A stretch of 64,000 bases of DNA. It comes from Kineosporia succinea (GTDB lineage: Bacteria; Actinomycetota; Actinomycetes; Actinomycetales; Kineosporiaceae). Position 1 is the first letter of the stretch; every line of letters starts with the position of its first letter. The position numbers and the translations under genes were made by a program. The notes beneath the pieces are model-generated. The model did not search any database. It had not been told where the DNA came from and saw nothing but the letters and a program-made list of their open reading frames with translations. Shown in pieces: positions 1 to 64,000 of this stretch. The stretch lies in contig NZ_JAUSQZ010000001.1 of assembly GCF_030811555.1 (NCBI RefSeq), forward strand, positions 3,593,241 to 3,657,240, read 5' to 3'.

Positions 1-254
1 AGCCAGATGTCGTGCCGGATCGCCAGGTCGGACAGCAGGGTGACGAACAGCGGCCACTCCCGGGCCACCACGTCGGCCACCGGTTCGTCGGTGATCAGGC
101 CGGCGGCGAGCATCGCCTCCTCCGGCAGCACCGCGAGCCGGGCCCCGGCCGCGGCCGCCTGCTCGACCAGCGATGTGATCACCGCCCGGTTGACGGCCCC
201 CTCGGTGGTGACGGACATCTGCAGGACGGCTGCGGAAAGGGAGGGGTTGCTCAT
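1..254 (-). CDS. Carbon-nitrogen (nitrilase superfamily) hydrolase, 3' part missing
   Basis: This reading frame starts at an ATG at 254 and runs off the left edge, leaving about 84 residues. The N-terminus has the superfamily pattern: a first strand ending in AAVLQMSV, then a helix and strand ending in LAVLPEEAML. The Glu of LPEE is the expected catalytic glutamate of the Glu-Lys-Cys triad; the Lys and Cys lie outside the window. The ATG overlaps the stop of the upstream transporter ATPase by 4 bases (ATGA), so it is probably translated with the importer genes. An amidase or N-carbamoylputrescine amidase-like role would fit the polyamine context, but that is inference because the substrate-determining part is missing. 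Confidence 0.75.
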   Translation of the reverse strand, partial: MSNPSLSAAVLQMSVTTEGAVNRAVITSLVEQAAAAGARLAVLPEEAMLAAGLITDEPVADVVAREWPLFVTLLSDLAIRHDIW

Positions 255-1369
255 GCCGGGGATCCGATCAGGGAGGGAGTGGTGTCGTCGGCGGGCAGGA
301 CCCGGCCGGCGTCGGCGGGCCAGCTGACCCAGACCTGGCCGCCGTCGGGCACCGTGGCCAGGGCGGCGGACATCGTGCCGCTGGGAACCCTGACGGTGAG
401 CTCGGTTCCGGCGCCGACCCGGACGTGATAGGTCCATTCGTCGCCGAGGAAGACGCGTTCGGCGACCGAGCCGGCGAAGGCCCCCTCGGAGGGCCGGTCG
501 GACAGCGACATCCGCTCCGGGCGCACCGCGACGACCACGGGGGAGCCGGTCGTCACCTCGTCGGCCGGCCGGGCCGGGACGGGACCCAACCCGGGCACCG
601 TGACCACGCGTCCACCGTTCTCGGTGGAGACGACGGCCTCGATCAGGTTGCAGCTGCCGATGAAACCGGCCACGAAACGGGAGTTGGGCGCGTCGTAGAT
701 CTCGGTGGGGGAGGCGACCTGCAGCACGCGGCCCTTGCTCATCACCGCGATCCGGTCGCTCATGGTCAGCGCCTCCTCCTGGTCGTGGGTCACGTAGATG
801 AACGTGATGCCCACCTCCCGCTGGAGGCGCTTGAGCTCGAACTGCATCTCCTTGCGCAGCTTCTGGTCGAGAGCGCCGAGGGGCTCGTCGAGCAGCACCA
901 CGGCGGGCCGGCCGACCACGGCGCGAGCCAGGGCCACCCGCTGCCGCTGGCCGCCGGAGAGCTCCGTGGGCTTGCGCCCGGCGAAGTCCTCCAGCCGCAC
1001 CAGGGCCAGCGCCTCCCGCACCCGCCGGTCGAGTTCCGCCTTTCCGGTCTTGCGCACCCGGAGCTCGAAGGCGACGTTCTCGTACACGGACAGGTGCGGG
1101 AAGAGCGCGTAACTCTGGAAGAGCATGTTCAGATCCCGCAGTCGGGTGGGCACCCGGTCGACGGTCTTGCCGTCCAGCTCCACCGAACCCCCGCTCGGGG
1201 TCTCGAATCCGGTGATCATCCGCATCAGCGTGGTCTTGCCGCAGCCGGAGGGGCCGAGGATGCTGAAGAACTCGTTACGGCCGATCTCCAGGTCGAGGGG
1301 CTCGACCACCAGGTTGCTGCCGAAGGACTTGGTGATCCCGCGGAGCCGGACTGCAGGCGTCTGGGTCAT
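251..1369 (-). CDS. potA: PotA-like ABC transporter ATPase (spermidine/putrescine family)
   Basis: This 372-residue cytoplasmic ATPase should power polyamine import. Visible motifs are Walker A GPSGCGKTT (about 39-47), Q-loop FQSYALFPHL, signature LSGGQ (137-141), Walker B VVLLDEP (157-163) and the switch His in YVTHD (about 195). A C-terminal TOBE region carries VAVRPERMSL. The length and the FxGxxN-type segment FIGSCNLIE match PotA proteins. It is the last transporter gene of a B-C-D-A operon, 29 bases after the binding protein, and overlaps the next gene by 4 bases. Putrescine as substrate is inferred from the neighbouring oxidase, gabT and gabD. Confidence 0.9.
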   Translation of the reverse strand: MTQTPAVRLRGITKSFGSNLVVEPLDLEIGRNEFFSILGPSGCGKTTLMRMITGFETPSGGSVELDGKTVDRVPTRLRDLNMLFQSYALFPHLSVYENVAFELRVRKTGKAELDRRVREALALVRLEDFAGRKPTELSGGQRQRVALARAVVGRPAVVLLDEPLGALDQKLRKEMQFELKRLQREVGITFIYVTHDQEEALTMSDRIAVMSKGRVLQVASPTEIYDAPNSRFVAGFIGSCNLIEAVVSTENGGRVVTVPGLGPVPARPADEVTTGSPVVVAVRPERMSLSDRPSEGAFAGSVAERVFLGDEWTYHVRVGAGTELTVRVPSGTMSAALATVPDGGQVWVSWPADAGRVLPADDTTPSLIGSPA

Positions 1370-1398
1370 CGTTTGCTCTTCCCGTCGTGAGAGGTGTT

Positions 1399-2478
1399 TC
1401 AGGACGCGGTGACGCGGGTCCAGCCGTCCTGGAAGTACTGCAGGGCCTCACCCGGGTCGACGATGAACTCGGACTTGGCGAGATCTTCCTCGGGCGCGTA
1501 CACGGCCGGGTTCTCCACCAGTGACTGGTCTTTCACCTTGGCCATGGCGGCCTGGTTGGTGCTGGCGAGCGACGCGTCGTCGGTGACCAGGGCGGCGACC
1601 TCGGGGCGCAGCGTGTAGTTCAGCCACTTGTAGGCGCCGGAGGCGTTGTCGGTGCCGGCCGCGATCGAGAAGGAGTCGGTCCAGAGGGTGCCGCCCTCCT
1701 CCGGGATGATGTAGTGCACCTTGTCGTTGGCCTCGACGGCCTTCGCGGCGGTGGTGCCGCTGTAGGCCTCGGCGATGCAGGCGTCACCGGAACCCACCAG
1801 GTCGGCGTAGTTGTCGCTGTTGTAACCGGCGAGCAGGGGCTTCTGCTCGAGCATCTTGTCGGTGGCCTTCTCGATGTCGGCCTGCGACGTGGTGGTCGCC
1901 GACAGACCCTGCACCTGCAGGCCCGCGATGTACGCCGACAGCATGTTGTCGAGCATGTACATCTTGCCCTTGTACTTGCTGTCCCACAGGTCCTTCCAGC
2001 CGGTCACCTCGGCGCCGGTGCAGTCCTCGTTGTAGAGGATGCCGGTGGTGCCCCAGGCCCAGGGCAGGCTGTACTGGTTGTCCGGGTCGAAGCTCGGGTT
2101 CTGGAACTTGGTGGCCAGGTTGTCGAAGCCCTCGAGCTTGGTCTTGTCGATCTTCTCGAGCAGGTTGCGCTGCACCATCAGCTGCACCGCGTACTGGCTG
2201 GGCTCGACCACGTCGTAGCCCGAGTTGCCCGCCGCCAGCTTGGAGATCATCGTCTCGTTGCTGTCGAAGGTGTCGACGGTGACCTTGATCCCGGTCTCCT
2301 TCTCGAACCCGTCGATCACCGAGTCCGGGATCTCACCGGCCCAGGCGTAGATGGCCAGCTCGTCGGGGTTGGAGTCGCTCGCGGCCACCGAGCCCGACGA
2401 GCTGCCGCCACCGCAGGCGGCGAGGGCGAGCACGGAGGTGACGGCGACGCCGGTGGTGAGGAATGCCTTGGTCTTCAT
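1399..2478 (-). CDS. potD: PotD/PotF-like polyamine-binding lipoprotein
   Basis: This 359-residue extracytoplasmic solute-binding protein has a type II signal peptide: Lys-rich start, hydrophobic core and lipobox LAAC at about residues 19-22, followed by a Gly/Ser-rich linker. The mature part starts with ELAIYAWAGEIPDSVIDGFEKETG, in the style of PotD/PotF proteins, and keeps PWAWGTTGILYNED, the hinge-region signature of the family. It should deliver polyamine to the two permeases encoded just upstream. The gene lies 43 bases after the PotC-like permease and 29 bases before the ATPase. The ligand itself cannot be read from sequence. Confidence 0.9.
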   Translation of the reverse strand: MKTKAFLTTGVAVTSVLALAACGGGSSSGSVAASDSNPDELAIYAWAGEIPDSVIDGFEKETGIKVTVDTFDSNETMISKLAAGNSGYDVVEPSQYAVQLMVQRNLLEKIDKTKLEGFDNLATKFQNPSFDPDNQYSLPWAWGTTGILYNEDCTGAEVTGWKDLWDSKYKGKMYMLDNMLSAYIAGLQVQGLSATTTSQADIEKATDKMLEQKPLLAGYNSDNYADLVGSGDACIAEAYSGTTAAKAVEANDKVHYIIPEEGGTLWTDSFSIAAGTDNASGAYKWLNYTLRPEVAALVTDDASLASTNQAAMAKVKDQSLVENPAVYAPEEDLAKSEFIVDPGEALQYFQDGWTRVTAS

Positions 2479-2521
2479 GAGAGGGGGACCTTTCGCTCAG
2501 GGCAGTGAGGTACGGCGGGAG

Positions 2522-3313
2522 CTAGTTGGTGCTGGCCAGGATCCGGCGCATCTGCTGGACCCCGACCACGAGGATCACCAGGAGGGTGAACAGCACGAGA
2601 AGCGTGCCGAGAGCATTCATCTCCGGGGTGAGGCCGGTCTTGAGGGTGGAGTAGATCCGCAGGGGGAGCGTGGTGGTGCCGACGCCGGAGGTGAACGTCG
2701 AGATCACGATGTTCGAGAACGAGGTGGTGAAGCTGAGCAGGAACGCGGCCAGCACGCTGGGTCGCAGCAGCGGGAAGAGCACCCGGCGGAAGGTGATCCA
2801 GCCGGTGGCGCCGAGGTCGGTCGCGGCCTCGGACAGACTCGGGTCGAGCGCGGCCATCGCACCCATCTGCACCAGGGTGGCCAGGGGCAGGGTGATGACG
2901 ATGTGCCCGAGCACGAGGGTGAGCAGGCCGTTGGGGATGCCGGCACTGCTGAAGACGCTGAGAAGGGAGACACCGAGCACGATCTCGGGCACGATCAGCG
3001 GGATCAGGATGGCGCCCAGGAAGAACGCGCGGCCCTTGACCCGGAACCGCACCAGGGCGAACGAGGTGAGGAAGCCGATCGCGGTGGCGGCCAGGCCGGC
3101 CAGCAGCCCGACCACGGCACTGGTGCGCAGGGTCTCGAGAAGCCGCTCGTCGTGGAACAACTCGCCGTACCAGTGAGTGGTGAGGCCGGTGAAGCGGTAG
3201 CTGACCTCGGAGGCGTTGAAGCTGTAGACGACCAGCGCCACGATCGGGATGTAGAGGAAGACGAAGACCAGCCGGGCGAACCAGCTGACCACGCGGTCCA
3301 TCGCGGTGTCCAT
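2522..3313 (-). CDS. potC: PotC-like ABC transporter permease
   Basis: This 263-residue integral membrane protein has about six transmembrane helices and the permease coupling motif region EAATDLGATGWITFRRVLFP, which contacts the ATPase. It starts with MDTAMDR at 3313, so its ATG shares one base with the stop codon of the upstream permease (TGATG); this is why the start was chosen over a longer frame. The first helix, LVFVFLYIPIVALVVYSF, is typical of PotC. It forms the channel together with the PotB-like partner. Its distance to the binding-protein gene is 43 bases. Confidence 0.9.
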   Translation of the reverse strand: MDTAMDRVVSWFARLVFVFLYIPIVALVVYSFNASEVSYRFTGLTTHWYGELFHDERLLETLRTSAVVGLLAGLAATAIGFLTSFALVRFRVKGRAFFLGAILIPLIVPEIVLGVSLLSVFSSAGIPNGLLTLVLGHIVITLPLATLVQMGAMAALDPSLSEAATDLGATGWITFRRVLFPLLRPSVLAAFLLSFTTSFSNIVISTFTSGVGTTTLPLRIYSTLKTGLTPEMNALGTLLVLFTLLVILVVGVQQMRRILASTN

Positions 3314-4239
3314 CAGGCGGCCTTCCGGTTCGTGAGCAGGCGGAGCGCTCCGGCCACCACCGCGACCGAGAGCAGCATCAGCACGAGCACCACCATCGAC
3401 ATCGCGGCGCCGAGCGGCTCGTTGCGGAACTCGGTGAACAGCGTGACGATGAGATTGCCCACCAGCGGGTCTTTTCCGCCGCCCAGCAGCACCGGGATCA
3501 CGAACACGCCGAGCGTGGGCACGAACGTCAGCATCACCGACGAGCCGATACCGCTGGCCGAGAGCGGGATGTAGACGCGGCGGTGGGTCTGCCACCAGCC
3601 GGCCCCGAGGTCGGCGGCGGCCTCGCGCAGCGACGGGTCGATGGCCCGCATCGAGGCGTAGATCGGGAACACCGCCACCGGCAGGAACGCGTACAGCAGC
3701 GACATGATCACCGCGAACTGCGACGGCACCAGCGAAGAGGCGTCGATACCGAGGAGATTCGCGATCTTCACGTAGGGGCCGCCGCGTCCCAGCAGGGTGA
3801 TCCAGGCGAAGGTGCGCACCAGGAAGTCGGTGAGGAACGGGATGATCACCAGCATGAGCAGGACCGGCTGGCGCGAGGCGGGCCGGGTGGCGATGTAGAA
3901 CGCGACCGCGTAGCCGACGACCAGGCAGACCACCGCGTTCAGGGCGGCCATCGCCAGGCTGTAGGTCATCGTCTTGGCGTAGACCGGGTCGAGCAGCTTG
4001 GTGTAGTTGTCCCAGGTGAAGCCGCCGACGTTGCCACCGAGCAGCGGGTCGCTCAGGGCGAAGCTCTCCCGGGCGATCAGGGCCACGGGCACGATCACCA
4101 GCAGCACGATCACGGCGACGGCGGGCAGCAGCAGGAGATAGCCGAACAGGCTCTCCCGGGACCTGGGTCCCTTCCCGGCGACTGCACCGGGCGCTGATGC
4201 CGGGGCAGTTGCCGGCGTGGATGCGGTAGCCATGCTCAT
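3313..4239 (-). CDS. potB: PotB-like ABC transporter permease
   Basis: This 308-residue membrane protein is the first gene of the importer operon. It has a Pro/Ala-rich cytoplasmic N-terminus, then about six helices beginning LFGYLLLLPAVAVIVLLVIV. The EAA-type coupling loop reads REAAADLGAGWWQTHRRVYIP. The segment AWITLLGRGGPYVK is like PotB/PotH proteins. Two in-frame ATGs (4239 and 4233) are close together; the first is used here. The 376-base region upstream should hold the operon promoter. Confidence 0.9.
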   Translation of the reverse strand: MSMATASTPATAPASAPGAVAGKGPRSRESLFGYLLLLPAVAVIVLLVIVPVALIARESFALSDPLLGGNVGGFTWDNYTKLLDPVYAKTMTYSLAMAALNAVVCLVVGYAVAFYIATRPASRQPVLLMLVIIPFLTDFLVRTFAWITLLGRGGPYVKIANLLGIDASSLVPSQFAVIMSLLYAFLPVAVFPIYASMRAIDPSLREAAADLGAGWWQTHRRVYIPLSASGIGSSVMLTFVPTLGVFVIPVLLGGGKDPLVGNLIVTLFTEFRNEPLGAAMSMVVLVLMLLSVAVVAGALRLLTNRKAA

Positions 4240-4615
4240 CGGTGGATCCGTCCTTCCCGTGTGGCTCCGGCGTTACGAGATGCCTAATCGTGCGTGAATG
4301 CCGGCCGTCGCGACATGGACCAGGACGTCGGAACGCGTCGTAGAAGCGTTTCTCATTGATGCGTTTCGCAGTGCGGTCTCGTCACGTCAGCCTGTTTTCG
4401 CGTGTGACCTGCGGAAACGGGCCTCGCTGGATTCGGGGGACAGCCTGGCGGATGAGGCCCCGATCACGCTCGCGACGCACCGGGGTGACCACTTCGTCCC
4501 CAAAGGAGCGAAATGGCATGATCACCGGGGGTGTTCGTCATGCGCCGGACACACGAAGAGGCCCGGGTTCGTGAAGAACCCGGGCCTCGGTGACGTTTTC
4601 CGCTGTGGGAGCGGG
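4240..4615. other. Intergenic region upstream of the importer operon
   Basis: This 376-base stretch lies between the start of the PotB-like gene and the end of the oxidase gene. Besides the oxidase terminator (4558-4588) it contains two direct copies of GCGTTTC at 4346-4352 and 4361-4367, spaced 15 bases start to start. They could be an operator half-site pair for the importer promoter. No convincing coding region was seen. Confidence 0.4.
4558..4588 (-). terminator. Hairpin terminator of the putrescine oxidase gene
   Basis: A perfect 13-bp stem (GAGGCCCGGGTTC with its complement) closes a 5-base GTGAA loop. It lies 28 bases downstream of the oxidase stop codon. No U-tract follows, as is usual in high-GC actinobacteria. 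Confidence 0.8.
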
Positions 4616-5944
4616 CTACAGCAGCGCCTCTGCGAGCATCCGGCCGATCCGGATCGCGCCGTCGACGTGCTGGAAGCCGAGGCCGGCCACGTCCGAGGTG
4701 CCGAACGAGATCGGTCCCACCGGCTGACGCAGGGTGGCGCCGTAACGGGTCAGGCCGCCGATGTCGAAGCTGACGGCGTAGGCGCCCGCGGTCCACTCCT
4801 CGGCCATCCAGCGGCTCTCGTAGTAGGCCGACGGGTGCAGAGCCTTCTCGCCGTAGTAGGTGGCGAGAACGTCCAGGACGCGGGCCTTTCGCTCGTCCGG
4901 CGACAGGGCGAGAAGGGCGTCGGCGTTCTCGTCCGAGGCGAAACCGACGAGTGTGCCCCGGGTGTCGTCGTGGTTGGTGTTGTCGTAGGCCTCGTGAACC
5001 ACTTGATACGGGCTGAAAGCGGTTCCGGAAAGACCGTCTTCACGCCAGAACGGCGTCGGGTACGTGATGTGCAGTTTGATCACGATGCCGAACGAGGTGT
5101 GCTGGCGGGCCTGCATGTGCACCGGCGGCAGGTTGGGCGTGAACTGGATCCGCGAGACCAGGGTGGGCGGTACGGCGACGATGACCCGCCGGGCCTGCCA
5201 GGTGCCGTTCACCAGAACGCCTTCGGTGGTGTACTCGATCGACGTCACCGGGGTTCCGGTGATTACCGCGTCGCCCAGCTCCTCGGCCAGGCGCAGCGGG
5301 ACCTGCTGCAGGCCGCCCTTGACCCGGCGGTCGAGGATGAAGTCGGCGTCGACCAGGTGGGTGAAACTGCCTGCGCTGGCGGCCATCAGAACCGCGGACA
5401 GGGCCGAGAACGAGTGCGCCGGCTTGGTCAGCATGGCCGGGCCGATGTAGAGGGCGATGTTGTCGCGGGCCTCGGGGTCGTCGCTCTGCTGCTCGAGCCA
5501 GCTCGAGAACGAGATCCGGTCGAGCTCGGCGGCGCCCGGCATGTCCCACGGGTGCAGGGGGTCCATCTGGGCGGTCAGCTTGTCGAGAATCCCGGTCAGC
5601 CGGTCGACCTCGGACTCGGTGTGCGCGGAGACCGGGAAGCTCGCGCCGGCGAAGGTGCGGCGCACGCCGTCGCGGCCCACGTAGACGCTCTCGCCCTCGC
5701 GGTAGCGGGCGAAGGTTTCCAGGCCGAGTTCGTCGAGGGTCTCGAGCAGGGCGGTCTGGTCGGGGGAGACCCACTGCCCACCGAGTTCGAGGCGCACGCC
5801 GTCGACCTCGTCGGTCCACAGCCGCCCGCCGATGCGGTCGCGGGCCTCCAGCACCACCACGTTCTGGCCGGCCCGGCGAAGGCGGGTGGCCGCGGTGAGG
5901 CCGGTGACGCCGGCTCCTACGACCACGACGTCAGTTGTGGGCAT
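4616..5944 (-). CDS. puo: Flavin monoamine oxidase, probable putrescine oxidase
   Basis: This 442-residue FAD enzyme is expected to oxidise putrescine to 4-aminobutanal, ammonia and peroxide. It has the dinucleotide-binding motif GAGVTG (10-15), followed by EARDRIGGRLWT, and conserved blocks LGGQWVSPDQTALL, REGESVYVG, TKPAHSFSALSAVLMAASAGSF and YDNTNH. These recall actinobacterial putrescine oxidases of Rhodococcus and Micrococcus. The C-terminal FAD segment reads GFQHVDGAIRIG. The start at 5944 is chosen because AAGGAG lies 5 bases upstream (5950-5955 on the opposite strand). It is flanked by a polyamine importer and by gabT-gabD, which supports the substrate. Another diamine or monoamine remains possible. 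Confidence 0.88.
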   Translation of the reverse strand: MPTTDVVVVGAGVTGLTAATRLRRAGQNVVVLEARDRIGGRLWTDEVDGVRLELGGQWVSPDQTALLETLDELGLETFARYREGESVYVGRDGVRRTFAGASFPVSAHTESEVDRLTGILDKLTAQMDPLHPWDMPGAAELDRISFSSWLEQQSDDPEARDNIALYIGPAMLTKPAHSFSALSAVLMAASAGSFTHLVDADFILDRRVKGGLQQVPLRLAEELGDAVITGTPVTSIEYTTEGVLVNGTWQARRVIVAVPPTLVSRIQFTPNLPPVHMQARQHTSFGIVIKLHITYPTPFWREDGLSGTAFSPYQVVHEAYDNTNHDDTRGTLVGFASDENADALLALSPDERKARVLDVLATYYGEKALHPSAYYESRWMAEEWTAGAYAVSFDIGGLTRYGATLRQPVGPISFGTSDVAGLGFQHVDGAIRIGRMLAEALL

Positions 5945-6028
5945 GAGATCTCCTTGGAGTGCGTATATCGTCGCGTTGAGTGTCGATGACGCCTGATTCC
6001 GCGTCAAGTGCGGTTAACGGCGACGAAA

Positions 6029-6943
6029 TCAATGGGCGGACGTCGTGGTCACCACGGTTTCCGTAGGCTGCGGGATCACGCCGGGGCCGTACCGCTCCAC
6101 GCAGAAGCCCGCGAGCCGGTCGGCCAGCTCCGCCAGGGTGGTGGCGGCGTGGTGACGGGGGTCCCAGGCGGCGTAGAGGTGCAGGCGCAGGCCGGGAAGC
6201 GCCAGGGGGACGAGATCGAAGCGCGGGTCGTCGGACACCACGGCCACACCTCGGCCGGCTGCGGCGAGGGCCTGGGCCACCCGGGCGTTCGTGCAGTCGA
6301 TCGTCTCCCGGTAGCTGAGTCCGGCCGCGTGCACGGCCTCGTCGAGCAGCTGCCGGGGCCGGAAGTCCTCGGTGAGCAGCAACAGAGGCCGCTCGACCAG
6401 ATCCGCCAGCCCGATCGTCCCCCCTGGTGCCCTTTGATCGTCAGGGCGGACCTGGGCCCAGATCGGGAGCACGGCCAGGGGGCGGGAGGCCAGGTGACGT
6501 GCGGGAGGACGCGGCACGATGGCGAGATCGGCGCCCGAGTGCAGGGCGGCGTCGGCACCGCGCGGGTCGAGCTGCCGCACGATCGGCACCGGGTCGTGTG
6601 GATGCAGAGTGGCCAGGAACGGCGCGAGCACGTCGTTCAGCGTGGTGGTGGGTACGGCGAGGTGCAACTGGTCGAGGTGCCCGGAGGCGATGGACGAGGC
6701 GGCCCGGCGCACCTCGTCGGCCTGGCGCAGCAGGTTGCGGGCGAGGGGGAGGAACTGTTCACCGGCCTGGGTCAGCCGCAGCCGGTGGCCCTGACGCTCG
6801 AACAGGGCCAGGCCGAGGTCCTGCTCCAGCTGGCGCAGCTGCCGGGAGAGCACGGGCTGGGTGACGTGGAGCTGCGTGGCGGCCTTCGTGGCCGAGCCCG
6901 CGTCGACCGTCTCGGTGAAGTACCGCAGCAACCTCAGGTTCAT
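6029..6943 (-). CDS. LysR-family transcriptional regulator
   Basis: This 304-residue regulator begins MNLRLLRYFTETVDAGSATKAA and has a clear LysR winged-helix motif (AATQLHVTQPVLSRQLRQLEQDLGL split over residues 20-45), followed by a substrate-binding domain. It is transcribed divergently from gabT with 70 bases between the starts, the classical layout for a LysR protein that controls its neighbour. It lies between the oxidase and gabT-gabD, so a GABA or polyamine effector is likely. A GTG two codons upstream (6949) is an alternative start. Confidence 0.88.
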   Translation of the reverse strand: MNLRLLRYFTETVDAGSATKAATQLHVTQPVLSRQLRQLEQDLGLALFERQGHRLRLTQAGEQFLPLARNLLRQADEVRRAASSIASGHLDQLHLAVPTTTLNDVLAPFLATLHPHDPVPIVRQLDPRGADAALHSGADLAIVPRPPARHLASRPLAVLPIWAQVRPDDQRAPGGTIGLADLVERPLLLLTEDFRPRQLLDEAVHAAGLSYRETIDCTNARVAQALAAAGRGVAVVSDDPRFDLVPLALPGLRLHLYAAWDPRHHAATTLAELADRLAGFCVERYGPGVIPQPTETVVTTTSAH

Positions 6944-7013
6944 GCTCACGGGACATGAAGATAGTGCTGAACAGGTCTTGGACAACATGAACGTCAGGCC
7001 GCACGCTGCTCGC

Positions 7014-8324
7014 ATGTCCCTCGAACAGACCCGCCACCTGGCCACCGAGCTGCCCGGCCCGAAGTCGGCCGCCCTGATGCGGCGCAAGCAGGCCTTCGTC
7101 AGTCCCGGCGTCGGCACGACCATGCCGGTGTTCGCTGCCCGCGCGGCCGGTGGCATCGTCGAGGACGTCGACGGCAACCGGTTCATCGACCTCGGATCGG
7201 GCATCGCCGTCACCACGGTCGGCAGCAGTGCGCCGCGGGTGGTCGAGGCGGTGCGGGCGCAGGTCGCCGAGTTCACGCACACCTGCTTCATGATCACGCC
7301 GTACGAGTCGTACGTGGCGGTCGCCGAGGCGCTGGCCCGGCTGACCCCCGGCGACTTCGAAAAGCGTTCCGCACTCTTCAACTCCGGGTCCGAGGCGGTG
7401 GAGAACGCGGTCAAGATCGCGCGCTCGTACACCGGCAAGGACGCGGTGGTGGTCTTCGATCACGCCTACCACGGCCGCACGAACCTGACGATGGCGATGA
7501 CCGCCAAGGTCGCGCCGTACAAGCACGGGTTCGGGCCGTTCGCGGGCGAGGTCTACCGGGCGCCGATGTCGTATCCCTCGCGGGACGGGCTCTCGGGTGC
7601 GGCGGCGGCGGCGCGGGCCGTCTCGCAGATCGAGACCCAGGTCGGGGCGGGCAATCTCGCCGCGCTGGTGATCGAGCCGATCCAGGGTGAGGGCGGTTTC
7701 ATCGTGCCCGCGCCCGGTTTCCTGGCCGCTCTGGCCGACTGGTGCTCCAAGAACGGTGTGGTCTTCGTGGCGGACGAGGTGCAGTCCGGTTTCGGGCGCA
7801 CCGGAACCATGTTCGCGGTCGAGCACGAGGACGTCGTGCCCGACCTGGTCGTGTCGGCGAAGGGCATCGCGGGTGGGCTTCCGCTCGCGGCGGTCACCGG
7901 TCGCGCGGAGATCATGGACGCGGTGCACACCGGCGGTCTCGGCGGCACCTACGGGGGTAACCCGCTCGCCTGCGCCGCGGCCCTGGCCGTGATCGAGACC
8001 ATCGAGGAGGACGGGCTTCTCGAGCGTGCCCGCGAGATCGAGACCCTGGTGCTGGGCTGGCTCCGCGCACTGGACGACGCGCGCATCGGCGACATCCGCG
8101 GCCGTGGCGCCATGCTGGCGGCCGAGTTCGTGGACCCGGCCACCGGCGAGCCCGACGCCGCGCTGGCCAAAGCCGTTGCGGGGTATGCCCACAGCCGCGG
8201 TGTGATCACGCTGACCTGCGGAACCTGGGGCAACGTCATCCGTTTCCTGCCGCCGCTGAGCATCTCGGACGAGCTGCTGTCCGAAGGCCTGGACATTATC
8301 GCCGCCGCCCTGAAGGAGAACTGA
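7014..8324 (+). CDS. gabT: 4-aminobutyrate (GABA) aminotransferase
   Basis: This 436-residue class III PLP aminotransferase converts GABA and 2-oxoglutarate to succinate semialdehyde and glutamate. Evidence: LPGPKS at the N-terminus, IDLGSGIAVTTVG, the phosphate-binding NSGSEAVENAVK, HGRTNL, and VADEVQSGFGRTG, whose Asp contacts the pyridine ring. The PLP lysine is K283 in VSAKGIAGG. This matches actinobacterial GabT over its full length. The start at 7014 (MSLEQ) fits family length; an upstream ATG at 6987 is possible. The stop is one base before the gabD start. Confidence 0.92.
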   Translation: MSLEQTRHLATELPGPKSAALMRRKQAFVSPGVGTTMPVFAARAAGGIVEDVDGNRFIDLGSGIAVTTVGSSAPRVVEAVRAQVAEFTHTCFMITPYESYVAVAEALARLTPGDFEKRSALFNSGSEAVENAVKIARSYTGKDAVVVFDHAYHGRTNLTMAMTAKVAPYKHGFGPFAGEVYRAPMSYPSRDGLSGAAAAARAVSQIETQVGAGNLAALVIEPIQGEGGFIVPAPGFLAALADWCSKNGVVFVADEVQSGFGRTGTMFAVEHEDVVPDLVVSAKGIAGGLPLAAVTGRAEIMDAVHTGGLGGTYGGNPLACAAALAVIETIEEDGLLERAREIETLVLGWLRALDDARIGDIRGRGAMLAAEFVDPATGEPDAALAKAVAGYAHSRGVITLTCGTWGNVIRFLPPLSISDELLSEGLDIIAAALKEN

Positions 8325-8325
8325 C

Positions 8326-9753
8326 ATGGGTTACGAGGAGAGCGTTCTCATCGGCGGCCGGTGGCAGGCGGGTAGCCGGGGGCTCTTCGACGTGGTGAAC
8401 CCGGCCACCCTCGAGGTGGTCGCGCAGGTCTCCGACGCGGGGGTGGACGACGCGATCGCCGCCGTCGACGCGGCCCACGCGGCGTTCCGGGGCTGGGCCG
8501 CCACCGCGCCGCGGGCCCGGGCCGACCTGCTGATGAAGACGCGTGAGCTGATGCTGCGCGATGCCGAGGAACTCGCCCAGCTGATCGCGCTGGAGAACGG
8601 CAAGTCACTGACGGACGCGCGGGGCGAGGTGGTCTACGCGGCCGAGTTCTTCCGGTGGTTCGCCGAGGAGGCCGTGCGTCCGCACGGTGACTTCGGCTCG
8701 TCGCCGGCCGGGGGCACGCGCACGATCGTGACCCACCACCCGGTCGGCGTCGCGGCCCTGGTCACTCCCTGGAACTTCCCGGCCGCCATGGCGACCCGAA
8801 AGATCGCCCCCGCTCTGGCGGCGGGCTGCACCGTCGTCCTCAAGCCGGCGGCCGAGACCCCGCTGACCGCTCTGGCCGTGGCCCGGCTGATGGCCGAGGC
8901 CGGGGTGCCCGACGGCGTGGTGAACGTGGTGCCGGGTGAGGACGCGCCCGCCATCGTGGCCGCCTGGACCGACGACCCCCGCGTCCGCAAGATCTCGTTC
9001 ACCGGCTCCACCGACGTCGGGCGCCAGCTGCTGCGCCAGGCCGCGAACCGGGTCATGAACACGTCGATGGAGCTCGGCGGCAACGCGCCCTTCATCGTCA
9101 CGGCCGATGCGGACGTGGACGCGGCGGTGGACGGCGCGATGATCGCCAAGTTCCGCAACGGCGGCCAGGCCTGCACCGCCGCGAACCGGTTCTACGTGCA
9201 CGCCGACGTCGCCGCGGAGTTCACCGCCAAGCTGGGCGCCCGGGTCGAGGCCCTGAAGGTCGGCCCGGCGTCGGAGGGTTCGGACATCGGTCCCCTCATC
9301 TCGGCCAAGGCCCTGGCGAATGTGCAGCGTGTCGTGGAAGGTGCCCTGGTGACCGGCGCCCGCATCGCCTTCCAGTCGCAGCCGGCCACCGCGCCCGGCC
9401 ACTTCTTCACCCCGATCGTGCTGACCGGCGTCACCTCGGAGTCGGAGGTGGTGCGCGAGGAATCGTTCGCCCCGGTCGCGCCGATCGTCACCTGGACCGA
9501 CACCGAGGACATGCTCGACCAGGTGAACTCCACCGAGTACGGCCTCGCCGCCTATCTTTTCGCCGGCGACCTGGGAGCCGGCCTGAAACTGGCCGAGCGC
9601 GTCGAGGCCGGCATGATCGGTGTGAACCGCGGCCTGGTCTCCGACCCGTCGGCGCCGTTCGGCGGCGTCAAGCAGAGCGGTATCGGCCGCGAAGGAGCCC
9701 GGGTGGGCCTCGAGGAGTACACCGAGACGCAGTACTTCAGCGTCGCCTGGTAG
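8326..9753 (+). CDS. gabD: NAD(P)-dependent succinate-semialdehyde dehydrogenase family
   Basis: This 475-residue aldehyde dehydrogenase carries TPWNFP (148-152), the cofactor motif FTGSTDVG, the general base Glu249 in MELGGN and the catalytic Cys283 in GGQACTAANR. A strong AAGGAG lies at 8313-8318 inside the end of gabT, showing translational linkage. With gabT it should complete GABA to succinate. It, or an unlinked homologue, may also oxidise the 4-aminobutanal released by the putrescine oxidase, since no separate aminobutyraldehyde dehydrogenase is present here; that point is inference. Confidence 0.9.
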   Translation: MGYEESVLIGGRWQAGSRGLFDVVNPATLEVVAQVSDAGVDDAIAAVDAAHAAFRGWAATAPRARADLLMKTRELMLRDAEELAQLIALENGKSLTDARGEVVYAAEFFRWFAEEAVRPHGDFGSSPAGGTRTIVTHHPVGVAALVTPWNFPAAMATRKIAPALAAGCTVVLKPAAETPLTALAVARLMAEAGVPDGVVNVVPGEDAPAIVAAWTDDPRVRKISFTGSTDVGRQLLRQAANRVMNTSMELGGNAPFIVTADADVDAAVDGAMIAKFRNGGQACTAANRFYVHADVAAEFTAKLGARVEALKVGPASEGSDIGPLISAKALANVQRVVEGALVTGARIAFQSQPATAPGHFFTPIVLTGVTSESEVVREESFAPVAPIVTWTDTEDMLDQVNSTEYGLAAYLFAGDLGAGLKLAERVEAGMIGVNRGLVSDPSAPFGGVKQSGIGREGARVGLEEYTETQYFSVAW

Positions 9754-9761
9754 CTCCTGCC

Positions 9762-9787
9762 GACACCCCGCCGGGCGCGGCGGTGTC
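9762..9787 (+). terminator. Hairpin after gabD
   Basis: GACACC and GGTGTC arms with an inner GC-rich stem (CGCCG/CGGCG) lie 8 bases after the gabD stop codon. The stem is imperfect, with one or two unpaired C residues. No U-tract follows. Confidence 0.6.
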
Positions 9788-9834
9788 TGGCCTTGCCCCG
9801 GCTGACAACCGAACGCCATCGCCTCTCTGGTTGT

Positions 9835-9856
9835 TCGAACAAATGTTCGATAGAAT
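9835..9856 (+). promoter_or_regulatory. LexA (SOS) box overlapping a promoter
   Basis: TCGAACAAATGTTCGA (9835-9850) is a perfect palindrome and matches the Gram-positive LexA consensus TCGAAC-N4-GTTCGA exactly. It is followed directly by TAGAAT (9851-9856), a good -10 hexamer; TGGTTG at 9828-9833 is a weak -35 with 17-base spacing. LexA bound here would block the promoter of the gene starting at 9893. Confidence 0.85.
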
Positions 9857-9892
9857 CGGCGTGTCCGGCGCGCGCGACGCGGGGGTGGTGCT

Positions 9893-10243
9893 ATGGAGCC
9901 GTTGCAGTCCCGAGCTGTTCGTCAGAGTCGTCCGAGCGGTTCCTCCGGCCGGGTGCACGCGCCGCCGGAGGCGGTTCCGGTGCTGGCCCTGCTGCGGGGT
10001 GACGACGAAGAGGTGCTGGCTGTGGTGCCGGCGGCGGTGCAGGCCTGGGCGGGTGAGTCGGTGCTCATCACATGGGCGGCGCGGCGTGGGGTGCGGTTGT
10101 ACTCGGCCTGGATACCGGCGGCCGATGTGGTGCGGGGTGACGCGGCGGCGCGGTTGCTCGACGAGTTCGCGTTCGGGGGTGGGTACCGGGCGGTGATCGC
10201 GCGGTTCCTGGCCTGGAAAGAGAGCCGGCCTCGGTCGGCCTGA
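9893..10243 (+). CDS. Small hypothetical protein, predicted SOS regulon member
   Basis: This 116-residue protein is not a family I recognise. After a disordered Ser/Arg-rich N-terminus (about 25 residues) it forms one small domain with strands such as AVPVLALLRGDDEEVLAVVPA and ESVLITWAARRGVRLYSAWIPAADV, and a helical end. It has no Cys, no signal peptide and no transmembrane segment. The start codon lies 37 bases after the -10 element beside a perfect LexA box, so DNA damage should induce it. Its stop lies only 37 bases before an IS481 insertion. A DNA-damage or checkpoint role is inferred only from the operator. Confidence 0.7.
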   Translation: MEPLQSRAVRQSRPSGSSGRVHAPPEAVPVLALLRGDDEEVLAVVPAAVQAWAGESVLITWAARRGVRLYSAWIPAADVVRGDAAARLLDEFAFGGGYRAVIARFLAWKESRPRSA

Positions 10244-10280
10244 CCCGAGGGCCGCGATGAGTTCGGGACGGTGGGTGCGT

Positions 10281-10286
10281 CCTAGG
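10281..10286. repeat. Left target-site duplication CCTAGG
   Basis: CCTAGG here and at 11447-11452 flank the insertion element. This fits the NCTAGN target preference and 6-bp duplication known for IS481 elements. Confidence 0.85.
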
Positions 10287-11446
10287 TGTTGTGGTGCATG
10301 AGGTTAGTGACGGCAGGGCCGTAGGCCGCTGAACGGGGAACGGGGAACGGGTCTCCTGGCAGAGGATGTGAATCACCACAAGACACGTCCGCTGCAAGCC
10401 CAGGAGACCCGCCGTGCACCACCGTAATGCCCCGCTGACCCCGGCCGGACGCCTGCGTCTGATCGAACGCTGCCTGCACCGCCCTATCGCCCACGTCGCC
10501 GCCGAGGCTGGCATTAGCCGGCAATGCCTCTCGAAGTGGGTGAGCCGTTACCGGCAGCTCGGGGAGGCCGGGTTACAGGACGCCTCGAGCGCTCCGAAAG
10601 CCTCTCCAGCTAGGACATCGCCGCAGGTCGTCGAGCAGATCGAGGAGCTCCGGCGGGAGAAAAAGTGGTCGGCCCGAACGATCGCCGCGGAGCTGAACGG
10701 CCAGGGCGTGGCGATCAGCGTGAGCACGGTCGGGCGGTGGCTGGCCCGTCTGGGCATCAGCCGCCGTCGTGACCTCGACCCGACTGGCTCCTCCAACCGC
10801 AAGCCCGCGCAGAAGATCATCGCGCGCTATCCAGGCCACATGATCCACGTCGATGTGAAGAAGGTCGGCCGCATCCCCGACGGTGGTGGCTGGCGCGTTC
10901 ACGGCCGGACCTCGGCCCAGCACCGCGCCAACCGCCGGGCCGCCGCACGCACACACGCCAAGTCCGCCAACGCCGCGGTCAGGACCGGCTACGTGTTCCT
11001 GCACTCGGCCGTGGACGGGTTCTCCCGGCTGGCCTACACCGAGCACCTGCCCGACGAGAAAGCCGTCACCGCGATTGCTTTCATGACCCGAGCCCGCGCC
11101 TACTTCGCAGCCCACGGCATCAAACGGATCACCCGGGTCGTCACCGACAACGGATCGGCCTACCGATCCGCAGCGTTCCTACGCGCCCTGAGCAACCTGG
11201 GCGTGAGCGTTCACCAGCGCACCCGCCCATTCACCCCGCAGCACAACGGCAAGGTCGAGCGCTACCAGCGGATCCTCGCCGAAGAACTCCTCTACGCCCG
11301 GGTCTGGACCTCAGAAACCCAACGCGCACAAGCCATCGCGACCTGGATCACCCACTACAACTACCATCGAGACCACACCGCTGCCGGGAACCAGCCCCCA
11401 GCCGCGCGGCTACGAGCCGGCGTCACCAACGTCATGAGCTGCAACA
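10287..11446 (+). mobile_element. IS481-family insertion sequence, apparently intact
   Basis: The 1160-base element starts TGTTG and ends CAACA. Its ends are imperfect inverted repeats: about 24 of the first 28 bases match (left TGTTGTGGTGCATGAGGTTA, right complement TGTTGCAGCTCATGACGTTG). A single full-length transposase gene fills it. The matching 6-bp duplications and unbroken frame suggest a recent insertion. It sits in the gap between the SOS gene and the serine hydrolase gene and disrupts no visible coding sequence. Confidence 0.9.
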
Positions 11447-11451
11447 CCTAG
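10414..11451 (+). CDS. IS481-family transposase
   Basis: This 345-residue DDE transposase has an N-terminal helix-turn-helix (VAAEAGISRQCLSKWVSRYRQ, about 28-48), a second HTH (SVSTVGRWLARLGI) and an rve catalytic core. The acidic residues are D in IHVDVKKVGRIP, D in VVTDNGSAYRS and E in NGKVERYQRIL, the expected D-D-E set. The start is GTG with AGGAG at 10402-10406. The last sense codon and the TAG stop are completed by the flanking target duplication rather than by the element itself. Confidence 0.92.
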   Translation: MHHRNAPLTPAGRLRLIERCLHRPIAHVAAEAGISRQCLSKWVSRYRQLGEAGLQDASSAPKASPARTSPQVVEQIEELRREKKWSARTIAAELNGQGVAISVSTVGRWLARLGISRRRDLDPTGSSNRKPAQKIIARYPGHMIHVDVKKVGRIPDGGGWRVHGRTSAQHRANRRAAARTHAKSANAAVRTGYVFLHSAVDGFSRLAYTEHLPDEKAVTAIAFMTRARAYFAAHGIKRITRVVTDNGSAYRSAAFLRALSNLGVSVHQRTRPFTPQHNGKVERYQRILAEELLYARVWTSETQRAQAIATWITHYNYHRDHTAAGNQPPAARLRAGVTNVMSCNT

Positions 11452-11452
11452 G
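11447..11452. repeat. Right target-site duplication CCTAGG
   Basis: This is the partner of the copy at 10281-10286. It supplies the transposase stop codon (TAG at 11449-11451). Confidence 0.85.
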
Positions 11453-11483
11453 GGGTGAACGCTGTCGCCGGGCCGAGAGGTGA

Positions 11484-12677
11484 ATGATCGTGCCGATGTC
11501 TTCCGGGGTCGTCGAGAAGCTGCATGCAGACATGGCCGCGCAGGTCGCTGCGGGTGAGACGCCCGGGCTGGTGGCGGGGGTGGTGCGTGGCGACGAGGTA
11601 GACGTCTTCTGCGCGGGGCATCTCGGCCGAGAGGGCGAGGAGGTGATGCGGCGCGACACGATCTTCCGCATCGCCTCCATGACCAAGCCGATGCTGGCCC
11701 TCGTGGCGTTGCGGCTGGTCGACGCCGGGGTCTTCGGGCTCGACGAACCGGTCGGCCGTCTGCTGCCCGAGCTGGCGCGGCCTCGGGTGCTGCGGCGGCT
11801 CGACGGCCCGGTGGGTGACACCGTCGCGGCCGAAAGAGCCGTCACCGTGCGCGATCTGCTGGCCTTCACGGCCGGGCTCGGAGTGGTGATGGCGGCCCCG
11901 GGGCAGTATCCGGTGCAGGCCGAGATCGAGGCGGCGATCGGGGCGCCGGGCCCGCCGCGGCCGGCGAAGACCGTTCCGGCCGACGAGTTCCTGGCCCGGC
12001 TCGGCACCTTGCCCCTGCTGCACCAGCCCGGCGCGGAGTGGATGTACAACACGGCCAGTGACGTGCTGGGCGTGCTGGTGTCCCGGGCGGCGGGGGCGTC
12101 GCTCGGGGAGGTGATGCGCGCGTACCTGTTCGAGCCGATCGGTATGCGCGACACCGGTTTCTGGGTGCCGCCCGAGTCCGTCGACCGGCTGGCCGTCAGT
12201 TACACCTTCGACGAGACCTGGCAGGTGTTCGACCTGGCCCGGGGGGGTCAGTTCACGGCGCCGCCGCCGTTCGAGTCCGGGGCGGGCGGGCTGGTCTCCA
12301 CGCTCGACGACTGCCTGGCCTTCAGTCGTCTCATGCTCGGTGGAGGGGTGTTCGAGGGGAGGCGGCTGCTGTCCGGGGAGCTGTTCGCCGAGATGACCCG
12401 CGACCAGCTCACCCCGGCCCAGAAGGCTCGTACCTTCTGGGTTCCCGGCTTCTTCGACACCCACGGCTGGGGATTCGGGATGGCGGTGCGCACGGTCGCG
12501 GGTGACGGCGAGTCCGTGGGCTCGTACGGCTGGAGCGGAGGGCTCGGCACGGCCTGGGCCTGCGACCCGGCGCGGCGCGGCGCCGGGATCCTGCTCACCC
12601 AGCGCGCGATGACCTCACCCGTGCCCAACCCGGTGATGCAGGCGTTCTGGTCGGCGGCCACGGCCGTCTGGGAGTAG
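11484..12677 (+). CDS. Serine hydrolase, class C beta-lactamase-like (PF00144 type)
   Basis: This 397-residue protein is of the beta-lactamase/esterase EstB-like family. The nucleophile motif SMTK (SxxK) lies in FRIASMTKPMLALVALRLVD near residue 65, the second motif is Tyr in EWMYNTASDVLG, and a C-terminal block reads GWSGGLGTAW. There is no signal peptide, so it is likely cytoplasmic and more probably an esterase or peptidase than a penicillinase. GAGAGG at 11475-11480 is the ribosome site. The IS ends 37 bases upstream, which may have separated the gene from its promoter. Confidence 0.85.
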   Translation: MIVPMSSGVVEKLHADMAAQVAAGETPGLVAGVVRGDEVDVFCAGHLGREGEEVMRRDTIFRIASMTKPMLALVALRLVDAGVFGLDEPVGRLLPELARPRVLRRLDGPVGDTVAAERAVTVRDLLAFTAGLGVVMAAPGQYPVQAEIEAAIGAPGPPRPAKTVPADEFLARLGTLPLLHQPGAEWMYNTASDVLGVLVSRAAGASLGEVMRAYLFEPIGMRDTGFWVPPESVDRLAVSYTFDETWQVFDLARGGQFTAPPPFESGAGGLVSTLDDCLAFSRLMLGGGVFEGRRLLSGELFAEMTRDQLTPAQKARTFWVPGFFDTHGWGFGMAVRTVAGDGESVGSYGWSGGLGTAWACDPARRGAGILLTQRAMTSPVPNPVMQAFWSAATAVWE

Positions 12678-12687
12678 AGGAGGGCCC

Positions 12688-13182
12688 TCAGGGCAGGGGC
12701 GGAAGCAGTTGCGGCTGAGCTGCTTCCGCGGCCGCGTCGGCCAGGGCGCCGGCGGGCAGGCGCCGCTCGAACAGGGCCCGGCGCGGTCCGTGTCCGGGAA
12801 GCCACTCGGTCAGGGCCTCGAGGCGGGCCGGATCGTGCATCCCGGCCAGGGCGATCGGCGCGGGGGAGCGGAACCGCCACGCCACCAGCACCACCGCCCC
12901 GAGCTCGCAACGGCCGAGACAGCCGGTGGAGATGAGGATCGCGCCGGTCGTACGTCGCGTGGCCTCGCGCAGTGCCGGGCTGAGGGGCTCGCCGCCGTTC
13001 AGACGGCACAGGGCCGCACACCGCTCGCCGGTGCAGGCCGCGATCACCGGGCCGGCGACGTCACCGCCGTACGTGCGGGCATCTTCGCTGGGGTCCTCGT
13101 CACCCCTCAGGTGCTCCCGGTGCGGTAGCGGCCCGGTGGTCAGATGATCGCCGGGCCGTCGAGGCTTTCGTCGCCTGCTCAT
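12688..13182 (-). CDS. Thioredoxin-like [2Fe-2S] ferredoxin domain protein
   Basis: This 164-residue cytoplasmic protein has a charged N-terminal tail of about 45 residues and then a compact domain with two cysteine clusters: CTGERCAALC (about 50-59) and GCLGRCELG (about 87-95). This CxxxxC...CxxxC arrangement is that of thioredoxin-like 2Fe-2S proteins. The C-terminus carries Ala/Gln-rich sequence. A palindrome resembling Zur/Fur sites lies 22 bases upstream of the start. The partner and reaction are unknown; metal-dependent control is inferred. Confidence 0.75.
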   Translation of the reverse strand: MSRRRKPRRPGDHLTTGPLPHREHLRGDEDPSEDARTYGGDVAGPVIAACTGERCAALCRLNGGEPLSPALREATRRTTGAILISTGCLGRCELGAVVLVAWRFRSPAPIALAGMHDPARLEALTEWLPGHGPRRALFERRLPAGALADAAAEAAQPQLLPPLP

Positions 13183-13203
13183 GCCTCAGAACTGTAAGCC
13201 GAA

Positions 13204-13218
13204 TGAAAACCATTCTCA
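13204..13218 (-). promoter_or_regulatory. Zur/Fur-like palindromic operator
   Basis: TGAAAACCATTCTCA resembles the actinobacterial Zur consensus TGAAAATGATTTTCA, differing at three positions. It lies just upstream of the 2Fe-2S protein start at 13182. Function is predicted only from the motif. Confidence 0.45.
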
Positions 13219-13249
13219 ACTAGAGAACCGAAACCAGCCCGGCGCGTCC

Positions 13250-13924
13250 TCAGGCACCCAGGTCGTACAGCCGCACCCCGTCGGTCATCGACGCCGCCGG
13301 GTGCGACGCGTCCAGCCGCTCCACGCACAACCGCAGCAACTCGACGATCCCCGGCGCCACCACCCGCCGCAGGTCTTCGTCCGACCCGATCACGATCACC
13401 TGACCTGCGACTCCGCCCGGTTCCGGCACGAGATCGACGGCGAGCTGGTTGCCCCCGCCGTCGGTGGCGAAACCGATCCAGTCGGGCGAGGTGTAGAGGC
13501 CCTTCACCGGGTCGGACTCCCGAACCTCGACCGCACGGTCGAAGTTCTCGGCGAGTTCCGCGGCGGTGTAGCCGTCGCGCACCTCTTTCCACCCCGTCCA
13601 CCCGTCGGCGACCTTGGCCACCGGGTCGAAGCTCCACCCGTCACCGAACAGCGCACACACCCAGCGCCCCCGCTCACGAACGGTTTCCGCGTGCGCGCCG
13701 TGGGTCAGGTCGTACCAGTCGGCCTGGCCGTCGGCGAGCTGGTGCAGCCCGGCCAGATCGGCCGGCAGAGCCCGTCCGACCAAGGCCTCGGCCGCCTCGA
13801 TCTCGGTGACCGGCGCGCCCGGCCGCACCAGTTCGTCCACCGCGTAACCGTTGCGGGCGAGGGCGTCGAGCAGGGCCGCCCAGGCGTCCTGCAGCTCGGC
13901 GCGGGGAGGGAGGATGTTGCTCAC
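13250..13924 (-). CDS. SMI1/KNR4 family protein
   Basis: This 224-residue protein carries the SMI1/KNR4 (SUKH-like) signature: helical N-terminus, PGAPVTEIEAAEALVGRALPADLAGLHQLADG, then TDGGGNQLAVDLVPEPGGVAGQVIVIGSDE. The GTG start overlaps the stop of the upstream DUF6297 gene by 4 bases (GTGA), so it is the third gene of an ABC transporter operon. SUKH proteins are often immunity or assembly proteins. No toxin gene is visible next to it, so its role with the transporter is open. Confidence 0.85.
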   Translation of the reverse strand: MSNILPPRAELQDAWAALLDALARNGYAVDELVRPGAPVTEIEAAEALVGRALPADLAGLHQLADGQADWYDLTHGAHAETVRERGRWVCALFGDGWSFDPVAKVADGWTGWKEVRDGYTAAELAENFDRAVEVRESDPVKGLYTSPDWIGFATDGGGNQLAVDLVPEPGGVAGQVIVIGSDEDLRRVVAPGIVELLRLCVERLDASHPAASMTDGVRLYDLGA

Positions 13925-15459
13925 ACGGACTCCTTCGGGGCGGGCTGGTACAGAGCGACGAGCACGGCGATCAGGCTGAGTACCACCTGCAACCCGACCA
14001 GGAGCGGATGCGTGGCCCCCAGGATCAGCGCCACCACGATCGACACGCTACCGATGACCGCCAGGTCGGGCCCCTTCATCGCCGACGACGCCAGCCCCGG
14101 TGGCAGCGCCCCCATCGGCGAGGCCACCAGCGGCCCACCGAACGTCGGCTCCGGCCGGTAGGCACCGCGCACGGCCGCCGCGGCCCAGGCCGGCGCGGTC
14201 AGCGCCCCGAGCAGCAGCCACCAGCCCGGATCCCCGAAACGCCAGCCCAGCAGCGCGGTCACGGCGAGGAACCAGAACTCCATCACCACGATCGGCAGCA
14301 CCATCCGGGTGAGCCGCACCCAGCGCTGCCCGATCGGCAGCGCGGCGTCGAGAGCGGGGTTCATCTGCGCCCGGCGCGGTCCCTCGGCCGTGGCCAGCGA
14401 GGCCACGTAGGCCCCGAGCAGCAGCAGGACGATCGTGCTGGCCGGCCCCGGGTCGGGCACCAGCAGGCCGAGCACGGGCAGTCCCAGCGCCACCAGCACC
14501 TGGGCGATCTGCCGCGGGGTGCGGGCGAACAGCAGGGCGTCGGTGGTCGCCAGGGCGGCGGCCGGCCGCACGGGCTCGGGGACGCGTCGGAGCCAGGTCA
14601 GGGAGGACGAACGGGCTCGCCGGGGTGGTTCGGTGCGAACCGCGAGAGCCCGCCCGAGCGCGCGGGTGTCGAGCGAGAGCACCGCGAACAGGGCCTCGTC
14701 GGTCACCGCACCGCTGTGCCGCAGGCTCACACCGCGCACCTGGTCCAGGCGACGGTCCCAACGACGGGCGAGCACCACCGCGGCGATGGCGAGCAGCACC
14801 GCGACCGGGATGCTGAGCCGGTTCGGGGTCGGCGGTGCGGTGCGCAGCACGGCCAGGGTGATGCCCACCAGGGGGACCGCCGCGGCCACCGAGTCGGCCC
14901 CGATCCGCAGGGCCCGGTGCGCCCCCGGCCGGCTCTGCAGCAATCCGGCCGTGATCACGAGCGTCACCGTGAGTGCCGCGAAAAGGGCTGCGGTGCCGAT
15001 CGTCGTGACCGCTCCGGCCGGCATCGCGAAGCCGATCGCGGCACCGCAGACCGCCCCCACCACCAGCCCGATCGCGGGCCACCGGTAGGCCGAGGGGCCC
15101 AGCAGCGAGCGCCGGTCGACGGGCAGTGCCAGCCACCAGACGCTCTCGGCGCCCGACAGCGACAGCGGCCCGAGCCGGGTGACCAGGCCGACGAAGGCGG
15201 CGACGGCGGCGATCGCGGGCAGCACCGCGATCCAGCCGACGTCCAGTCCCGGCCCACCGTGCGCACTCTGGCGCAACGGCCCCTCGTCGGGCGCGAGGCG
15301 GGAGGTCAGCGAGAAGATCAGGGTGGACGCCATCACGACGGCGAACAGCCCGACGTAGATGTCGCCGAGCAGATCGGTGACTCCGGCCCCGGACCGGAAG
15401 TTGCTGGCGTCCCGGGTCGCGCGCCGCACCTCGCGGCCCGAGGGCAGGGCTGGGCTCAC
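13921..15459 (-). CDS. DUF6297-type ABC transporter membrane protein
   Basis: This 512-residue polytopic membrane protein has about 12 hydrophobic segments, for example LFAVVMASTLIFSL, WIAVLPAIAAVAAFVGLV and IVLLLLGAYVASLA. It looks like the permease half of a two-gene exporter. The GTG start overlaps the ATPase stop by 4 bases (GTGA) and its own stop overlaps the next start in the same way, so the three genes are tightly coupled. The family name is from memory of similar actinobacterial proteins. The substrate is unknown. Confidence 0.75.
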   Translation of the reverse strand: MSPALPSGREVRRATRDASNFRSGAGVTDLLGDIYVGLFAVVMASTLIFSLTSRLAPDEGPLRQSAHGGPGLDVGWIAVLPAIAAVAAFVGLVTRLGPLSLSGAESVWWLALPVDRRSLLGPSAYRWPAIGLVVGAVCGAAIGFAMPAGAVTTIGTAALFAALTVTLVITAGLLQSRPGAHRALRIGADSVAAAVPLVGITLAVLRTAPPTPNRLSIPVAVLLAIAAVVLARRWDRRLDQVRGVSLRHSGAVTDEALFAVLSLDTRALGRALAVRTEPPRRARSSSLTWLRRVPEPVRPAAALATTDALLFARTPRQIAQVLVALGLPVLGLLVPDPGPASTIVLLLLGAYVASLATAEGPRRAQMNPALDAALPIGQRWVRLTRMVLPIVVMEFWFLAVTALLGWRFGDPGWWLLLGALTAPAWAAAAVRGAYRPEPTFGGPLVASPMGALPPGLASSAMKGPDLAVIGSVSIVVALILGATHPLLVGLQVVLSLIAVLVALYQPAPKESV

Positions 15460-16139
15460 AGCTCGTGCCGGATGATCTCGGCGCCACGCTCCGGCTCGAC
15501 CACGCGCACCTCGGTGTCGGAGATGACCACCACCTGCGTGGCCGCCGTGGTGACGAGCTGGGGGTCGTGCGTGGCCATCAGCACACCGCCGCCCTCGGAG
15601 CGTTCCTCCACCAGCCAGCCCGCCAGGTCGTCGCGGATCGCGGCGTCGAGACGCTGCTCGGGCTCGTCGAGGATCATCAGCGAGCGCGGCCGGGCGAAGG
15701 TGGCCGCCAGCAGCAGACGCCGGCGCTGACCCGAGCTGAGCGCGCCGGGCAGGGCGTCGGACCGCTCGGTGAGCCCGAAAACGTCGAGCTGGTAGTCGGT
15801 CACACCGTCGGGGTCGTCGACGCCGTGGCCGTAGCAGGTGAGCAGCAGGTGCTCGCGCACGGTCAGGCTGGGGAAGAACGCCTCGTCGCCGAGCTCGGAG
15901 GCCACCGCCTCGCGGAAGGCCCGGCTGCGCTCGTCCAGGTCGGCGCCGAGCATCTCCATCCGCCCGCCCAGCGGCTGCAGCAGCCCGACCACCGTGCGCA
16001 GCAGCGTGGACTTGCCCGAGCCGTTCGACCCGACGACGGCCACCACGTCACCCGGCGCCAGGTCCAGCGTGATCGGTGGGCAGACCGGCAGCCCGTACCC
16101 GACTTCCAGGTCTTTCAGACTCAGCAGCGTCCCGGGCAT
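15456..16139 (-). CDS. ABC transporter ATPase
   Basis: This 227-residue ATPase has Walker A VGSNGSGKST, signature LSSGQRRRL (SGQ form), Walker B SLMILDEPEQRLD and switch His in ATHD. It is the first gene of the ATPase/DUF6297/SMI1 operon. The start at 16139 (MPGTLLSL) is preferred over 16154 because GGGAGG sits 5 bases upstream of it. The single-domain length fits exporter-type ATPases. The following permease is the expected partner. Confidence 0.88.
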   Translation of the reverse strand: MPGTLLSLKDLEVGYGLPVCPPITLDLAPGDVVAVVGSNGSGKSTLLRTVVGLLQPLGGRMEMLGADLDERSRAFREAVASELGDEAFFPSLTVREHLLLTCYGHGVDDPDGVTDYQLDVFGLTERSDALPGALSSGQRRRLLLAATFARPRSLMILDEPEQRLDAAIRDDLAGWLVEERSEGGGVLMATHDPQLVTTAATQVVVISDTEVRVVEPERGAEIIRHEL

Positions 16140-16199
16140 CCGGGCCTCCCTCATTGACGATCTCCGGCCCGGGCCAGCCTAGATCTCTATCCTGAGGCG

Positions 16200-17375
16200 G
16201 TGAGACCATCCCAGCGCGCACAGGCCGTTCAGCCCTTCTACGCCATGGAGTTCGGCAAGCAGGCCGCGGAGCTCGAGGCGCGGGGGCATCACGTGGTCAA
16301 GCTGAACCTCGGGGAGCCGGACTTCGGGGCGCCGCCGGCGGTGCTGGCCGCGCTGGGCAAGGTGGCCGACGGTCGTCCGCTGCCCTACACCGGGGCCACC
16401 GGCCTGCTCGAACTGCGTGAGGCGATCGCCGGTTTCTACCGCCAGGAGCACGACGTCGAGGTGGACCCGCGGCGCATCGTGGTGACGGCCGGGGCCTCGG
16501 CCGCGCTGTTGCTGCTGAGCGCGGCGCTGGTCGACGCGGGCGACCGGGTGCTGATCAGCGATCCCTCGTACCCGTGCAACCGTCAGTTCGCCGAGAGCTT
16601 CGGCGCCGACGTGGTTCTCGTGCCCACGACGGCCGGCACGCGGTTCCAGCTCGACCGGGCCGCCGTGGAGACGAACTGGTCCGAGGGCACCCGCGGCATC
16701 ATGATCGCCACGCCCTCCAACCCGACCGGCACCTCGGTCGAGGCCGGCGAGCTGAAGGCCATCTGCGAGTTCGCCGCCGCCCGTGACGCCTGGCGCATCG
16801 TCGACGAGATCTACCTGAACCTCGGCCCCCGCGACGCGGCCGGCCGGGCCCCGGCGAGCGTGCTGTCGATCGACCCGGACGCGTTCGTGGTCAACAGCTT
16901 CTCGAAGTTCTTCGGCATGACCGGCTGGCGGCTGGGCTGGTGCGTGGTGCCGGAGGAGTTCGTGCCGGTGATGGAGCGGCTGGCCCAGAACTACTACATC
17001 TGCCCGTCGACCCCGGCCCAGTACGCCGCCCTGGAGTGCTTCACGCCCGCGTCGCTGGAGGTGGCCGAGAGCCGGCGGCAGGAGTTCGAGCGGCGCCGTG
17101 CGGTGGTGCTGGACGGGCTGGAGGCCGCCGGGCTGCCCGTGCCGGTGCCGCCCGACGGCGCGTTCTACGTGTACTTCGACGTGAGTGGCACCGGCCTGAG
17201 CGCCTGGGAGTTCTGTGAGCAGGTGCTGGCCGAGAAGCACGTGGCCCTCACCCCCGGAAGGGATTTCGGCCGGATCGGGGCCGAGCGCTACGTGCGTCTG
17301 TCGTACGCGGCGTCGGTCACCGAGCTGCGGGAGGGCCTTTCCCGGCTGGCCGAGTTCACACGATCCCGCCGTTGA
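16200..17375 (+). CDS. Class I/II pyridoxal-phosphate aminotransferase
   Basis: This 391-residue fold-type I aminotransferase of the AspC/AlaA-like group shows LNLGEPDFGAPP near the N-terminus, YTGATGLLELREAI, SNPTGTSVE and VDEIYLNL. The PLP lysine lies in NSFSKFFGMTGWRLGW, and the substrate carboxylate Arg lies in YVRLSYAAS. The amino-acid substrate is not evident. The start is GTG at 16200, divergent from the ABC operon. The last 20 bases overlap the SDR gene tail to tail. Confidence 0.88.
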   Translation: MRPSQRAQAVQPFYAMEFGKQAAELEARGHHVVKLNLGEPDFGAPPAVLAALGKVADGRPLPYTGATGLLELREAIAGFYRQEHDVEVDPRRIVVTAGASAALLLLSAALVDAGDRVLISDPSYPCNRQFAESFGADVVLVPTTAGTRFQLDRAAVETNWSEGTRGIMIATPSNPTGTSVEAGELKAICEFAAARDAWRIVDEIYLNLGPRDAAGRAPASVLSIDPDAFVVNSFSKFFGMTGWRLGWCVVPEEFVPVMERLAQNYYICPSTPAQYAALECFTPASLEVAESRRQEFERRRAVVLDGLEAAGLPVPVPPDGAFYVYFDVSGTGLSAWEFCEQVLAEKHVALTPGRDFGRIGAERYVRLSYAASVTELREGLSRLAEFTRSRR

Positions 17376-18090
17376 CCCGCAGCACCTGACCGTTGACCCA
17401 GCGCCCGTCCGGACCGGCCAGGAACGCCACGGCCCCGGCGATGTCCTGCGGCGTGCCCAGGCGCTCCAGGGGCGGGGTCTTGGCCAGGCGCTCGACGGTC
17501 GCCTCGTCCTTGCCCTCGAGGAAGAGCTCGGTCGCGGTCGGGCCGGGCGCCACGGTGTTCACGGTGATGTCCCGGCCCCGCACCTCGCGGGCCGCGATCA
17601 GGGTCATCGCCTCGACCGCGCCCTTGCTCGCCGCGTAGGCCGCGTAGGCCGGGAACTGCAGCCCGAGGATCGACGTCGACAGCGTGACCACCGCCCCGCC
17701 GTCACGCACCCGGCGCACGGCCTCGCGCAGCACCACGAACGTGCCGCGAATGTTGGTGCGGTGCATGGAGTCCAGGTCGTCGAGGTCGAACTCGGCGATC
17801 GGGCCCAGCACCATCCGCCCGGCCGAGTTCACCACCACGTCCACCCCGCCGAACTCGGCCTCCGCGGCGTCGAACAGCGCCGCGACCGCCTTCTCGTCGG
17901 CGATGTCGGCCTGCACCGCCACCGCCCGGCCACCCGCCTCGGTGACCTCGCGCACGACCTGGGCCGCCGCGTCCTCACGCCCCGCGTAACCGACCACCAC
18001 GGCCGAACCCCGCGACGCGAGGGTGAGGGCGATCTGCCGGCCGATGCCCCGGGAGGCCCCGGTGACGACTGCTACCCGCTGCTGGCTCAT
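17356..18090 (-). CDS. Short-chain dehydrogenase/reductase (SDR)
   Basis: This 244-residue classical SDR has the NAD(P)-binding TGASRGIG (about 10-17), NSAG (about 88-91), Ser in LSTSILG and the catalytic YAASK (about 150-154). It ends RVNGGIV, typical of FabG-like enzymes. AGGAG lies just upstream of the ATG at 18090. It follows the P-loop kinase gene in the same direction with a 73-base gap. The substrate is unknown. Confidence 0.9.
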   Translation of the reverse strand: MSQQRVAVVTGASRGIGRQIALTLASRGSAVVVGYAGREDAAAQVVREVTEAGGRAVAVQADIADEKAVAALFDAAEAEFGGVDVVVNSAGRMVLGPIAEFDLDDLDSMHRTNIRGTFVVLREAVRRVRDGGAVVTLSTSILGLQFPAYAAYAASKGAVEAMTLIAAREVRGRDITVNTVAPGPTATELFLEGKDEATVERLAKTPPLERLGTPQDIAGAVAFLAGPDGRWVNGQVLRVNGGIV

Positions 18091-18163
18091 GGCTCCTCCA
18101 ATGACCGACGATTCATTGCTACGGCATGACCGTATCGCCGGTAATCAGTATGTGCAAGCGCTG

Positions 18164-18859
18164 CTACTCAAAGGGCGTATCAGCGATTCGCAGCAGGCGG
18201 GGATGCGTCGGATCGTCGTGACCCACCACCACGTCGGCGTGGGCCCGCGGGTCCACCTCGGCCAGGTACCGGCGGCAGGCCGCGTGGTAGCGCTCGTCGA
18301 ACAGCCGTGCGGCCCGCTCCGGCCCGCCGAGCAGCTCGGTGTCACGGGCCACTCCGCGCGCCCGGGCGGCCTCGAAAGACGCATCCAGATAGACGATCAC
18401 ATCCCACCCGGAGGCCAGCTCCGGCCGCTGCAGAAAGCTCCCCGCCGCGATCACCACGGTCTGAGGCGCCACCCTCACGAGCTCCTCGGGCACCGGCCGG
18501 TCGGTCGCGAGGTCACGCAGCCGCGGCCGGTAGACCCCTTCCGTCACCAGCCGGTCGAGCACCTCCCGCCGAACCGCCTCGGTGTCGTACGCGTCTTCGT
18601 AGTAGCCGTCGGCCGACTCCCGGCCCTGACGGTGCCGGCGCTCGCGGGGATGGTGGTAGTCGTCGAACGAGACCTCGACGACGGGCCGGCCCCGATCTCG
18701 CACGGCCCGCACCAGCTCGGCCGCGAACGTGGTCTTGCCGGATGCGGTGATTCCGTCGATGCCGACCCGTAACGGGTGACCGGGTCGCTGGACGGTGAGA
18801 TGATCGGCGATCCGGCCGATCACGAGCGGCCGGGGCGAAGTGATCTTCGGGGGCTCCAT
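18164..18859 (-). CDS. Uridine kinase-like P-loop kinase
   Basis: This 231-residue protein has Walker A GIDGITASGKTT, then VVEVSFDDYHHPRERRHRQG, as in uridine/phosphoribulokinase-like enzymes, with the DD acting as catalytic acid region. A C-terminal half reads ELLGGPERAARLFDERYHAACRRYL, as in actinobacterial uridine kinase-like proteins. The start at 18859 follows from family length. It may act on a nucleoside or a small metabolite; the sequence does not decide. Confidence 0.82.
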   Translation of the reverse strand: MEPPKITSPRPLVIGRIADHLTVQRPGHPLRVGIDGITASGKTTFAAELVRAVRDRGRPVVEVSFDDYHHPRERRHRQGRESADGYYEDAYDTEAVRREVLDRLVTEGVYRPRLRDLATDRPVPEELVRVAPQTVVIAAGSFLQRPELASGWDVIVYLDASFEAARARGVARDTELLGGPERAARLFDERYHAACRRYLAEVDPRAHADVVVGHDDPTHPRLLRIADTPFE

Positions 18860-19786
18860 GCCGGGGCAACCTACGCCGTTTTTCGTCGTCAGGAGGTCGT
18901 CATCACCGGCGTCGCCGAGAGCAGCCCGGGTCCGTCGCTGCTCGATCTGCTCACCCTCGAGGAGATCGACACCGATCTCTACCGCACGAGCACGCTGAAC
19001 CCCGACCCGTTCGGGCTGTTCGGAGGGCAGGTGGCGGCCCAGACCCTGCGGGCCGCCGGGCACACGGTCGAGCCGGACCGGGTGGTGCACTCGATGCACG
19101 GCTACTTCCTGCGCCCCGGTGACCCGGAGCGTCCCGTGGTGTTCGAGGTGCACCGCGACCGTGACGGTCGCTCCTACTCGGCCCGGCGCGTGGTCGCGCG
19201 GCAGGGTGGGAAGGTCATCTTCAACCTGGCGGCCTCCTTTCACGTTCCCGAGGACGGCCCCGATCTGCAGGCCGGGGCCATGCCCGCCGAGCCGCTGCCC
19301 GGTCCGGACACGCCGCGGCTGCGGTCGGGCACGATCGGCGTGGACTTCTTCGAGGCCACCAGCCAGGTCAGTCGCGAGCCCTGGTGGGAGCCTCCGGTCG
19401 CGGGGGCGGGGCGGCTCGAGGACGCGCGGCCGTCGCGGGTGTGGGCCCGTCCCCAGTTGCTCCTCCCGCACGACGAACCGCACCTGCACGCCTGCGTGCT
19501 CACCTACCTGTCCGACATCCTCACCGGACTCTCCACTCTCACGGCGCCCGGTCCGGACACCCTGCTCACGAGCCTCGACCACGCCGTCTGGTTCCACCGG
19601 CCCGTCGACCTGAACGACTGGGTGCTCATGGATCTCACCGGCCAGTCGATCGCCGCGGGCCGGGGCATGTACTCCGGCCGGATCTTCGCGCGCGACGGGC
19701 GGCTGGTGGCCGGCCTGACCCAGGAGTCGCTGTTCCGGAAAGATCCCGCACGATCGGGAAGACCGCGCCGGGTGGTACGGGAGTAG
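18800..19786 (+). CDS. Acyl-CoA thioesterase II (TesB-like)
   Basis: This double-hotdog thioesterase hydrolyses acyl-CoA. It shows LLDLLTLEEIDTDLYR, the FGGQVAAQTLRAA block, MHGYFLRPGDPERPVVFEV and SYSARRVVARQ in the first hotdog, and DHAVWFHRPVDLNDWVLMD with TQESLFR in the second. The start is uncertain. ATG 18800 and GTG 18776 are the only usual in-frame starts and overlap the divergent kinase gene. A perfect AGGAGG at 18891-18896 stands 5 bases before an ATC codon (18902) right where family proteins begin. The coordinates use ATG 18800. Confidence 0.82.
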   Translation: MIGDPADHERPGRSDLRGLHAGATYAVFRRQEVVITGVAESSPGPSLLDLLTLEEIDTDLYRTSTLNPDPFGLFGGQVAAQTLRAAGHTVEPDRVVHSMHGYFLRPGDPERPVVFEVHRDRDGRSYSARRVVARQGGKVIFNLAASFHVPEDGPDLQAGAMPAEPLPGPDTPRLRSGTIGVDFFEATSQVSREPWWEPPVAGAGRLEDARPSRVWARPQLLLPHDEPHLHACVLTYLSDILTGLSTLTAPGPDTLLTSLDHAVWFHRPVDLNDWVLMDLTGQSIAAGRGMYSGRIFARDGRLVAGLTQESLFRKDPARSGRPRRVVRE

Positions 19787-19790
19787 CTCT

Positions 19791-20438
19791 TCAGAAGCGA
19801 TTCTCGTCGAGCGGCGGGTGGGGCGGCGGATCGGACAGGAAGGCGTCGAGCCCGGGTGGGGCCACCCCGGCGTCCGCCACCGTGCCGCCGCGTTCCAGGT
19901 GGTCGAGCCAGGGCTCGCCGTCGGGCAGGGGCCAGCGGGTGCTGTCGGCGCTGGTGAACGTGACCTGGGCGAGCTGGTCGTCGAAGGCCCGCACGTCGAC
20001 GTCCTGCAGCAGCTGCTGTTCGGTCCGGGTGAGCACGAGTTTCTTTGCGGGGCCGGTGTTCTCGGCGTGCTCCGGGTGAGTCTTGGCCGGGACGCCGTGG
20101 TCGCGGAAGTGCTGCAGCACCCGCCGGGCCTGCTCGGGCCGGGTCACCAGGTAGCGGAACCACGACAGGGTCAGCAGCGTGGCCCCGGCCTCACCACCGT
20201 GCGGGCCGATGACGATGTCCAGCGGGGACGCCATCGACAGGCGCCAGATGCGGGGCGGCCGGGCGTCGGACAGCTGGTGCAGGCTCCGGTTCTCGGTGCG
20301 GGCGCTGCCGAGCACCGAGAGGTCCCAGGTCACCTGGACGCGGTGGAAGAACAGGCTCAGGCCGCCGGGATCGGTGCGGGTGACGGCCCGGACCCGCAGG
20401 CGCGGGAGGTGGTCGTCGGCGGGTCGTGCGGTGCTCAT
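19791..20438 (-). CDS. Hypothetical protein
   Basis: This 215-residue cytoplasmic protein is of no family I recognise. It begins with a strand-rich segment (RLRVRAVTRTDPGGLSLFFHRVQVTWDLSVLG), contains RIWRLSMASPLDIVIGPHGG and a helical middle with RPEQARRVLQHFRDHG, and ends Pro-rich (SDPPPHPPLDENRF). No Cys, signal peptide or membrane segment is present. It is convergent with the thioesterase gene, their stops being 4 bases apart. Confidence 0.7.
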   Translation of the reverse strand: MSTARPADDHLPRLRVRAVTRTDPGGLSLFFHRVQVTWDLSVLGSARTENRSLHQLSDARPPRIWRLSMASPLDIVIGPHGGEAGATLLTLSWFRYLVTRPEQARRVLQHFRDHGVPAKTHPEHAENTGPAKKLVLTRTEQQLLQDVDVRAFDDQLAQVTFTSADSTRWPLPDGEPWLDHLERGGTVADAGVAPPGLDAFLSDPPPHPPLDENRF

Positions 20439-20606
20439 GCTCTGCCCCCTCGGCTCCGGCGCGTCCGGAAGATTGAGAATGTCCCAGGAGCGGCCGCCGA
20501 GGGCATGGGGTCATGGTCTGAGGCCCGTTCACCCGTACGGCGTATTCGCCTGAGCGGGTGTTGTGGGCGGATTCCGGATGCGCGTTCTGCTGTCCCTGCG
20601 CCGGAG

Positions 20607-20619
20607 TATCATATTTGAA
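20607..20619 (+). promoter_or_regulatory. Probable leaderless promoter of the esterase gene
   Basis: TATCAT (20607-20612) ends 6 bases before the ATG at 20619 and no Shine-Dalgarno is present. This is the spacing of a leaderless actinobacterial transcript. A -35 such as TTCTGC (20585-20590) is weak. Confidence 0.45.
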
Positions 20620-21260
20620 TGTTCAACAACTCAGCTTTCCCGGAACCCGTCGTCGTCCGGGCCGAGGGGACGCCGCAGGCCGGTCCGCTGGTGGTGCTGC
20701 TGCACGGGCGCGGCTCGAACGAGGCCGACATCATCGGACTCGCCGGGCATCTGCCGCAGGGTGCGGAGTACGTGGCGGTGCGGGCGCCGATCGCCGAGGG
20801 CGGGGGCTTCGCCTGGTTCGCGAACCGGGGCATCGGCCGTCCGCGCCCGGAGTCGCTGCGGGAGACCATGGACTGGTTCACGACCTGGCTCGAGGCGTAC
20901 GCGGGGGAGCGGCCGGTGTTCCTGGTCGGGTTCTCCGGGGGCGCGGCCTTCGCCGGTGGCCTGATCCTCGACCGGCCGGGGCGTTTCGCCGGTGCGGCGA
21001 TCCTCTACGGCACGCTGCCCTTCGACGCGGGCGTGCCGGTCGAGGCCGATCATCTCGCCGGACTGCCGGTTTTCGTCGGGCAGGGCCTGGAGGACGCGGT
21101 GATCCCGCGTGAGTTGCTCGACCGCACCTGGTCGTACCTGACGGACGGCTCGGGGGCGGTGGTCCGGGCGCTGCGGGCCCCGGGTGGGCACGGCATCTCG
21201 GTGCCGGTGCTGGAGGAGCTGCGGAAGTGGCTGACGGAGCGCCTTTCGGCCGAGGGATGA
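20619..21260 (+). CDS. Phospholipase/carboxylesterase-type alpha/beta hydrolase
   Basis: This 213-residue esterase of the YpfH/carboxylesterase 2 type has the oxyanion region LLHGRGSNEADI (about 28-39), nucleophile Ser in LVGFSGGAAFAGGL, catalytic Asp in GQGLEDAVIP and catalytic His in PGGHGIS. This set is complete, so it should be active on short-chain esters or lysophospholipid. There is no signal peptide. It appears to be read from a leaderless transcript. It is convergent with the AIM24 gene through a shared hairpin. Confidence 0.88.
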   Translation: MFNNSAFPEPVVVRAEGTPQAGPLVVLLHGRGSNEADIIGLAGHLPQGAEYVAVRAPIAEGGGFAWFANRGIGRPRPESLRETMDWFTTWLEAYAGERPVFLVGFSGGAAFAGGLILDRPGRFAGAAILYGTLPFDAGVPVEADHLAGLPVFVGQGLEDAVIPRELLDRTWSYLTDGSGAVVRALRAPGGHGISVPVLEELRKWLTERLSAEG

Positions 21261-21264
21261 GCGG

Positions 21265-21297
21265 TCGGGGCCACCTTCTCCGGAGAAGGTGCCCCGA
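21265..21297. terminator. Bidirectional hairpin between esterase and AIM24 genes
   Basis: TCGGGGC and GCCCCGA arms enclose the palindrome ACCTTCTCCGGAGAAGGT with one bulged C. It lies 4 bases after the esterase stop and 15 before the AIM24 stop, so it can serve both genes. Its right flank continues CGCGTCCCTC, a sequence shared with two other hairpins in the window. Confidence 0.75.
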
Positions 21298-21312
21298 CGC
21301 GTCCCTCATCGG

Positions 21313-22026
21313 TCAGCTGAACAGGCCCCCGAGACCGCCGCCCCCGCCCCCGGCGGACTGGGCCTGCTGCGCCGCGGCGCTCCACTCGCTCGGCTGCACG
21401 ATCACGAAACCCGGCCCGTGGAAGGCGTACTGGAACGCCTCGCCGGTGCCGCCGCGCAGCATCGAGCGCATGTTCATGCTGGAGACGATGTTCGGCACCA
21501 GGTTCGCCGACCAGGCGACCGCGGCCTGAACGTCGACGAAGGTGGGCTGCTGCGAGCAGTCGAGCACCACCGGCTGGCCGACCGAGACGATCGCGGCCGT
21601 GCCCTGCCCGGAGATGACGGTGTTGAACAGGCCCCCGGCCATCATGCCCGCGCCCTGCACGCGCTTGATGTCCCACTCCAGGGCCGCGTCGAAGGCGATC
21701 AGGTTCTGGCCGTTGACGCTGAGGGCGTCACCGGTGAGCTCGACCAGGTGGATGTACCCGGCCTCGTTGGCGAAGAACACCTCGCCCTGGCCGCTGACGC
21801 GCATGAGCGGGAGGTCTTCGTTGGTGAGGACCTTCTTGAGGAACTTGCCGACGCTGCCGGAGCCCTCGTGGTTGAAGGTGATCTGGCCCTGGTAGGCGAC
21901 CATCGCCCCCTTGGCCGAGAGCACGTCAGGCCCGAGCGCGACCCGCAGCATCTGCGAGTTCTGGAGCGCGAACCGGTTCTGACCGTTGATCTCGAGATTC
22001 GACTCGTGGAACAGACTGCTCTGCAT
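21313..22026 (-). CDS. AIM24 family protein
   Basis: This 237-residue protein of the AIM24/TSPN-like beta-barrel family has MLRVALGPDVLSAKGAMVAYQG, RVSGQGEVFFANEAGYIHLVEL, SGQGTAAIVSVGQPVVLDC and a Gly-rich C-terminal tail (GGGGGGLGGLFS). Bacterial members are of unknown function, sometimes in stress or membrane-associated contexts. The start at 22026 (MQSSLFHES) gives the usual N-terminus. It is divergent from the MFS transporter gene. Confidence 0.85.
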   Translation of the reverse strand: MQSSLFHESNLEINGQNRFALQNSQMLRVALGPDVLSAKGAMVAYQGQITFNHEGSGSVGKFLKKVLTNEDLPLMRVSGQGEVFFANEAGYIHLVELTGDALSVNGQNLIAFDAALEWDIKRVQGAGMMAGGLFNTVISGQGTAAIVSVGQPVVLDCSQQPTFVDVQAAVAWSANLVPNIVSSMNMRSMLRGGTGEAFQYAFHGPGFVIVQPSEWSAAAQQAQSAGGGGGGLGGLFS

Positions 22027-22144
22027 ACGGCCAGCGTAGGGCGGCGGACGCGCTGTGGGCATGTGATCAACGCCCGGGAACTTTGGGCGCGCCCGCCGAT
22101 CGGTTCGACGTGCGAACCGTCTCGGGCGGGTTCAAGGTCATCTC

Positions 22145-23620
22145 GTGACGACGACGCCGCACGAGCAGGGGAACGGACGTGTCCTGCGCAGTAATCTTCC
22201 CGCCCGCCTCGACCGGTTGCCCTGGTCGAGCTGGCACATCACCGTCCTCATCGGCCTGGGCACGGTCTGGATCCTCGACGGCCTCGAGGTCACCATCGTC
22301 GGTGCGCTCGGCGACCGGCTGACCGAGGCCGGCAGCGGGCTCGAGCTCAGCGCCGGGCAGATCGGCCAGGCCGCCGCGATCTACGTGGCCGGTGCCTGCC
22401 TGGGGGCGCTGTTCTTCGGGCAGCTCACCGAGAAGTACGGACGGCGAAAGCTGTTCATGGTCACCCTCGGCCTGTACCTGGTGGCCACGGTGCTCACCGC
22501 GTTCTCGATGAACGTCTGGTTCTTCTTCGCCTGCCGGTTCTTCACCGGTGCGGGTATCGGCGGTGAGTACGCGGCCATCAACTCGGCGATCGACGAGCTG
22601 ATGCCCGCCCGGCTGCGCGGCCGGATCGACCTGATGGTCAACGGCTCGTACTGGCTGGGTGCGGCCGTCGGCGCGGCGCTCACCCTGGTGCTGCTCGACA
22701 CCGACATCTTCCCGGCCGACGTGGGCTGGCGGCTGGCGTTCGGTCTCGGTGCGGTGCTCGGCCTGGTGATCCTTCTGGTGCGGCGGAACGTGCCCGAGAG
22801 CCCGCGCTGGATGACGATTCACGGCGAGCACGAGGAAGCTGAGAAGGTCGTCGGCGAGATCGAGCACATCGTCGAGCACCAGGACAAGCTTCACCTGGAG
22901 CCGGTGCCCGACTCCCGCGCGATCGACATCCACGAGCGCGGCCCGGTCCGGGTTTTCGAGATCATCCGCACGATGCTCCGGGACTACCCGCAGCGATCCG
23001 CGCTCGGGCTGGGCCTTTTCGTCGGCCAGGCGTTTCTCTACAACGCCGTGTTCTTCACCCAGGGCCTGGTGCTGACCACGTTCTTCGACATCGGCTCGGG
23101 CACGGCGGGGCTCTACATCATCCCGCTGGCGCTGGGGAACTTCCTCGGCCCGATCCTGCTCGGCCCGCTGTTCGACACCGTCGGCCGCCGGGTCATGATC
23201 ACCCTGAGCTACGTGCTGAGCTCGTTCTTCCTGGTGTTGACCGGTGTGCTGTTCCAGAACGAGGTGTTCGGCGCGACCACGCTGACCATCGCCTGGAGCG
23301 TGGTGTTCTTCTTCGCCTCGGCCGGGGCGAGTGCGGCCTACCTGACGGTGAGCGAGATCTTCCCGATGGAGACCCGGGCCATGGCCATCGCGTTCTTCTA
23401 CGCGGTGGGCACCGGGCTGGGCGGCATCATCGGGCCGCTGCTGTTCGGCAAGCTCGTCGAGACCGAGCGCTTCGGGGCCGTGGCCGGCGGCTACTACCTG
23501 GGCGCCGGGCTGATGTTCGCGGCCGGGGTGCTGGAGTGGTTCATCGGGGTGGACGCCGAGAACCGCAACCTCGAGGACATCGCCGCCCCGCTCTCCGCGA
23601 AGGCCGCGAGCAACCAGTGA
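22145..23620 (+). CDS. MFS transporter (sugar/metabolite:H+ symporter-like)
   Basis: This 491-residue transporter has 12 predicted helices. The first-half motif GQLTEKYGRRKLFM and the second-half copy GPLFDTVGRRVMI are the MFS loop motifs, and LPMARLRGR-like ELMPARLRGRID and PESPRW are as in sugar-porter or synaptic-vesicle-type MFS members. Helix 1 carries WILDGLEVTIVG, a pattern common in acid/metabolite symporters. The start is GTG at 22145. The substrate is not evident. Confidence 0.88.
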   Translation: MTTTPHEQGNGRVLRSNLPARLDRLPWSSWHITVLIGLGTVWILDGLEVTIVGALGDRLTEAGSGLELSAGQIGQAAAIYVAGACLGALFFGQLTEKYGRRKLFMVTLGLYLVATVLTAFSMNVWFFFACRFFTGAGIGGEYAAINSAIDELMPARLRGRIDLMVNGSYWLGAAVGAALTLVLLDTDIFPADVGWRLAFGLGAVLGLVILLVRRNVPESPRWMTIHGEHEEAEKVVGEIEHIVEHQDKLHLEPVPDSRAIDIHERGPVRVFEIIRTMLRDYPQRSALGLGLFVGQAFLYNAVFFTQGLVLTTFFDIGSGTAGLYIIPLALGNFLGPILLGPLFDTVGRRVMITLSYVLSSFFLVLTGVLFQNEVFGATTLTIAWSVVFFFASAGASAAYLTVSEIFPMETRAMAIAFFYAVGTGLGGIIGPLLFGKLVETERFGAVAGGYYLGAGLMFAAGVLEWFIGVDAENRNLEDIAAPLSAKAASNQ

Positions 23621-23634
23621 CCTGACGAGTGGCG

Positions 23635-23655
23635 GCCCGGGTGCATCACCCGGGC
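23635..23655. terminator. Hairpin terminator after MFS gene
   Basis: GCCCGGGTG and CACCCGGGC form a perfect 9-bp stem with a CAT loop, 14 bases after the MFS stop. It may also serve the opposite gene ending at 23728. Confidence 0.75.
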
Positions 23656-23727
23656 ACTCTCACCCTCGACCGCCGGACGGCGGATGCGGTTCTCGAGTCA
23701 CTCCTCGGGCCGCGTCTGCCGTTCTGC

Positions 23728-24528
23728 TCAGTTGTAGCGGTGGCTCTTCTGGGGATGCCCCTTCGGCCGGGTGCAGATGCGCCCGTTCATGCTGCGGTGA
23801 CCGCACGCCTCTTCCGCGGGGTCTTCCTCGGTGTCGTCGACAGCCTCGGCCTCGGTGACCACCGGACGCAGCTGGACCACCTCGGCGACCTTCGGCTCTT
23901 CTGGGCCAGCCGCGGCGACAGACTCAGCGGCCCCGGCCTTTCCGGTGGTCTCGGCGTTCTCGGCCTTCTCGACCACAACGGCCTCTTCGACCGCCGAGCC
24001 CTCGACCGCGGAGCCCTCGACCTCGGAGGCCCCATTCGCGGAGCCCTCATTCGCGGAGCCCCCGACCGCCGGGGTGGACACCGCGACATCCGCAGGCCCG
24101 TCGGAAGAGTCGGAAGAGGCAGCAGCGGGCGCACCAGCGTCGGCCGCCGAACCTCCAGCGACCTCGGCCGCCCCGGCAGCTCCGGCGCCGGCAACCCCAC
24201 CAGCTCCGGCGCCGGCAACCCCGGCAGCCCCGGCGTCGGCAACCTCGGTGACCGGGGCCTCGGCCGCAACCGCCTCCGCAGCCTTCTTGCCCCGACCTCG
24301 CCCGGCCGCCTTCTTCGCCGCCGCCTTCTTGGCCGGCTTGGCCACCCCAGCCTCAGCCACCCCGGCCCCAGCCGCATCAGCCCCGGCCTCGACCGCCGCA
24401 CCGGCAGCCGACTTCGCCGCCGCCGGCCGCGCCGGCGCCTTGGAAGCCTTCGCCTCGGCCTTCTTCTGCGCCTCGTACCTCGCGAACCGGGCCTCGCGCA
24501 TGGCCCTCAGGGCGTCTGCTTTGCTCAT
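23728..24528 (-). CDS. Ala/Glu-rich disordered protein with C-terminal Cys/His motif
   Basis: This 266-residue protein begins with a basic helical segment (MSKADALRAMREARFARYEAQ). Next comes a long Ala/Lys stretch (KKAAAKKAAGRGRGKKAA), then Ala/Gly/Ser/Glu low-complexity sequence with imperfect repeats (GSANEGSANG, VEGSAVEGSAVEE). It ends in a compact tail CGHRSMNGRICTRPKGHPQ then KSHRYN. The Cys and His spacing could bind zinc. The basic part resembles histone-H1-like tails and could bind nucleic acid. I do not recognise a named family; the function is unknown. Confidence 0.7.
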   Translation of the reverse strand: MSKADALRAMREARFARYEAQKKAEAKASKAPARPAAAKSAAGAAVEAGADAAGAGVAEAGVAKPAKKAAAKKAAGRGRGKKAAEAVAAEAPVTEVADAGAAGVAGAGAGGVAGAGAAGAAEVAGGSAADAGAPAAASSDSSDGPADVAVSTPAVGGSANEGSANGASEVEGSAVEGSAVEEAVVVEKAENAETTGKAGAAESVAAAGPEEPKVAEVVQLRPVVTEAEAVDDTEEDPAEEACGHRSMNGRICTRPKGHPQKSHRYN

Positions 24529-24688
24529 CGTTCGATCACACGTCAGAGACTATTGGTAGCCACCGACAAACTTGCCCCTCTCGTCCCTGAGCAGGCGAGC
24601 CTCACCCAAACCAGGCGTCCCTGAGCACGACCCCGGTACCCTCGGGGCCAAGCAAAGTTGCGCTTTCAATCAGGCGAGGAATTCACAG

Positions 24689-25714
24689 ATGGAACTCGGC
24701 GTCACCACCTTCGCGGACAGCTACCCGGTGAACGGTGTGCCGACCCCGCACGGCGTCCGGCTGCGCCAGGTGCTCGAGGAGATCGAGCTCGCCGAGCAGG
24801 TCGGCCTCGACGTCTACGGCATCGGCGAGCACCACCGCGCCGACTTCGCCGCCAGCGCCCCCGCGATCGTCCTCGCCGCCGCGGCCGGCCGCACCCAAAA
24901 GATCCGCCTGACCAGCGCCGTCACGGTTCTGAGCAGCGCCGACCCGGTGCGGGTGTGGCAGGAGTTCACCACCCTCGACCTCCTCTCGCAGGGCCGCGCC
25001 GAGCTGATGGCCGGTCGCGGCTCGTTCATCGAGTCGTTCCCGCTGTTCGGCTACGACCTCGAGGACTACGACGACCTCTTCGCCGAGAAGCTCGACCTGC
25101 TCCTCGAGCTCACCCGTGAGGAGAAGGTCACCTGGCAGGGCCGGTTCCGCCCGGCGCTGCACGAGCAGGGCGTGTTCCCGCGCCCGGAACGTCCTCTGCC
25201 GGTCTGGATCGCCGTCGGCGGCACCCCGCAGTCGATCGTGCGCGCGGCACAGGACGGGCTGCCGGTCGCGCTCGCGATCATCGGTGGTCAGCCCGCGCAG
25301 TTCCAGCCGCTGGCGAAGCTCTACCGGCACGCGCTGAAGGAGTCGGGCCACGAGCCGGCCGAGGTCCCGCTCGCCGCTCACCTGCACGGGTACGTCGCGC
25401 CGACGGCCGAGCAGGCCGTGGAGGAGTACTACCCCTCGTACGCCCAGGCCATGACCGTTCTCGGCCGTGAGCGGGGCTGGGGTGCCATGACCCGCAACCA
25501 GTTCAACAACCTGCACGGCCGGGGCGGCTCGCTGGTGCTCGGCTCGCCCGAACAGGTGGCCGAGAAGATCGTCGACGTGCACCGTCAGCTCGGTCTCGAC
25601 CGCTTCATGCTGCACATCAGCGTGGGCACGCTGCCGCACGAGCAGGTGCTGCGCTCCATCGAGCTGCTGGGCACGCAGGTCGCGCCGCTGGTGCAGGCCG
25701 AGCTGGGGCGTTAG
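24689..25714 (+). CDS. LLM-class flavin-dependent oxidoreductase
   Basis: This 341-residue luciferase-like monooxygenase-fold protein has VGLDVYGIGEHHR near residues 38-50, TSAVTVLSSADPVRVWQEF, GRAELMAGRGSFIESFPLFGYD and a C-terminal LGSPEQVAEKIVDVHRQLGLDRFMLH. These are the usual LLM (FMN or F420) blocks. The group with VTVLSSADPVRV is often annotated as an oxidoreductase of unknown substrate. The start at 24689 has GAGGAA at 24676-24681. Confidence 0.88.
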   Translation: MELGVTTFADSYPVNGVPTPHGVRLRQVLEEIELAEQVGLDVYGIGEHHRADFAASAPAIVLAAAAGRTQKIRLTSAVTVLSSADPVRVWQEFTTLDLLSQGRAELMAGRGSFIESFPLFGYDLEDYDDLFAEKLDLLLELTREEKVTWQGRFRPALHEQGVFPRPERPLPVWIAVGGTPQSIVRAAQDGLPVALAIIGGQPAQFQPLAKLYRHALKESGHEPAEVPLAAHLHGYVAPTAEQAVEEYYPSYAQAMTVLGRERGWGAMTRNQFNNLHGRGGSLVLGSPEQVAEKIVDVHRQLGLDRFMLHISVGTLPHEQVLRSIELLGTQVAPLVQAELGR

Positions 25715-25729
25715 GGGCAACCGTCCAAC

Positions 25730-25806
25730 GGGGGACGCGTCGGTCGCCTGAGGCGACCACCTCGCCTCGGGGAGGTCCCCGACCGGAGGCGACCGGCGCG
25801 TCCCCC
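25730..25806. terminator. Long composite hairpin, member of a dispersed family
   Basis: The left arm GGGGGACGCGTCGGTCGCCT (25730-25749) pairs with 25787-25806 over 20 bases with one G-T pair. The 37-base loop holds two smaller stems (GAGGCGA/TCGCCTC and GGGG/CCCC). It starts 15 bases after the LLM stop. The left-arm 20-mer recurs, inverted, in the hairpin at 52994-53039. Confidence 0.75.
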
Positions 25807-25848
25807 ATTTGCAACCGCCCCGCCCACCTTGCTAACTTGCCGCCCATC

Positions 25849-25983
25849 ATGGGCATCTTCTCGGCTAGCGCGCTGACCGTCGTGTCGGCTGCCGTCGCCG
25901 TGCCCACCCACCTGGTTCATGCGCATCATGGTCATGCCCGTCACGGCGTCCATATGCCGCCGGTGGGTGCTGGCTCCCGCTGA
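25849..25983 (+). CDS. Possible His-rich microprotein
   Basis: A 44-residue frame starts at ATG 25849 and reads a hydrophobic segment (MGIFSASALTVVSAAVAVPT), then HLVHAHHGHARHGVHMPP with seven His in about 18 residues. The layout is like a short membrane-anchored or exported metal-binding peptide. No good Shine-Dalgarno precedes it, and high-GC DNA yields such frames by chance, so confidence is low. Confidence 0.25.
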   Translation: MGIFSASALTVVSAAVAVPTHLVHAHHGHARHGVHMPPVGAGSR

Positions 25984-26160
25984 ATCCAGGTCCTCACAGA
26001 CCTGAACGGGTGAGCTCCGCACCGATCGGCTCCCCCTGACCCGCCCGGCACCGACCTGGGCCGGGTCGCCGTTCCGTTATCGCCCCTGCCGGCAAAGTGC
26101 CCGCGGGGCAACGGATCCGGCCATCGTCCGATCGCAGAAGCCCTTTCGAAAGGTTCTCTC

Positions 26161-26883
26161 GTGGGTACCCGGGAAGACGTTTACCAGCTCCTCGAAGAGA
26201 AGATGCTGAAGTACGCCGACTACGCCGACGTTCCGGTGATCGAGGTGGACGAAGTCGTTCTCTTCGAACCGGTTCCGCAACAGGGCGTGCTGCGGGTCGA
26301 GCACCTCGACCCCGAGATGAGCGAGCTCACGGGCGGAGTCGTCTACGTGCGCCGTCCGGTGGTCGACATGCTCTACCGCGCCGGGCAGGCCCTCAAGGCG
26401 CTCGACCGTTCGCTCACGCTGCAGGTGGTCTACGGCTTCCGGGCGCTGGAGGTGCAGACGCGCCTCTTCGAGGAGGCGAAAGACGCTCTGCGCGCGCAGT
26501 ATCCGGCGGGCGACGAGCTGGTCGAGGCGGCTCACCGCAACGTCGCCGTGCCGTCGGTGGCGGGTTACCCGACGGGTGGGGCGGTGGCCGTGACGCTGCT
26601 GCGCGACGAGCAGCCGGTGGACATGGGCACTCCGGTGATGGAGGCCAACCGCGACTCCTTCACCTTCTCGCCCTTCGTGTCCCGGGAGGCCTGGGAGTCC
26701 CGACAGCTGCTGCGCCGGGCGATGATGGCGGCCGACTTCGCGCCCTTCGACGGCGAGTGGTGGCACTTCTCCTACGGTGACAAGGAATGGGCGCGCTACT
26801 ACCGGCAGCCCGGCGCCCTCTACGACCAGCTGGCGTTCGCGGACGCCCAGAAGGTCGACCCGAGCGCCGACCTGGCTCTGTAG
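26161..26883 (+). CDS. VanX-like (M15D) protein lacking zinc ligands
   Basis: This 240-residue protein follows the D-Ala-D-Ala dipeptidase fold. It has the active-site Arg in VVYGFRALEVQ (R94) and the C-terminal Glu/His motif GEWWHFSYGD (E199, H202). The first zinc-binding motif, normally SxHxxGxAxD, reads AGYPTGGAVA (134-143), so the His is Tyr136 and the Asp is Ala143. Two of three zinc ligands are therefore gone and peptidase activity is unlikely. The start is GTG at 26161 preceded by GAAAGG. It lies 80 bases before the tRNA-His gene. Confidence 0.85.
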   Translation: MGTREDVYQLLEEKMLKYADYADVPVIEVDEVVLFEPVPQQGVLRVEHLDPEMSELTGGVVYVRRPVVDMLYRAGQALKALDRSLTLQVVYGFRALEVQTRLFEEAKDALRAQYPAGDELVEAAHRNVAVPSVAGYPTGGAVAVTLLRDEQPVDMGTPVMEANRDSFTFSPFVSREAWESRQLLRRAMMAADFAPFDGEWWHFSYGDKEWARYYRQPGALYDQLAFADAQKVDPSADLAL

Positions 26884-26924
26884 GCCTGTCGCGGTGGCCC
26901 GCGAAAGCGCCTACGGGTTCCCGT

Positions 26925-26954
26925 TTATGACCCCGGCTCAAGCTCTGCTAATGT
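26925..26954 (+). promoter_or_regulatory. Possible promoter of the tRNA-His/hisS unit
   Basis: TTATGA (26925-26930) and TAATGT (26949-26954) are spaced 18 bases apart and end 9 bases before the tRNA. This is an inspection-only match. Confidence 0.35.
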
Positions 26955-26963
26955 ATCTGGCGA

Positions 26964-27034
26964 GCCGGGATAGCTCAGTGGTAGAGCACCTGATTGTGGA
27001 TCAGGAGGCGGGGGTTCGATACCCCCTCCCGGTA
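26964..27034 (+). tRNA. tRNA-His (GTG anticodon) with A73
   Basis: A full cloverleaf is seen: acceptor GCCGGGA/TCCCGGT (26964-26970 with 27027-27033, first pair G-U), D arm GCTC/GAGC, anticodon stem CCTGA/TCAGG with loop TTGTGGA (anticodon GTG, histidine), and T arm GGGGG-TTCGATA-CCCCC. The discriminator base at 27034 is A and the base before the 5' end is A. The usual bacterial His identity pair G-1:C73 is therefore not encoded. CCA is not encoded. The gene lies 71 bases before hisS. Confidence 0.9.
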
Positions 27035-27105
27035 CAAGTAGATCGCTTTGCGATCTCCTTGCGCGCCGGGCGTCCTCCCCAGCGCACGAGGAAGAAGACC
27101 AGCAC

Positions 27106-28608
27106 ATGACCGGCCTGGTTCGCCCGCAGAACCTGCGTGGATTCCGCGACCTGCTGCCCGAGGAGATGCTCCTCCGCAACGAAGTCGTGGCCCGCATCAC
27201 CAAGGTCTACGAGAGCTTCGGGTTCGTCCCGCTCGACACCCCCGTTCTGGAGTCCCTGCCCACGCTGCTCGGCAGCGGTGGCGAGGAGGCCGACAAGCAG
27301 ATCTTCATCGTCCGCGAGAACGTCAAACCGGTTGCGGCAGAGGGCGAAGAAGAGGCCGGCCCGGTCGAGGTCGGGATGCGCTTCGATCTCACCGTGCCGT
27401 TCGCGCGGATCATCGCGCAGTACGCCCCGCAGCAGATCAAGCTCCCCTTCCGGCGCTATCACTGCGGCCCGGTCTTCCGTGCCGACGACCCGCAGCCCGA
27501 GCAGGGCCGGTTCCGCCAGTTCACCCAGTTCGACGCCGACATCGCGGGCAGCTCCACGGTGGCCGCCGACGCCGAGATCGTGGCCCTGCTCACCTCGGCG
27601 TTCGACGCGCTCGACCTGGGTCGCGGAGACGGTTACGTCGTCCGGGTGAACAACCGCAAGCTGGTGGACGCCTTCCTGGCCGGAGTCGGCATCGGCGAGT
27701 TCGAGGTCGCCCGGCACGTGCTGCGGGTGCTCGACAAGGCCGACAAGATCACCCCCGAGGCGCTGCGCGCCGAGCTGGGGGAGGGCCGCTTCGACGTCTC
27801 CGGCGACCGCATCCGCGGCGTCGGGCTGGCCGAGGACCTGATCGACCGGCTGCTGGCGTTCGTCGGGGTGCAGGGCGCCACGCGCACCGAGACCCTCGAC
27901 CGGCTGGCCGCCCTGCTGCCCGACGACGAGCAGGCCCAGGCCGCCGTCGCCGAGGTCCGCGAGTTCCTCGGCCACCTCAAGGCGCTCGGGGTCAGCGAGG
28001 CCGGGGTCAAGCTCGACCCGAGCCTGGCCCGGGGGCTGGCCTACTACACCGGCACGGTCTACGAGGCCACGCTGGTCGGGGCCGGGGTCGGCTCGATCGG
28101 GGGCGGCGGCCGTTACGACGGTCTGGTCAGCCGCTTCAGCGACGACCCGGTCGCCGCCGTCGGTGTCTCGATCGGCATCGACCGGCTGGTCACCGGCCTG
28201 GCGAACCTGGGCATCGCCTACAGCACGGCGAAGACCACGGCCGACGTGGTGGTGCTGGTCATGCCCAAGGTCGATCCGGTCGAGGCGACCCGGGTGTCGG
28301 CGCTGCTGCGGGAGGCCGGCGTGGCCACCGAGCTGTACGTCGGTGAGTCGGTGGGCAAGGTCGGCAAGCAGCTGGCCTACGCCAACAACCAGGGCTTCAA
28401 GGCCGCCGTGATGATCGGTGGCAACGAGGTGAAAGACGGCACGGTGACCGTCAAGAACCTGATCGCCGGCGCCGAGTCGCGGGCCGCGATCGCCGACAAC
28501 AGCGAGTACCGCGCGGCCAAGGCGGCCGGGCAGATGACCGTCCCCCGGGCCGAGCTGCTCGCCACCGTGCGGGAGATCCTGGGCACCGTTTCGGAGGAGA
28601 ACCGATGA
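27106..28608 (+). CDS. hisS: Histidyl-tRNA synthetase, long eukaryote-like type
   Basis: This 500-residue class II synthetase attaches histidine to tRNA-His. Motif 2 reads FRRYHCGPVFRADDPQPEQGRF then RQFTQFDADIAG (about 115-148), the form seen in eukaryotes, Bacteroidetes and one alpha-proteobacterial clade. It is not the usual actinobacterial form (about 420 residues). The HisA motif is LARGLAYYTGTVYE (308-320), with Ala where Asp is common, and motif 3 is GVSIGIDR (353-360). A C-terminal anticodon-binding domain (VVVLVMPKVDPVEATRVSALL) is present, so it is not HisZ. It follows an A73 tRNA-His and overlaps hisG by 4 bases. Confidence 0.92.
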   Translation: MTGLVRPQNLRGFRDLLPEEMLLRNEVVARITKVYESFGFVPLDTPVLESLPTLLGSGGEEADKQIFIVRENVKPVAAEGEEEAGPVEVGMRFDLTVPFARIIAQYAPQQIKLPFRRYHCGPVFRADDPQPEQGRFRQFTQFDADIAGSSTVAADAEIVALLTSAFDALDLGRGDGYVVRVNNRKLVDAFLAGVGIGEFEVARHVLRVLDKADKITPEALRAELGEGRFDVSGDRIRGVGLAEDLIDRLLAFVGVQGATRTETLDRLAALLPDDEQAQAAVAEVREFLGHLKALGVSEAGVKLDPSLARGLAYYTGTVYEATLVGAGVGSIGGGGRYDGLVSRFSDDPVAAVGVSIGIDRLVTGLANLGIAYSTAKTTADVVVLVMPKVDPVEATRVSALLREAGVATELYVGESVGKVGKQLAYANNQGFKAAVMIGGNEVKDGTVTVKNLIAGAESRAAIADNSEYRAAKAAGQMTVPRAELLATVREILGTVSEENR

Positions 28609-29615
28609 GCCGCAAGCAGATCACGCTGGGCATCCCGAAGGGCAGCCTGCAGCAGAGCACGCTGGGCATCTTCGAGCGGGTCGGCCTGCAGTTCACCGGT
28701 GGCTCGCGCACCCTGTGGCTGAGCTCGAACGACCCGGAGATCGTGCCGGTGCTGCTCAAGCCGCAGGAGATCCCGATCTACGTGAAGTCGGGTCGGCTCG
28801 ACGCCGGGCTGTCCGGCCGGGACTGGATCGTCGAGCAGGACGTGCTGCAGGACATCGCGGTGAAGGCCGAACTGCCGTTCTCCCGGCAGACCTCGCGCCC
28901 GATCCGCTGGGTGCTCGCGGTGCCGGCCGCCTCGCCGATCAAGACCGTCGAAGACCTGCGCGCCGAGTGTGACCGCCGGCGTCTGGCCGGCGACCCGTTC
29001 GTCATCTCCACCGAGCTCACCCGCATCTCGCGGATGTGGCTGGCCCGGCAGGGTGTGGATGCGCACGTCGAGTTCTCGTGGGGTGCCACCGAGGCCAAGG
29101 CGGAGTACTTCGCCGACGCCATCATCGAGGGCGTCGAGACTGGTAACTCGCTGCGCGCCAACCACCTTCGTGAGGTGGCCGAGGTCTTCAGCTCGACCAA
29201 CCAGTTCTTCGTCAGCCGCCGCATCTACCGTGACGACGAGTGGAAGCGCTCCAAGCTCGACGCCCTCTCGCACCTGATTCGCGGTGCCCTGCGTGCCAAC
29301 GACGTGGTCGAGCTGCGCGTGGTGGCCGAGAAGCCCCTGCCCCTGGAGACGATCCTCGGACCCGACGCCAGAGTGGTCTCGGCGTCCGAAGCCGTTGCCG
29401 GGCAGGGATTCACCGCCACCGTCACGTTGCCGAGGGGCTCCGTGCCCTACGCCCTGCCCGCCGTGATCGCGGCCGGGGCCACGGACGCCTGGGTCTCGCC
29501 GATGTCGATCTACTACAGCCACGAGGCCGACGCGACGTCGAAGGCCGCGGCCGAGGCCCGCAACGCCAGCGCCAGCCTGCCGCTCGCGCCGCTGGCCCCG
29601 ACCGGTATGGCGTAA
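28605..29615 (+). CDS. hisG: ATP phosphoribosyltransferase, archaeal-like long HisG
   Basis: This 336-residue enzyme makes the first step of histidine synthesis from ATP and PRPP. It shows LGIPKGSLQ, KPQEIPIYVKSGRLDAGLSGRDW split around residues 50-72, WVLAVPAASPIKTVEDL, HVEFSWGATEAKAEYFADAI and the PRPP loop EGVETGNSLRANHLRE. These blocks are like archaeal-type long HisG and unlike the mycobacterial enzyme. A C-terminal regulatory domain follows (ATVTLPRGSVPYALPAVIAAGATDAWVS). The start overlaps the hisS stop (ATGA), so the two are co-translated. A second, typical hisG may exist elsewhere. Confidence 0.88.
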   Translation: MSRKQITLGIPKGSLQQSTLGIFERVGLQFTGGSRTLWLSSNDPEIVPVLLKPQEIPIYVKSGRLDAGLSGRDWIVEQDVLQDIAVKAELPFSRQTSRPIRWVLAVPAASPIKTVEDLRAECDRRRLAGDPFVISTELTRISRMWLARQGVDAHVEFSWGATEAKAEYFADAIIEGVETGNSLRANHLREVAEVFSSTNQFFVSRRIYRDDEWKRSKLDALSHLIRGALRANDVVELRVVAEKPLPLETILGPDARVVSASEAVAGQGFTATVTLPRGSVPYALPAVIAAGATDAWVSPMSIYYSHEADATSKAAAEARNASASLPLAPLAPTGMA

Positions 29616-29658
29616 CTCCGAGGCGGTGGAGTGCCTCGGAGTCTGGGCACCCGGGGCG

Positions 29659-29880
29659 CGGGTGGCTGGGTGCCCGGGGCGCGGGGACGCGGGTGGCTGG
29701 GTGCCCGGGGCGCGGGGACGCGGGTGGCTGGGTGCCCGGGGCGCGGGGACGCGGGTGGCTGGGCGCTCGGGGACGCGGGTGGCTGGGTGCGCGGGGACGC
29801 GGGTGCTCGGGATGCGGGTGGCTGGGTGCTCGGGATGCGGGTGGCCGGGCACTCGGGATGCGGGTAGGCGGGTGGCTGGG
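29659..29880 (+). repeat. Imperfect 31-bp tandem repeat (minisatellite)
   Basis: Three exact or near-exact copies of a 31-base unit beginning CGGGTGGCTGGGTGCCCGGG start at 29659, 29690 and 29721. Shortened variants of 23-24 bases and one of 15 bases follow to about 29880. Units keep CGGGTGGCTGGG and vary in the second half. The run starts 43 bases after the hisG stop. Confidence 0.85.
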
Positions 29881-30044
29881 CCCGGAGTCCGAGTACGTGA
29901 GTAGCTGGGTGCCCGGGGCGCATGCCGATCTCCGGGGCCCGAGCCGTCAGTGCTCGGCAAGGCCCGGGAGCCCAAGTCTCCAATACCCCAAGCGCCCCAT
30001 GGGCCACGAGGCTCCAGGGTGCGGGTTTTCATTCTCAAATTGCT

Positions 30045-30091
30045 CGTACGATCCGTAAGGCTCTCAGGCTCAGGACCTTACGGATCGTACG
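30045..30091. terminator. 16-bp perfect inverted repeat
   Basis: CGTACGATCCGTAAGG (30045-30060) pairs perfectly with 30076-30091 around a 15-base loop that itself contains CTCAGG twice. It probably terminates hisG read-through and/or pnkp (stop at 30244). Confidence 0.7.
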
Positions 30092-30243
30092 GCGGTCTTG
30101 ATAGCAAAGACCCTCACCCTCTCGGGACCAAGACCAAGACCAAGACCAGGAGCCGGAACCCGGGGCGCCGGAAGCAGGAGCCCGGAACCAGGAGCCCGGA
30201 ACCAGAGATCCCGAACCGAGCGCCCGGAATCAGCCGGGTCCGC

Positions 30244-32808
30244 TCACAGTCTCGGGTCGATCGGCTCCGACTCCAGCGCCAGCACCGAGAACACGGCCTC
30301 GTGCACCCGCCAGAGGGGCTCGCCGGCGGCCACCCGCTCCAGGCCCTCCAGACCCAGCGCGTACTCCCTCAGGGCGGCAGCCCGTTTACGGCCCACCGCA
30401 CGGGACTTCAGCCGGGCCAGGTTCTCCTCGAGCAGGTAGTCCGGGCCGTAGATGATGCGCAGGTACTCGGGGCCACGCACCTTCAGGCCGGGCTGCACCA
30501 GGCCTCGCTTGGTACGGGTCAGGTTGGCCAGGGGCTTCACCACCATGCCCTCGCCCCCCTCCCCGACGAGCTCCTCCCACCAGGTCACCGCCAGGTCGAC
30601 GGCGCCGGCCGCGGCCGGGTCGAGCACCATCCGGCGGGTGGTGAGGAACAGCGGGTCGGCCTCCACCAGGCGGTCGGCCAGGGCCAGGTGCCAGTGGTGG
30701 TCACGGTCGTGGAAGGTCGTGCCCTCGGCCGCGAGCAGCTGGAAGGGAGCCACCCGCACGCCGTCCAGTCCTTCGGAGGGCCAGACGTAACGGCGGTAGG
30801 CCTGCCCGAACGCATCCGCGGCGTCGCGCCGGGCCCAGGTGCGGTTGCGCAGCTCGAGCAGGGCCGGCACCCGCTGCGCGGCGGCGTTCAGGGCCTCGAC
30901 GGCCGGCGGCAGGGCTGCGCGGGAGGCTGCTCCCACCGCCGCGTACTGCTCCCGGATCAGGGCGTCGGCCTTCAGCGACCAGGGCAGGATCTCGGCGTCG
31001 AGCAGCACCCAGCCGGTGTCGAGCTCGTTCCAGATGCCGGTGCTCTCCAGGGCCGAACGCACCCGGTCGAGAAGGGCTTCCGAGTCGCTGACCGACGAGA
31101 AGAAGGGACGGCCGGTGCGGGTGTGCACGATTCCCGTCTGCCCGTCGGGGAACCCGAAGCGCGAACCGGCCACCGACGCGTCGCGGCAGACCAGCACGAC
31201 GGCCCGCGAGCCCATGTGCTTCTCTTCGCAGATCACCTCGGGCACGCCGTCTTTCGCGTACGCGGCGAACGCCTCGGCCGGGTGCTCCAGCAGCCCGGGC
31301 CGGGTGCTGGTGGGTGTCGGGGCCATCGTGGGCGGCAGGTACAGCAGCCACCGCGGGTCGACGGCCCAGCGGCTCATCACCTCGAGGGCCCCGGCCGCGT
31401 TCTCGGCCGAGACCGTGACCCGGCCGTGGTGACGGGTCTGCACCGAGCGCTTGCCCGAGACGTCGGCGAGCGTGAGAACATCCGGCTCGCGCGCGGTCTC
31501 GGGTTCCTTCGCCGGGTCGGACGGCACGAACGGCTTGGCCGGCTCGTACCAGACCTGCTCGGCCGGCACGCTGACGATCTCACGCTCCGGGTACCGCAGT
31601 GCCGTCAGGCTCCCGCCGAACACCGCGCCGGTGTCGAGGCAGAGGGTGTTGTTGATCCACTCGGTGGTCACGGTCGGCGTGTGCCCGTAGAGCACCGTCG
31701 CGCGGCCCCGGTAGTCCTTGGCCCACTGGTAGCGCACCGGCAGGCCGTAGCTGTCGGTCTCGCCGGTGGTGTCGCCGTACAGCGCGAAACTCCGCACCCG
31801 TCCCGAGGCCCGGCCGTGGTAGGCCTCTTTCAGCCCGGCGTGGGCCACGACCAGGTTGCCGCCGTCGAGCACGTAGTGCGAGATCAGGCCCTCGCAGAAC
31901 GCGGCCACGGTGGTGCGGAACTCCGGCGTCTCCGACGCCAGCTGGGCCATCGTGCGCTCCAGCCCGTGCGTGAGCTTCACGTCGCGCCCGGCCAGGGCCC
32001 GCACCAGCTTGTGCTCGTGGTTGCCGCTGACGCACAGCGCGTGGCCGGAGTCGATCATGCCCATCACCAGGCGCAACACACCGGGGGAGTCGGGGCCCCG
32101 GTCGACCAGGTCACCCACGAACACGGCCGTGCGCCCGGCCGGCGGCACCGCGTCGACCGGGTTGCCCGCCGGGTCGAGGATCAGGCCGTAACCCAGCTTG
32201 CCGAGCAAGGTCTCGAGCTCGGCACGGCAGCCGTGCACGTCGCCGATCACGTCGAACGGGCCGGTGCGCGCGCGCAGGTCGTTCAGAAGCGGCTCGCGCA
32301 CGATCACGGCCTCGGCCGCCTTCTCCGGCGAGTCGAGCACGTGCACCCGGCGGAAGCCCTCACGCTTGAGGCCCCTCAGCGAACGGTGCAGCGACTCGGA
32401 CTGCCGGTGGATCACCCGCGCCCCGAAGTCCCGGTCGGTGCGGGACGCGTTGCGCTCGAGACACACCTCTTTCGGCGTGTCCAGCACGATCGCCACGGGG
32501 AGCACGTCGTGGTCGCGGGCCACCCGCAGCAGGCTCGCCCGCGCGTCCTTCTGCACGTTGGTGGCGTCCACCACGGTGAGCAGCCCGGCCTCCAGGCGCT
32601 TGCCCACGATGTAGTTCAGCACGTCGAACGCGGCGGCCGTGGCGTCCTGCGAGTTCTCGTCGTTCGAGACCAGGCCTCGGCAGAAGTCGCTCGAGATCAC
32701 CTCGTAGGGGCCGAACTTGGCCCGCGCGAAGGTGGACTTGCCCGATCCGGAGACGCCCACGAGCACCACCAGGCAGGTGGCGGGAACGGTCAGCTGGTGC
32801 TCGCTCAT
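30244..32808 (-). CDS. pnkp: Polynucleotide kinase-phosphatase-ligase (bacterial Pnkp)
   Basis: This 854-residue, three-domain RNA repair enzyme has an N-terminal kinase with Walker A GVSGSGKST (18-26). A calcineurin-type phosphatase with GDVHGC (189-194), GDLVDRG (232-238) and GNHE (262-265) follows. The C-terminal adenylyltransferase/ligase has nucleophile Lys530 in EEKHMGSR. It heals cleaved RNA ends (5' phosphorylation, 2',3'-cyclic phosphate removal) and seals with Hen1. The start at 32808 overlaps the hen1 stop by 4 bases (ATGA). All catalytic motifs are present. Confidence 0.95.
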   Translation of the reverse strand: MSEHQLTVPATCLVVLVGVSGSGKSTFARAKFGPYEVISSDFCRGLVSNDENSQDATAAAFDVLNYIVGKRLEAGLLTVVDATNVQKDARASLLRVARDHDVLPVAIVLDTPKEVCLERNASRTDRDFGARVIHRQSESLHRSLRGLKREGFRRVHVLDSPEKAAEAVIVREPLLNDLRARTGPFDVIGDVHGCRAELETLLGKLGYGLILDPAGNPVDAVPPAGRTAVFVGDLVDRGPDSPGVLRLVMGMIDSGHALCVSGNHEHKLVRALAGRDVKLTHGLERTMAQLASETPEFRTTVAAFCEGLISHYVLDGGNLVVAHAGLKEAYHGRASGRVRSFALYGDTTGETDSYGLPVRYQWAKDYRGRATVLYGHTPTVTTEWINNTLCLDTGAVFGGSLTALRYPEREIVSVPAEQVWYEPAKPFVPSDPAKEPETAREPDVLTLADVSGKRSVQTRHHGRVTVSAENAAGALEVMSRWAVDPRWLLYLPPTMAPTPTSTRPGLLEHPAEAFAAYAKDGVPEVICEEKHMGSRAVVLVCRDASVAGSRFGFPDGQTGIVHTRTGRPFFSSVSDSEALLDRVRSALESTGIWNELDTGWVLLDAEILPWSLKADALIREQYAAVGAASRAALPPAVEALNAAAQRVPALLELRNRTWARRDAADAFGQAYRRYVWPSEGLDGVRVAPFQLLAAEGTTFHDRDHHWHLALADRLVEADPLFLTTRRMVLDPAAAGAVDLAVTWWEELVGEGGEGMVVKPLANLTRTKRGLVQPGLKVRGPEYLRIIYGPDYLLEENLARLKSRAVGRKRAAALREYALGLEGLERVAAGEPLWRVHEAVFSVLALESEPIDPRL

Positions 32809-34271
32809 CGGGACACCTCCAGGGTGAAGACGGCCAGTTGCGTCGGGGGGCCGGCCTCCGGATGCTCGGTGCCGACGCCCTTGAACCGCACGGAGTACCC
32901 GTAGCGCACCGCCACATCGGCGGCCCAGGCCTGGAACTGCTCCCGGTCCCACTCGAAACGGTGGTCGGTGTGCCGGGTCTCGCCGTGCTCCAACCCGAAG
33001 TGCGCGTTGTGCTCCACGTTCGGCGTGGTCACCAGCACCACCCCCGGCCGTGCGGTGCCGAAGACGTTCGCCGCCAGCACCGGCAGCCGCGAGGGGTCGA
33101 CGTGCTCGATCACCTCGGACAGCACCGCCGCGTCGTAACCGCTCAGCGAGGCGTCGGCGTAGACCAGCGACGACTGCCGCAGCGTGATGCGCTCACGCAC
33201 CCGGTCGGACTGCTGTTCCAGCCGCAACCGGCGCACCGCGGTCTGCAGCGCCCGGTGCGACACGTCCACGCCCAGAAGTCTCTGATAGCGCGGGTTCTCG
33301 AGCAGCGCCCGGAGCAGCTTGCCCTCCCCGCAGCCGAGGTCGGCCACGCTCTGCGCACCCGCCGCCTCGAGCGACTCGACCAGGGCGTTCACCCGCTGCA
33401 CCCACAGCGGAGCCTCCGGCCCCGCGAGAACCGGCGCGACCACGGACCCGTCGGGAGAGACCGACCCGACCGACGCGTCCTCAAGCTCGTTCTCCTCGGC
33501 CACCAGATCGGGCGACACCTCGTCCTCGAGACCGGCGAACCGCTCGGACGCGTCGTCGACCAGGCGCCGCTGGTGACGCAGGTACCGCTCGGTGATCAGC
33601 GCGCGCTCGGGGTGCTCGGTGAGCCAGCCCTCCCCGGCCCGCACCAGTTTGTCGACCTCGTCGGCGGTGACCCAGTAGTGCTTGGCGTCGTCGAGCACGG
33701 GCAGCATCACGTAGAGCTGACTCAGTGCGTCGGACACCAGCTTGCGGCCACTCAGACGCAGGTCGACGTAGGGCGAGTCGCCCCAGCCGAACTCCGGGTC
33801 CAGCGGCACCGGCGTCACCGAGACCGACCAGCCCAGGGGCTCGAAGAGTCGGCGCGCCACGTCGGTGCCACCCCGGCAGGGCAGTGCCGGTACGTGCAGC
33901 GACAGGTCGAGCGGCGCCCCGGGCAGGTCGGGCCGCACGTCGCAGCGACCACTGATCGCCGTCTTGAACACCTTGCCCAGCGCCACGGCGAGCATCGACG
34001 AGGCGGCGTAGGGCCGGTCGTTCACGTACTGCGCCAGCGAGAAACCCTCGGCCGGCCGGGAGCCACGGCCCCGCACCAGCGCGATCGGGTCGACCTCCAG
34101 CAACAGGGCAGCCGTGCAGGTGGTCGCGTCGGCGCGCGGGTAGAACACGTGCGCCGTGCCGACGGGCAGCCCGAACTTCTGCGCCCGGTCGGGATGCTTG
34201 TGCAGCAGGTAGCCCAGGTCGGTGGCCGGAGCCTCGGTCCGCTCGCTGGTCGAGGTGATCGTCAGGAACAC
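32805..34271 (-). CDS. hen1: RNA 3'-terminal 2'-O-methyltransferase Hen1
   Basis: This 488-residue partner of Pnkp has an N-terminal domain that activates the Pnkp ligase (FLTITSTSERTEAPATDLGYLLHKHPDR) and a C-terminal SAM methyltransferase with DLGCGEG (311-317). The metal-binding EVIEHVD (386-392) with later His residues (VEHNAHFG) completes it. It methylates the 2'-OH at the RNA break before ligation, so repaired RNA resists a second cut by the same ribotoxin. The GTG start is at 34271. An acidic linker (about 245-270) separates the domains. Confidence 0.95.
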   Translation of the reverse strand: MFLTITSTSERTEAPATDLGYLLHKHPDRAQKFGLPVGTAHVFYPRADATTCTAALLLEVDPIALVRGRGSRPAEGFSLAQYVNDRPYAASSMLAVALGKVFKTAISGRCDVRPDLPGAPLDLSLHVPALPCRGGTDVARRLFEPLGWSVSVTPVPLDPEFGWGDSPYVDLRLSGRKLVSDALSQLYVMLPVLDDAKHYWVTADEVDKLVRAGEGWLTEHPERALITERYLRHQRRLVDDASERFAGLEDEVSPDLVAEENELEDASVGSVSPDGSVVAPVLAGPEAPLWVQRVNALVESLEAAGAQSVADLGCGEGKLLRALLENPRYQRLLGVDVSHRALQTAVRRLRLEQQSDRVRERITLRQSSLVYADASLSGYDAAVLSEVIEHVDPSRLPVLAANVFGTARPGVVLVTTPNVEHNAHFGLEHGETRHTDHRFEWDREQFQAWAADVAVRYGYSVRFKGVGTEHPEAGPPTQLAVFTLEVSR

Positions 34272-34294
34272 GAGAGCCAGTCTGTCAATCGGGG

Positions 34295-34333
34295 CGGCTC
34301 CGGCCCACGCAATTTCGGCGTGGGTCGGAGCCG
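34295..34333 (-). terminator. Hairpin after chemoreceptor gene
   Basis: CGGCTCCGGCCCACG pairs with CGTGGGTCGGAGCCG (15 bp, one G-T pair) around a 9-base loop. It lies 10 bases beyond the chemoreceptor stop and separates it from hen1. Confidence 0.75.
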
Positions 34334-34343
34334 ATTATCGAGA

Positions 34344-35477
34344 TCAGGAGTTGTCGATGATGTCTCGGAGCACCTGAGCCTGTTCCTGAACCGAAGTGAC
34401 AGCCTGCTGGACCTCCATCGCCTGACTGGAGGTGTGCCGGGCACGCTCGGCGATGACCGAGATGGTCTGAGCGATACTCTCGGTGGTGGCGGACTGCTCC
34501 TCGATGGCGGCGGCGATCGTCTCCTGGGACTCGCGGATCCGGTCGACCAGCCCGTCGATTCCGGCCGTGGCCTCGGCACTGCCGTCCGCGGCCGTCTGGA
34601 TGTCCTTGATCTTGTTCTCGATGTCGCTGATGCTCGCCGTGGTGGTCTCGGCCAGCTGCTTCACCTCGTCGGCCACGACCGCGAAGCCCTTGCCCGCCTC
34701 GCCGGCCCGGGCCGCCTCGATCGTGGCGTTCAGGGCCAGCATCTTGGTCTGCCCGGCCACCGCCTCGATGATGCGCAGGATCCCGCCGATCTCGTTGCTC
34801 ATGCTCTGCAGCTCGCGCAGCTGCTGCAGGTTCTGTGCGGTGGCGTCCACGGTTCGCTGCACCTGCTGGGTCGCCTCCGAGGAGGCCCGGGCGATCTCGC
34901 GGACGGCCGCGTTCATCTGTTCGGTGGCGCCGGCCGCGTTGGTCGCCTGCTGCGAGGTGTCACCCGCGGTCTCGGCCAGCGTGCGTGAGACATGGTCGAG
35001 TCGCGACGTCACCTCCTCGTTCGCGGCGAAGGTGGCGTTCGCCCGCGCGTTGCGATCGGTCACGTTGTCCCAGGCCACGATGTAGCCGAGGCGTTGACCG
35101 TCGGTGTCCGTGATGGCGTTGATCATCGTGCGCAGGGTGACCCCGCCGAAGGAGAAGACCGCGACCCGGGGCAGAGCACCCGGTTCAGCCAGGATGCGCT
35201 CGATTCGCGAGGGGTCCTTGTGGAACCGGTGGATCGAGCCGCCCATCAGGTCGTGCAGGCTCACCCCGAACGAGGCGTGGATCTTCGGGGCGAGCTCGCC
35301 GAGCGTCGCGAAGGCCAGCCGGTTGGCCCAGACCAGGGTCAGGTTCATGTCGGCGATGAAGCAGTTCACGTGCACGCTGTCGAGTGCGGCGCGCAGCGGG
35401 TGGGTCTGGTCCTGCAGGGCGGTGAGGAGCGACGCCTGTTGCGGCGCCTTCCTGGCTCGCGTCATCAACAGACTCAT
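34344..35477 (-). CDS. Soluble PAS-containing methyl-accepting chemotaxis protein
   Basis: This 377-residue chemoreceptor has no transmembrane segment. A PAS-type domain (about 25-140: [24 protein letters not shown], then [15 protein letters not shown]) is joined to a coiled-coil signalling domain. The signalling domain holds the hairpin tip [40 protein letters not shown] (split here by residue about 240-280). It should sense an internal or redox/energy signal and feed CheA/CheW. Its presence implies a motile or chemotactic organism. Confidence 0.92.
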
Positions 35478-35720
35478 GGCAGTTCCCCCGATGCTTGAGT
35501 TGATCGCCTCGTTGCTAGGGAGGTTGTCGCCAGGGACGGCCAGATCTTGAAGAACTGCGGCCCGCGTCCTTGAGGTCGGGACCTTTGGCCCGGGCCGTTC
35601 GGCGACAGCTCCGAGGCAGGACGATCAGGTCGGCGTGGGGCTCTTGCATCTTCCCTGCATCGAGTGCCTTAATGATGGCACTGAGTGCATTGGGGCACCC
35701 AGGACGAGAGGAGTCGGGCC

Positions 35721-36032
35721 ATGACCAGCACCTTGACCCCCACCCTCGGCGGCGCGAAGCATGCCGAGGCGCAGCTCTACGTCACGGCGACGCACAAAGT
35801 GCGGTCGTCATCCGGGAAACCTCCCTTCGCCTGGGTCCCCTACGGCGCTCAGCACGCCTGGCAGGCCGGTTCACGCAAGACCCTGTGCGGCGAGTGGACG
35901 TCCGGCTGGACCGTCTTCTGGGACCGCCCGTTCTCGGCCGCCCCGCACGAGGCCTGCCCGGCCTGCGTCGAGGCCTCCCTGCCGGAGGCGTCCCGCCGCC
36001 GGCTCGACCCCGCGCTGCGGCGCACCGCCTGA
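35721..36032 (+). CDS. Hypothetical protein with zinc-ribbon-like cysteines
   Basis: This 103-residue protein has the pattern FAWVPYGAQHAWQAGSRKTLCGEW, then WTVFWDRPFSAAPHEACPACVEA. The Cys of TLCGEW and the CPAC pair, with nearby His residues, could bind zinc. It is seen widely in actinobacteria as far as I recall, but I know no function. The start at 35721 has GAGAGGAG at 35706-35713. A 26-bp hairpin follows the stop. Confidence 0.7.
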   Translation: MTSTLTPTLGGAKHAEAQLYVTATHKVRSSSGKPPFAWVPYGAQHAWQAGSRKTLCGEWTSGWTVFWDRPFSAAPHEACPACVEASLPEASRRRLDPALRRTA

Positions 36033-36040
36033 CTTTCGCG

Positions 36041-36100
36041 AGAACCAAGGCGGCTTGAGGACGTTCCGGTGCCCGAACGTCCTCAAGCCGCCTTGGTTCT
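36041..36100. terminator. Perfect 26-bp inverted repeat
   Basis: The arms 36041-36066 and 36075-36100 are fully complementary over 26 bases (starting AGAACCAAGGCGG) around an 8-base loop CGGTGCCC. It starts 8 bases after the stop of the zinc-ribbon-like gene. Its length is well beyond what termination needs. Confidence 0.8.
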
Positions 36101-36194
36101 GTGGTCGGGTCGCGGGGGCGACAGGGGCTGCGGCGTGAGCCGTCCCACTGCCCGGACAGCCGCCTGCCCCGCTTCGCCGGGTATGGTCACGGGC

Positions 36195-36959
36195 ATGTCA
36201 CGGGTCCCGCTCGTCCCCGGAGAGCAGTCCGCCCCGGGAAGCCACCCCGACACCGGGCGGCGTATCGCAGCCGCGGCTTTCGAATTGTTCGAGGCCCGGG
36301 GCTACGACGGCACCACGGTCGACGCGATCGCCGAGAGAGCGGGCATCGCCCGGCGCACGTTCTTCCGCTACTTCCGTTCCAAGGACGACGTGATCTTCCC
36401 CGATCACGACTCCCTGCTCGCCATGGTGAACCAGCACCTCATCGCCCAGACCGCCCTCGACCCGATCGAGGCCATCTGCGGCGCGGTGAAACTCGTGCTG
36501 CTGAGCTACCTCGACGACCCGAAGGTCTCGGTGCAGCGCTACCGGCTCTCGCGCAGCGTGCCGGCCCTGCGCGACCGCGAGCTGGCCAGCGTGCAGCGCT
36601 ACGAGCGCACCTTCAGCCGCTACGTGCGCGGGCGGCTGGCGGGAACGCTGCCCGAGGCCCAGGCCGTGCTGCGCGCCGATGTCGTGGCGGCCGCGGTGGT
36701 CGCCGCGCACAATGCCGTGCTGCGCGAATGGCTGCGCGCCGGAGGCGGTTACGACCCGATCGGAGATCTCGACACGGCGTCCGGGTGGGTGATGCAGACG
36801 TTCGGCGCCGCCCCCACGGTGCCCGGCACCCCGCCCGTCACCTCACCCGTCGCTCCGCCGGTGAAGGGCCCGAACGACGACGTGGTGGTGGCGGTGTTCC
36901 GCGCCGGCCAGCCGCTCGACGACGTGGTCGCGCGGATCTCCCGCTCGCTGAGCAGCTAG
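36195..36959 (+). CDS. TetR-family transcriptional regulator
   Basis: This 254-residue regulator has a TetR HTH (RRIAAAAFELFEARGYDGTTVDAIAERAGIARRTFFRYF, split over about 20-58), followed by KDDVIFPDHD and an all-helical ligand domain. A Pro-rich linker (PGTPPVTSPVAPPVKGP) precedes a short C-terminal helix, which is an unusual tail. ATG 36183 is an alternative start. The last 4 bases overlap the Rrf2 gene tail to tail (CTAG). The target is unknown. Confidence 0.88.
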   Translation: MSRVPLVPGEQSAPGSHPDTGRRIAAAAFELFEARGYDGTTVDAIAERAGIARRTFFRYFRSKDDVIFPDHDSLLAMVNQHLIAQTALDPIEAICGAVKLVLLSYLDDPKVSVQRYRLSRSVPALRDRELASVQRYERTFSRYVRGRLAGTLPEAQAVLRADVVAAAVVAAHNAVLREWLRAGGGYDPIGDLDTASGWVMQTFGAAPTVPGTPPVTSPVAPPVKGPNDDVVVAVFRAGQPLDDVVARISRSLSS

Positions 36960-37417
36960 ATACGCGCACGCCACACGTCGTCGTCGGTGAGCAGCGAGCT
37001 GACCACCTCGGGCAGCGTGCCGTTGCTGACGTCGGCGAGCGTCGCCGTCTCGAGCACGACGCGCATCTTGGCACGCAGTGCCACCCAGACATCTCGCAGC
37101 GCCACGGCCGCTCCCGAGTAGGCCACGTCCTCCGGGCGCTCCCCGGCGATGTTGGCCAGCGGCCCGTCGATCACCCGGATCACGTCGGCGATCTTGATCT
37201 CCGCGGCGGGCTGGGCCAGCCGGTAGCCGCCCTCGGCCCCACGACGGCTCTGCACCAGACCGGCCGTGCGCAGCTCGGCCAGGATGTTCAGCAGGAAGGG
37301 CAGCGGGATGCTCTGCCGTTCGGCCACCGTCTCGGTCTTGATCCACGCGCCCTCCGGGGCGGCGGCGAGCTCGAGGGCCGCCCGGACTGCGTAGTCGGTC
37401 TTCGCGGAGATGCGCAC
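36956..37417 (-). CDS. Rrf2-family transcriptional regulator without cluster cysteines
   Basis: This 153-residue protein starts MRISAKTDYAVRAALELAA, the classic Rrf2 start, and has a winged helix (VAERQSIPLPFLLNILAELRTAGLVQSRRGAEGGYRLA). No cysteine is present, so it does not bind a [2Fe-2S] cluster the way IscR or NsrR does, and it must sense something else. The start is GTG. It is convergent with the TetR gene. Confidence 0.88.
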   Translation of the reverse strand: MRISAKTDYAVRAALELAAAPEGAWIKTETVAERQSIPLPFLLNILAELRTAGLVQSRRGAEGGYRLAQPAAEIKIADVIRVIDGPLANIAGERPEDVAYSGAAVALRDVWVALRAKMRVVLETATLADVSNGTLPEVVSSLLTDDDVWRARI

Positions 37418-37446
37418 CCGCCCATTGTGCCGGGTGTCGCCAGGAC

Positions 37447-38436
37447 CTAGTGCACGTCAGCGGGTTCCCGCTCGCCGTCGTGACCGTGGGTGCGGGCACG
37501 GCGCCGTTCCAGCACCAGGCTCACCGCCGCCGTTCCCCCGATCAGCCCCACCACCACGGCCAGGCTCACCCAGGTCGGGATCTCCGGGGCCCAGCCGAAC
37601 CCGGTCTCGTGCATCGCCTCGAGAATCAGCTTCACCCCGATGAAGGCCAGCACCAGCGAGAGCCCCTTGTTCAGGTGCTCCAGCCGGTCGAGCAGGCCCC
37701 GCACCACGAAGAACAGCTGGCGCAGCCCGATCAGCGCGAACGCGTTGGCACTGACCACCAGGAACGCCTCGGTGGTGAGCCCGAAGATCGCCGGGATCGA
37801 GTCGAGGGCGAACAGCACGTCGGTGACGCCGATCGTCAGCATCGTCAGCAGCAGGGGAGTGGCCCGCCGGTGACCGTTCTCGCGCACGAACAGGCGGGTT
37901 CCGTGCCAGACCCGGGTGCTCGGGATCAGCCGGCTCAGGGCGCTCGCGGTGGCGGGCACCTCCTCGTCGTCCTCCGCCGGCGCGGGCGAGGGCCGGATCA
38001 TCGTCCAGGCGGTGTGGATGAGCAGCGCGCCGAACAGGTAGAAGACCCAGGAGAAGCGGGCGATCGCCACCGCGCCGACCGCGATCAGGACGCCGCGCAG
38101 CACCAGGGCGATGACCACGCCGAAGGTCAGCACCCGCAGCTGCAGCTGCTGCGGGACGCCGAAACGGTTCATCAGCACGAGGAACACGAACAGGTTGTCG
38201 ATGCTGAGGCTGTACTCGGTGAGCCAGCCGGCCAGGAACTGCCCGGCCGGCCCGGACCCGAACCCGGCCCCGACCGCCACCGCGAAGAGCAGGGCCGCCA
38301 CCACGTAGAAAGCCACCCAGCGGGCGCTGCTGCGCGCCGTCTGCCGGTGACTGTGCCCGCTGAGGATCAGGTCCACCGTCAGGAGAAGAGCGATCAGGCC
38401 GAGAGTGCCGGCCCACCACAGGATGCTGACGTGCAT
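37447..38436 (-). CDS. TerC family membrane protein
   Basis: This 329-residue integral membrane protein has about eight helices and the TerC signatures YSLSIDNLFVFLVLMNRF and TDVLFALDSIPAIFGLT. The acidic residues in these helices are thought to bind metal (Mn2+ export in related proteins). The start at 38436 (MHVSILWWAG) removes a non-homologous leader. The C-terminal tail is basic and His-containing (RRRARTHGHDGE). No riboswitch was recognised upstream. Confidence 0.88.
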   Translation of the reverse strand: MHVSILWWAGTLGLIALLLTVDLILSGHSHRQTARSSARWVAFYVVAALLFAVAVGAGFGSGPAGQFLAGWLTEYSLSIDNLFVFLVLMNRFGVPQQLQLRVLTFGVVIALVLRGVLIAVGAVAIARFSWVFYLFGALLIHTAWTMIRPSPAPAEDDEEVPATASALSRLIPSTRVWHGTRLFVRENGHRRATPLLLTMLTIGVTDVLFALDSIPAIFGLTTEAFLVVSANAFALIGLRQLFFVVRGLLDRLEHLNKGLSLVLAFIGVKLILEAMHETGFGWAPEIPTWVSLAVVVGLIGGTAAVSLVLERRRARTHGHDGEREPADVH

Positions 38437-38547
38437 GTCACGCCTCCCGGCCCCGTGAGGGAAGAGGGCCTCATCCGGCCACTTTCGCACCGTTCGGGCC
38501 GGCAACCGCGCGCGATGCGCCGCGGGTGCGTCTGCTTATCTGGAGGC

Positions 38548-39477
38548 ATGCTCCTGCTGATCCGTCGCCGCGTCGATCCCGAACTGGTGCTCGTCGCCGT
38601 CGTGGCCCTCTGGATCGGGATGTTCCTGCTGGTGGACGCGGCGCCGGTGGCCTGGGTGGGTGGTCACGAGCTGGCCCGTCAGCTGGTGCTCGGGATCGCC
38701 ACCTGGGCGATGCTCGCCCACCTCCTGCGGCGCGAGAGCGTGCTGGTGCGCTGGCAGACGATGCTGGTGGTGCTGTTCGCGTCGATCGTCGAGTACACGT
38801 TCTCGCCGCTGCTCGAGGCCTACACCTACCGCATCGGCACGGTGCCGATGTTCGTTCCGCCGGGGCACGGCCTGGTGTATCTGGCGGCCCTGGCCCTGGG
38901 ACGTTCCGGCCTGGTCCGGCGGCACGCTCGCCTCTGGTCGGTGGGCACGGTGGTGGCCGGCGGGGCCTGGGCGCTGCACGGCCTGTTCCTCGCCGAGCGG
39001 CCCGACGTGCTCGGCGCGTTCTGGTTCCTGTGCCTGCTCGGGTTCATGATCTGGGGCCGGGCCCGGCTGCTCTACGTGGGCGCGTTCGTGGTGGTGACCT
39101 ACCTGGAGCTGCTCGGCACCGCGCTGCACACCTGGTCGTGGGCGCCCTACGACCCGGTGCTGGGCGTGATCAGCCAGGGCAACCCGCCCTCCGGCGCGGC
39201 GGGCGGGTACGGCTGGTTCGACCTCTACGCGACGCTTCTCGCGCCCCGGCTTCAGTCTTTGTTCAGCAGCTCGAGGGTGTCGGCGTGGAGAAGGCCGTTG
39301 GTGGCCACGGCGTTGCCGCCGAACGGGCCGTCCTTGCCCTCGAGCGAGGTGAACGTGCCGCCGGCCTCGACCACGATCGGAACCAGCGCGGCCATGTCGT
39401 ACAACGCCAGCTCGGGTTCGCAGGCCAGGTCGACGGCACCCTCGGCGAGCAGCATGTACGACCAGAAGTCGCCGTAG
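38548..39477 (+). CDS. Hypothetical multi-pass membrane protein with antisense tail
   Basis: This frame encodes 309 residues. Residues 1-235 form about seven hydrophobic helices ([49 protein letters not shown]) and end [15 protein letters not shown]. The last 70 residues are Ser/Pro/Ala-rich and lie entirely antisense to hisN (226-base overlap). They do not look like a folded domain, so the original stop may have been lost. GGAGG lies just upstream of the ATG. I do not recognise the family. Confidence 0.7.
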
Positions 39478-40034
39478 GCCCGGGTGCGCCACACGGTGCT
39501 CATCAGCTCGCGGAAGTTCTCGCCCAGGCCGCGCTCGTCCCAGCCGCCGAGCGAGGCGTAGCTGAGCGAGGCGTCTTCGAGCCGGGCGACGCCCGAGACC
39601 TGGATGCGCCGGGCCTTGGTCAGGCTCCGCCCGGTCCAGGCGCCGGTGCCCCGGCTCGCCCACCAGCGGCGCTGCAGCGCGGGGGCCGAGACCAGCCCGA
39701 CCACCGGGTTGCCGTTGTCGACCAGCGCGATCAGGGTGGCCCAGACCGGCACCCCGCGCACGAAGTTCTTGGTGCCGTCGATCGGGTCGATGATCCACTG
39801 ACGGCTGCCGTGCCCGGTGACACCGAACTCCTCGCCCAGCACCGAGTCGCGGGGCCGGGTGCGCTTGAGCTGGCCCCGGATCAGTTCCTCGGCCGCCCGG
39901 TCGGCGTCGCTCACCGGGGTCAGGTCGGGTTTGGTCTCGACCTGGAGGTCCGCCGCCAGGAAACGGGCGTACGTCACCGAGTCCACCTGGTCCGCGAGCA
40001 CGTGTGCAAGGCGGAGATCGTCTTCGTAGCCCAC
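39252..40034 (-). CDS. hisN: Histidinol-phosphatase, IMPase family
   Basis: This enzyme of about 260 residues removes phosphate from histidinol phosphate. It is very like the mycobacterial His[28 protein letters not shown], metal ligands in LGEEFG and [53 protein letters not shown] and [10 protein letters not shown]. The GTG at 40034 ([10 protein letters not shown]) gives the family N-terminus; an ATG at 40103 is possible. Its 3' end overlaps the membrane protein frame by 226 bases on the other strand. Confidence 0.88.
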
Positions 40035-40198
40035 AGCTGGACGGTACAGCGCTTCGGTCACGCCCAGGTCACGCCGGGGTGGAGGGGGTTGATGGGAATT
40101 CATCTATGGATTTACTGAGGAATTCCTGTGGGTACTAAGACCATTGGGCAGTTCTTGAGTGATCGCAGAGAATTGTTTGAGGGTTTAAGCTTTATCTC

Positions 40199-40681
40199 AT
40201 GTTCGATCTCTTCAACGGTATGCCGGTCCACGCGCTCGTCGTCCACGCCGTCGTCGTGCTGCTGCCGCTGATGTCGGTGGTCACGGTGGCCTTCGTCGCC
40301 CGTCCCCGCTGGCGGCGCGAACTTCCCTGGGCGGTGCTGGGAAACCTGCTCGCCGCCGCGGCCACCTACGCCGCCATGGAGTCGGGTGAGAAACTCCAGG
40401 CCCGTCTCAGCAATCCGGATTTCGAGCCGGTGGCCAAGGATCACGGCGACATCGCGTCACTTCTCATCTACTTCGCGATCGCGCAGTTCGTGGTGTCGCT
40501 CATCGCCTGGCTCCTGCTGCGCACCCGCTCCGACGCGCCGTCCACCTCGGCGCCGAAGCTCGCCACCTCGCTGGTGCTGACCCTGGCGGTCGGGGTCGCG
40601 GCCGTCGCCTGGACCTACCGGGTGGGGGACAGCGGCGCCGAGGCGGTCTGGAAGGACACGATCGCCTCGACGAACCAGTAG
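40199..40681 (+). CDS. DUF2231 family membrane protein
   Basis: This 160-residue protein has four predicted helices and the DUF2231 opening MFDLFNGMPVHALVVHAVVVLLPL. The His residues in VHALVVHA may ligate a metal or heme; that is inference. Helices follow at WAVLGNLLAAAATYAA, SLLIYFAIAQFVVSLIAWLLL and LATSLVLTLAVGVAAVAW. No Shine-Dalgarno is visible; the AT-rich bases before the ATG (TTTAAGCTTTATCTC) suggest a leaderless or weak start. Confidence 0.85.
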   Translation: MFDLFNGMPVHALVVHAVVVLLPLMSVVTVAFVARPRWRRELPWAVLGNLLAAAATYAAMESGEKLQARLSNPDFEPVAKDHGDIASLLIYFAIAQFVVSLIAWLLLRTRSDAPSTSAPKLATSLVLTLAVGVAAVAWTYRVGDSGAEAVWKDTIASTNQ

Positions 40682-40710
40682 CCGTCCGAGGCCGGCCGGT
40701 CAGCTCACCC

Positions 40711-41745
40711 TCAGTGGTCCGGCTGCCCGGCCTTCGCCCGCAGCAACCGCCGGAACGACTCCAGCCGGGCCGCCCCCGACGTCCCCGCGTGCCCGTCCGC
40801 CACCCACGCGTCCAGACCGCACTCCGGCTCGTCGTGCGTGCATCCCCGCGGGCACTCGTCGGTGCCGGCCTCGAGCTCGGGGAAGGCGTGCACCAGCCGG
40901 TCGGGATCGACGTGGCCCAGGCCGAACGACCGCACCCCGGGCGTGTCCACGACCCAGCCGCCGCCGGGCAGGCGCAGTGCGATCGCCGAGGTGGAGGTGT
41001 GGCGGCCCCGGCCGGTCACGTCGTTGACCCGCCCGGTCGCCCGCTCGGCCCCGGTCAGGGCGTTCACCAGCGTCGACTTGCCCACGCCGGAGTGCCCCAC
41101 CAGCACCGTGACCCGCCCGGCCAGCTTCTCCCGGATCTCCTCGAGCCCCTCGAAGGCCTCGGGGGACGAGCGTCGCGACACCAGCCAGGGCACCTCGAGC
41201 GCCGCGTACTGCGCCGTGAACTCCGCCGGGTCGGCCAGGTCGGCCTTGGTCAGCACCAGCAGCGGGTCGAGCCCCGCGTCGTAGGCGGCGACCAGGCAGC
41301 GGTCGACCATGCGCGGGCGCGGCACCGGATCGGCCAGCGCGGTGACGATGGCCAGCTGGTCGGCGTTCGCCACGATCACCCGCTCGACCACGTCGGTGTC
41401 GTCGGCACTGCGCCGCAGCAGTGAGCTGCGCGGCTCGACCTTCACGATCCGCGACAGCGAGCCGGGGGCACCGGAGACGTCGCCGACCAGCCCGACCCGG
41501 TCGCCCACCACCACGGCGGTACGGCCCAGCTCGCGCGCCTTCATCGCGGTGACCACCAGGTCGTCACCGGTCGCCTCGAAACCGCCCAGCAGACAGCCGA
41601 ACCGGCCGCGGTCGACGGTGACGACCTGAGCCGTCACCGCGTCCGCGTGCACGGGCCGTTCCTTCGTCCGCGGCCGTGAGCCCTTGGGGTTGGGCCGGAA
41701 CCGGATCTGCGACTCCTCGTCCTGCCCTCTTCGCCGGGGACTCAC
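40711..41745 (-). CDS. rsgA: Ribosome small subunit-dependent GTPase A
   Basis: This 344-residue circularly permuted GTPase matures the 30S subunit. Order of motifs: OB-fold N-terminus, G4 LTKADL, G1 [10 protein letters not shown]3 [12 protein letters not shown], then a C-terminal zinc region [20 protein letters not shown] with the Cys/His set. The GTG at 41745 ([10 protein letters not shown]) overlaps the aroA stop by 4 bases and matches the mycobacterial protein start, so it is preferred to the upstream ATG. The gene pair aroA-rsgA is conserved in actinobacteria. Confidence 0.93.
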
Positions 41746-43070
41746 CGCTGCGAGGTGCCGTCCGATCCCGTCAGCATCCGTTCCCACAACTGGGTGAACT
41801 CCGGAAGGGTCTTGGCGGTGGTGCCGATGTTCTCCACGCCCACGCCCGGCACCTTCAGGCCGATCACGGCGCCCGCCGTGGCCATGCGGTGGTCGGCGTA
41901 GCTCCGGAACACCCCGCCGCGCAGTTTCGCCGGCTTGATGATCAGGCCGTCGTCGGTCTCGGTGACGTTGCCGCCGAGCCGGTTCAGCTCGGTCGCCAGC
42001 GCCTTGAGCCGGTCGGTCTCGTGACCCCGCAGGTGCGCGATTCCCCGCAGGTGCGAAGGGGTTTCGGCGAGCGCGGCAATCGCCGCGACGGTCGGGGTGA
42101 GCTCACCGGCGGCACTGAGGTCGGCGTCCAGGCCGTAGATCTCGCCGGTGCCGCTCACGGTCAGGCCGTCGCGGTCGAGGGAGACGTCGGCGCCCATCTC
42201 GTCGAACAGGTCACGCAGGTGGTCGCCCGCCTGGGTGGTGTACTGCGGCCAGCCCGGCACGGTCACCGACCCACCGGCGACCAGGGCCGCGGCCAGGAAC
42301 GGCGCGGCGTTGGACAGGTCGGGCTCGACCATCACGTCGAGCCCGCCGACCCGGCCGGGTTCGACCCGCCACACGTCGGGCTCGGAGTCGTCGACGACCA
42401 CGCCGACGTCGCGCAGGGCCTCGACGGTCATCGTGACGTGCGGCTCGCTCGGCACCCGGCCGCCCACGTGGCGCAGCGTCAGGCCCTCCTCGAACCGGGC
42501 GCCCGCCAGCAGCAGGGCCGAGACGAACTGCGAGGAGGCGGACGCGTCGATCTCGAGCGTGCCACCGCGCACCGAGCCGGTGCCCCGGACCGTGAACGGC
42601 AGACGGCCGTCGCCCCCGTCGTCGACGGCGACGCCCAGACCGCGCAGGGCCTCGATGATCGGGCCCATCGGGCGCACCCGGGCGTGCGGGTCGCCGTCGA
42701 AGAAGATGTCGCCGTTCGCCAGCGCGGCGACCGGCGGCACGAAGCGCATCACGGTGCCGGCCAGGCCGACGTCGATCGAGGCCGGACCGCGCAGCTCGCC
42801 CGGGGTGATCAGCCAGTCGGCGCCGAACGCGCCGGTGGCGACCGCGTCTTCCAGCCCGGTGCCGAGGCTGCCGATCGCCGAGGCCATCAGCAGGGTGTCA
42901 CGCGAGCGCAGCGGTGCCCGCAGGCGGGACGGCTCGTCGGCGAGCGAGGCCAGCACCAGATACCGGTTGGTGAGGGACTTGGAACCGGGCAGGGACACCG
43001 TCGCGGAGACCGGGCCCTCCACCGTCGGGGCCGGCCAGGGTGCTGCCTCGTCGCTCACCGGGGTACTCAT
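41742..43070 (-). CDS. aroA: 3-phosphoshikimate 1-carboxyvinyltransferase (EPSP synthase)
   Basis: This 442-residue shikimate pathway enzyme shows the PEP/S3P-binding blocks [19 protein letters not shown] (Lys and Ser), [50 protein letters not shown] and the C-terminal [20 protein letters not shown] with [14 protein letters not shown]. The sensitive-type active site looks complete. The ATG at 43070 (MSTPVSDE) is taken as start; a GTG at 43103 would add 11 residues. Confidence 0.93.
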
Positions 43071-43212
43071 CGCCTGAATCGCGCTACTTCCGTCGTCGCC
43101 CACTGCCGCCGAAACGGCTTACCGGCGACGAGCGTATCTGGCGGGACACGCGAGGGGCAGCCCCGTTTCTCCCGCGCGGTGACCGCGCGGGAGCGGCCGG
43201 TTCCGGGCGGCC

Positions 43213-43908
43213 TCAGATCGGCAGGGCGTGCCCGGCCTTCTGCGCGGCCCGATGGGCCTTCGCCGACTGCTTGGCCGCGATCTTCTCGGCCTTCTTGCGG
43301 GCCCGGCGGCTGGTCCGGCCGGCTTCCTTCGCGGCCTGCCGCGCCGCCTTCTCGGCCTCACGGGCGAACTCCTGCGCCTGCTTGCGCGCCTTCTTGGTGG
43401 CCTTGCGGCCGCTGACCTTCACCTCGGCGACGGTGTCGTGCGCGTCGGCGCGGACCTCGCGCACCGCCAGCCCCGCCGCCTTGCGGGCCTTACGACCGCG
43501 GTAGGCCACGCTCGGCTTGCCCTCGGTGTCGACCGTGGCCAGCAGCGCGCCGCCGATCAGCCCCAGCGTCTTCACGAAGGTGGCCTGCTTCTCGCGGCGC
43601 AGCGCCGGGTCCTTCTCCTTCCAGAACGGCTCGACCGGCTGCACCACGGGGGCGGTGACCACGATCGCCAGCGCGGACAGGCGGGGCAGCCGGCCGGCGG
43701 CCAGCAGCGAACCCGCCACAGCCGTCACGGCGCCGGCGGAGCGCACCACCATCACCGGGTCGTTCGGGAGGCGCAGCGGCCCCGACACCTGCTTCAGCAC
43801 CGGGCGGGCGGCCTCGGCGTGGGCACCGGGGTGACGTGCCGCCTCGACCCCGGACTGGATCAGAGGGGCGGCGAGAAGGGGACGGGCGACACGGCGTACG
43901 AGGGTCAT
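43213..43908 (-). CDS. DoxX-like membrane protein with Lys/Ala/Arg-rich tail
   Basis: This 231-residue protein begins VRRVARPLLAAPLIQSGVEAARHP and has a short set of hydrophobic segments (GAVTAVAGSLLAAGRLPRLSALAIVVTAPVV, FVKTLGLIGGALLATVD), as in actinobacterial DoxX proteins beside aroA. From about residue 140 it is a basic helix (KATKKARKQAQEFAREAEKA, RRARKKAEKIAAKQ) that probably forms a cytoplasmic coiled coil or binds nucleic acid or membrane. It is divergent from the SRAP gene. Confidence 0.82.
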   Translation of the reverse strand: MTLVRRVARPLLAAPLIQSGVEAARHPGAHAEAARPVLKQVSGPLRLPNDPVMVVRSAGAVTAVAGSLLAAGRLPRLSALAIVVTAPVVQPVEPFWKEKDPALRREKQATFVKTLGLIGGALLATVDTEGKPSVAYRGRKARKAAGLAVREVRADAHDTVAEVKVSGRKATKKARKQAQEFAREAEKAARQAAKEAGRTSRRARKKAEKIAAKQSAKAHRAAQKAGHALPI

Positions 43909-44006
43909 GGTTCTTTGCTACTCCTCAATGAGGGCCGACGCGAACGGACAGGCCGGAAAAGCGCCTAAATCAGCACCGTCTCACAGGCCGTTCAGCAGAT
44001 CGAACA

Positions 44007-44025
44007 GATCACACCTACTGTGATC
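44007..44025 (+). promoter_or_regulatory. Perfect palindrome before the SRAP gene
   Basis: GATCACA and TGTGATC flank a 5-base CCTAC centre, ending 3 bases before the SRAP ATG. It lies where an operator or mRNA hairpin could block translation. It does not match LexA or a standard Crp site. Confidence 0.4.
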
Positions 44026-44028
44026 CAC

Positions 44029-44979
44029 ATGTGCGGACGCTACGCATCCAGCCGGGGTCACGAGGAACTCGTCGTCGAGTTCGAGGTCGAGGAGGACCAC
44101 CTCGACGGCACCCGGACCCAGGCCAAGTACAACGTCGCCCCCACCGACACCGTGCCCGTCGTGATCGAGCGGATGGCGGTGCCGCACCGCGACCCCGACG
44201 AGCAGGTCCCGATGTCCGAGAACCCGGCGGACGACGAGGACGACGACGCCCGGTCCGTCGACGACCTGGTCACCGCCGCCCTCGGCGACGGCCGTCCGGA
44301 GCAGATCGTCGCGGACGACGACGGTGCCCGCCCGGTGCGGCAGCTGCGTGAACTGCGCTGGGGTCTGGTGCCGAGCTGGAGCAAGGACGCCTCCGGCGGC
44401 GCCCGTATGATCAACGCCCGGGTCGAGACCTTCCTGGAGAAGTCCGCGTTCAAGCGGGCCGCCCTCTCGCGCCGCTGCCTGGTGCCGGCCGACGGCTGGT
44501 ACGAGTGGCAGGTCAGCCCGACCGAGAAGGACGCGAAGGGCAAGCCCCGCAAGCAGCCGTTCTTCATGAACCTCGCCGACGGTGAGCCTCTGGCCTTCGG
44601 CGGGGTCTACGAGTTCTGGCGCGACGCCGAGCTGCACGCCGACGACCCGCAGGCCTGGCTGGTCACCTTCTCGATCATCACCACGGCCGCCGAACCCGGG
44701 CTCGACACCATCCACGACCGCATGCCGCTGGTCCTCCCGAAAGACCGCTGGGCCGACTGGCTGGACCCGGCCGTCAAAGACGCGCCGAGCGTCCGTGCGC
44801 TGACCCTCGACCTGCCCGGAGGGCGGTTCGACGCCCTGCCGGTCACCAGCCGGGTGAACTCGGTGCGCAACGACGGCCCGGAGCTGCTCGAGCCGGCGCC
44901 CGCCGACAGTCTGATCGGCGTGGTCGACCCGGCCACCGGTGAGCTGCTGGGTGGCCCGGTCGCCGATCCTCTCTTCTGA
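44029..44979 (+). CDS. yedK: SRAP (HMCES/YedK) abasic-site shielding protein
   Basis: This 316-residue protein starts MCGRYAS, placing the catalytic Cys at position 2, which becomes residue 1 after Met removal and cross-links to abasic sites in single-stranded DNA. Other active-site blocks are YNVAPTDTVPVV, WGLVPSWSKD, ARMINARVET, RRCLVPADGWYEW and the His in TIHDRMPLVL. An acidic insertion of about 45 residues (about 60-105, with PADDEDDDARSVDD) splits the usual fold. The ATG must be 44029 because Cys2 is needed. Confidence 0.92.
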   Translation: MCGRYASSRGHEELVVEFEVEEDHLDGTRTQAKYNVAPTDTVPVVIERMAVPHRDPDEQVPMSENPADDEDDDARSVDDLVTAALGDGRPEQIVADDDGARPVRQLRELRWGLVPSWSKDASGGARMINARVETFLEKSAFKRAALSRRCLVPADGWYEWQVSPTEKDAKGKPRKQPFFMNLADGEPLAFGGVYEFWRDAELHADDPQAWLVTFSIITTAAEPGLDTIHDRMPLVLPKDRWADWLDPAVKDAPSVRALTLDLPGGRFDALPVTSRVNSVRNDGPELLEPAPADSLIGVVDPATGELLGGPVADPLF

Positions 44980-44991
44980 GCAGGGGCTTTC

Positions 44992-45672
44992 ATGGTGGAC
45001 GACGTGAGCACCGACGATCCCGGCGCACCTTCGGAGGTGGTCGGGATCGAGACCGAACTCGGCCCGGCCCGGGCTCATCTGTGGAAACCGGCCCAGGCCC
45101 CGGTCGGCCGGATCGTGCTCGGGCACGGCGCCGGCGGGGGTATCGGGGCGGCCGACCTGGTGGCCGTGCGGAAGGCCGCCGTGGCCGCGGGCTGGCTGGC
45201 CGTGCTGGTCGAGCAGCCCTGGCGGGTCGCCGGCAAGAAGGTGGCCGCGGCCCCGCCCAAGCTCGACATCGGCTGGCGGGCGGTGCTCGCCGCGCTGAAC
45301 CGGAGGCCGGACTTCAGGCGCCGCCCGGTGCCGCTGGTGCTGGGCGGGCGCAGTGCGGGGGCGCGGGTGGCGTGCCGTACCGCGGCCGAGCTCGGCGCCA
45401 CCGCCGTGTGCTGCCTGGCCTTCCCGCTCCATCCGCCGGGCCGTCCGGAGAAATCCCGGGCCGATGAGATCGCCCTGCCCGCGGAGGCCGGGATCGGGGT
45501 GCTCGTGGTGCAGGGGGCGAAGGACCCGTTCGGCTCCGGCCCCGACATCGAGGCGCTCGGCCTGCCCGGCGTCGAGGTGGTGGGGGTCGAGGGTGATCAC
45601 TCTCTGAAGAAGTACGCCCCGGTCGCGGAGGCCGTGGCGGCCCGGCTCCCCGGATGGGCGAAGCACGTCTGA
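44992..45672 (+). CDS. KANL3/Tex30-type alpha/beta hydrolase
   Basis: This 226-residue alpha/beta hydrolase has LGHGAGGG (oxyanion loop), nucleophile Ser in LGGRSAGARVACRTA, FPLHPPGRPEKSR, Asp in VVQGAKDPFG and His in VEGDHSLKK. The set matches the Tex30/KANL3 (dienelactone hydrolase-like) group. The substrate is unknown. It follows the SRAP gene by 12 bases and is probably co-transcribed; a sigma-R type promoter for sigR begins just after its stop. Confidence 0.85.
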   Translation: MVDDVSTDDPGAPSEVVGIETELGPARAHLWKPAQAPVGRIVLGHGAGGGIGAADLVAVRKAAVAAGWLAVLVEQPWRVAGKKVAAAPPKLDIGWRAVLAALNRRPDFRRRPVPLVLGGRSAGARVACRTAAELGATAVCCLAFPLHPPGRPEKSRADEIALPAEAGIGVLVVQGAKDPFGSGPDIEALGLPGVEVVGVEGDHSLKKYAPVAEAVAARLPGWAKHV

Positions 45673-45981
45673 ACGGGCTGGAATGACCTCCCCGCATCGT
45701 GCGTTGTGATGACTGCGCAAGCGGTCACCGGCCCCCGGGCCCGGGAGTGTCGGGCACGCCCGAACGGGTGACGTGTGACCGTCCGTGACCGCTACGTCAA
45801 TCCCCCCATGACCTCCCGAAACGGTGGCTCGTCGGGGTGTCCGCGAAGAGTGAGGAGTGTGCCGTTGCTACTCGTGACGACGGTGGAGGAACGGCCCACG
45901 GGGGCAGAACGGTCGTCCGGTCAGTCCACCGGGAGAACCTGGGCGGGAAAAGCCGCTCCGGTGCAGCTAGGCTCGTCGGTG
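45673..45981 (+). other. Upstream region of sigR with in-frame extension
   Basis: This 309-base region holds a sigma-R type promoter and an open frame in phase with sigR from GTG 45775 (69 extra codons; ATG 45808 also in frame). Nothing else was recognised. Confidence 0.6.
45680..45705 (+). promoter_or_regulatory. Sigma-R (SigR/SigH) type promoter
   Basis: GGAAT (45680-45684), 18 bases, then GTT (45703-45705) matches the sigma-R consensus GGAAT-N18-GTT exactly. It lies 277 bases upstream of the sigR ATG and 70 before the extended GTG start, so SigR should activate its own gene. Confidence 0.8.
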
Positions 45982-46602
45982 ATGGATGCCCAAGCGGGTC
46001 GCGCACCGGCGACTGAGAACCCCGAGGAGCGGTCTGCCCGCTTCGAACGGGATGCCCTGCAGTACCTGGACCAGCTGTACTCGGCGGCCCTCCGGATGAC
46101 GCGCAACCCGGCGGATGCCGAGGACCTCGTCCAGGAGACCTTCACGAAGGCGTTCGCGTCCTTCCACCAGTACCAGCCCGGCACGAACCTCAAGGCCTGG
46201 CTGTACCGGATCCTGACCAATGCGTACATCAACACGTACCGCAAGAAGCAGCGCGAACCCCAGCAGGCCCAGACCGACGAGATCGAGGACTGGCAGATCG
46301 CCCGGGCGGAGTCTCACACCTCCGCCGGTCTGCGTTCCGCCGAGGCCGAGGCTCTCGACCGGCTGCCCGACTCCGACGTCAAGGAGGCGCTGCAGCGCAT
46401 CCCCGAGGAGTTCCGCATCGCGGTCTACCTCGCCGACGTCGAGGGTTTCGCCTACCGGGAGATCGCCGAGATCATGGGCACCCCGATCGGCACCGTGATG
46501 TCCCGGCTGCACCGCGGCCGGCGCCAGCTCCGCGACCTGCTCGAGGAATACGCTGCCGAGCGTGGCATCGTCGCCGCGCGATCCCAGGATGGTGCCGCAT
46601 GA
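45982..46602 (+). CDS. sigR: Thiol-stress ECF sigma factor SigR (SigH orthologue)
   Basis: This 206-residue ECF sigma factor directs thiol-oxidative stress genes. Region 2 reads [37 protein letters not shown] with [25 protein letters not shown]; region 4 reads [45 protein letters not shown] (split). It matches actinobacterial SigR/SigH. The ATG at 45982 gives the normal start; the frame stays open upstream to 45775 and could give a longer isoform. The stop overlaps rsrA by 4 bases. Confidence 0.93.
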
Positions 46603-46856
46603 GTGCCTGCAACGAGCCGGACTGTTCCAAGGTGCTCGACCAGGTCTACGAGTACCTGGACGGCGAGATGGGTGAGGCCGAGATCGCCCAGATCCGGGTG
46701 CATCTCGAGGAGTGCTCACCCTGCCTGCAGCAGTACGACCTCGACGTCGCGCTCAAGGCCCTGGTGCGCCGCTGTTGCCAGGAGACGGCCCCGGCCGACC
46801 TGCGCGACCGCATCATGATCAAGATCACCGAGGCCCGGATCGAGCTCAACGGCTGA
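46599..46856 (+). CDS. rsrA: Zinc-containing redox anti-sigma factor RsrA
   Basis: This 85-residue ZAS-family anti-sigma factor binds SigR and releases it when its cysteines oxidise. The zinc motif HLEECSPC (HxxxCxxC, residues 35-42) is present, plus N-terminal C4 and C9 and a CC pair near 59-60. The start overlaps the sigR stop (ATGA), ensuring balanced synthesis. A strong hairpin follows at 46873-46907. Confidence 0.93.
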
Positions 46857-46872
46857 ACCGGCCCTGACACGA

Positions 46873-46907
46873 CAAGAGGCGTTGCCCCGGTGGGGCAACG
46901 CCTCTTG
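46873..46907. terminator. Perfect 16-bp hairpin between rsrA and bL37
   Basis: CAAGAGGCGTTGCCCC pairs perfectly with GGGGCAACGCCTCTTG around a GGT loop. It begins 17 bases after rsrA and ends 20 bases before the bL37 stop on the other strand, so it can end both transcripts. Confidence 0.9.
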
Positions 46908-46926
46908 CTGCTTCTGGCGCTCAGGC

Positions 46927-47001
46927 TCAGGCGTTGGGACGGCGACCGTGGTTGGCCGCGCTGCCCTTGCGCGAGCGGCGCTTGCGACCGCGCTTGCTCA
47001 T
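46927..47001 (-). CDS. 50S ribosomal protein bL37 (24 residues)
   Basis: A 24-codon gene starts at ATG 47001 with AAGGAG 6 bases upstream. The product is very basic (MSKRGRKRRSRKG, then AANHGRRPNA). It matches the length and pattern of bL37, the tiny protein found in mycobacterial 50S subunits (about MAKRGRKKR...NHGKRPN). Such genes are often missed in annotation because of size. It lies between rsrA and pilT on the opposite strand. Confidence 0.85.
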   Translation of the reverse strand: MSKRGRKRRSRKGSAANHGRRPNA

Positions 47002-47129
47002 GGCATTCTCCTTCACTCGACTACCCGTCATCTTTTCACGTCCGGGCCGATGCTCCGGACGAAGGGCTCGCGACCAGCTCGGGCGACCGGTTTTCTCAAG
47101 ATTTGCTCACGGCGGCCGATTCTCCGCAC

Positions 47130-48218
47130 GTGAGCCGTCCCCCCGTGTCCGTCGTGCCCTTCCTCCGGGCGCTGAGTGAGCTTTTCGGCTCTGACCTGCA
47201 CTGCAAGGTCGGATCCCCGCCGCGCATCCGCATCGACGGCAAGCTGCGCCGTCTCGACGTGCCCAATCTGACCCCGGCCGACACCGAGGCCATGGTCGCG
47301 GAGGTGCTGCGCGACGACCTGCGGGCCGAGTTCGAGCGCACCAACGAGGCCGACTTCGCCTACTCGATCAGCGGGGTGGGCCGGTACCGGGTCAACGCGT
47401 TCCGTCAGCGGGGCTCGGCCGGGCTGGTGTTCCGCCGGGTCAACGTGGGGGCGATCCCGCTCGAGAAGCTCGGTGTACCCGACGTGATCGGCCGCCTGGC
47501 CCTCGAGCCGCGCGGCCTGGTGCTCGTCACCGGACCGACCGGCTCGGGCAAGACCACCACGCTCGCCGGCATGGTCGACAAGATCAACTCCGAGCGGGAG
47601 GTGCACCTGGTCACCGTGGAGGACCCGATCGAGATCCTCCACGAGGACAAGCTGGCGATGGTCAACCAGCGTGAGGTGCGCGTCGACACCCAGAACTTCG
47701 CGGTGGCCCTCCGGGCGGCGATGCGCCAGGACCCCGACGTCATCCTCATCGGTGAGATGCGCGACCAGGAGACGGTGCACTCGGCGCTGTCCGCGGCCGA
47801 GACCGGTCACTTCGTGATGTCCACGCTGCACACGCAGGACGCCAAGGAGACCATCACCCGCATCATCGACTTCTTCCCGCCGCACGAGCAGAAGCAGGTG
47901 CGTCTGTCGCTCGCGGGCGCGCTGAAGGGCATCATCTGCCAGCGTCTGGTGCCGCGCGCCGACGGCTCCGGCCGGGCCCTGGCGATGGAGGTCTGCGTGA
48001 ACACCGGGCGGATCGCCGACGCGATCTCCGACCCGGACAAGACCAGCACCATCACCGACCTGATCAAGGAGGGTGGCTTCTACGGGATGCAGTCGTTCGA
48101 CATGCACCTGGTGGAGCTGATCCGCGACGGCGTGGTGAGCCTGCACGACGGGATGGCCGTGGCCAGCAACCCGCACGACCTCACGGTCGAGCTGCGCCGG
48201 CTCGGGCTGGTGGCCTGA
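47130..48218 (+). CDS. pilT: PilT/PilU-type pilus retraction ATPase
   Basis: This 362-residue hexameric ATPase has an N-terminal PAS-like domain (LHCKVGSPPRIRIDGKLRRL), Walker A GPTGSGKTTT (135-144), an Asp box (VEDPIEILHEDKLAMVNQREV), Walker B DVILIGEMRD (203-212) and the His box STLHT (231-235). A C-terminal GMQSFDMHLVELI follows. It should retract type IV pili. The GTG at 47130 is chosen by homology length. No other pilus gene lies nearby, so it stands alone here. Confidence 0.88.
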   Translation: MSRPPVSVVPFLRALSELFGSDLHCKVGSPPRIRIDGKLRRLDVPNLTPADTEAMVAEVLRDDLRAEFERTNEADFAYSISGVGRYRVNAFRQRGSAGLVFRRVNVGAIPLEKLGVPDVIGRLALEPRGLVLVTGPTGSGKTTTLAGMVDKINSEREVHLVTVEDPIEILHEDKLAMVNQREVRVDTQNFAVALRAAMRQDPDVILIGEMRDQETVHSALSAAETGHFVMSTLHTQDAKETITRIIDFFPPHEQKQVRLSLAGALKGIICQRLVPRADGSGRALAMEVCVNTGRIADAISDPDKTSTITDLIKEGGFYGMQSFDMHLVELIRDGVVSLHDGMAVASNPHDLTVELRRLGLVA

Positions 48219-48282
48219 TCCCGGAAGTGGGGACGGCGTCCGCGGCAACGCTTGCCGGTGCGGCTCAAGCGGTTTGAGGGGT

Positions 48283-48331
48283 CCGTAGGAGGTGGACGGC
48301 GGGGTCCCGTTCCGCCCTCCACCTCCTACGG
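48283..48331 (+). terminator. Hairpin after pilT
   Basis: CCGTAGGAGGTGGA pairs perfectly with TCCACCTCCTACGG (14 bp); inside, GGCGG and CCGCC extend the stem. It lies 65 bases beyond the pilT stop. Confidence 0.8.
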
Positions 48332-48492
48332 GCTCACCCGGTCTCGTCGTCGTGACCAGGGAGCTGGGGCGTTGAGACTGCCCTCGCAACGCCCGATTGG
48401 TCCATTATCAAGTTGTTACATTCGAAGCGCGACTCAGAAACGCTGTGGCGTGGGTCACTGTGCCCAGCGTTCATGTCCCGTTCAGGCAGACG

Positions 48493-48532
48493 ACAGCGCC
48501 CGGCCGACCGAAACGGTCGAACCGGGCGCTGT
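48493..48532 (-). terminator. Hairpin after sodN
   Basis: ACAGCGCCCGG pairs with CCGGGCGCTGT, with an inner GACCG/CGGTC stem and AAA loop. It is 15 bases beyond the sodN stop codon. Confidence 0.85.
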
Positions 48533-48546
48533 TCGTGAGGGGTGGG

Positions 48547-48951
48547 TCAGGCCGCGGCCTTGGTCTCCCAGAAGATCGTGCTGATCTCCTCGATCTTGGC
48601 CAGCAGCTGGTCGGCCACGGCCACGTCGGTGCTGCCCTTCGTGCCGCCGGCCCCCGCGAGCTTCGTGGCCTCGTTGAAGAGGACGTGCAGCTGCGGGTAC
48701 TTCTCGAAGTGAGGGGGCTTGAAGTAATCGGTCCACAGCACCCAGAGGTGGTGCTTCACCAGGTCGCTGCGCTCCTCCTTGATCGAGATCGCACGGTCCT
48801 TGAACACGGCGTCGTCGGAGGCGTTGTACTTCTCGATGCAGGCCTTGACCGACTGGGCCTCGATCTTGGCCTGGGCCGGGTCGTAGACGCCGCACGGAAG
48901 GTCGCAGTGAGCGCTGACCTCGACCGCGGTGAAGGCGTTGAGGAACCGCAT
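48547..48951 (-). CDS. sodN: Nickel superoxide dismutase
   Basis: This 134-residue precursor converts superoxide to oxygen and peroxide. The nickel hook HCDLPCGVYDP begins at residue 15, after a 14-residue propeptide that SodX should remove so that His1 and the two Cys bind Ni. The C-terminal helices (SIKEERSDLVKHHLWVLWTDYFKPPHFEKYP) are typical. AGGAG lies just before the ATG. It follows sodX by 57 bases on the same strand. Confidence 0.95.
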   Translation of the reverse strand: MRFLNAFTAVEVSAHCDLPCGVYDPAQAKIEAQSVKACIEKYNASDDAVFKDRAISIKEERSDLVKHHLWVLWTDYFKPPHFEKYPQLHVLFNEATKLAGAGGTKGSTDVAVADQLLAKIEEISTIFWETKAAA

Positions 48952-49008
48952 GGGTACTCCTGTTCGCGAGGCTAGAGGCTGAGGACTCGTAACCTACTCC
49001 GCGTGATC

Positions 49009-49359
49009 TCACTGTGCGCGTCGCGGGTGGGTGATCCGGCCCGGGTCGGGCCAGATCCGGAACAGGGCCATGGCCAGCACGTCCGCCTCGGGCACGGCGC
49101 CCACCAGCCACGAGTCGACGCCCTCGGCCGGGTTGTCCCGTTCGACCCACCATCCGCCCGGGTCGCGGAACGTCAGCCTTTTCACCGACAGCGGCCGGTC
49201 GCCCGGTAGCCGGACCACCGCCACCCGCCCGGCCTCGGCCCGTCCGCCCCAGTGCACCAGAATGCGGTCGCCGTCGCGCAGGGTGGGTTCCATCGACCGC
49301 CCGCGCACGATCACCTGACCGATCGGCAGCAGTGGCCGGAACGCCCGAGACGAACTCAT
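49009..49359 (-). CDS. sodX: Nickel SOD maturation protease SodX
   Basis: This 116-residue S26-type peptidase without a membrane anchor has the catalytic Ser22 in RGRSMEPTL and Lys60 in SVKRLTF, then ERDNP as in signal peptidases. It should cleave the SodN propeptide. Here sodX lies upstream of sodN, the reverse of the sodN-sodX order I expect from Streptomyces-type loci. Confidence 0.9.
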   Translation of the reverse strand: MSSSRAFRPLLPIGQVIVRGRSMEPTLRDGDRILVHWGGRAEAGRVAVVRLPGDRPLSVKRLTFRDPGGWWVERDNPAEGVDSWLVGAVPEADVLAMALFRIWPDPGRITHPRRAQ

Positions 49360-49559
49360 ACCTGATGGTCTCGCACGGGCACGCCAAAATCACCCTTGCC
49401 TGTCCGGACAGGTGTGGCACTATGGCGGCCACGGGTCACCCCCCGTTCAGTCGTGCCGGCCGTCACCACAGCCCACAGCGCTCCCACTCCCATCGCCCTA
49501 CCTCGGCGGTGTTCTCGTCGTTCCCGCCCGGCCCGTCGCGGCCCGTCCGGAGGTATCGC

Positions 49560-50840
<1,281 letters not shown>

Positions 50841-50928
50841 GCGGCAATTGCGGGGCAAGCGGTTGCATAAGGTTGCCCGGGCGAGGAAGAGTTCGCATCA
50901 CACGTCGGCTCACACCCTGCGAAGGCTC

Positions 50929-52008
50929 ATGGACGAGAATCGACCGGTCGTATCCGGAGCACCTCGGGAAGACTCCTTCGACACTGCTGTGCGGGGGTTC
51001 AACCGCCAGCAGGTCATGGAGTACATGGCCCGCACGCACGAGTTGCTCACCACGCTCGAGCGTCAGCTCGCGGTCGCGCGCGCCGACGGCCAGCGGGCCC
51101 GCGCGGGGGCGGAGGCCGCGGTCGCCGAGGCCGAGAGGCTCCGGGCCCAGGTCGAGGAACTCAACAGCGTCCCCAAGCCGCAGCCGGTGCACGCCGAGCT
51201 CAGCGACCGGATGGCCCAGATCCTGCGGCTGGCCAACGAAGAGGCCGAGCAGGAGCGGTCGCGGGCAAGTGACGAGATCATCCGGCTCCGGCAGGACACC
51301 CAGGCCGAGGCCGAGCGCATCGTCACCCAGGCCCGCGCCGAGGCCGAACGCGAGGTGGAGCAGGCCCGCGGCACCGCCGTGCAGGAGCTGAACATCGCCC
51401 GCGACACGGCGAGCCGCGAGCTGGCCGACGCCCGGCAGACCGCCGAGCACGAGCTGAACCGGGCGCGCGCCGAGGCCGAGATCACCATCACCTCGGCGCG
51501 GACCGAGGCCGACCAGCTCCGGCTCGACTCGGTGCGGCACGCGGAGCACCTGATCGACGACGCGCAGCGCCGCTCCGGCGCCGTGAACGGGCTGGCCGCC
51601 CAGCGTCTCGACGCGCTCACCGGCACCCACGGCGAGGCCGTCAGCCGGCTGGCCCAGATCCGCGATGTGCTGAGCCAGCTGCTGGTCGCCGACGCCTCGG
51701 CCGGCTCGCTGTCGGCCGCGGTCGAGGCCGCCATGAACAACCGCGACGACCTGCTGAACAAGGCCGAGTCCGAGGCCGTCGAGGGCGAGATCTACGACGA
51801 GGCGCTGCCGCCCGACCTGCACGAGGTGCACGAGGTCATCGACGTGCGCGACGACTCGTTCGCCCACCTGCGGGATCCCGACGCCGACCTCAACATCGAC
51901 CCGCGCGACCCCCTGGGCACCGGCTCGATCGATCTGCGTGGCGCCCACGTCTCGGGTGTGAGCGTGGTCACAGGATCCTCACGGGCGGGGGCGAACGGGT
52001 CGCACTAG
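50929..52008 (+). CDS. DivIVA/Scy-FilP-like coiled-coil protein
   Basis: This 359-residue protein has a DivIVA-like N-terminal segment (FDTAVRGFNRQQVMEYMARTHELLTTLERQL, about residues 16-47), then a long heptad-rich coiled coil (about 95-260, e.g. AEAERIVTQARAEAEREVEQ), and an acidic C-terminal tail (DLHEVHEVIDVRDDSFAHLRD). Such proteins organise polar growth or form filaments in actinobacteria. The start at 50929 follows a weak GAAGG. Its exact role is inferred from shape only. Confidence 0.75.
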   Translation: MDENRPVVSGAPREDSFDTAVRGFNRQQVMEYMARTHELLTTLERQLAVARADGQRARAGAEAAVAEAERLRAQVEELNSVPKPQPVHAELSDRMAQILRLANEEAEQERSRASDEIIRLRQDTQAEAERIVTQARAEAEREVEQARGTAVQELNIARDTASRELADARQTAEHELNRARAEAEITITSARTEADQLRLDSVRHAEHLIDDAQRRSGAVNGLAAQRLDALTGTHGEAVSRLAQIRDVLSQLLVADASAGSLSAAVEAAMNNRDDLLNKAESEAVEGEIYDEALPPDLHEVHEVIDVRDDSFAHLRDPDADLNIDPRDPLGTGSIDLRGAHVSGVSVVTGSSRAGANGSH

Positions 52009-52018
52009 CGTCGTTCGC

Positions 52019-52987
52019 ATGCTGGCTGCCTTCGTCACGCGCACCGATGCCGACAACCCCCTCCAGGCCCTGGAGGTGGGGGAGCGTCCCGCCCCCGAGG
52101 TTCCCCAGGGCTGGGCGCGGGTGCGGCTGAAGGCGGCGAGCCTGAACCATCACGACCTGTGGAGCCTTCGCGGCGTCGGTCTTCCGGACGAGCGCCTGCC
52201 GATGATCCTGGGGTGTGACGGCGCCGGGCTCGACGACGAGGGCAACGAGGTCATCGTGCACTCGGTGATCAGTTCACCGGGATGGCGCGGCGACGAGACC
52301 CTCGACCCGCGCCGCAGTCTGCTCTCCGAGGTGCACCAGGGCACGCTGGCCGACGAGGTGGTCGTGCCGAAGGGCAACCTGGTGCCCAAGCCCGCCGGGC
52401 TGAGCTGGGAGGAGGCCGCCTGCCTGCCCACGGCCTGGCTCACCGCCTATCGCATGCTGTTCACGCAGGGGCAGGTGGTGCCCGGCCAGACGATCCTGGT
52501 GCAGGGCGCGGGCGGTGGCGTCGCCACCGCGCTGATCGCCCTGGGCCGGGCCGCCGGGGTGCGGGTGTGGGTCACGAGCCGCGACGAGGCCAAGCGCTCG
52601 CGAGCGGTCGAGCTGGGGGCCGACCAGGCCTTCGAGAGCGGGGCCCGGCTTCCGGAGCGGGTGGACGCGGTGATGGAGACTGTGGGCGCGGCCACCTGGA
52701 GTCACTCGGTCAAGTCACTGAAACCCGGTGGGGCGATCGTGATCTGCGGGGCCACCAGTGGCGCGGCGCCGAAGAACGCCGAGCTCAACCGCATCTTCTT
52801 CCTGCAGCTACGGGTGCTGGGCTCGACCATGGGCACCCGCGAGGAGCTCGGCCGGCTGGCGCAGTTCCTGCGCAGCAGCGGGGTGCGCCCGAAGATCGAC
52901 ACGGTGCTGCCCCTCGAGCGTGCCCGGGAGGGGTTCGAGAAGCTGCTCGGGGGAGACGTGGTGGGCAAGGTCGTCTTCAGTTCTTGA
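52019..52987 (+). CDS. Zinc-type alcohol dehydrogenase-like (MDR) oxidoreductase
   Basis: This 322-residue medium-chain dehydrogenase has LKAASLNHHDLWSLRGVGLP, ILGCDGAG, and a cofactor domain with LVQGAGGGVATALIALGRAAG (NAD(P) loop), then VMETVGAATWSHSVKSLKPGGAIVICGAT. The structural four-cysteine zinc loop is absent, as in quinone oxidoreductase-like members. The substrate is unknown. It starts 10 bases after the coiled-coil gene and ends with a hairpin. Confidence 0.87.
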   Translation: MLAAFVTRTDADNPLQALEVGERPAPEVPQGWARVRLKAASLNHHDLWSLRGVGLPDERLPMILGCDGAGLDDEGNEVIVHSVISSPGWRGDETLDPRRSLLSEVHQGTLADEVVVPKGNLVPKPAGLSWEEAACLPTAWLTAYRMLFTQGQVVPGQTILVQGAGGGVATALIALGRAAGVRVWVTSRDEAKRSRAVELGADQAFESGARLPERVDAVMETVGAATWSHSVKSLKPGGAIVICGATSGAAPKNAELNRIFFLQLRVLGSTMGTREELGRLAQFLRSSGVRPKIDTVLPLERAREGFEKLLGGDVVGKVVFSS

Positions 52988-52993
52988 AAATGA

Positions 52994-53039
52994 GGGACGC
53001 GTCGGTGACCTCACGTACTCGAGGCGACCGACGCGTCCC
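52994..53039. terminator. Hairpin between MDR and SGNH genes, repeat-family member
   Basis: GGGACGCGTCGGTGACCTC pairs with GAGGCGACCGACGCGTCCC (two mismatches) around an 8-base loop. The right arm is the complement of the 20-mer that forms the left arm of the hairpin at 25730. Confidence 0.75.
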
Positions 53040-53053
53040 CCGTTCTCGGTGTT

Positions 53054-53689
53054 CTAGGGCCGCTGCACGTTGAGCCACTCGTACCAGCCGTTGTGCAGAA
53101 CCAGCCAGGCGATCAGGCCGTAACCGGCCTGACGGGGATGCTCACCGTCGCCCGCGGCCAGGTCGGTCAGCCAGTCCTCGTGCGCGTACAGCGGGTCGAA
53201 GCAGTCGACGTAGGAAACGCCCCGGCGACGGCAGACGTCGCTGAAAGTGGCCGACAGCTCCTCGATCCGGGAGTTCAGCTCGTTGTCGGCCGAGGGCGGC
53301 GGCCCGACCACGAAGGCGGGCAGCCGGCGGGCGTGCGCGTCGTCGAGCATGTTGGCCAGGTTCAGCCGCGAGCGCGGGATGCTCAGCCCGGCCTCCACAT
53401 CCGCCCGGCCCAGCCCGATGACGACGCGGTGTTCCCCCTGGTGGTCACCGAACCGGCGTGCGGTCTCCTGCCACCAGCGGGCGCCCAGGTCGGCGGTGTT
53501 CTCGCCCGGGACGCCGAGAGTGTAGACGGACAGCGACATCTCGTCCTGCGGGGTGCGGGCCGCGACCCGCCCCACCCAGCCCAGGGCCTTGGGGTCGCCG
53601 ACCCCGGAGACCAGCGCGTCACCGACCACGCAGATCCGGACCTCCGGAACCCCCGCGGGGGCCCCGGAGCTGTGCCGTAACCGGCTCAC
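53054..53689 (-). CDS. SGNH-fold protein lacking catalytic Ser and Asn
   Basis: This 211-residue protein aligns with actinobacterial SGNH/GDSL hydrolases: VRICVVGDALVSGVGDPKALGWVGRVAAR, then LGVPGENTADL, VVIGLGRADVEAG, and DGEHPRQAGY near the end. The block I GDS is GDA (Ala25) and the block III FGVND is LGRAD (Ala96), while the late Asp/His motif remains. It is likely inactive as an esterase, or has changed chemistry. The GTG start overlaps the DUF6104 stop by 4 bases. Confidence 0.85.
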   Translation of the reverse strand: MSRLRHSSGAPAGVPEVRICVVGDALVSGVGDPKALGWVGRVAARTPQDEMSLSVYTLGVPGENTADLGARWWQETARRFGDHQGEHRVVIGLGRADVEAGLSIPRSRLNLANMLDDAHARRLPAFVVGPPPSADNELNSRIEELSATFSDVCRRRGVSYVDCFDPLYAHEDWLTDLAAGDGEHPRQAGYGLIAWLVLHNGWYEWLNVQRP

Positions 53690-53871
53690 TGGACCTCGTC
53701 GTCATCGTCGTCGAGCCGGGCCAGCCAGGTCGCGAGGCGTTCGACCGGGGTCTCGAAATCCGGGTTCAGATCGACGAAATGCCTGAGCTGCTCCGCCAGC
53801 CAGGCGAACGTCACCTCTTCGTCGCCCCGGCGTTGCTCGAGCTCCTCGATCCCTCGGTCGGTGAAGTACAT
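53686..53871 (-). CDS. DUF6104 family small protein
   Basis: This 61-residue acidic protein starts MYFTDRGIEELEQRRGDEEVTFAWLAEQLRHFVDLNPDFE (split) and ends LARLDDDDDEVQ. This pattern is shared by small actinobacterial proteins next to kgd. An upstream in-frame ATG (53897) would add nine residues. It is translationally coupled to the SGNH gene (GTGA overlap). The function is unknown. Confidence 0.8.
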   Translation of the reverse strand: MYFTDRGIEELEQRRGDEEVTFAWLAEQLRHFVDLNPDFETPVERLATWLARLDDDDDEVQ

Positions 53872-53953
53872 GGGTCGTATTCTGTCCGACTTCATCCGCA
53901 AGATCTCGTAGGTGGGGCGGTTGGGCACTGCGATGTCATGGAAACGGTGGTGA

Positions 53954-54005
53954 CACGAGAACGGCCCCTCAACCCCGGGCTCGGGGTCGAGGGGCCGTTC
54001 TCGTG
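53954..54005 (-). terminator. Strong hairpin after kgd
   Basis: CACGAGAACGGCCCCTC pairs perfectly with its complement (17 bp), with an inner ACCCCG/CGGGGT stem and GGCT loop. It begins 4 bases after the kgd stop. Confidence 0.9.
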
Positions 54006-54008
54006 CTG

Positions 54009-57000
54009 TCAGCGGTTGAACGCCTGCGCGATCAGGGCCGCCTGCTCCGCCTGGTGCTTCTTCGCCGAGCCGGTGGCCGGGGAGGCCGCAGCCGGACGGG
54101 AGATGCGCAGCAACGGACGCCCACCCAGGTCCTGCGGGAGGCTCAGGGCGATGTGCGGCCAGGGACCCTGGTTGGCCGGCTCGTCCTGCACCCACACCAG
54201 CTGGGCGTCGCGGTACGGGTCGATCGCCGCGCGCACGCCCTCGGCGTCGAGCGGGTAGAGCTGCTCCATCCGCACGATCGCCGTGTTGGTGTCGCCGCGC
54301 TTGGTGCGCTCCGCCACCAGGTCGTGGTAGATCTTCCCGCTGCACAGCAGCACCCGGTCGACCTGGCCGAGCTTGGTGGTGTCGGGGATCACCGGGCGGA
54401 ACTCACCGCTGGTGAACTCCTCGATCGGCGACACCGCGGCCTTCAGCCGGAGCATCGACTTCGGCGTGAACACCACCAGCGGCTTGCGCGGCTTGGCGTA
54501 GGCCTGGCGGCGCAGCAGGTGGAAGTAGCTCGCCGGGGTCGACGGCTGGGCGACGAACATGTTGTTCTCGGCGCACAGCTGCAGGTAGCGCTCGATGCGG
54601 GCACTGGAGTGGTCGGGCCCCTGACCCTCGTAGCCGTGGGGGAGCAGCAGCGTCACCGACGACCGCTGGCCCCACTTCTGCTCGGACGAGGAGATGAACT
54701 CGTCGACGATGGTCTGGGCGCCGTTGGCGAAGTCACCGAACTGCGCCTCCCAGAGCACCAGGGCGTCGGGCCGCTCGACCGAGTAGCCGTACTCGAAGCC
54801 CATCGCCGCGAACTCGGACAGCAGCGAGTCGTAGATCCAGAACTTGCCCTGGTCGCTGCTCAGGTTGAGCAGCGGGGTCCACTCCTCGGCCGTGATCTTG
54901 TCGGTCAGCACGGCGTGCCGCTGGGTGAACGTGCCGCGCCGGGTGTCCTGACCGGTGAACCGCACGTTCGTGCCGTCCATCAGGATCGAGCCGAGTGCCA
55001 GCATCTCGCCGAACGCCCAGTCGACGCCGCCCTCGGACGCCATCGCCGCGCGGCGCTCGAGGAGTGTCTGCAGCTTCGGGTGCACCGAGAAGCCCTGCGG
55101 CGGTGAGACGTACGCGTCACCGATGCGCTTGAGCACCTCGGCCGGCACCGCGCTCGCGTGGCCGTTGGTGGCGGCGTTGTCGAGCTGCTGCGCCTGGGGC
55201 AGGTCGAGGCCGGCCGTGACGTCGCGGTTCACCGTGGGCGGGTGGTTCACCGTGTCGCGGGTCTCGGCGAAGACGCGCTCCAGCTGCTGCTGGTAGTCGC
55301 GCAGCGCCTGCTCGGCCTCTTCGACGGTGATGTCGCCGCGCCCGATCAGGCCCTCGGTGTAGAGCTTGCGCACACTCCGCTTGGCCTCGATCAGGTTGTA
55401 CATCAGCGGCTGGGTCATCGAGGGGTCGTCGCCCTCGTTGTGGCCGCGGCGGCGGTAGCAGACCATGTCGATGACGACGTCCTTGTCGAACGCCATCCGG
55501 AACTCGAAGGCCAGCTGCGCCACCCGGACGCAGGCCTCCGGGTCGTCACCGTTCACGTGGAAGATCGGCGCCTGGATCATGCGGGCGGCGTCGGTGCAGT
55601 AGACCGACGAACGCGACGACGACGGGGCGGTGGTGAAGCCGACCTGGTTGTTGATGACCACGTGCACCGTGCCGCCGGTGCGGTAGCCCCGCAGCTGCGA
55701 CAGGTTCAGCGTCTCGGTGACCACGCCCTGGCCGGCGAAGGCCGCGTCGCCGTGCAGCAGCACCGGCAGCACCGAGAAGATCTCGCCCTGCCGGTTGAGC
55801 CGGTCCTGCTTGGCCCGGGCCACACCCTCCAGCACCGGGTTGACCGCCTCCAGGTGGGAGGGGTTCGCGGCGAGGTAGACCTTCGTCTTCTCGCCGGTGT
55901 CGGCCGTGTAGGTGCCCTCGGTGCCGAGGTGGTACTTCACGTCGCCGGAACCCTGCACACTGCGTGGGTCCTGCTGGCCCTCGAACTCACGGAAGATCTG
56001 GCCGTAGCTCTTGCCCGCGATGTTGGCCAGCACGTTCAGCCGGCCGCGGTGCGGCATGCCGATGCAGACCTCGTCGAGCTGGGCCCGCGCGGAGAAGGTG
56101 AGCAGCTCGTCGAGCAGGGCGATGACCGACTCGCCACCCTCGAGGCTGAACCGCTTCTGGCCGACGAACTTCGTCTGCAGGAAGGTCTCGAACGCCTCGG
56201 CCGCGTTGAGGCGGCCCAGGATGCGCAGCTGCTCCTCGCGACCGGGCTTGGCGTACGGCCGCTCCAGCCGGGCCTGCAGCCAGCGCCGCTGCTCCGGGTC
56301 CTGGATGTGCATGTACTCGATACCGACCGTGCGGCAGTAGGTGTCGCGCAGCACGCCGAGGATGTGGCGCAGCTTGGCCATCGGCTTGCCGCCGAAACCG
56401 CCGGTCGGCACCTCACGTTCGAGGTCCCACAGGGTGAGGCCGTGCGTGGTGATGTCGAGGTCGGGGTGACGGCGCTGCTTGTACTCCAGCGGGTCGGTGT
56501 CGGCCATCAGGTGACCACGCACGCGGTAGGAGTGGATGAGCTCCTGCACGCGGGCGGTCTTGTTGATGTCGTCGTCGTGCGAGACCGAGATGTCCCGCAC
56601 CCAGCGCACCGGCTCGTAGGGCAGGCGCAGCGACCGGAAAATACGGTCGTAGAAGCCGTCTTCGCCGAGCAGCTTGCTGTGCACGATGCGCAGGAACTCG
56701 CCGGACCCGGCGCCCTGGATGATGCGGTGGTCGTAGGTCGACGTCAGCGTCATCATCTTGCTGACCGCGAGCCGGGCGATGGTCTCTTCCGAGGCGCCCT
56801 GGTACTCGGCCGGGTAGTCCATCGCCCCGACGCCGATGATGGTGCCCTGCCCCTTCATCAGCCGCGGCACGGAGTGCACGGTGCCGATGGTGCCGGGGTT
56901 GGTCAGGCTCAGCGTGGTGCCCGCGAAGTCGTCGGCCCCGAGCTTGCCGCCGCGCGCGCGGCGCACGACGTCCTCGTAGGCGGCCCAGAACTCGGCGAAG

Positions 57001-57845
57001 TCCATGCCGTCGCAGTGCCGGATGTTCGGCACCAGCAGCTGACGGCTGCCGTCGGGCTTGGGCATGTCGATCGCGATGCCCAGGTTGATGTGCGCCGGCT
57101 GCACGATGGCCGGCTTGCCCTCCTCCTCGGTGTAGGAGGCGTTCATCGACGGCATCAGTTCGAGCGCCTCGACCAGCGCGAAGCCGATCAGGTGGGTGAA
57201 CGACACCTTGCCGCCGCGCGAGCGGGCCAGGTGGTTGTTGATGACGATGCGGTTGTCGATGAGGAGCTTCGCCGGGACGGCCCGCACGCTGGTGGCGGTG
57301 GGCACCTCCAGGCTGGCCTCCATGTTGGTCACGACCCGGGCGGCGGGGCCCTTCAGCCGGGTGACCTGGGGCGCGTCCTGGCTCGCGGGGGCCGGTGAGG
57401 TGCTGGCCGGTTCGCGAGGGGTGCGGGCGGCCGGGAGCGTGGCCGGCTTGGCGGGCTCCTTGGTGGGGGACTTGGCCACGGAGGCGGGTTGCTGCGCCGG
57501 CGCGGCCTGGCCCGGACCCGCGCTGCCCACGGCCGGCGAGGCCGGCTTCGGGTCGGCGGGCTGGGCTGCAGGCTTCGGTGGCTGCAGCGCGGAGGTCGCG
57601 ACCGGACGGCCGTCGGCCGACCCGTTCGCGCCGGCCGCGGGGATGGTGTCCGAGGGATCGGAGTGCGACTCGTCAGACGGCCGCGAGCTGGTCCGCAGGT
57701 GCGGGGTCTCGGACGGCTGGTAGTCCGCGAAGAATTCCCACCAGGCGGGATCCACGGAGGACTTGTCTGCCAGGTACTGCTGGTAAAGCTCGTCGACCAG
57801 CCACTCGTTCGGTCCGAACTCGGTCACCACAGGCTCGGAGGACAC
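54009..57845 (-). CDS. kgd: Multifunctional 2-oxoglutarate decarboxylase/dehydrogenase Kgd
   Basis: This 1278-residue actinobacterial fusion protein has four parts. An E1 N-terminal peptide ([33 protein letters not shown]) is followed by a Pro/Ala-rich linker (about 45-165) without a lipoyl domain. An E2 acyltransferase core comes next ([36 protein letters not shown]). The last part is a full ThDP-dependent E1 ([40 protein letters not shown]). It acts in the TCA cycle as 2-oxoglutarate dehydrogenase E1/E2 or decarboxylase. The start is GTG at 57845 with AAGG upstream. No frameshift was seen. Confidence 0.95.
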
Positions 57846-58184
57846 GGCGAGAATCGCCTTCTTTCAGTGCGGGGCTGAAGGGTACGTCAACCCTAACCCG
57901 ATCGAGTGGGGCCGCGAGGTATTAGCACTTCCACTCGCCGTCGCCAGGGGGTGGTCTGCGCCACCTGCCGCACCTGACCTGCCGTAAGATGGTTCGACCA
58001 TGCCTTCACGAAGGTGCCGGCCTCAGGCCGGCTTACCCCAGTCCCGGCCGCGCGCGCGTCGCGCGGCATCCACCCCTGGCTCCGGCCGGCCGTCCTCCGG
58101 GTCCGCCCGTAACGGTCCGCTCCCGGCGCAGTCCCCGGCCGGATCTGCCTCGGTTCTCGCGACCGGCCCCGGTGGGCCCGTCTC
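57846..58184. other. Divergent region between kgd and CNNM genes
   Basis: This 339-base gap carries promoters for both directions by position. A 62-codon Pro/Arg/Ser-rich frame (58000-58188) ends inside the next ATG, but its composition looks like chance. No clear operator was recognised. Confidence 0.45.
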
Positions 58185-59579
58185 ATGACCGAATGGATAC
58201 TCCTCGGCCTCGGCGTGCTCCTCACGCTGGGAACGGCGATCTTCGTCGCGGCCGAGTTCTCTCTCGTCGCGCTCGACCGGTCCACCGTCGAGCGGGCGAT
58301 CGAATCCGGTGACAAGCGCGCCCCCGGAGTCCTCGCGGCCATCCGTACCCTCTCGACACAGCTCTCCGGGGCACAGGTCGGCATCACGATCACCACGCTG
58401 GTGGTCGGCTACCTGGTGCGCCCGTCGCTGGCGTCGCTGCTCGAGGGCCCGGCGGAGGCGGTCGGCCTGACCGGCGCGGCCGTCGGCTCCGTGAGCGTGG
58501 CGGTCGCGCTGATCGTGGCCACCGGGTTCTCGATGGTGGTCGGCGAGCTGATCCCCAAGAACCTGGCCATCTCGGTGCCGCTGCCCACCGCGCGGGTGGT
58601 CGCCGGCCCCCAGCGGGCCTTCTCCACCGTGATGAAGCCCCTGATCACCGTGCTCAACGGCTCGGCCAACCGGCTGCTGCGCGCGGTCGGGGTGGAGCCA
58701 CAGGAAGAGCTGTCCGCGGGCCGTTCGCCGGAGGAACTGGCGGCGCTGGTGCGGCACTCGGCCGCGGCCGGCACGCTCGACCAGCAGACGGCCACCCTGC
58801 TGACCCGCTCGCTGGGCTTCGCCGGTCGCTCCGCGGCCGACGTGATGACGCCCCGCGTGCGCATGCTCGTGCTGCAGCGCGACGACACCGCCTCCGCGGT
58901 CATCACGCTGGCCCGGCGCACCGGTCACTCCCGTTTCCCGGTCGTCGAGGGCGATCTCGACGACGTCGTCGGCGTGGTGCACCTGAAGAGTGCGGTGGCC
59001 GTACCGATGGAGCGCCGGGACGAGGTGCCGGTCGCGGCGATCATGTCCGAGGCCCTGCGGGTGCCGGAGACCATGCGGCTCGACCCGCTGCTGGTCGAGC
59101 TGCGGGCCCTGGGCCTGCAGCTGGCCGTGGTGGTGGACGAGTACGGCGGCACCGCGGGTGTCGTCACCCTGGAGGACGTGGTCGAGGAGCTGGTCGGCGA
59201 CGTGTCCGACGAGCACGACCGCAGTCGTCCGGGCATCGTGCGCCGCCGTGACGGGGCCTGGCTGGTGCCGGGGCTGATGCGGCCCGACGAGGTGCGCGAG
59301 CGCACCGGCGTCGACGTGCCCGACGGGCACGCCTACGAGACGCTCGGCGGATTCGTGATGGCCGGGCTCGGGCGGATCCCGGCCGTCGGTGACGAGGTGG
59401 TCCTCGAGGGGGCCCGGGTGCGGGTGGAACGAATGGACGGACGTCGCGTCGACCGGGTGCGTCTGGTGCTCGAGGGCGCCACGCCGGTCCGTGGAACCGA
59501 GGTACGCACCATCAAGGACATCACCGAGGCCGGGCCCGACCCGGTGTTCTCGATCTCCGGGGCCCGGGGGCAGTCGTGA
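58185..59579 (+). CDS. CNNM/CorC-type membrane protein (hemolysin family) with transporter-associated domain
   Basis: This 464-residue protein has an N-terminal DUF21/CNNM membrane domain (ILLGLGVLLTLGTAIFVAAEFSLVALDRS; VVGELIPKNLAISVP), two CBS domains (VMTPRVRMLVLQRDDTASAV; VDEYGGTAGVVTLEDVVEELVGDVSDEHD) and a CorC_HlyC domain (VPGLMRPDEVRERTGVDVPD). It probably takes part in Mg2+ or other cation transport. It overlaps the next, related gene by 4 bases (GTGA). Confidence 0.9.
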   Translation: MTEWILLGLGVLLTLGTAIFVAAEFSLVALDRSTVERAIESGDKRAPGVLAAIRTLSTQLSGAQVGITITTLVVGYLVRPSLASLLEGPAEAVGLTGAAVGSVSVAVALIVATGFSMVVGELIPKNLAISVPLPTARVVAGPQRAFSTVMKPLITVLNGSANRLLRAVGVEPQEELSAGRSPEELAALVRHSAAAGTLDQQTATLLTRSLGFAGRSAADVMTPRVRMLVLQRDDTASAVITLARRTGHSRFPVVEGDLDDVVGVVHLKSAVAVPMERRDEVPVAAIMSEALRVPETMRLDPLLVELRALGLQLAVVVDEYGGTAGVVTLEDVVEELVGDVSDEHDRSRPGIVRRRDGAWLVPGLMRPDEVRERTGVDVPDGHAYETLGGFVMAGLGRIPAVGDEVVLEGARVRVERMDGRRVDRVRLVLEGATPVRGTEVRTIKDITEAGPDPVFSISGARGQS

Positions 59580-60625
59580 CCAGTCTTCTCGTCGCGCTTC
59601 TCCTGCTGGCGCTCAACTCGTTCTTCGTCGGGGCCGAGTTCGCGGTGATCTCGGCCCGGCGCTCGCAGATCGAGCCGCTGGCCGACGCCGGCAGCCGGGC
59701 CGCCAAGACCGCCATGCGCGCCATGGAACAGGTCTCGCTGATGCTGGCCTGCTGCCAGCTCGGCATCACGATCGCCTCGCTGGGCCTGGGGCTGGTGGCC
59801 GAGCCGGCGATCGCCCACCTGATCGAGGCGCCGGCCGAGGCGGCCCACCTGCCCGAGGGCCTCATCCACCCGCTGGCCTTCGCGATCGCCCTGGCGGTCG
59901 TCAGTTACCTGCACGTGGTGCTGGGCGAGATGGTGCCGAAGAACCTGGCGCTGGCCGGCCCCGACCGGGCCGTGCTGCTCCTGGCGCCCCCGCTGATGGC
60001 GGTCGCCCGGGCCACGTCCCCGGTGATCCGGCTGCTCAACTGGTTCGCCAACCACGCCGTGCGGCTTCTCCGGGTCGAGCCGAAGGACGAGGTCGCCTCC
60101 ACCTTCACCGCCGACGAGGTGGCCTCGATCGTCTCCGAGTCGACCCGCGAGGGCCTGCTCGACGACCACGGGCTGCTCACCGGTGCGCTGGAGTTCAGCG
60201 AGCTCAGTGCCGGCGACCTGATGATCCCGGTGGGCCGGCTGGTCACGGTGCCGGCCGGGAGCACCCCGGCCGAGGTGGAACGGCTGGTGACCCGCACCGG
60301 GTTCAGCCGCTTCCCGGTGGTGCGGTCGTCCGGCGCGCCGGAGATCGAGGTGCTCGGGTACCTGCACCTGAAAGACCTGCTCTACGCCGACGACGAGCGC
60401 CACGCCCAGCCGATCCCGGAGAAGCGGGTGCGGTCGCTGGTGTCGGTCAGCACGCAGGACGAGGTGGAGGAGGCCCTGGCGACGATGCAGCGAGCCGGCA
60501 GCCACCTGGCCCGGGTCGTCGACCACGACGGCCGCACGCTCGGTGTGCTCTTCCTGGAAGACGTTCTGGAGGAGCTGGTCGGCGAGGTCCGGGACGCCAC
60601 TCGGAGGGCTCCCGCGCGAGCCTGA
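59576..60625 (+). CDS. CNNM/CBS membrane protein without CorC_HlyC domain
   Basis: This 349-residue partner of the preceding protein has a DUF21 membrane domain (LLVALLLLALNSFFVGAEFAVISARRSQI; VVLGEMVPKNLALAGP) and two CBS domains (LMIPVGRLVTVPAGST; VVDHDGRTLGVLFLEDVLEELVGEV). It stops right after the second CBS domain, so the C-terminal CorC_HlyC domain of the first copy is missing. The two genes arose by duplication and are coupled by GTGA overlap; a heteromeric complex is likely. Confidence 0.9.
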   Translation: MTSLLVALLLLALNSFFVGAEFAVISARRSQIEPLADAGSRAAKTAMRAMEQVSLMLACCQLGITIASLGLGLVAEPAIAHLIEAPAEAAHLPEGLIHPLAFAIALAVVSYLHVVLGEMVPKNLALAGPDRAVLLLAPPLMAVARATSPVIRLLNWFANHAVRLLRVEPKDEVASTFTADEVASIVSESTREGLLDDHGLLTGALEFSELSAGDLMIPVGRLVTVPAGSTPAEVERLVTRTGFSRFPVVRSSGAPEIEVLGYLHLKDLLYADDERHAQPIPEKRVRSLVSVSTQDEVEEALATMQRAGSHLARVVDHDGRTLGVLFLEDVLEELVGEVRDATRRAPARA

Positions 60626-60646
60626 TCGCTTCACGACCGCTTCTGC

Positions 60647-60689
60647 GAGGCTCACTCCCTTGTTCAGGTTGTTCAGGGGCGTGAGCCTC
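60647..60689 (+). terminator. Hairpin after the CNNM pair
   Basis: GAGGCTCAC pairs with GTGAGCCTC across a 25-base loop containing TTGTTCAGG twice. Flanking CTTCTG/CAGAAG could extend the stem. It starts 21 bases after the stop. Confidence 0.55.
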
Positions 60690-60975
60690 TTCACCTTTGC
60701 CAGAAGTAACGCTCTGATTGCACAGAGCGATGTCAGAGTGGGCGCCGCCCCACCCTGCAGGTTTCAGTAGCCTCACTCGAGGCCCTGACTGCAAATGCCA
60801 GCGATACGTGCCACTGAGTTCTGTGTCACCTCAAGGTTTTAACGGAGTGTCATGACCCGTGTTGGATCCGTGCTCGGTGTCACGGAAGTAATAACACTGG
60901 GTTGAGGAACTCATGCGCCAAGTGCGGGATATTGGACGTCGTCCGAACGGGTTAGGTCCCGCAGCGCGTCTCGAC

Positions 60976-61006
60976 TTGATTTACCCCACCCCGGGGCCTT
61001 TATAGT
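60976..61006 (+). promoter_or_regulatory. Possible promoter of the M15 peptidase gene
   Basis: TTGATT (60976-60981) and TATAGT (61001-61006) are spaced 19 bases apart. The start codon follows 75 bases later. This is an inspection-only match with long spacing. Confidence 0.35.
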
Positions 61007-61081
61007 TCCGTGACTCATCACCCAGAGTGCGGTAGGTAGGAACCCCCTCCACCTCCCTTCAGCCCTCCAGGAGGATCACCG

Positions 61082-61939
61082 GTGCCGTCGCATCGCGCCG
61101 ACACAGCTGCCCCGCAGCTGCGACCCCGCCCGAACCGGAGCAACCGGTCCGGCGGAACGCAGCGTCGCTCAGGTTCCAGCTCTGCCCGTCGTCCCATCCG
61201 CAGGCCCGGCTCATCGCTGAGTGCCCCCCAGGTCGGTATCGCCGGCGCCCTGGGCATCGCCACCATCGCCGCCCCGATCAGCGGCGCGATGGCCGACCCG
61301 ATGCCCCAGGCGAAGGTCAACCAGATCAGCAGCACGGTCGCCAGCGTCAGCGCGGTGAACTTCCCGGCTGCGGCCGACGCCGCCGGCATCGGGGTGAAGA
61401 CCCTCAAGGTCGTCACCACCGAGACCGTCGAGAGCTCCACGCCGGATCTGCTCGCTGCTCCCAAGACGATCGTCGTCGACCGCGCCTCGCGGTCCGGTGA
61501 GCGCTCGGTGCTCCCGGGTTGCAGCGGTGTGGCGGTCACCGGCGCGGCCAACGGCCAGATCCCCGACAGCTCGCTCTGCACGCTGTGGGACTCCGGTCAC
61601 CGCCTGCGTGCCGACGCGGCCGTCGCCCTCGCGAAGCTGAACATCGCCTACAAGCAGACGTTCGGCGACGACATCTGCATGACCGACTCGTACCGCTCGC
61701 TCAGCGCGCAGTACTCGGTGCGGGCGCGCAAGCCCACGCTGGCTGCAGTGCCCGGCACCAGCGAGCACGGCTGGGGTCTGGCGGTCGACCTGTGCGACGG
61801 TGTCGAGACCGGTAGCGGTTCGCGGTTCCAGTGGCTGGTCGACAACGCGTCGGACTACGGCTGGGAGAACCCGGAGTGGGCCAAGCCCGGCAACGGTCAG
61901 TACGAGCCGTGGCACTGGGAGTACACCGCCGGCGAGTGA
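61082..61939 (+). CDS. Exported M15 (VanY-type) D-Ala-D-Ala carboxypeptidase
   Basis: This 285-residue protein has a long basic N-region (about 45 residues), then a hydrophobic segment VGIAGALGIATIAAPISGAMA as signal or anchor, a linker, and a C-terminal M15B domain. The domain shows DSYRSLSAQYSVRA, the zinc motif SEHGWGLAVDL (His and Asp) and EPWHWEY (Glu and His). All zinc ligands are present. It should trim peptidoglycan stem peptides outside the membrane. The GTG start has AGGAGG at 61068-61073. Confidence 0.88.
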   Translation: MPSHRADTAAPQLRPRPNRSNRSGGTQRRSGSSSARRPIRRPGSSLSAPQVGIAGALGIATIAAPISGAMADPMPQAKVNQISSTVASVSAVNFPAAADAAGIGVKTLKVVTTETVESSTPDLLAAPKTIVVDRASRSGERSVLPGCSGVAVTGAANGQIPDSSLCTLWDSGHRLRADAAVALAKLNIAYKQTFGDDICMTDSYRSLSAQYSVRARKPTLAAVPGTSEHGWGLAVDLCDGVETGSGSRFQWLVDNASDYGWENPEWAKPGNGQYEPWHWEYTAGE

Positions 61940-62648
61940 GCTCGTCGCTCTGGATTTTTCGCTTTTCCTGGTCGTCCTGGGTGGTGAACCCGCGGCCGTG
62001 TTTCGGCGACTCCGGCGGCGGCCCGACTCGCGCGTCCCGGCAGTTCTCCTCCCGTACCGTGCGGAGAGTGCCACGGTGCGGGCTGCCGATTCGCTGCGGA
62101 TGACCGTCCCCGGGGCGGCCGAATCACGACCGCGGGTAGCTCTTGAATTTTTGTGGGCCCGTTGGCTCGGGCTCTTGGCAGGGTGCTCTCTGGAGTCTCG
62201 TCAGGGGCTTGTCTCGAGGGGAGGGTCCCGCTTCAGGGGCGGGCTCACCCTCGTTGCCTGCTGATGGTCTACCGGAGCCGACGGCTGAGCGCCGGTCCGG
62301 GAGGCTCGTCCTGCGTATTCTTGTTAGTTCTCGGGGCCGCACGACTCCCGTGCGCCGCACGGACTTCCGTGCTCGGCTCCCGTTGCGGGGGACTTCGGTT
62401 CGGGCTGATCGGCCCTCATCGAGTTCCCACTGGTTTCTTGCCGTGGCCTACGCCGCCTTCAGGACGCCGGCCTCGGTGATGATGCAATTTTTCAGGTGGT
62501 GCGGTGTCCGTTCACGCGACCCTGGTGCGGCCCTGTAACTAGAGGCTCGACTCGGCTGTCACGTACCGGCGCTGGTAGTGCTCTGGTTCGCGTGGTGCTG
62601 GTGTTGCCGTAATGCCTTGCGTTGCGGAGGATCTGAGCGAGCTGAAGG
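61940..62648. other. Gap between M15 peptidase and whiD
   Basis: This 709-base stretch lies between convergent genes. Frames in it lack homologous features and start signals. A hairpin-like run (CGAGGGGAGGG to CCCTCG, 62216-62253) was noticed. An unannotated small RNA is possible, but I see no direct support. Confidence 0.4.
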
Positions 62649-62975
62649 TCAGCTGGCTTCGCGGAGCTGCGTGGCCTTGCGAGCCTCGCGACGCTCCTTG
62701 CGCTCGGCCACGTAAATGGCCTCGCGGTCTTCCTCGGTGAGGCCGCCCCACACGCCGTACGGCTCGCGGACCGACAGGCCGTGCTCACGGCACTGCTGCA
62801 TCACCGGGCAGCCGGCGCACACGGCAACCGCTGCGGCGTCTCGCTTGTGCCGGGCCGGACCGCGCTCGCCCTCGGGGTGGAAGAAGAGCTGGGGGTCGGC
62901 CTCGCGGCATGAACCCTGGTACTGCCACTCCCAGACGTCGGCGACGGGAACGGGGAGTCGGGAAAGCTCGGCCAT
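62649..62975 (-). CDS. whiD: WhiB-family regulator, WhiD/WhiB3 type
   Basis: This 108-residue iron-sulfur regulator begins MAELSRLPVPVADVWEWQYQGSCR, as in Streptomyces WhiD and mycobacterial WhiB3. Cluster cysteines are C23, C53, C56 and C62 (CAGCPVMQQC), followed by REPYGVWGGLTEEDRE and a basic DNA-binding tail (RKERREARKATQ). It should bind a [4Fe-4S] cluster and work with the principal sigma factor in sporulation or redox control. GGAGG precedes the ATG. A possible promoter lies within 100 bases upstream. Confidence 0.93.
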   Translation of the reverse strand: MAELSRLPVPVADVWEWQYQGSCREADPQLFFHPEGERGPARHKRDAAAVAVCAGCPVMQQCREHGLSVREPYGVWGGLTEEDREAIYVAERKERREARKATQLREAS

Positions 62976-63283
62976 GGGATCCTCCGCGGTGTTGCGTTGA
63001 CCAGCCCCTCGGCTGATCGGGTGCTTAGAACCTTACTAACCGAGTCAGCCATTGTTCAAGCCCTTCGCTCCGAAACTTGTTCACGAGTACTTCAAGGTTC
63101 AGGGATGCGGGATGGCCCGATTCGTGGCAGGGGTGGGTGCCCGAGGTTGTTCGGAGGAGTCTGGCGGCGGCCTGTTCATGCCTCTGACCTGCTCTTATGT
63201 CAGAAACGATCAGGAAGTGACCAGGACCGGACAGGGGTTGTTCACCGAGTGGACAAGGTTGTTCACGGGGGTGATGCGGGTGC

Positions 63284-63420
63284 ATCGCTTCGCGCGAATC
63301 GGTGCACGAAGCGCTTCGCGGCGAAGCGATTCAGCGGCGTGTCGCGCTCGTGCAACGCTTCACAAGCCGCTTCGGGCGAGGGCTGAAGCGATTCGGGCAG
63401 GATGATCTGAAGCGGTTCGC
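63284..63420. repeat. Cluster of GAAGCG/CGCTTC motifs
   Basis: About eight copies in both orientations occur within 137 bases, including GAAGCGATTC twice, GAAGCGGTTC once, and a perfect 10-bp inverted repeat ATCGCTTCGC (63284-63293) with GCGAAGCGAT (63321-63330). Confidence 0.55.
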
Positions 63421-63484
63421 GGTCTTGTGGGGGGTTCGTGACCGTGAATCGGTTGTCCGGTTCTGCCCGGGGGGCGGCTCGGTG

Positions 63485-63540
63485 GTCCTGGCCTGCCAGT
63501 CCTGGCCTGCCAGTCCTGCTCTGCCAGTCCTGCTCTGTCG
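63485..63540 (+). repeat. 14-bp tandem repeat, four copies
   Basis: Units GTCCTGGCCTGCCA (twice), GTCCTGCTCTGCCA and GTCCTGCTCTGTCG lie head to tail, 42 bases before the end of the hydrolase gene on the other strand. Confidence 0.8.
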
Positions 63541-63582
63541 GTCCGGGCGGGATGGCCTGACGCGGTTGACCGGGCTGCTTGG

Positions 63583-64000
63583 TCAGGCGGGAGCGAGGAA
63601 CGCGGTGACGGCCTGGAGGGTTGCCGGTTCGCGAAGGATCGATCCGTGGGTGGCGCCGTCCACCACGAGGAGCTGGGCCGAGGGCAGGACTTCCCGCACG
63701 TGCTGAGCAGCGCTGACCCGTTCCCGGTCGAGTGCGCCGACGATCATCTGGGTGGGCACGGTGAAGCGTTCGAGGGTGTCGTCGTCCACACCCGGGTCGT
63801 CTTCGGAGCGAGACATGTAGGCGGCCAGGGCCTGGGCGTCGTTGGCGGCGAAGGCGTGGCGGGTGGCGGCGTCGAGCTGGGTGCCGGTGTGGTGTTGCCA
63901 GCCGGTGAGGAAGCCGTCCATGCCTCCTTCTCTCAGGGCGGTGATGCAGCCGGGGAAGAAGACGCGGTCGAACGCCCCCTTGTCCGTGCCTGGCGCCCCA
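63583..64000 (-). CDS. Alpha/beta hydrolase, N-terminal part beyond the window
   Basis: The frame is open through the right edge (the sequence before the internal Met reads GAPGTDKGAFDRVFFPGC), so the true start is outside. The visible C-terminal 139 residues carry the lid-like LTGWQHHTGTQLDAATRHAFAAND, VPTQMIVGALDRERV with the catalytic acid Asp, and DGATHGSILREPATLQAV with the catalytic His. The nucleophile lies upstream, outside the window. The family is alpha/beta hydrolase; the substrate is unknown. Confidence 0.8.
   Translation of the reverse strand, partial: GAPGTDKGAFDRVFFPGCITALREGGMDGFLTGWQHHTGTQLDAATRHAFAANDAQALAAYMSRSEDDPGVDDDTLERFTVPTQMIVGALDRERVSAAQHVREVLPSAQLLVVDGATHGSILREPATLQAVTAFLAPA

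Follow-up and report, generated by a model that had tools for sequence, protein, structure and literature searches.

A linked A73-type tRNA-His and histidyl-tRNA synthetase pair as the sole histidine-charging system found in Kineosporia

We found that the sole histidine-charging system of Kineosporia very probably follows non-canonical rules, with an acquired, linked pair of an A73 tRNA-His and its histidyl-tRNA synthetase (HisRS) having displaced the canonical pair. Within the window, that is, the whole stretch of 64,000 nucleotides that was analysed, tRNA-His, hisS and hisG lie side by side, and hisG overlaps hisS by ATGA (Table 1). Matched pairs of this type are best known from one alphaproteobacterial group, and here one occurs in an actinobacterium, as a variant.

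Table 1. Positions of the tRNA-His, hisS and hisG features within the window
Feature	Position	Strand	Basis and remarks
tRNA-His(GUG)	26964-27034	+	ARAGORN; G1:U72, C2:G71, A31:U39, A38, A73, 4-nt variable loop; CCA not encoded
Position -1 of tRNA-His	26963	+	A; G in canonical bacterial tRNA-His
hisS, histidyl-tRNA synthetase, 500 aa, A73-type lineage	27106-28608	+	TIGR00442, HisRS tree
HisRS motif-2 loop, residues 129-134 (PQPEQG)	27490-27507	+	alignment of 27 HisRS
hisG, probable long-form ATP phosphoribosyltransferase, 336 aa, predicted C-terminal ACT-like domain	28605-29615	+	TIGR00070, structure model, Foldseek

The only tRNA of the window is a tRNA-His with anticodon gtg, called by ARAGORN at 26964-27035 on the forward strand; as the last base of this call is C74, the tRNA body ends one base earlier. 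An earlier note on this DNA had described a tRNA with a GTG anticodon, A73 and no encoded G-1 or C73, and both ARAGORN and the sequence itself, with its acceptor strands GCCGGGA/UCCCGGU, confirmed that description. The tRNA scored 73.7 bits against the Rfam tRNA model, which ranked it 4th among the 59 tRNAs of the genome, and its 71 bases were identical in all seven aligned Kineosporia rows, so that by Rfam score and conservation it is a good gene. The mature Kineosporia tRNA-His would lack G-1, with the RNase P cut site placed at G1, and HisRS would recognise it through A73 and the acceptor end.

The synthetase and HisG, including the peptides quoted from them and their positions, had likewise been read correctly, with both proteins scoring above their equivalog cut-offs (HisRS 337.7 bits against 286.75 for TIGR00442; HisG 127.1 bits against 75.75 for TIGR00070). 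HisRS, whose structure model had a pLDDT of 85.5, contains RGLAYYTG (from residue 309) and GGGGRYDGL (from residue 332), which we take to be the histidine-site motifs of HisRS. Its motif 2 reads RRYHCGPVFRADDPQPEQGRFRQFTQFDADIAG. The motif-2 loop is thought, in other HisRS, to read base 73, and a covariation of Gly123 with A73 has been reported for the alphaproteobacterial enzymes. This covariation is absent in Kineosporia: in an alignment of 27 HisRS, Kineosporia and a protein from a metagenome-assembled genome (MAG), L015, have Gln and a loop lengthened by two residues, while the position of this Gln is taken by Gly in L016 (from a Hydrogenedentota MAG), in 3 Myxococcales-type rows and in 18 alphaproteobacterial rows. 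Hence, the enzyme is of A73 type by its place in the tree, but its motif 2 departs from that type in residue and loop length, and we call the Kineosporia pair a variant rather than a plain member.

In the HisRS tree, Kineosporia, L015 and L016 form a clade (support 100/98) that is sister to 20 alphaproteobacterial and 3 Myxococcales-type rows (98/91), and the ordinary actinobacterial HisRS groups with that of Nostoc (100/99). Joining Kineosporia to the ordinary actinobacterial enzymes was rejected by the AU test (p 1e-7; p 0.002 together with L015). An A73-type clade without L016 was only just not rejected (p 0.059). As judged from these sequences, the Kineosporia HisRS shares its ancestry with the alphaproteobacterial-type enzyme and not with that of its host phylum. 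Because it is sister to the alphaproteobacterial clade and does not fall inside it, the direction of transfer is not fixed by the tree. Three MAGs labelled as Myxococcales or deltaproteobacteria also carry the pair and are nested among the alphaproteobacteria, which suggests a further transfer; these rows, like L015 and L016, come from MAGs whose labels may be wrong.

The earlier description of this HisRS as eukaryote-like was not supported by these analyses, as its relatives are the alphaproteobacterial A73 type and two MAG proteins. With one eukaryotic sequence included, a clade of Kineosporia, L015 and human was rejected (AU p 0.0004), while a union of the whole A73-type clade with human was not (p 0.164). 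These results bear on an improbable alternative, in which a Thg1 or Thg1-like protein would add G-1 opposite A73 and HisRS would read this G-1 as the yeast and human enzymes do. A73 without an encoded G-1 is indeed the eukaryotic state, according to the part of PMC6471195 available, and the Kineosporia loop RADDPQPEQGR is as long as the human RRDNPAMTRGR and two residues longer than in the alphaproteobacteria. However, besides the rejected grouping with human, the same part of that source describes bacterial Thg1-like proteins as adding Watson-Crick bases and acting poorly on A73 (PMC6471195), and the nearest relatives, those of alphaproteobacterial type, are reported not to add G-1 in the portions of the literature available.

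Upon comparing base 73 across genomes, we found A73 in 7/7 Kineosporia rows from five distinct assemblies, and all five distinct Kineosporia assemblies seen carry the pair; the six other Kineosporiaceae genomes examined all have G-1 and C73, and A73 occurs in 7 of the 8 alphaproteobacterial genomes examined. Across 28 tRNA-His rows, position -1 was G in every C73 row (10/10) and in no A73 row (0/18). Within the sample of the order, all four Kineosporia genomes have this type of HisRS, at 843-1067 bits; with the Kineosporia HisRS as query, the best other genome of 149 reached 201.6 bits, and the six other genomes of the family scored 154-200 bits. A tRNA-His pattern allowing a 4-nt variable loop was run on 30 chosen genomes and gave no match in those of L016 and L017. 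A73 tRNA-His with a 5-nt variable loop, a pattern that excludes the 4-nt form of Kineosporia itself, was found in none of 394 genomes of the class. Nor did any of eight pattern matches in viral contigs, followed up for carriage by phages, encode a relative. Two HisRS that score next to the Kineosporia enzyme within the class, L165 and L166 (from genomes G475 and G292), have Gly in motif 2 but were rejected as further A73 cases: they are extra HisRS genes, present in addition to a Gln-motif HisRS (L196 and L195, respectively) and a C73 tRNA-His in either genome.

The tRNA carries a similar record of kinship at positions away from base 73. C2:G71, A31:U39 and A38 are common to the tRNAs-His of Kineosporia, L015, all three Myxococcales-type rows and 6 of 7 alphaproteobacteria (that of the alphaproteobacterium Bartonella, L194, is without A38 and A31:U39), and U2:A71, G31:C39 and U38 occur in all ten C73 rows. 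Position 72 is C in L015, compared with U72 in Kineosporia. Overall identity was less telling: the Kineosporia tRNA-His is 81% identical to that of Methyloligella, 72-78% to those of the other six alphaproteobacteria, 73-78% (70% in two cases) to ordinary tRNAs-His of the same family and class, and 79% to its own tRNA-Phe. The kinship signal, as far as the sequences go, is thus clear solely at the signature positions. Together with the HisRS tree and the AU tests, this signature supported the earlier proposal of a linked A73-type pair like the alphaproteobacterial one. We consider drift in place, in which no transfer took place and the native tRNA-His lost G-1 and turned to A73 in step with the native HisRS, to be very improbable. 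It would fit the identity of 73-76% to the ordinary tRNA-His of the family, which is not very low, as well as the base composition, since GC and GC3 of hisS and hisG resemble those of their neighbours and show no compositional trace of transfer. However, the ordinary HisRS of Kineosporiaceae groups elsewhere, with the union rejected, and tRNA positions 2:71, 31:39 and 38 match the alphaproteobacterial type.

The linkage of the genes also argues against such drift. The order tRNA-hisS-hisG recurs at L015, where the flanks are unrelated and no other homologue is in place. By contrast, the 26 ordinary HisRS loci examined in the order sample all lack a tRNA within about 1.5 kb. As a tRNA-His flanks none of 72 alphaproteobacterial-type HisRS loci either (three Myxococcales-type loci being left out of this count), adjacency of the two genes does not characterise the alphaproteobacterial type. 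Pnkp/Hen1 was not supported as a co-transferred part: the Kineosporia Pnkp is closer to Rhodococcus plasmid copies (59-63% identity) than to the alphaproteobacterial copies beside hisS (47-55% over most longer pieces, with some short pieces at 60-68%).

Within the genome, which is assembled as one contig and is 98% complete, the pair stands alone. After fetching 59 tRNA places as stretches (plus L004) and calling them again with ARAGORN, we counted a single tRNA-His among 59 tRNAs that jointly hold anticodons for all 20 amino acids. Of seven TIGR00442 matches (E<=10), one exceeded the cut-off, the next best reaching 30.9 bits, and a single HisG was found. No G-1/C73 tRNA-His and no second HisRS were found in this 98% complete assembly, and the A73 tRNA-His and its HisRS are hence a replacement of the canonical pair, not a second pair added to it. 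The earlier note had left a choice between changed histidine identity rules in an actinobacterial lineage, which agrees with a sole pair, and a second, orthogonal pair in the cell. The latter is hardly credible: although some genomes of the class hold more than one HisRS gene (two above the cut-off in both G475 and G292), one tRNA-His and one HisRS refute it for this assembly.

The origin of HisG is less clear. Judged by sequence and structure model, it is probably a divergent long form: residues 234-299 are predicted to form a beta-alpha-beta-beta-alpha-beta fold, Foldseek aligned the model to 2vd3 over 305 columns, and no further HisS/HisZ-like match in the genome exceeded 31 bits, but Pfam HisG_C did not match (E 0.001). 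The label archaeal-like proved too strong, as the closest solved HisG by sequence is indeed the Methanothermobacter enzyme but at only 59 bits. An alphaproteobacterial companion was rejected (20-30% identity to alphaproteobacterial HisG, from which it is set apart in the HisG tree). That tree, which holds no other genomes of the order because none reached E 1e-20 with the Kineosporia query, does not place the origin of HisG, given its very long branch.

From the singleness of the genes, their sequence features, tree position, distribution and linkage, all of which were observed, we infer an order of events. A Kineosporia ancestor would have acquired a linked pair of G-1-less A73 tRNA-His and HisRS, akin to the alphaproteobacterial type yet branching outside it, with hisG included at some stage. 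Since an A73 pair and a G-1:C73 pair are expected not to cross-react, the new genes could have worked alongside the original tRNA-His and HisRS, which would have been lost afterwards. A bolder, twofold reading, which we offer tentatively and think somewhat more apt to fail than to hold, is that tRNA-His-hisS-hisG is a portable identity-switch cassette that travels as one segment and replaces the histidine rule of its host in a single acquisition (in Kineosporia and, with unrelated flanks, L015), and that HisRS may read A73 by its lengthened, Gln-bearing motif-2 loop, unlike the canonical (Gln, C73) and alphaproteobacterial (Gly, A73) modes. Differences in tRNA identity rules were thought to hinder the transfer of synthetase genes between domains, according to the part of PMC5370408 available. 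The A73 change in a second phylum, where named Kineosporia strains have the two genes linked, offers a natural experiment on the replacement of identity rules, and adjacent tRNA and synthetase genes suggest a route for changing a translation rule in one step. Furthermore, the Kineosporia loop provides a test of whether the motif-2 Gly truly reads A73, and the pair is a candidate new orthogonal HisRS/tRNA from a high-GC actinobacterium.

Among known systems, the Kineosporia pair most resembles that of the alphaproteobacteria (Rhizobiales, Rhodobacteraceae, Caulobacterales and Hyphomonadaceae), for which biochemistry exists in Caulobacter crescentus; there, the available parts of two sources give A73, U72 and the anticodon as the identity set and describe the pair as orthogonal to that of E. 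coli (PMC9976931, PMC3875453). Both have A73, no G-1, G1:U72, C2:G71, A38 and HisRS in sister clades, whereas Kineosporia belongs to the Actinomycetota, its tRNA adjoins hisS, CCA is not encoded, and its motif-2 loop reads PQPEQGR in place of PGPGR. A HisZ-like match adjoins hisS in both alphaproteobacterial genomes scanned, while Kineosporia has a probable long-form HisG and no HisZ-like match. This HisG is like the long-form HisG of Methanothermobacter (2vd3) and Medicago (6czl/6czm) in its catalytic and predicted C-terminal domains, but it shares only 20-25% identity with them, in addition to its very long branch and lack of a HisG_C match. The ordinary actinobacterial HisRS and tRNA-His, as in other Kineosporiaceae, agree with the Kineosporia pair in fold, function and organism family but differ in G-1, C73 and U38, in a motif 2 of RGERPQ[EDA]GR (26/26 loci) and in the grouping of HisRS with the Nostoc enzyme. 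Eukaryotic systems, in which Thg1 adds G-1, share A73, the absence of an encoded G-1 and the length of the motif-2 loop, but their HisRS is not the sister of the Kineosporia enzyme in the tree.

In one actinobacterial genus, the histidine identity rules appear to have been replaced through a linked pair akin to that of alphaproteobacteria, namely a tRNA-His with A73 and without encoded G-1 together with its HisRS (A73-type; most bacteria use G-1:C73). The linkage of tRNA-His, HisRS and HisG reported in the earlier note was borne out, as the three genes form one locus (see table), with the same order in the other Kineosporia loci (L012-L014) and in a MAG relative (L015). The sequence of the tRNA gives acceptor pairs G1:U72, C2:G71, C3:G70, G4:C69, G5:C68, G6:C67 and A7:U66, with A at -1 and no encoded CCA.

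Features of the tRNA-His locus and the region beyond it
Feature	Position	Strand	Details
tRNA-His(gtg)	26964-27035 as called, body to 27034 (A73)	+	ARAGORN; sole tRNA of the window
hisS	27106-28608	+	500 aa; start 71 bases past tRNA-His
hisG	28605-29615	+	336 aa; ATGA overlap with hisS stop
Tandem-like repeats	29640-29900		short, GC-rich (ctgggtgcccggggcgcgggg...), 3' of hisG; spotted by eye
Inverted repeat	30045-30091		CGTACGATCCGTAAGG / CCTTACGGATCGTACG, between convergent hisG and Pnkp; possible bidirectional terminator, judged by eye
Pnkp, RNA repair	30244-32952	-	PF16542, 574.6 bits; beyond hisG
Hen1, RNA repair	32805-34271	-	PF12623; beyond hisG

This pair is the only one in the assembly. 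Rfam placed 59 tRNAs in the K. succinea genome, a single contig of 8,065,021 bases, and ARAGORN re-called 59 at these places, their anticodons together covering all 20 amino acids and a single one being a histidine tRNA. A protein search of the genome returned the window HisRS and one 14-bit match interrupted by stops, while the HisS profile TIGR00442 gave seven matches at E<=10, one above the cut-off (337.7 bits) and a runner-up of 30.9 bits, which argues against a HisZ. HisG was likewise single. With one tRNA-His, one HisRS and no C73 tRNA-His beside the A73 one, the pair in this assembly is not extra to a standard pair; of the two options of the earlier note, changed identity rules fit, and a second orthogonal pair does not.

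The tRNA carries the marks of the alphaproteobacterial type. A tRNA-His pattern that allowed a variable loop of any length, run on 30 chosen genomes, matched 28, the genomes of L016 (a Hydrogenedentota MAG) and L017 remaining unmatched. A73 occurred in 18 rows, comprising seven Kineosporia rows (five distinct assemblies, coordinates being equal in G065/G514 and in G121/G516), L015's genome, three Myxococcales/delta MAGs and seven of the eight alphaproteobacterial genomes queried; C73 occurred in 10, comprising all six other family genomes as well as G475, G371, G292 and G187. All C73 rows had G-1, U2:A71, G31:C39 and U38; all A73 rows had a non-G at -1, and 17 of them U72 (L015 has C72). Kineosporia shares C2:G71, A31:U39, A38, A73 and the non-G -1 with L015, all three Myxococcales-type tRNAs and 6/7 alphaproteobacterial ones, the Bartonella tRNA (L194) keeping C2:G71 and A73 but having U31:A39 and C38. 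Overall identity to the Kineosporia tRNA (L015, 86%; Methyloligella, 81%; remaining alphas, 72-78%; its own tRNA-Phe, 79%; the family's ordinary tRNA-His, 73-76%) is less telling than these positions. The tRNA appears to have travelled too, along with the HisRS.

In an order sample of 149 genomes (145 with any HisRS-query match), window-type HisRS was present in all four genomes of the genus (843-1067 bits); the best genome outside the genus reached 201.6 bits and the six other family genomes 154-200 bits. The window HisRS shares 86% identity with the Kineosporia mesophila enzyme. Among 394 class genomes, three passed E 1e-61, the window's own and two at 212 and 226 bits, which we rejected as A73 cases because they are extra HisRS genes in genomes with C73 tRNA-His. 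In these two class members, L165/L208 (G475) and L166/L207 (G292), the extra HisRS has a Gly motif 2 (RADRPGKGR / RADRPGRGR) and occurs besides a Gln-type HisRS and a C73 tRNA-His. L015's genome had one HisRS match at E<=1e-20 and one tRNA-His pattern match.

We built a tree of 54 HisRS, containing four from Kineosporia, L015, L016, three Myxococcales-type, 20 drawn from the 72 remaining L017-L091 loci, 16 from the 26 ordinary loci of the order, six further HisRS of G135, G292 and G475, and three references. Kineosporia grouped with L015 (100/100), L016 joined next (100/98), and the sister was the alpha-type clade (98/91), within which the Myxococcales-type HisRS were placed. Ordinary actinobacterial HisRS, including two from Kineosporia's family, fell with Nostoc (100/99), and their union with Kineosporia was rejected by AU test (p 1e-7; 0.002 once L015 was added). 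The two HisRS of the family member G135 (4% contamination) lay elsewhere on long branches. The description of the enzyme as eukaryote-like found no support, since a clade of Kineosporia, L015 and human, the one eukaryotic sequence used, was rejected (p 0.0004). Joining the whole A73-type clade to human was not rejected (p 0.164). An A73-type clade lacking L016 gave p 0.059. Long branches and the unusual composition of human and other references make deep placing weak. A study reported in PMC5370408 gave no support for a HisRS transfer from eukaryotes to alphaproteobacteria.

The most testable new point concerns the motif-2 loop. According to PMC3937112, the motif-2 residue Gln123 contacts G-1:C73 in the majority of bacteria, and Gly123 is characteristic of the alphaproteobacterial clade with A73. 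The loop is RGERPQ[EDA]GR at each of the 26 ordinary loci of the order and PGPGR in the aligned alphas and in L016; the Myxococcales-type MAGs have A or S after PGP. In Kineosporia and L015 the loop is PQPEQGR, with Gln retained and two extra residues, the loop length of the human enzyme, so that the simple Gly/A73 rule is broken; if the L016 loop is ancestral in the clade, this loop would be derived. The predicted fold is ordinary (pLDDT 85.5; best PDB matches 6nhi, human and 3net), confidence around the loop being lower (70-74 per ten residues).

Of the earlier description of HisG as foreign-looking and archaeal-like, the first half stood for its order: at E<=1e-20, 28/394 class genomes matched (own 732 bits, rest 119-150), none from the window's order but its own. 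The second half found no clear support: Methanothermobacter 2vd3 was the top sequence match, at 59 bits (Mycobacterium tuberculosis, 29), and Foldseek gave Medicago and 2vd3 as best. The model has a C-terminal ACT-like domain (residues 234-299); Pfam HisG_C found no match. In the HisG tree, Kineosporia and L015 formed one long branch weakly placed (84/77) near other class members' long-form HisG and far from alpha HisG. By matches and tree, HisG looks foreign for its order, is partnered with this hisS and gives no sign of alpha origin.

The L015 flanks gave a single weak match to the window (28% identity, distant from the cassette) and none to the Kineosporia neighbours (M15 peptidase, Pnkp). 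Conserved order amid unrelated flanks suggests that the cassette was either transferred whole or kept together while the genes around it changed, the label of L015 coming from a MAG title that may be wrong. GC and GC3 of hisS and hisG resemble those of neighbour genes; any transfer was therefore probably old. Relatives of the synthetase do reach secondary replicons, as plasmid matches (H21-H37) are alphaproteobacterial hisS with 34-39% identity on large secondary replicons, and one lies on a 22-kb plasmid of Cereibacter sphaeroides. No tRNA-His was near hisS in the 72 loci of L017-L091 that are not of the Myxococcales type (flanks of 3 kb at most, shorter in some) or in 26 ordinary order loci (1.5 kb flanks). 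In the three MAGs labelled deltaproteobacterium/Myxococcales it lies 3' of hisS on the opposite strand (<=0.1 kb in L047 and L061, ~1 kb in L043), which, with their alpha-nested HisRS, makes a further transfer of the pair likely. On a different contig, each of these MAGs has another, weaker HisRS-like gene that may be a HisZ.

Pnkp is also present in L012-L014, where the Hen1 position would exceed the flanks. A homologue lies within 3 kb of A73-type hisS, in other arrangements, in 11/77 non-Kineosporia genome_contigs loci (raw count: L017, L018, L020, L022, L024, L028, L032, L037, L056, L057, L059), perhaps reflecting few independent events, as several are Hyphomicrobiaceae.

Cases without G-1 named in the literature are the alpha clade, some protists and a C. 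elegans mitochondrial tRNA (PMC9976931, PMC3937112, PMC6471195, PMC5370408, PMC7590224, PMC3875453, PMC4284800); among the listed titles and abstract openings of non-subscription papers, none reports a G-1-less/A73 change in bacteria beyond alphaproteobacteria. Judged by sequence, the Kineosporia pair would be a new variant of the alpha-type system with an unexplained motif-2 loop. It shares A73, the lack of G-1, C2:G71 and U72 with the alphaproteobacterial pair but differs in the tRNA adjoining hisS and in the PQPEQGR loop, whereas the ordinary Kineosporiaceae pair has G-1, C73, U38 and RGERPQ[EDA]GR in place of the A73, A38 and PQPEQGR of Kineosporia.
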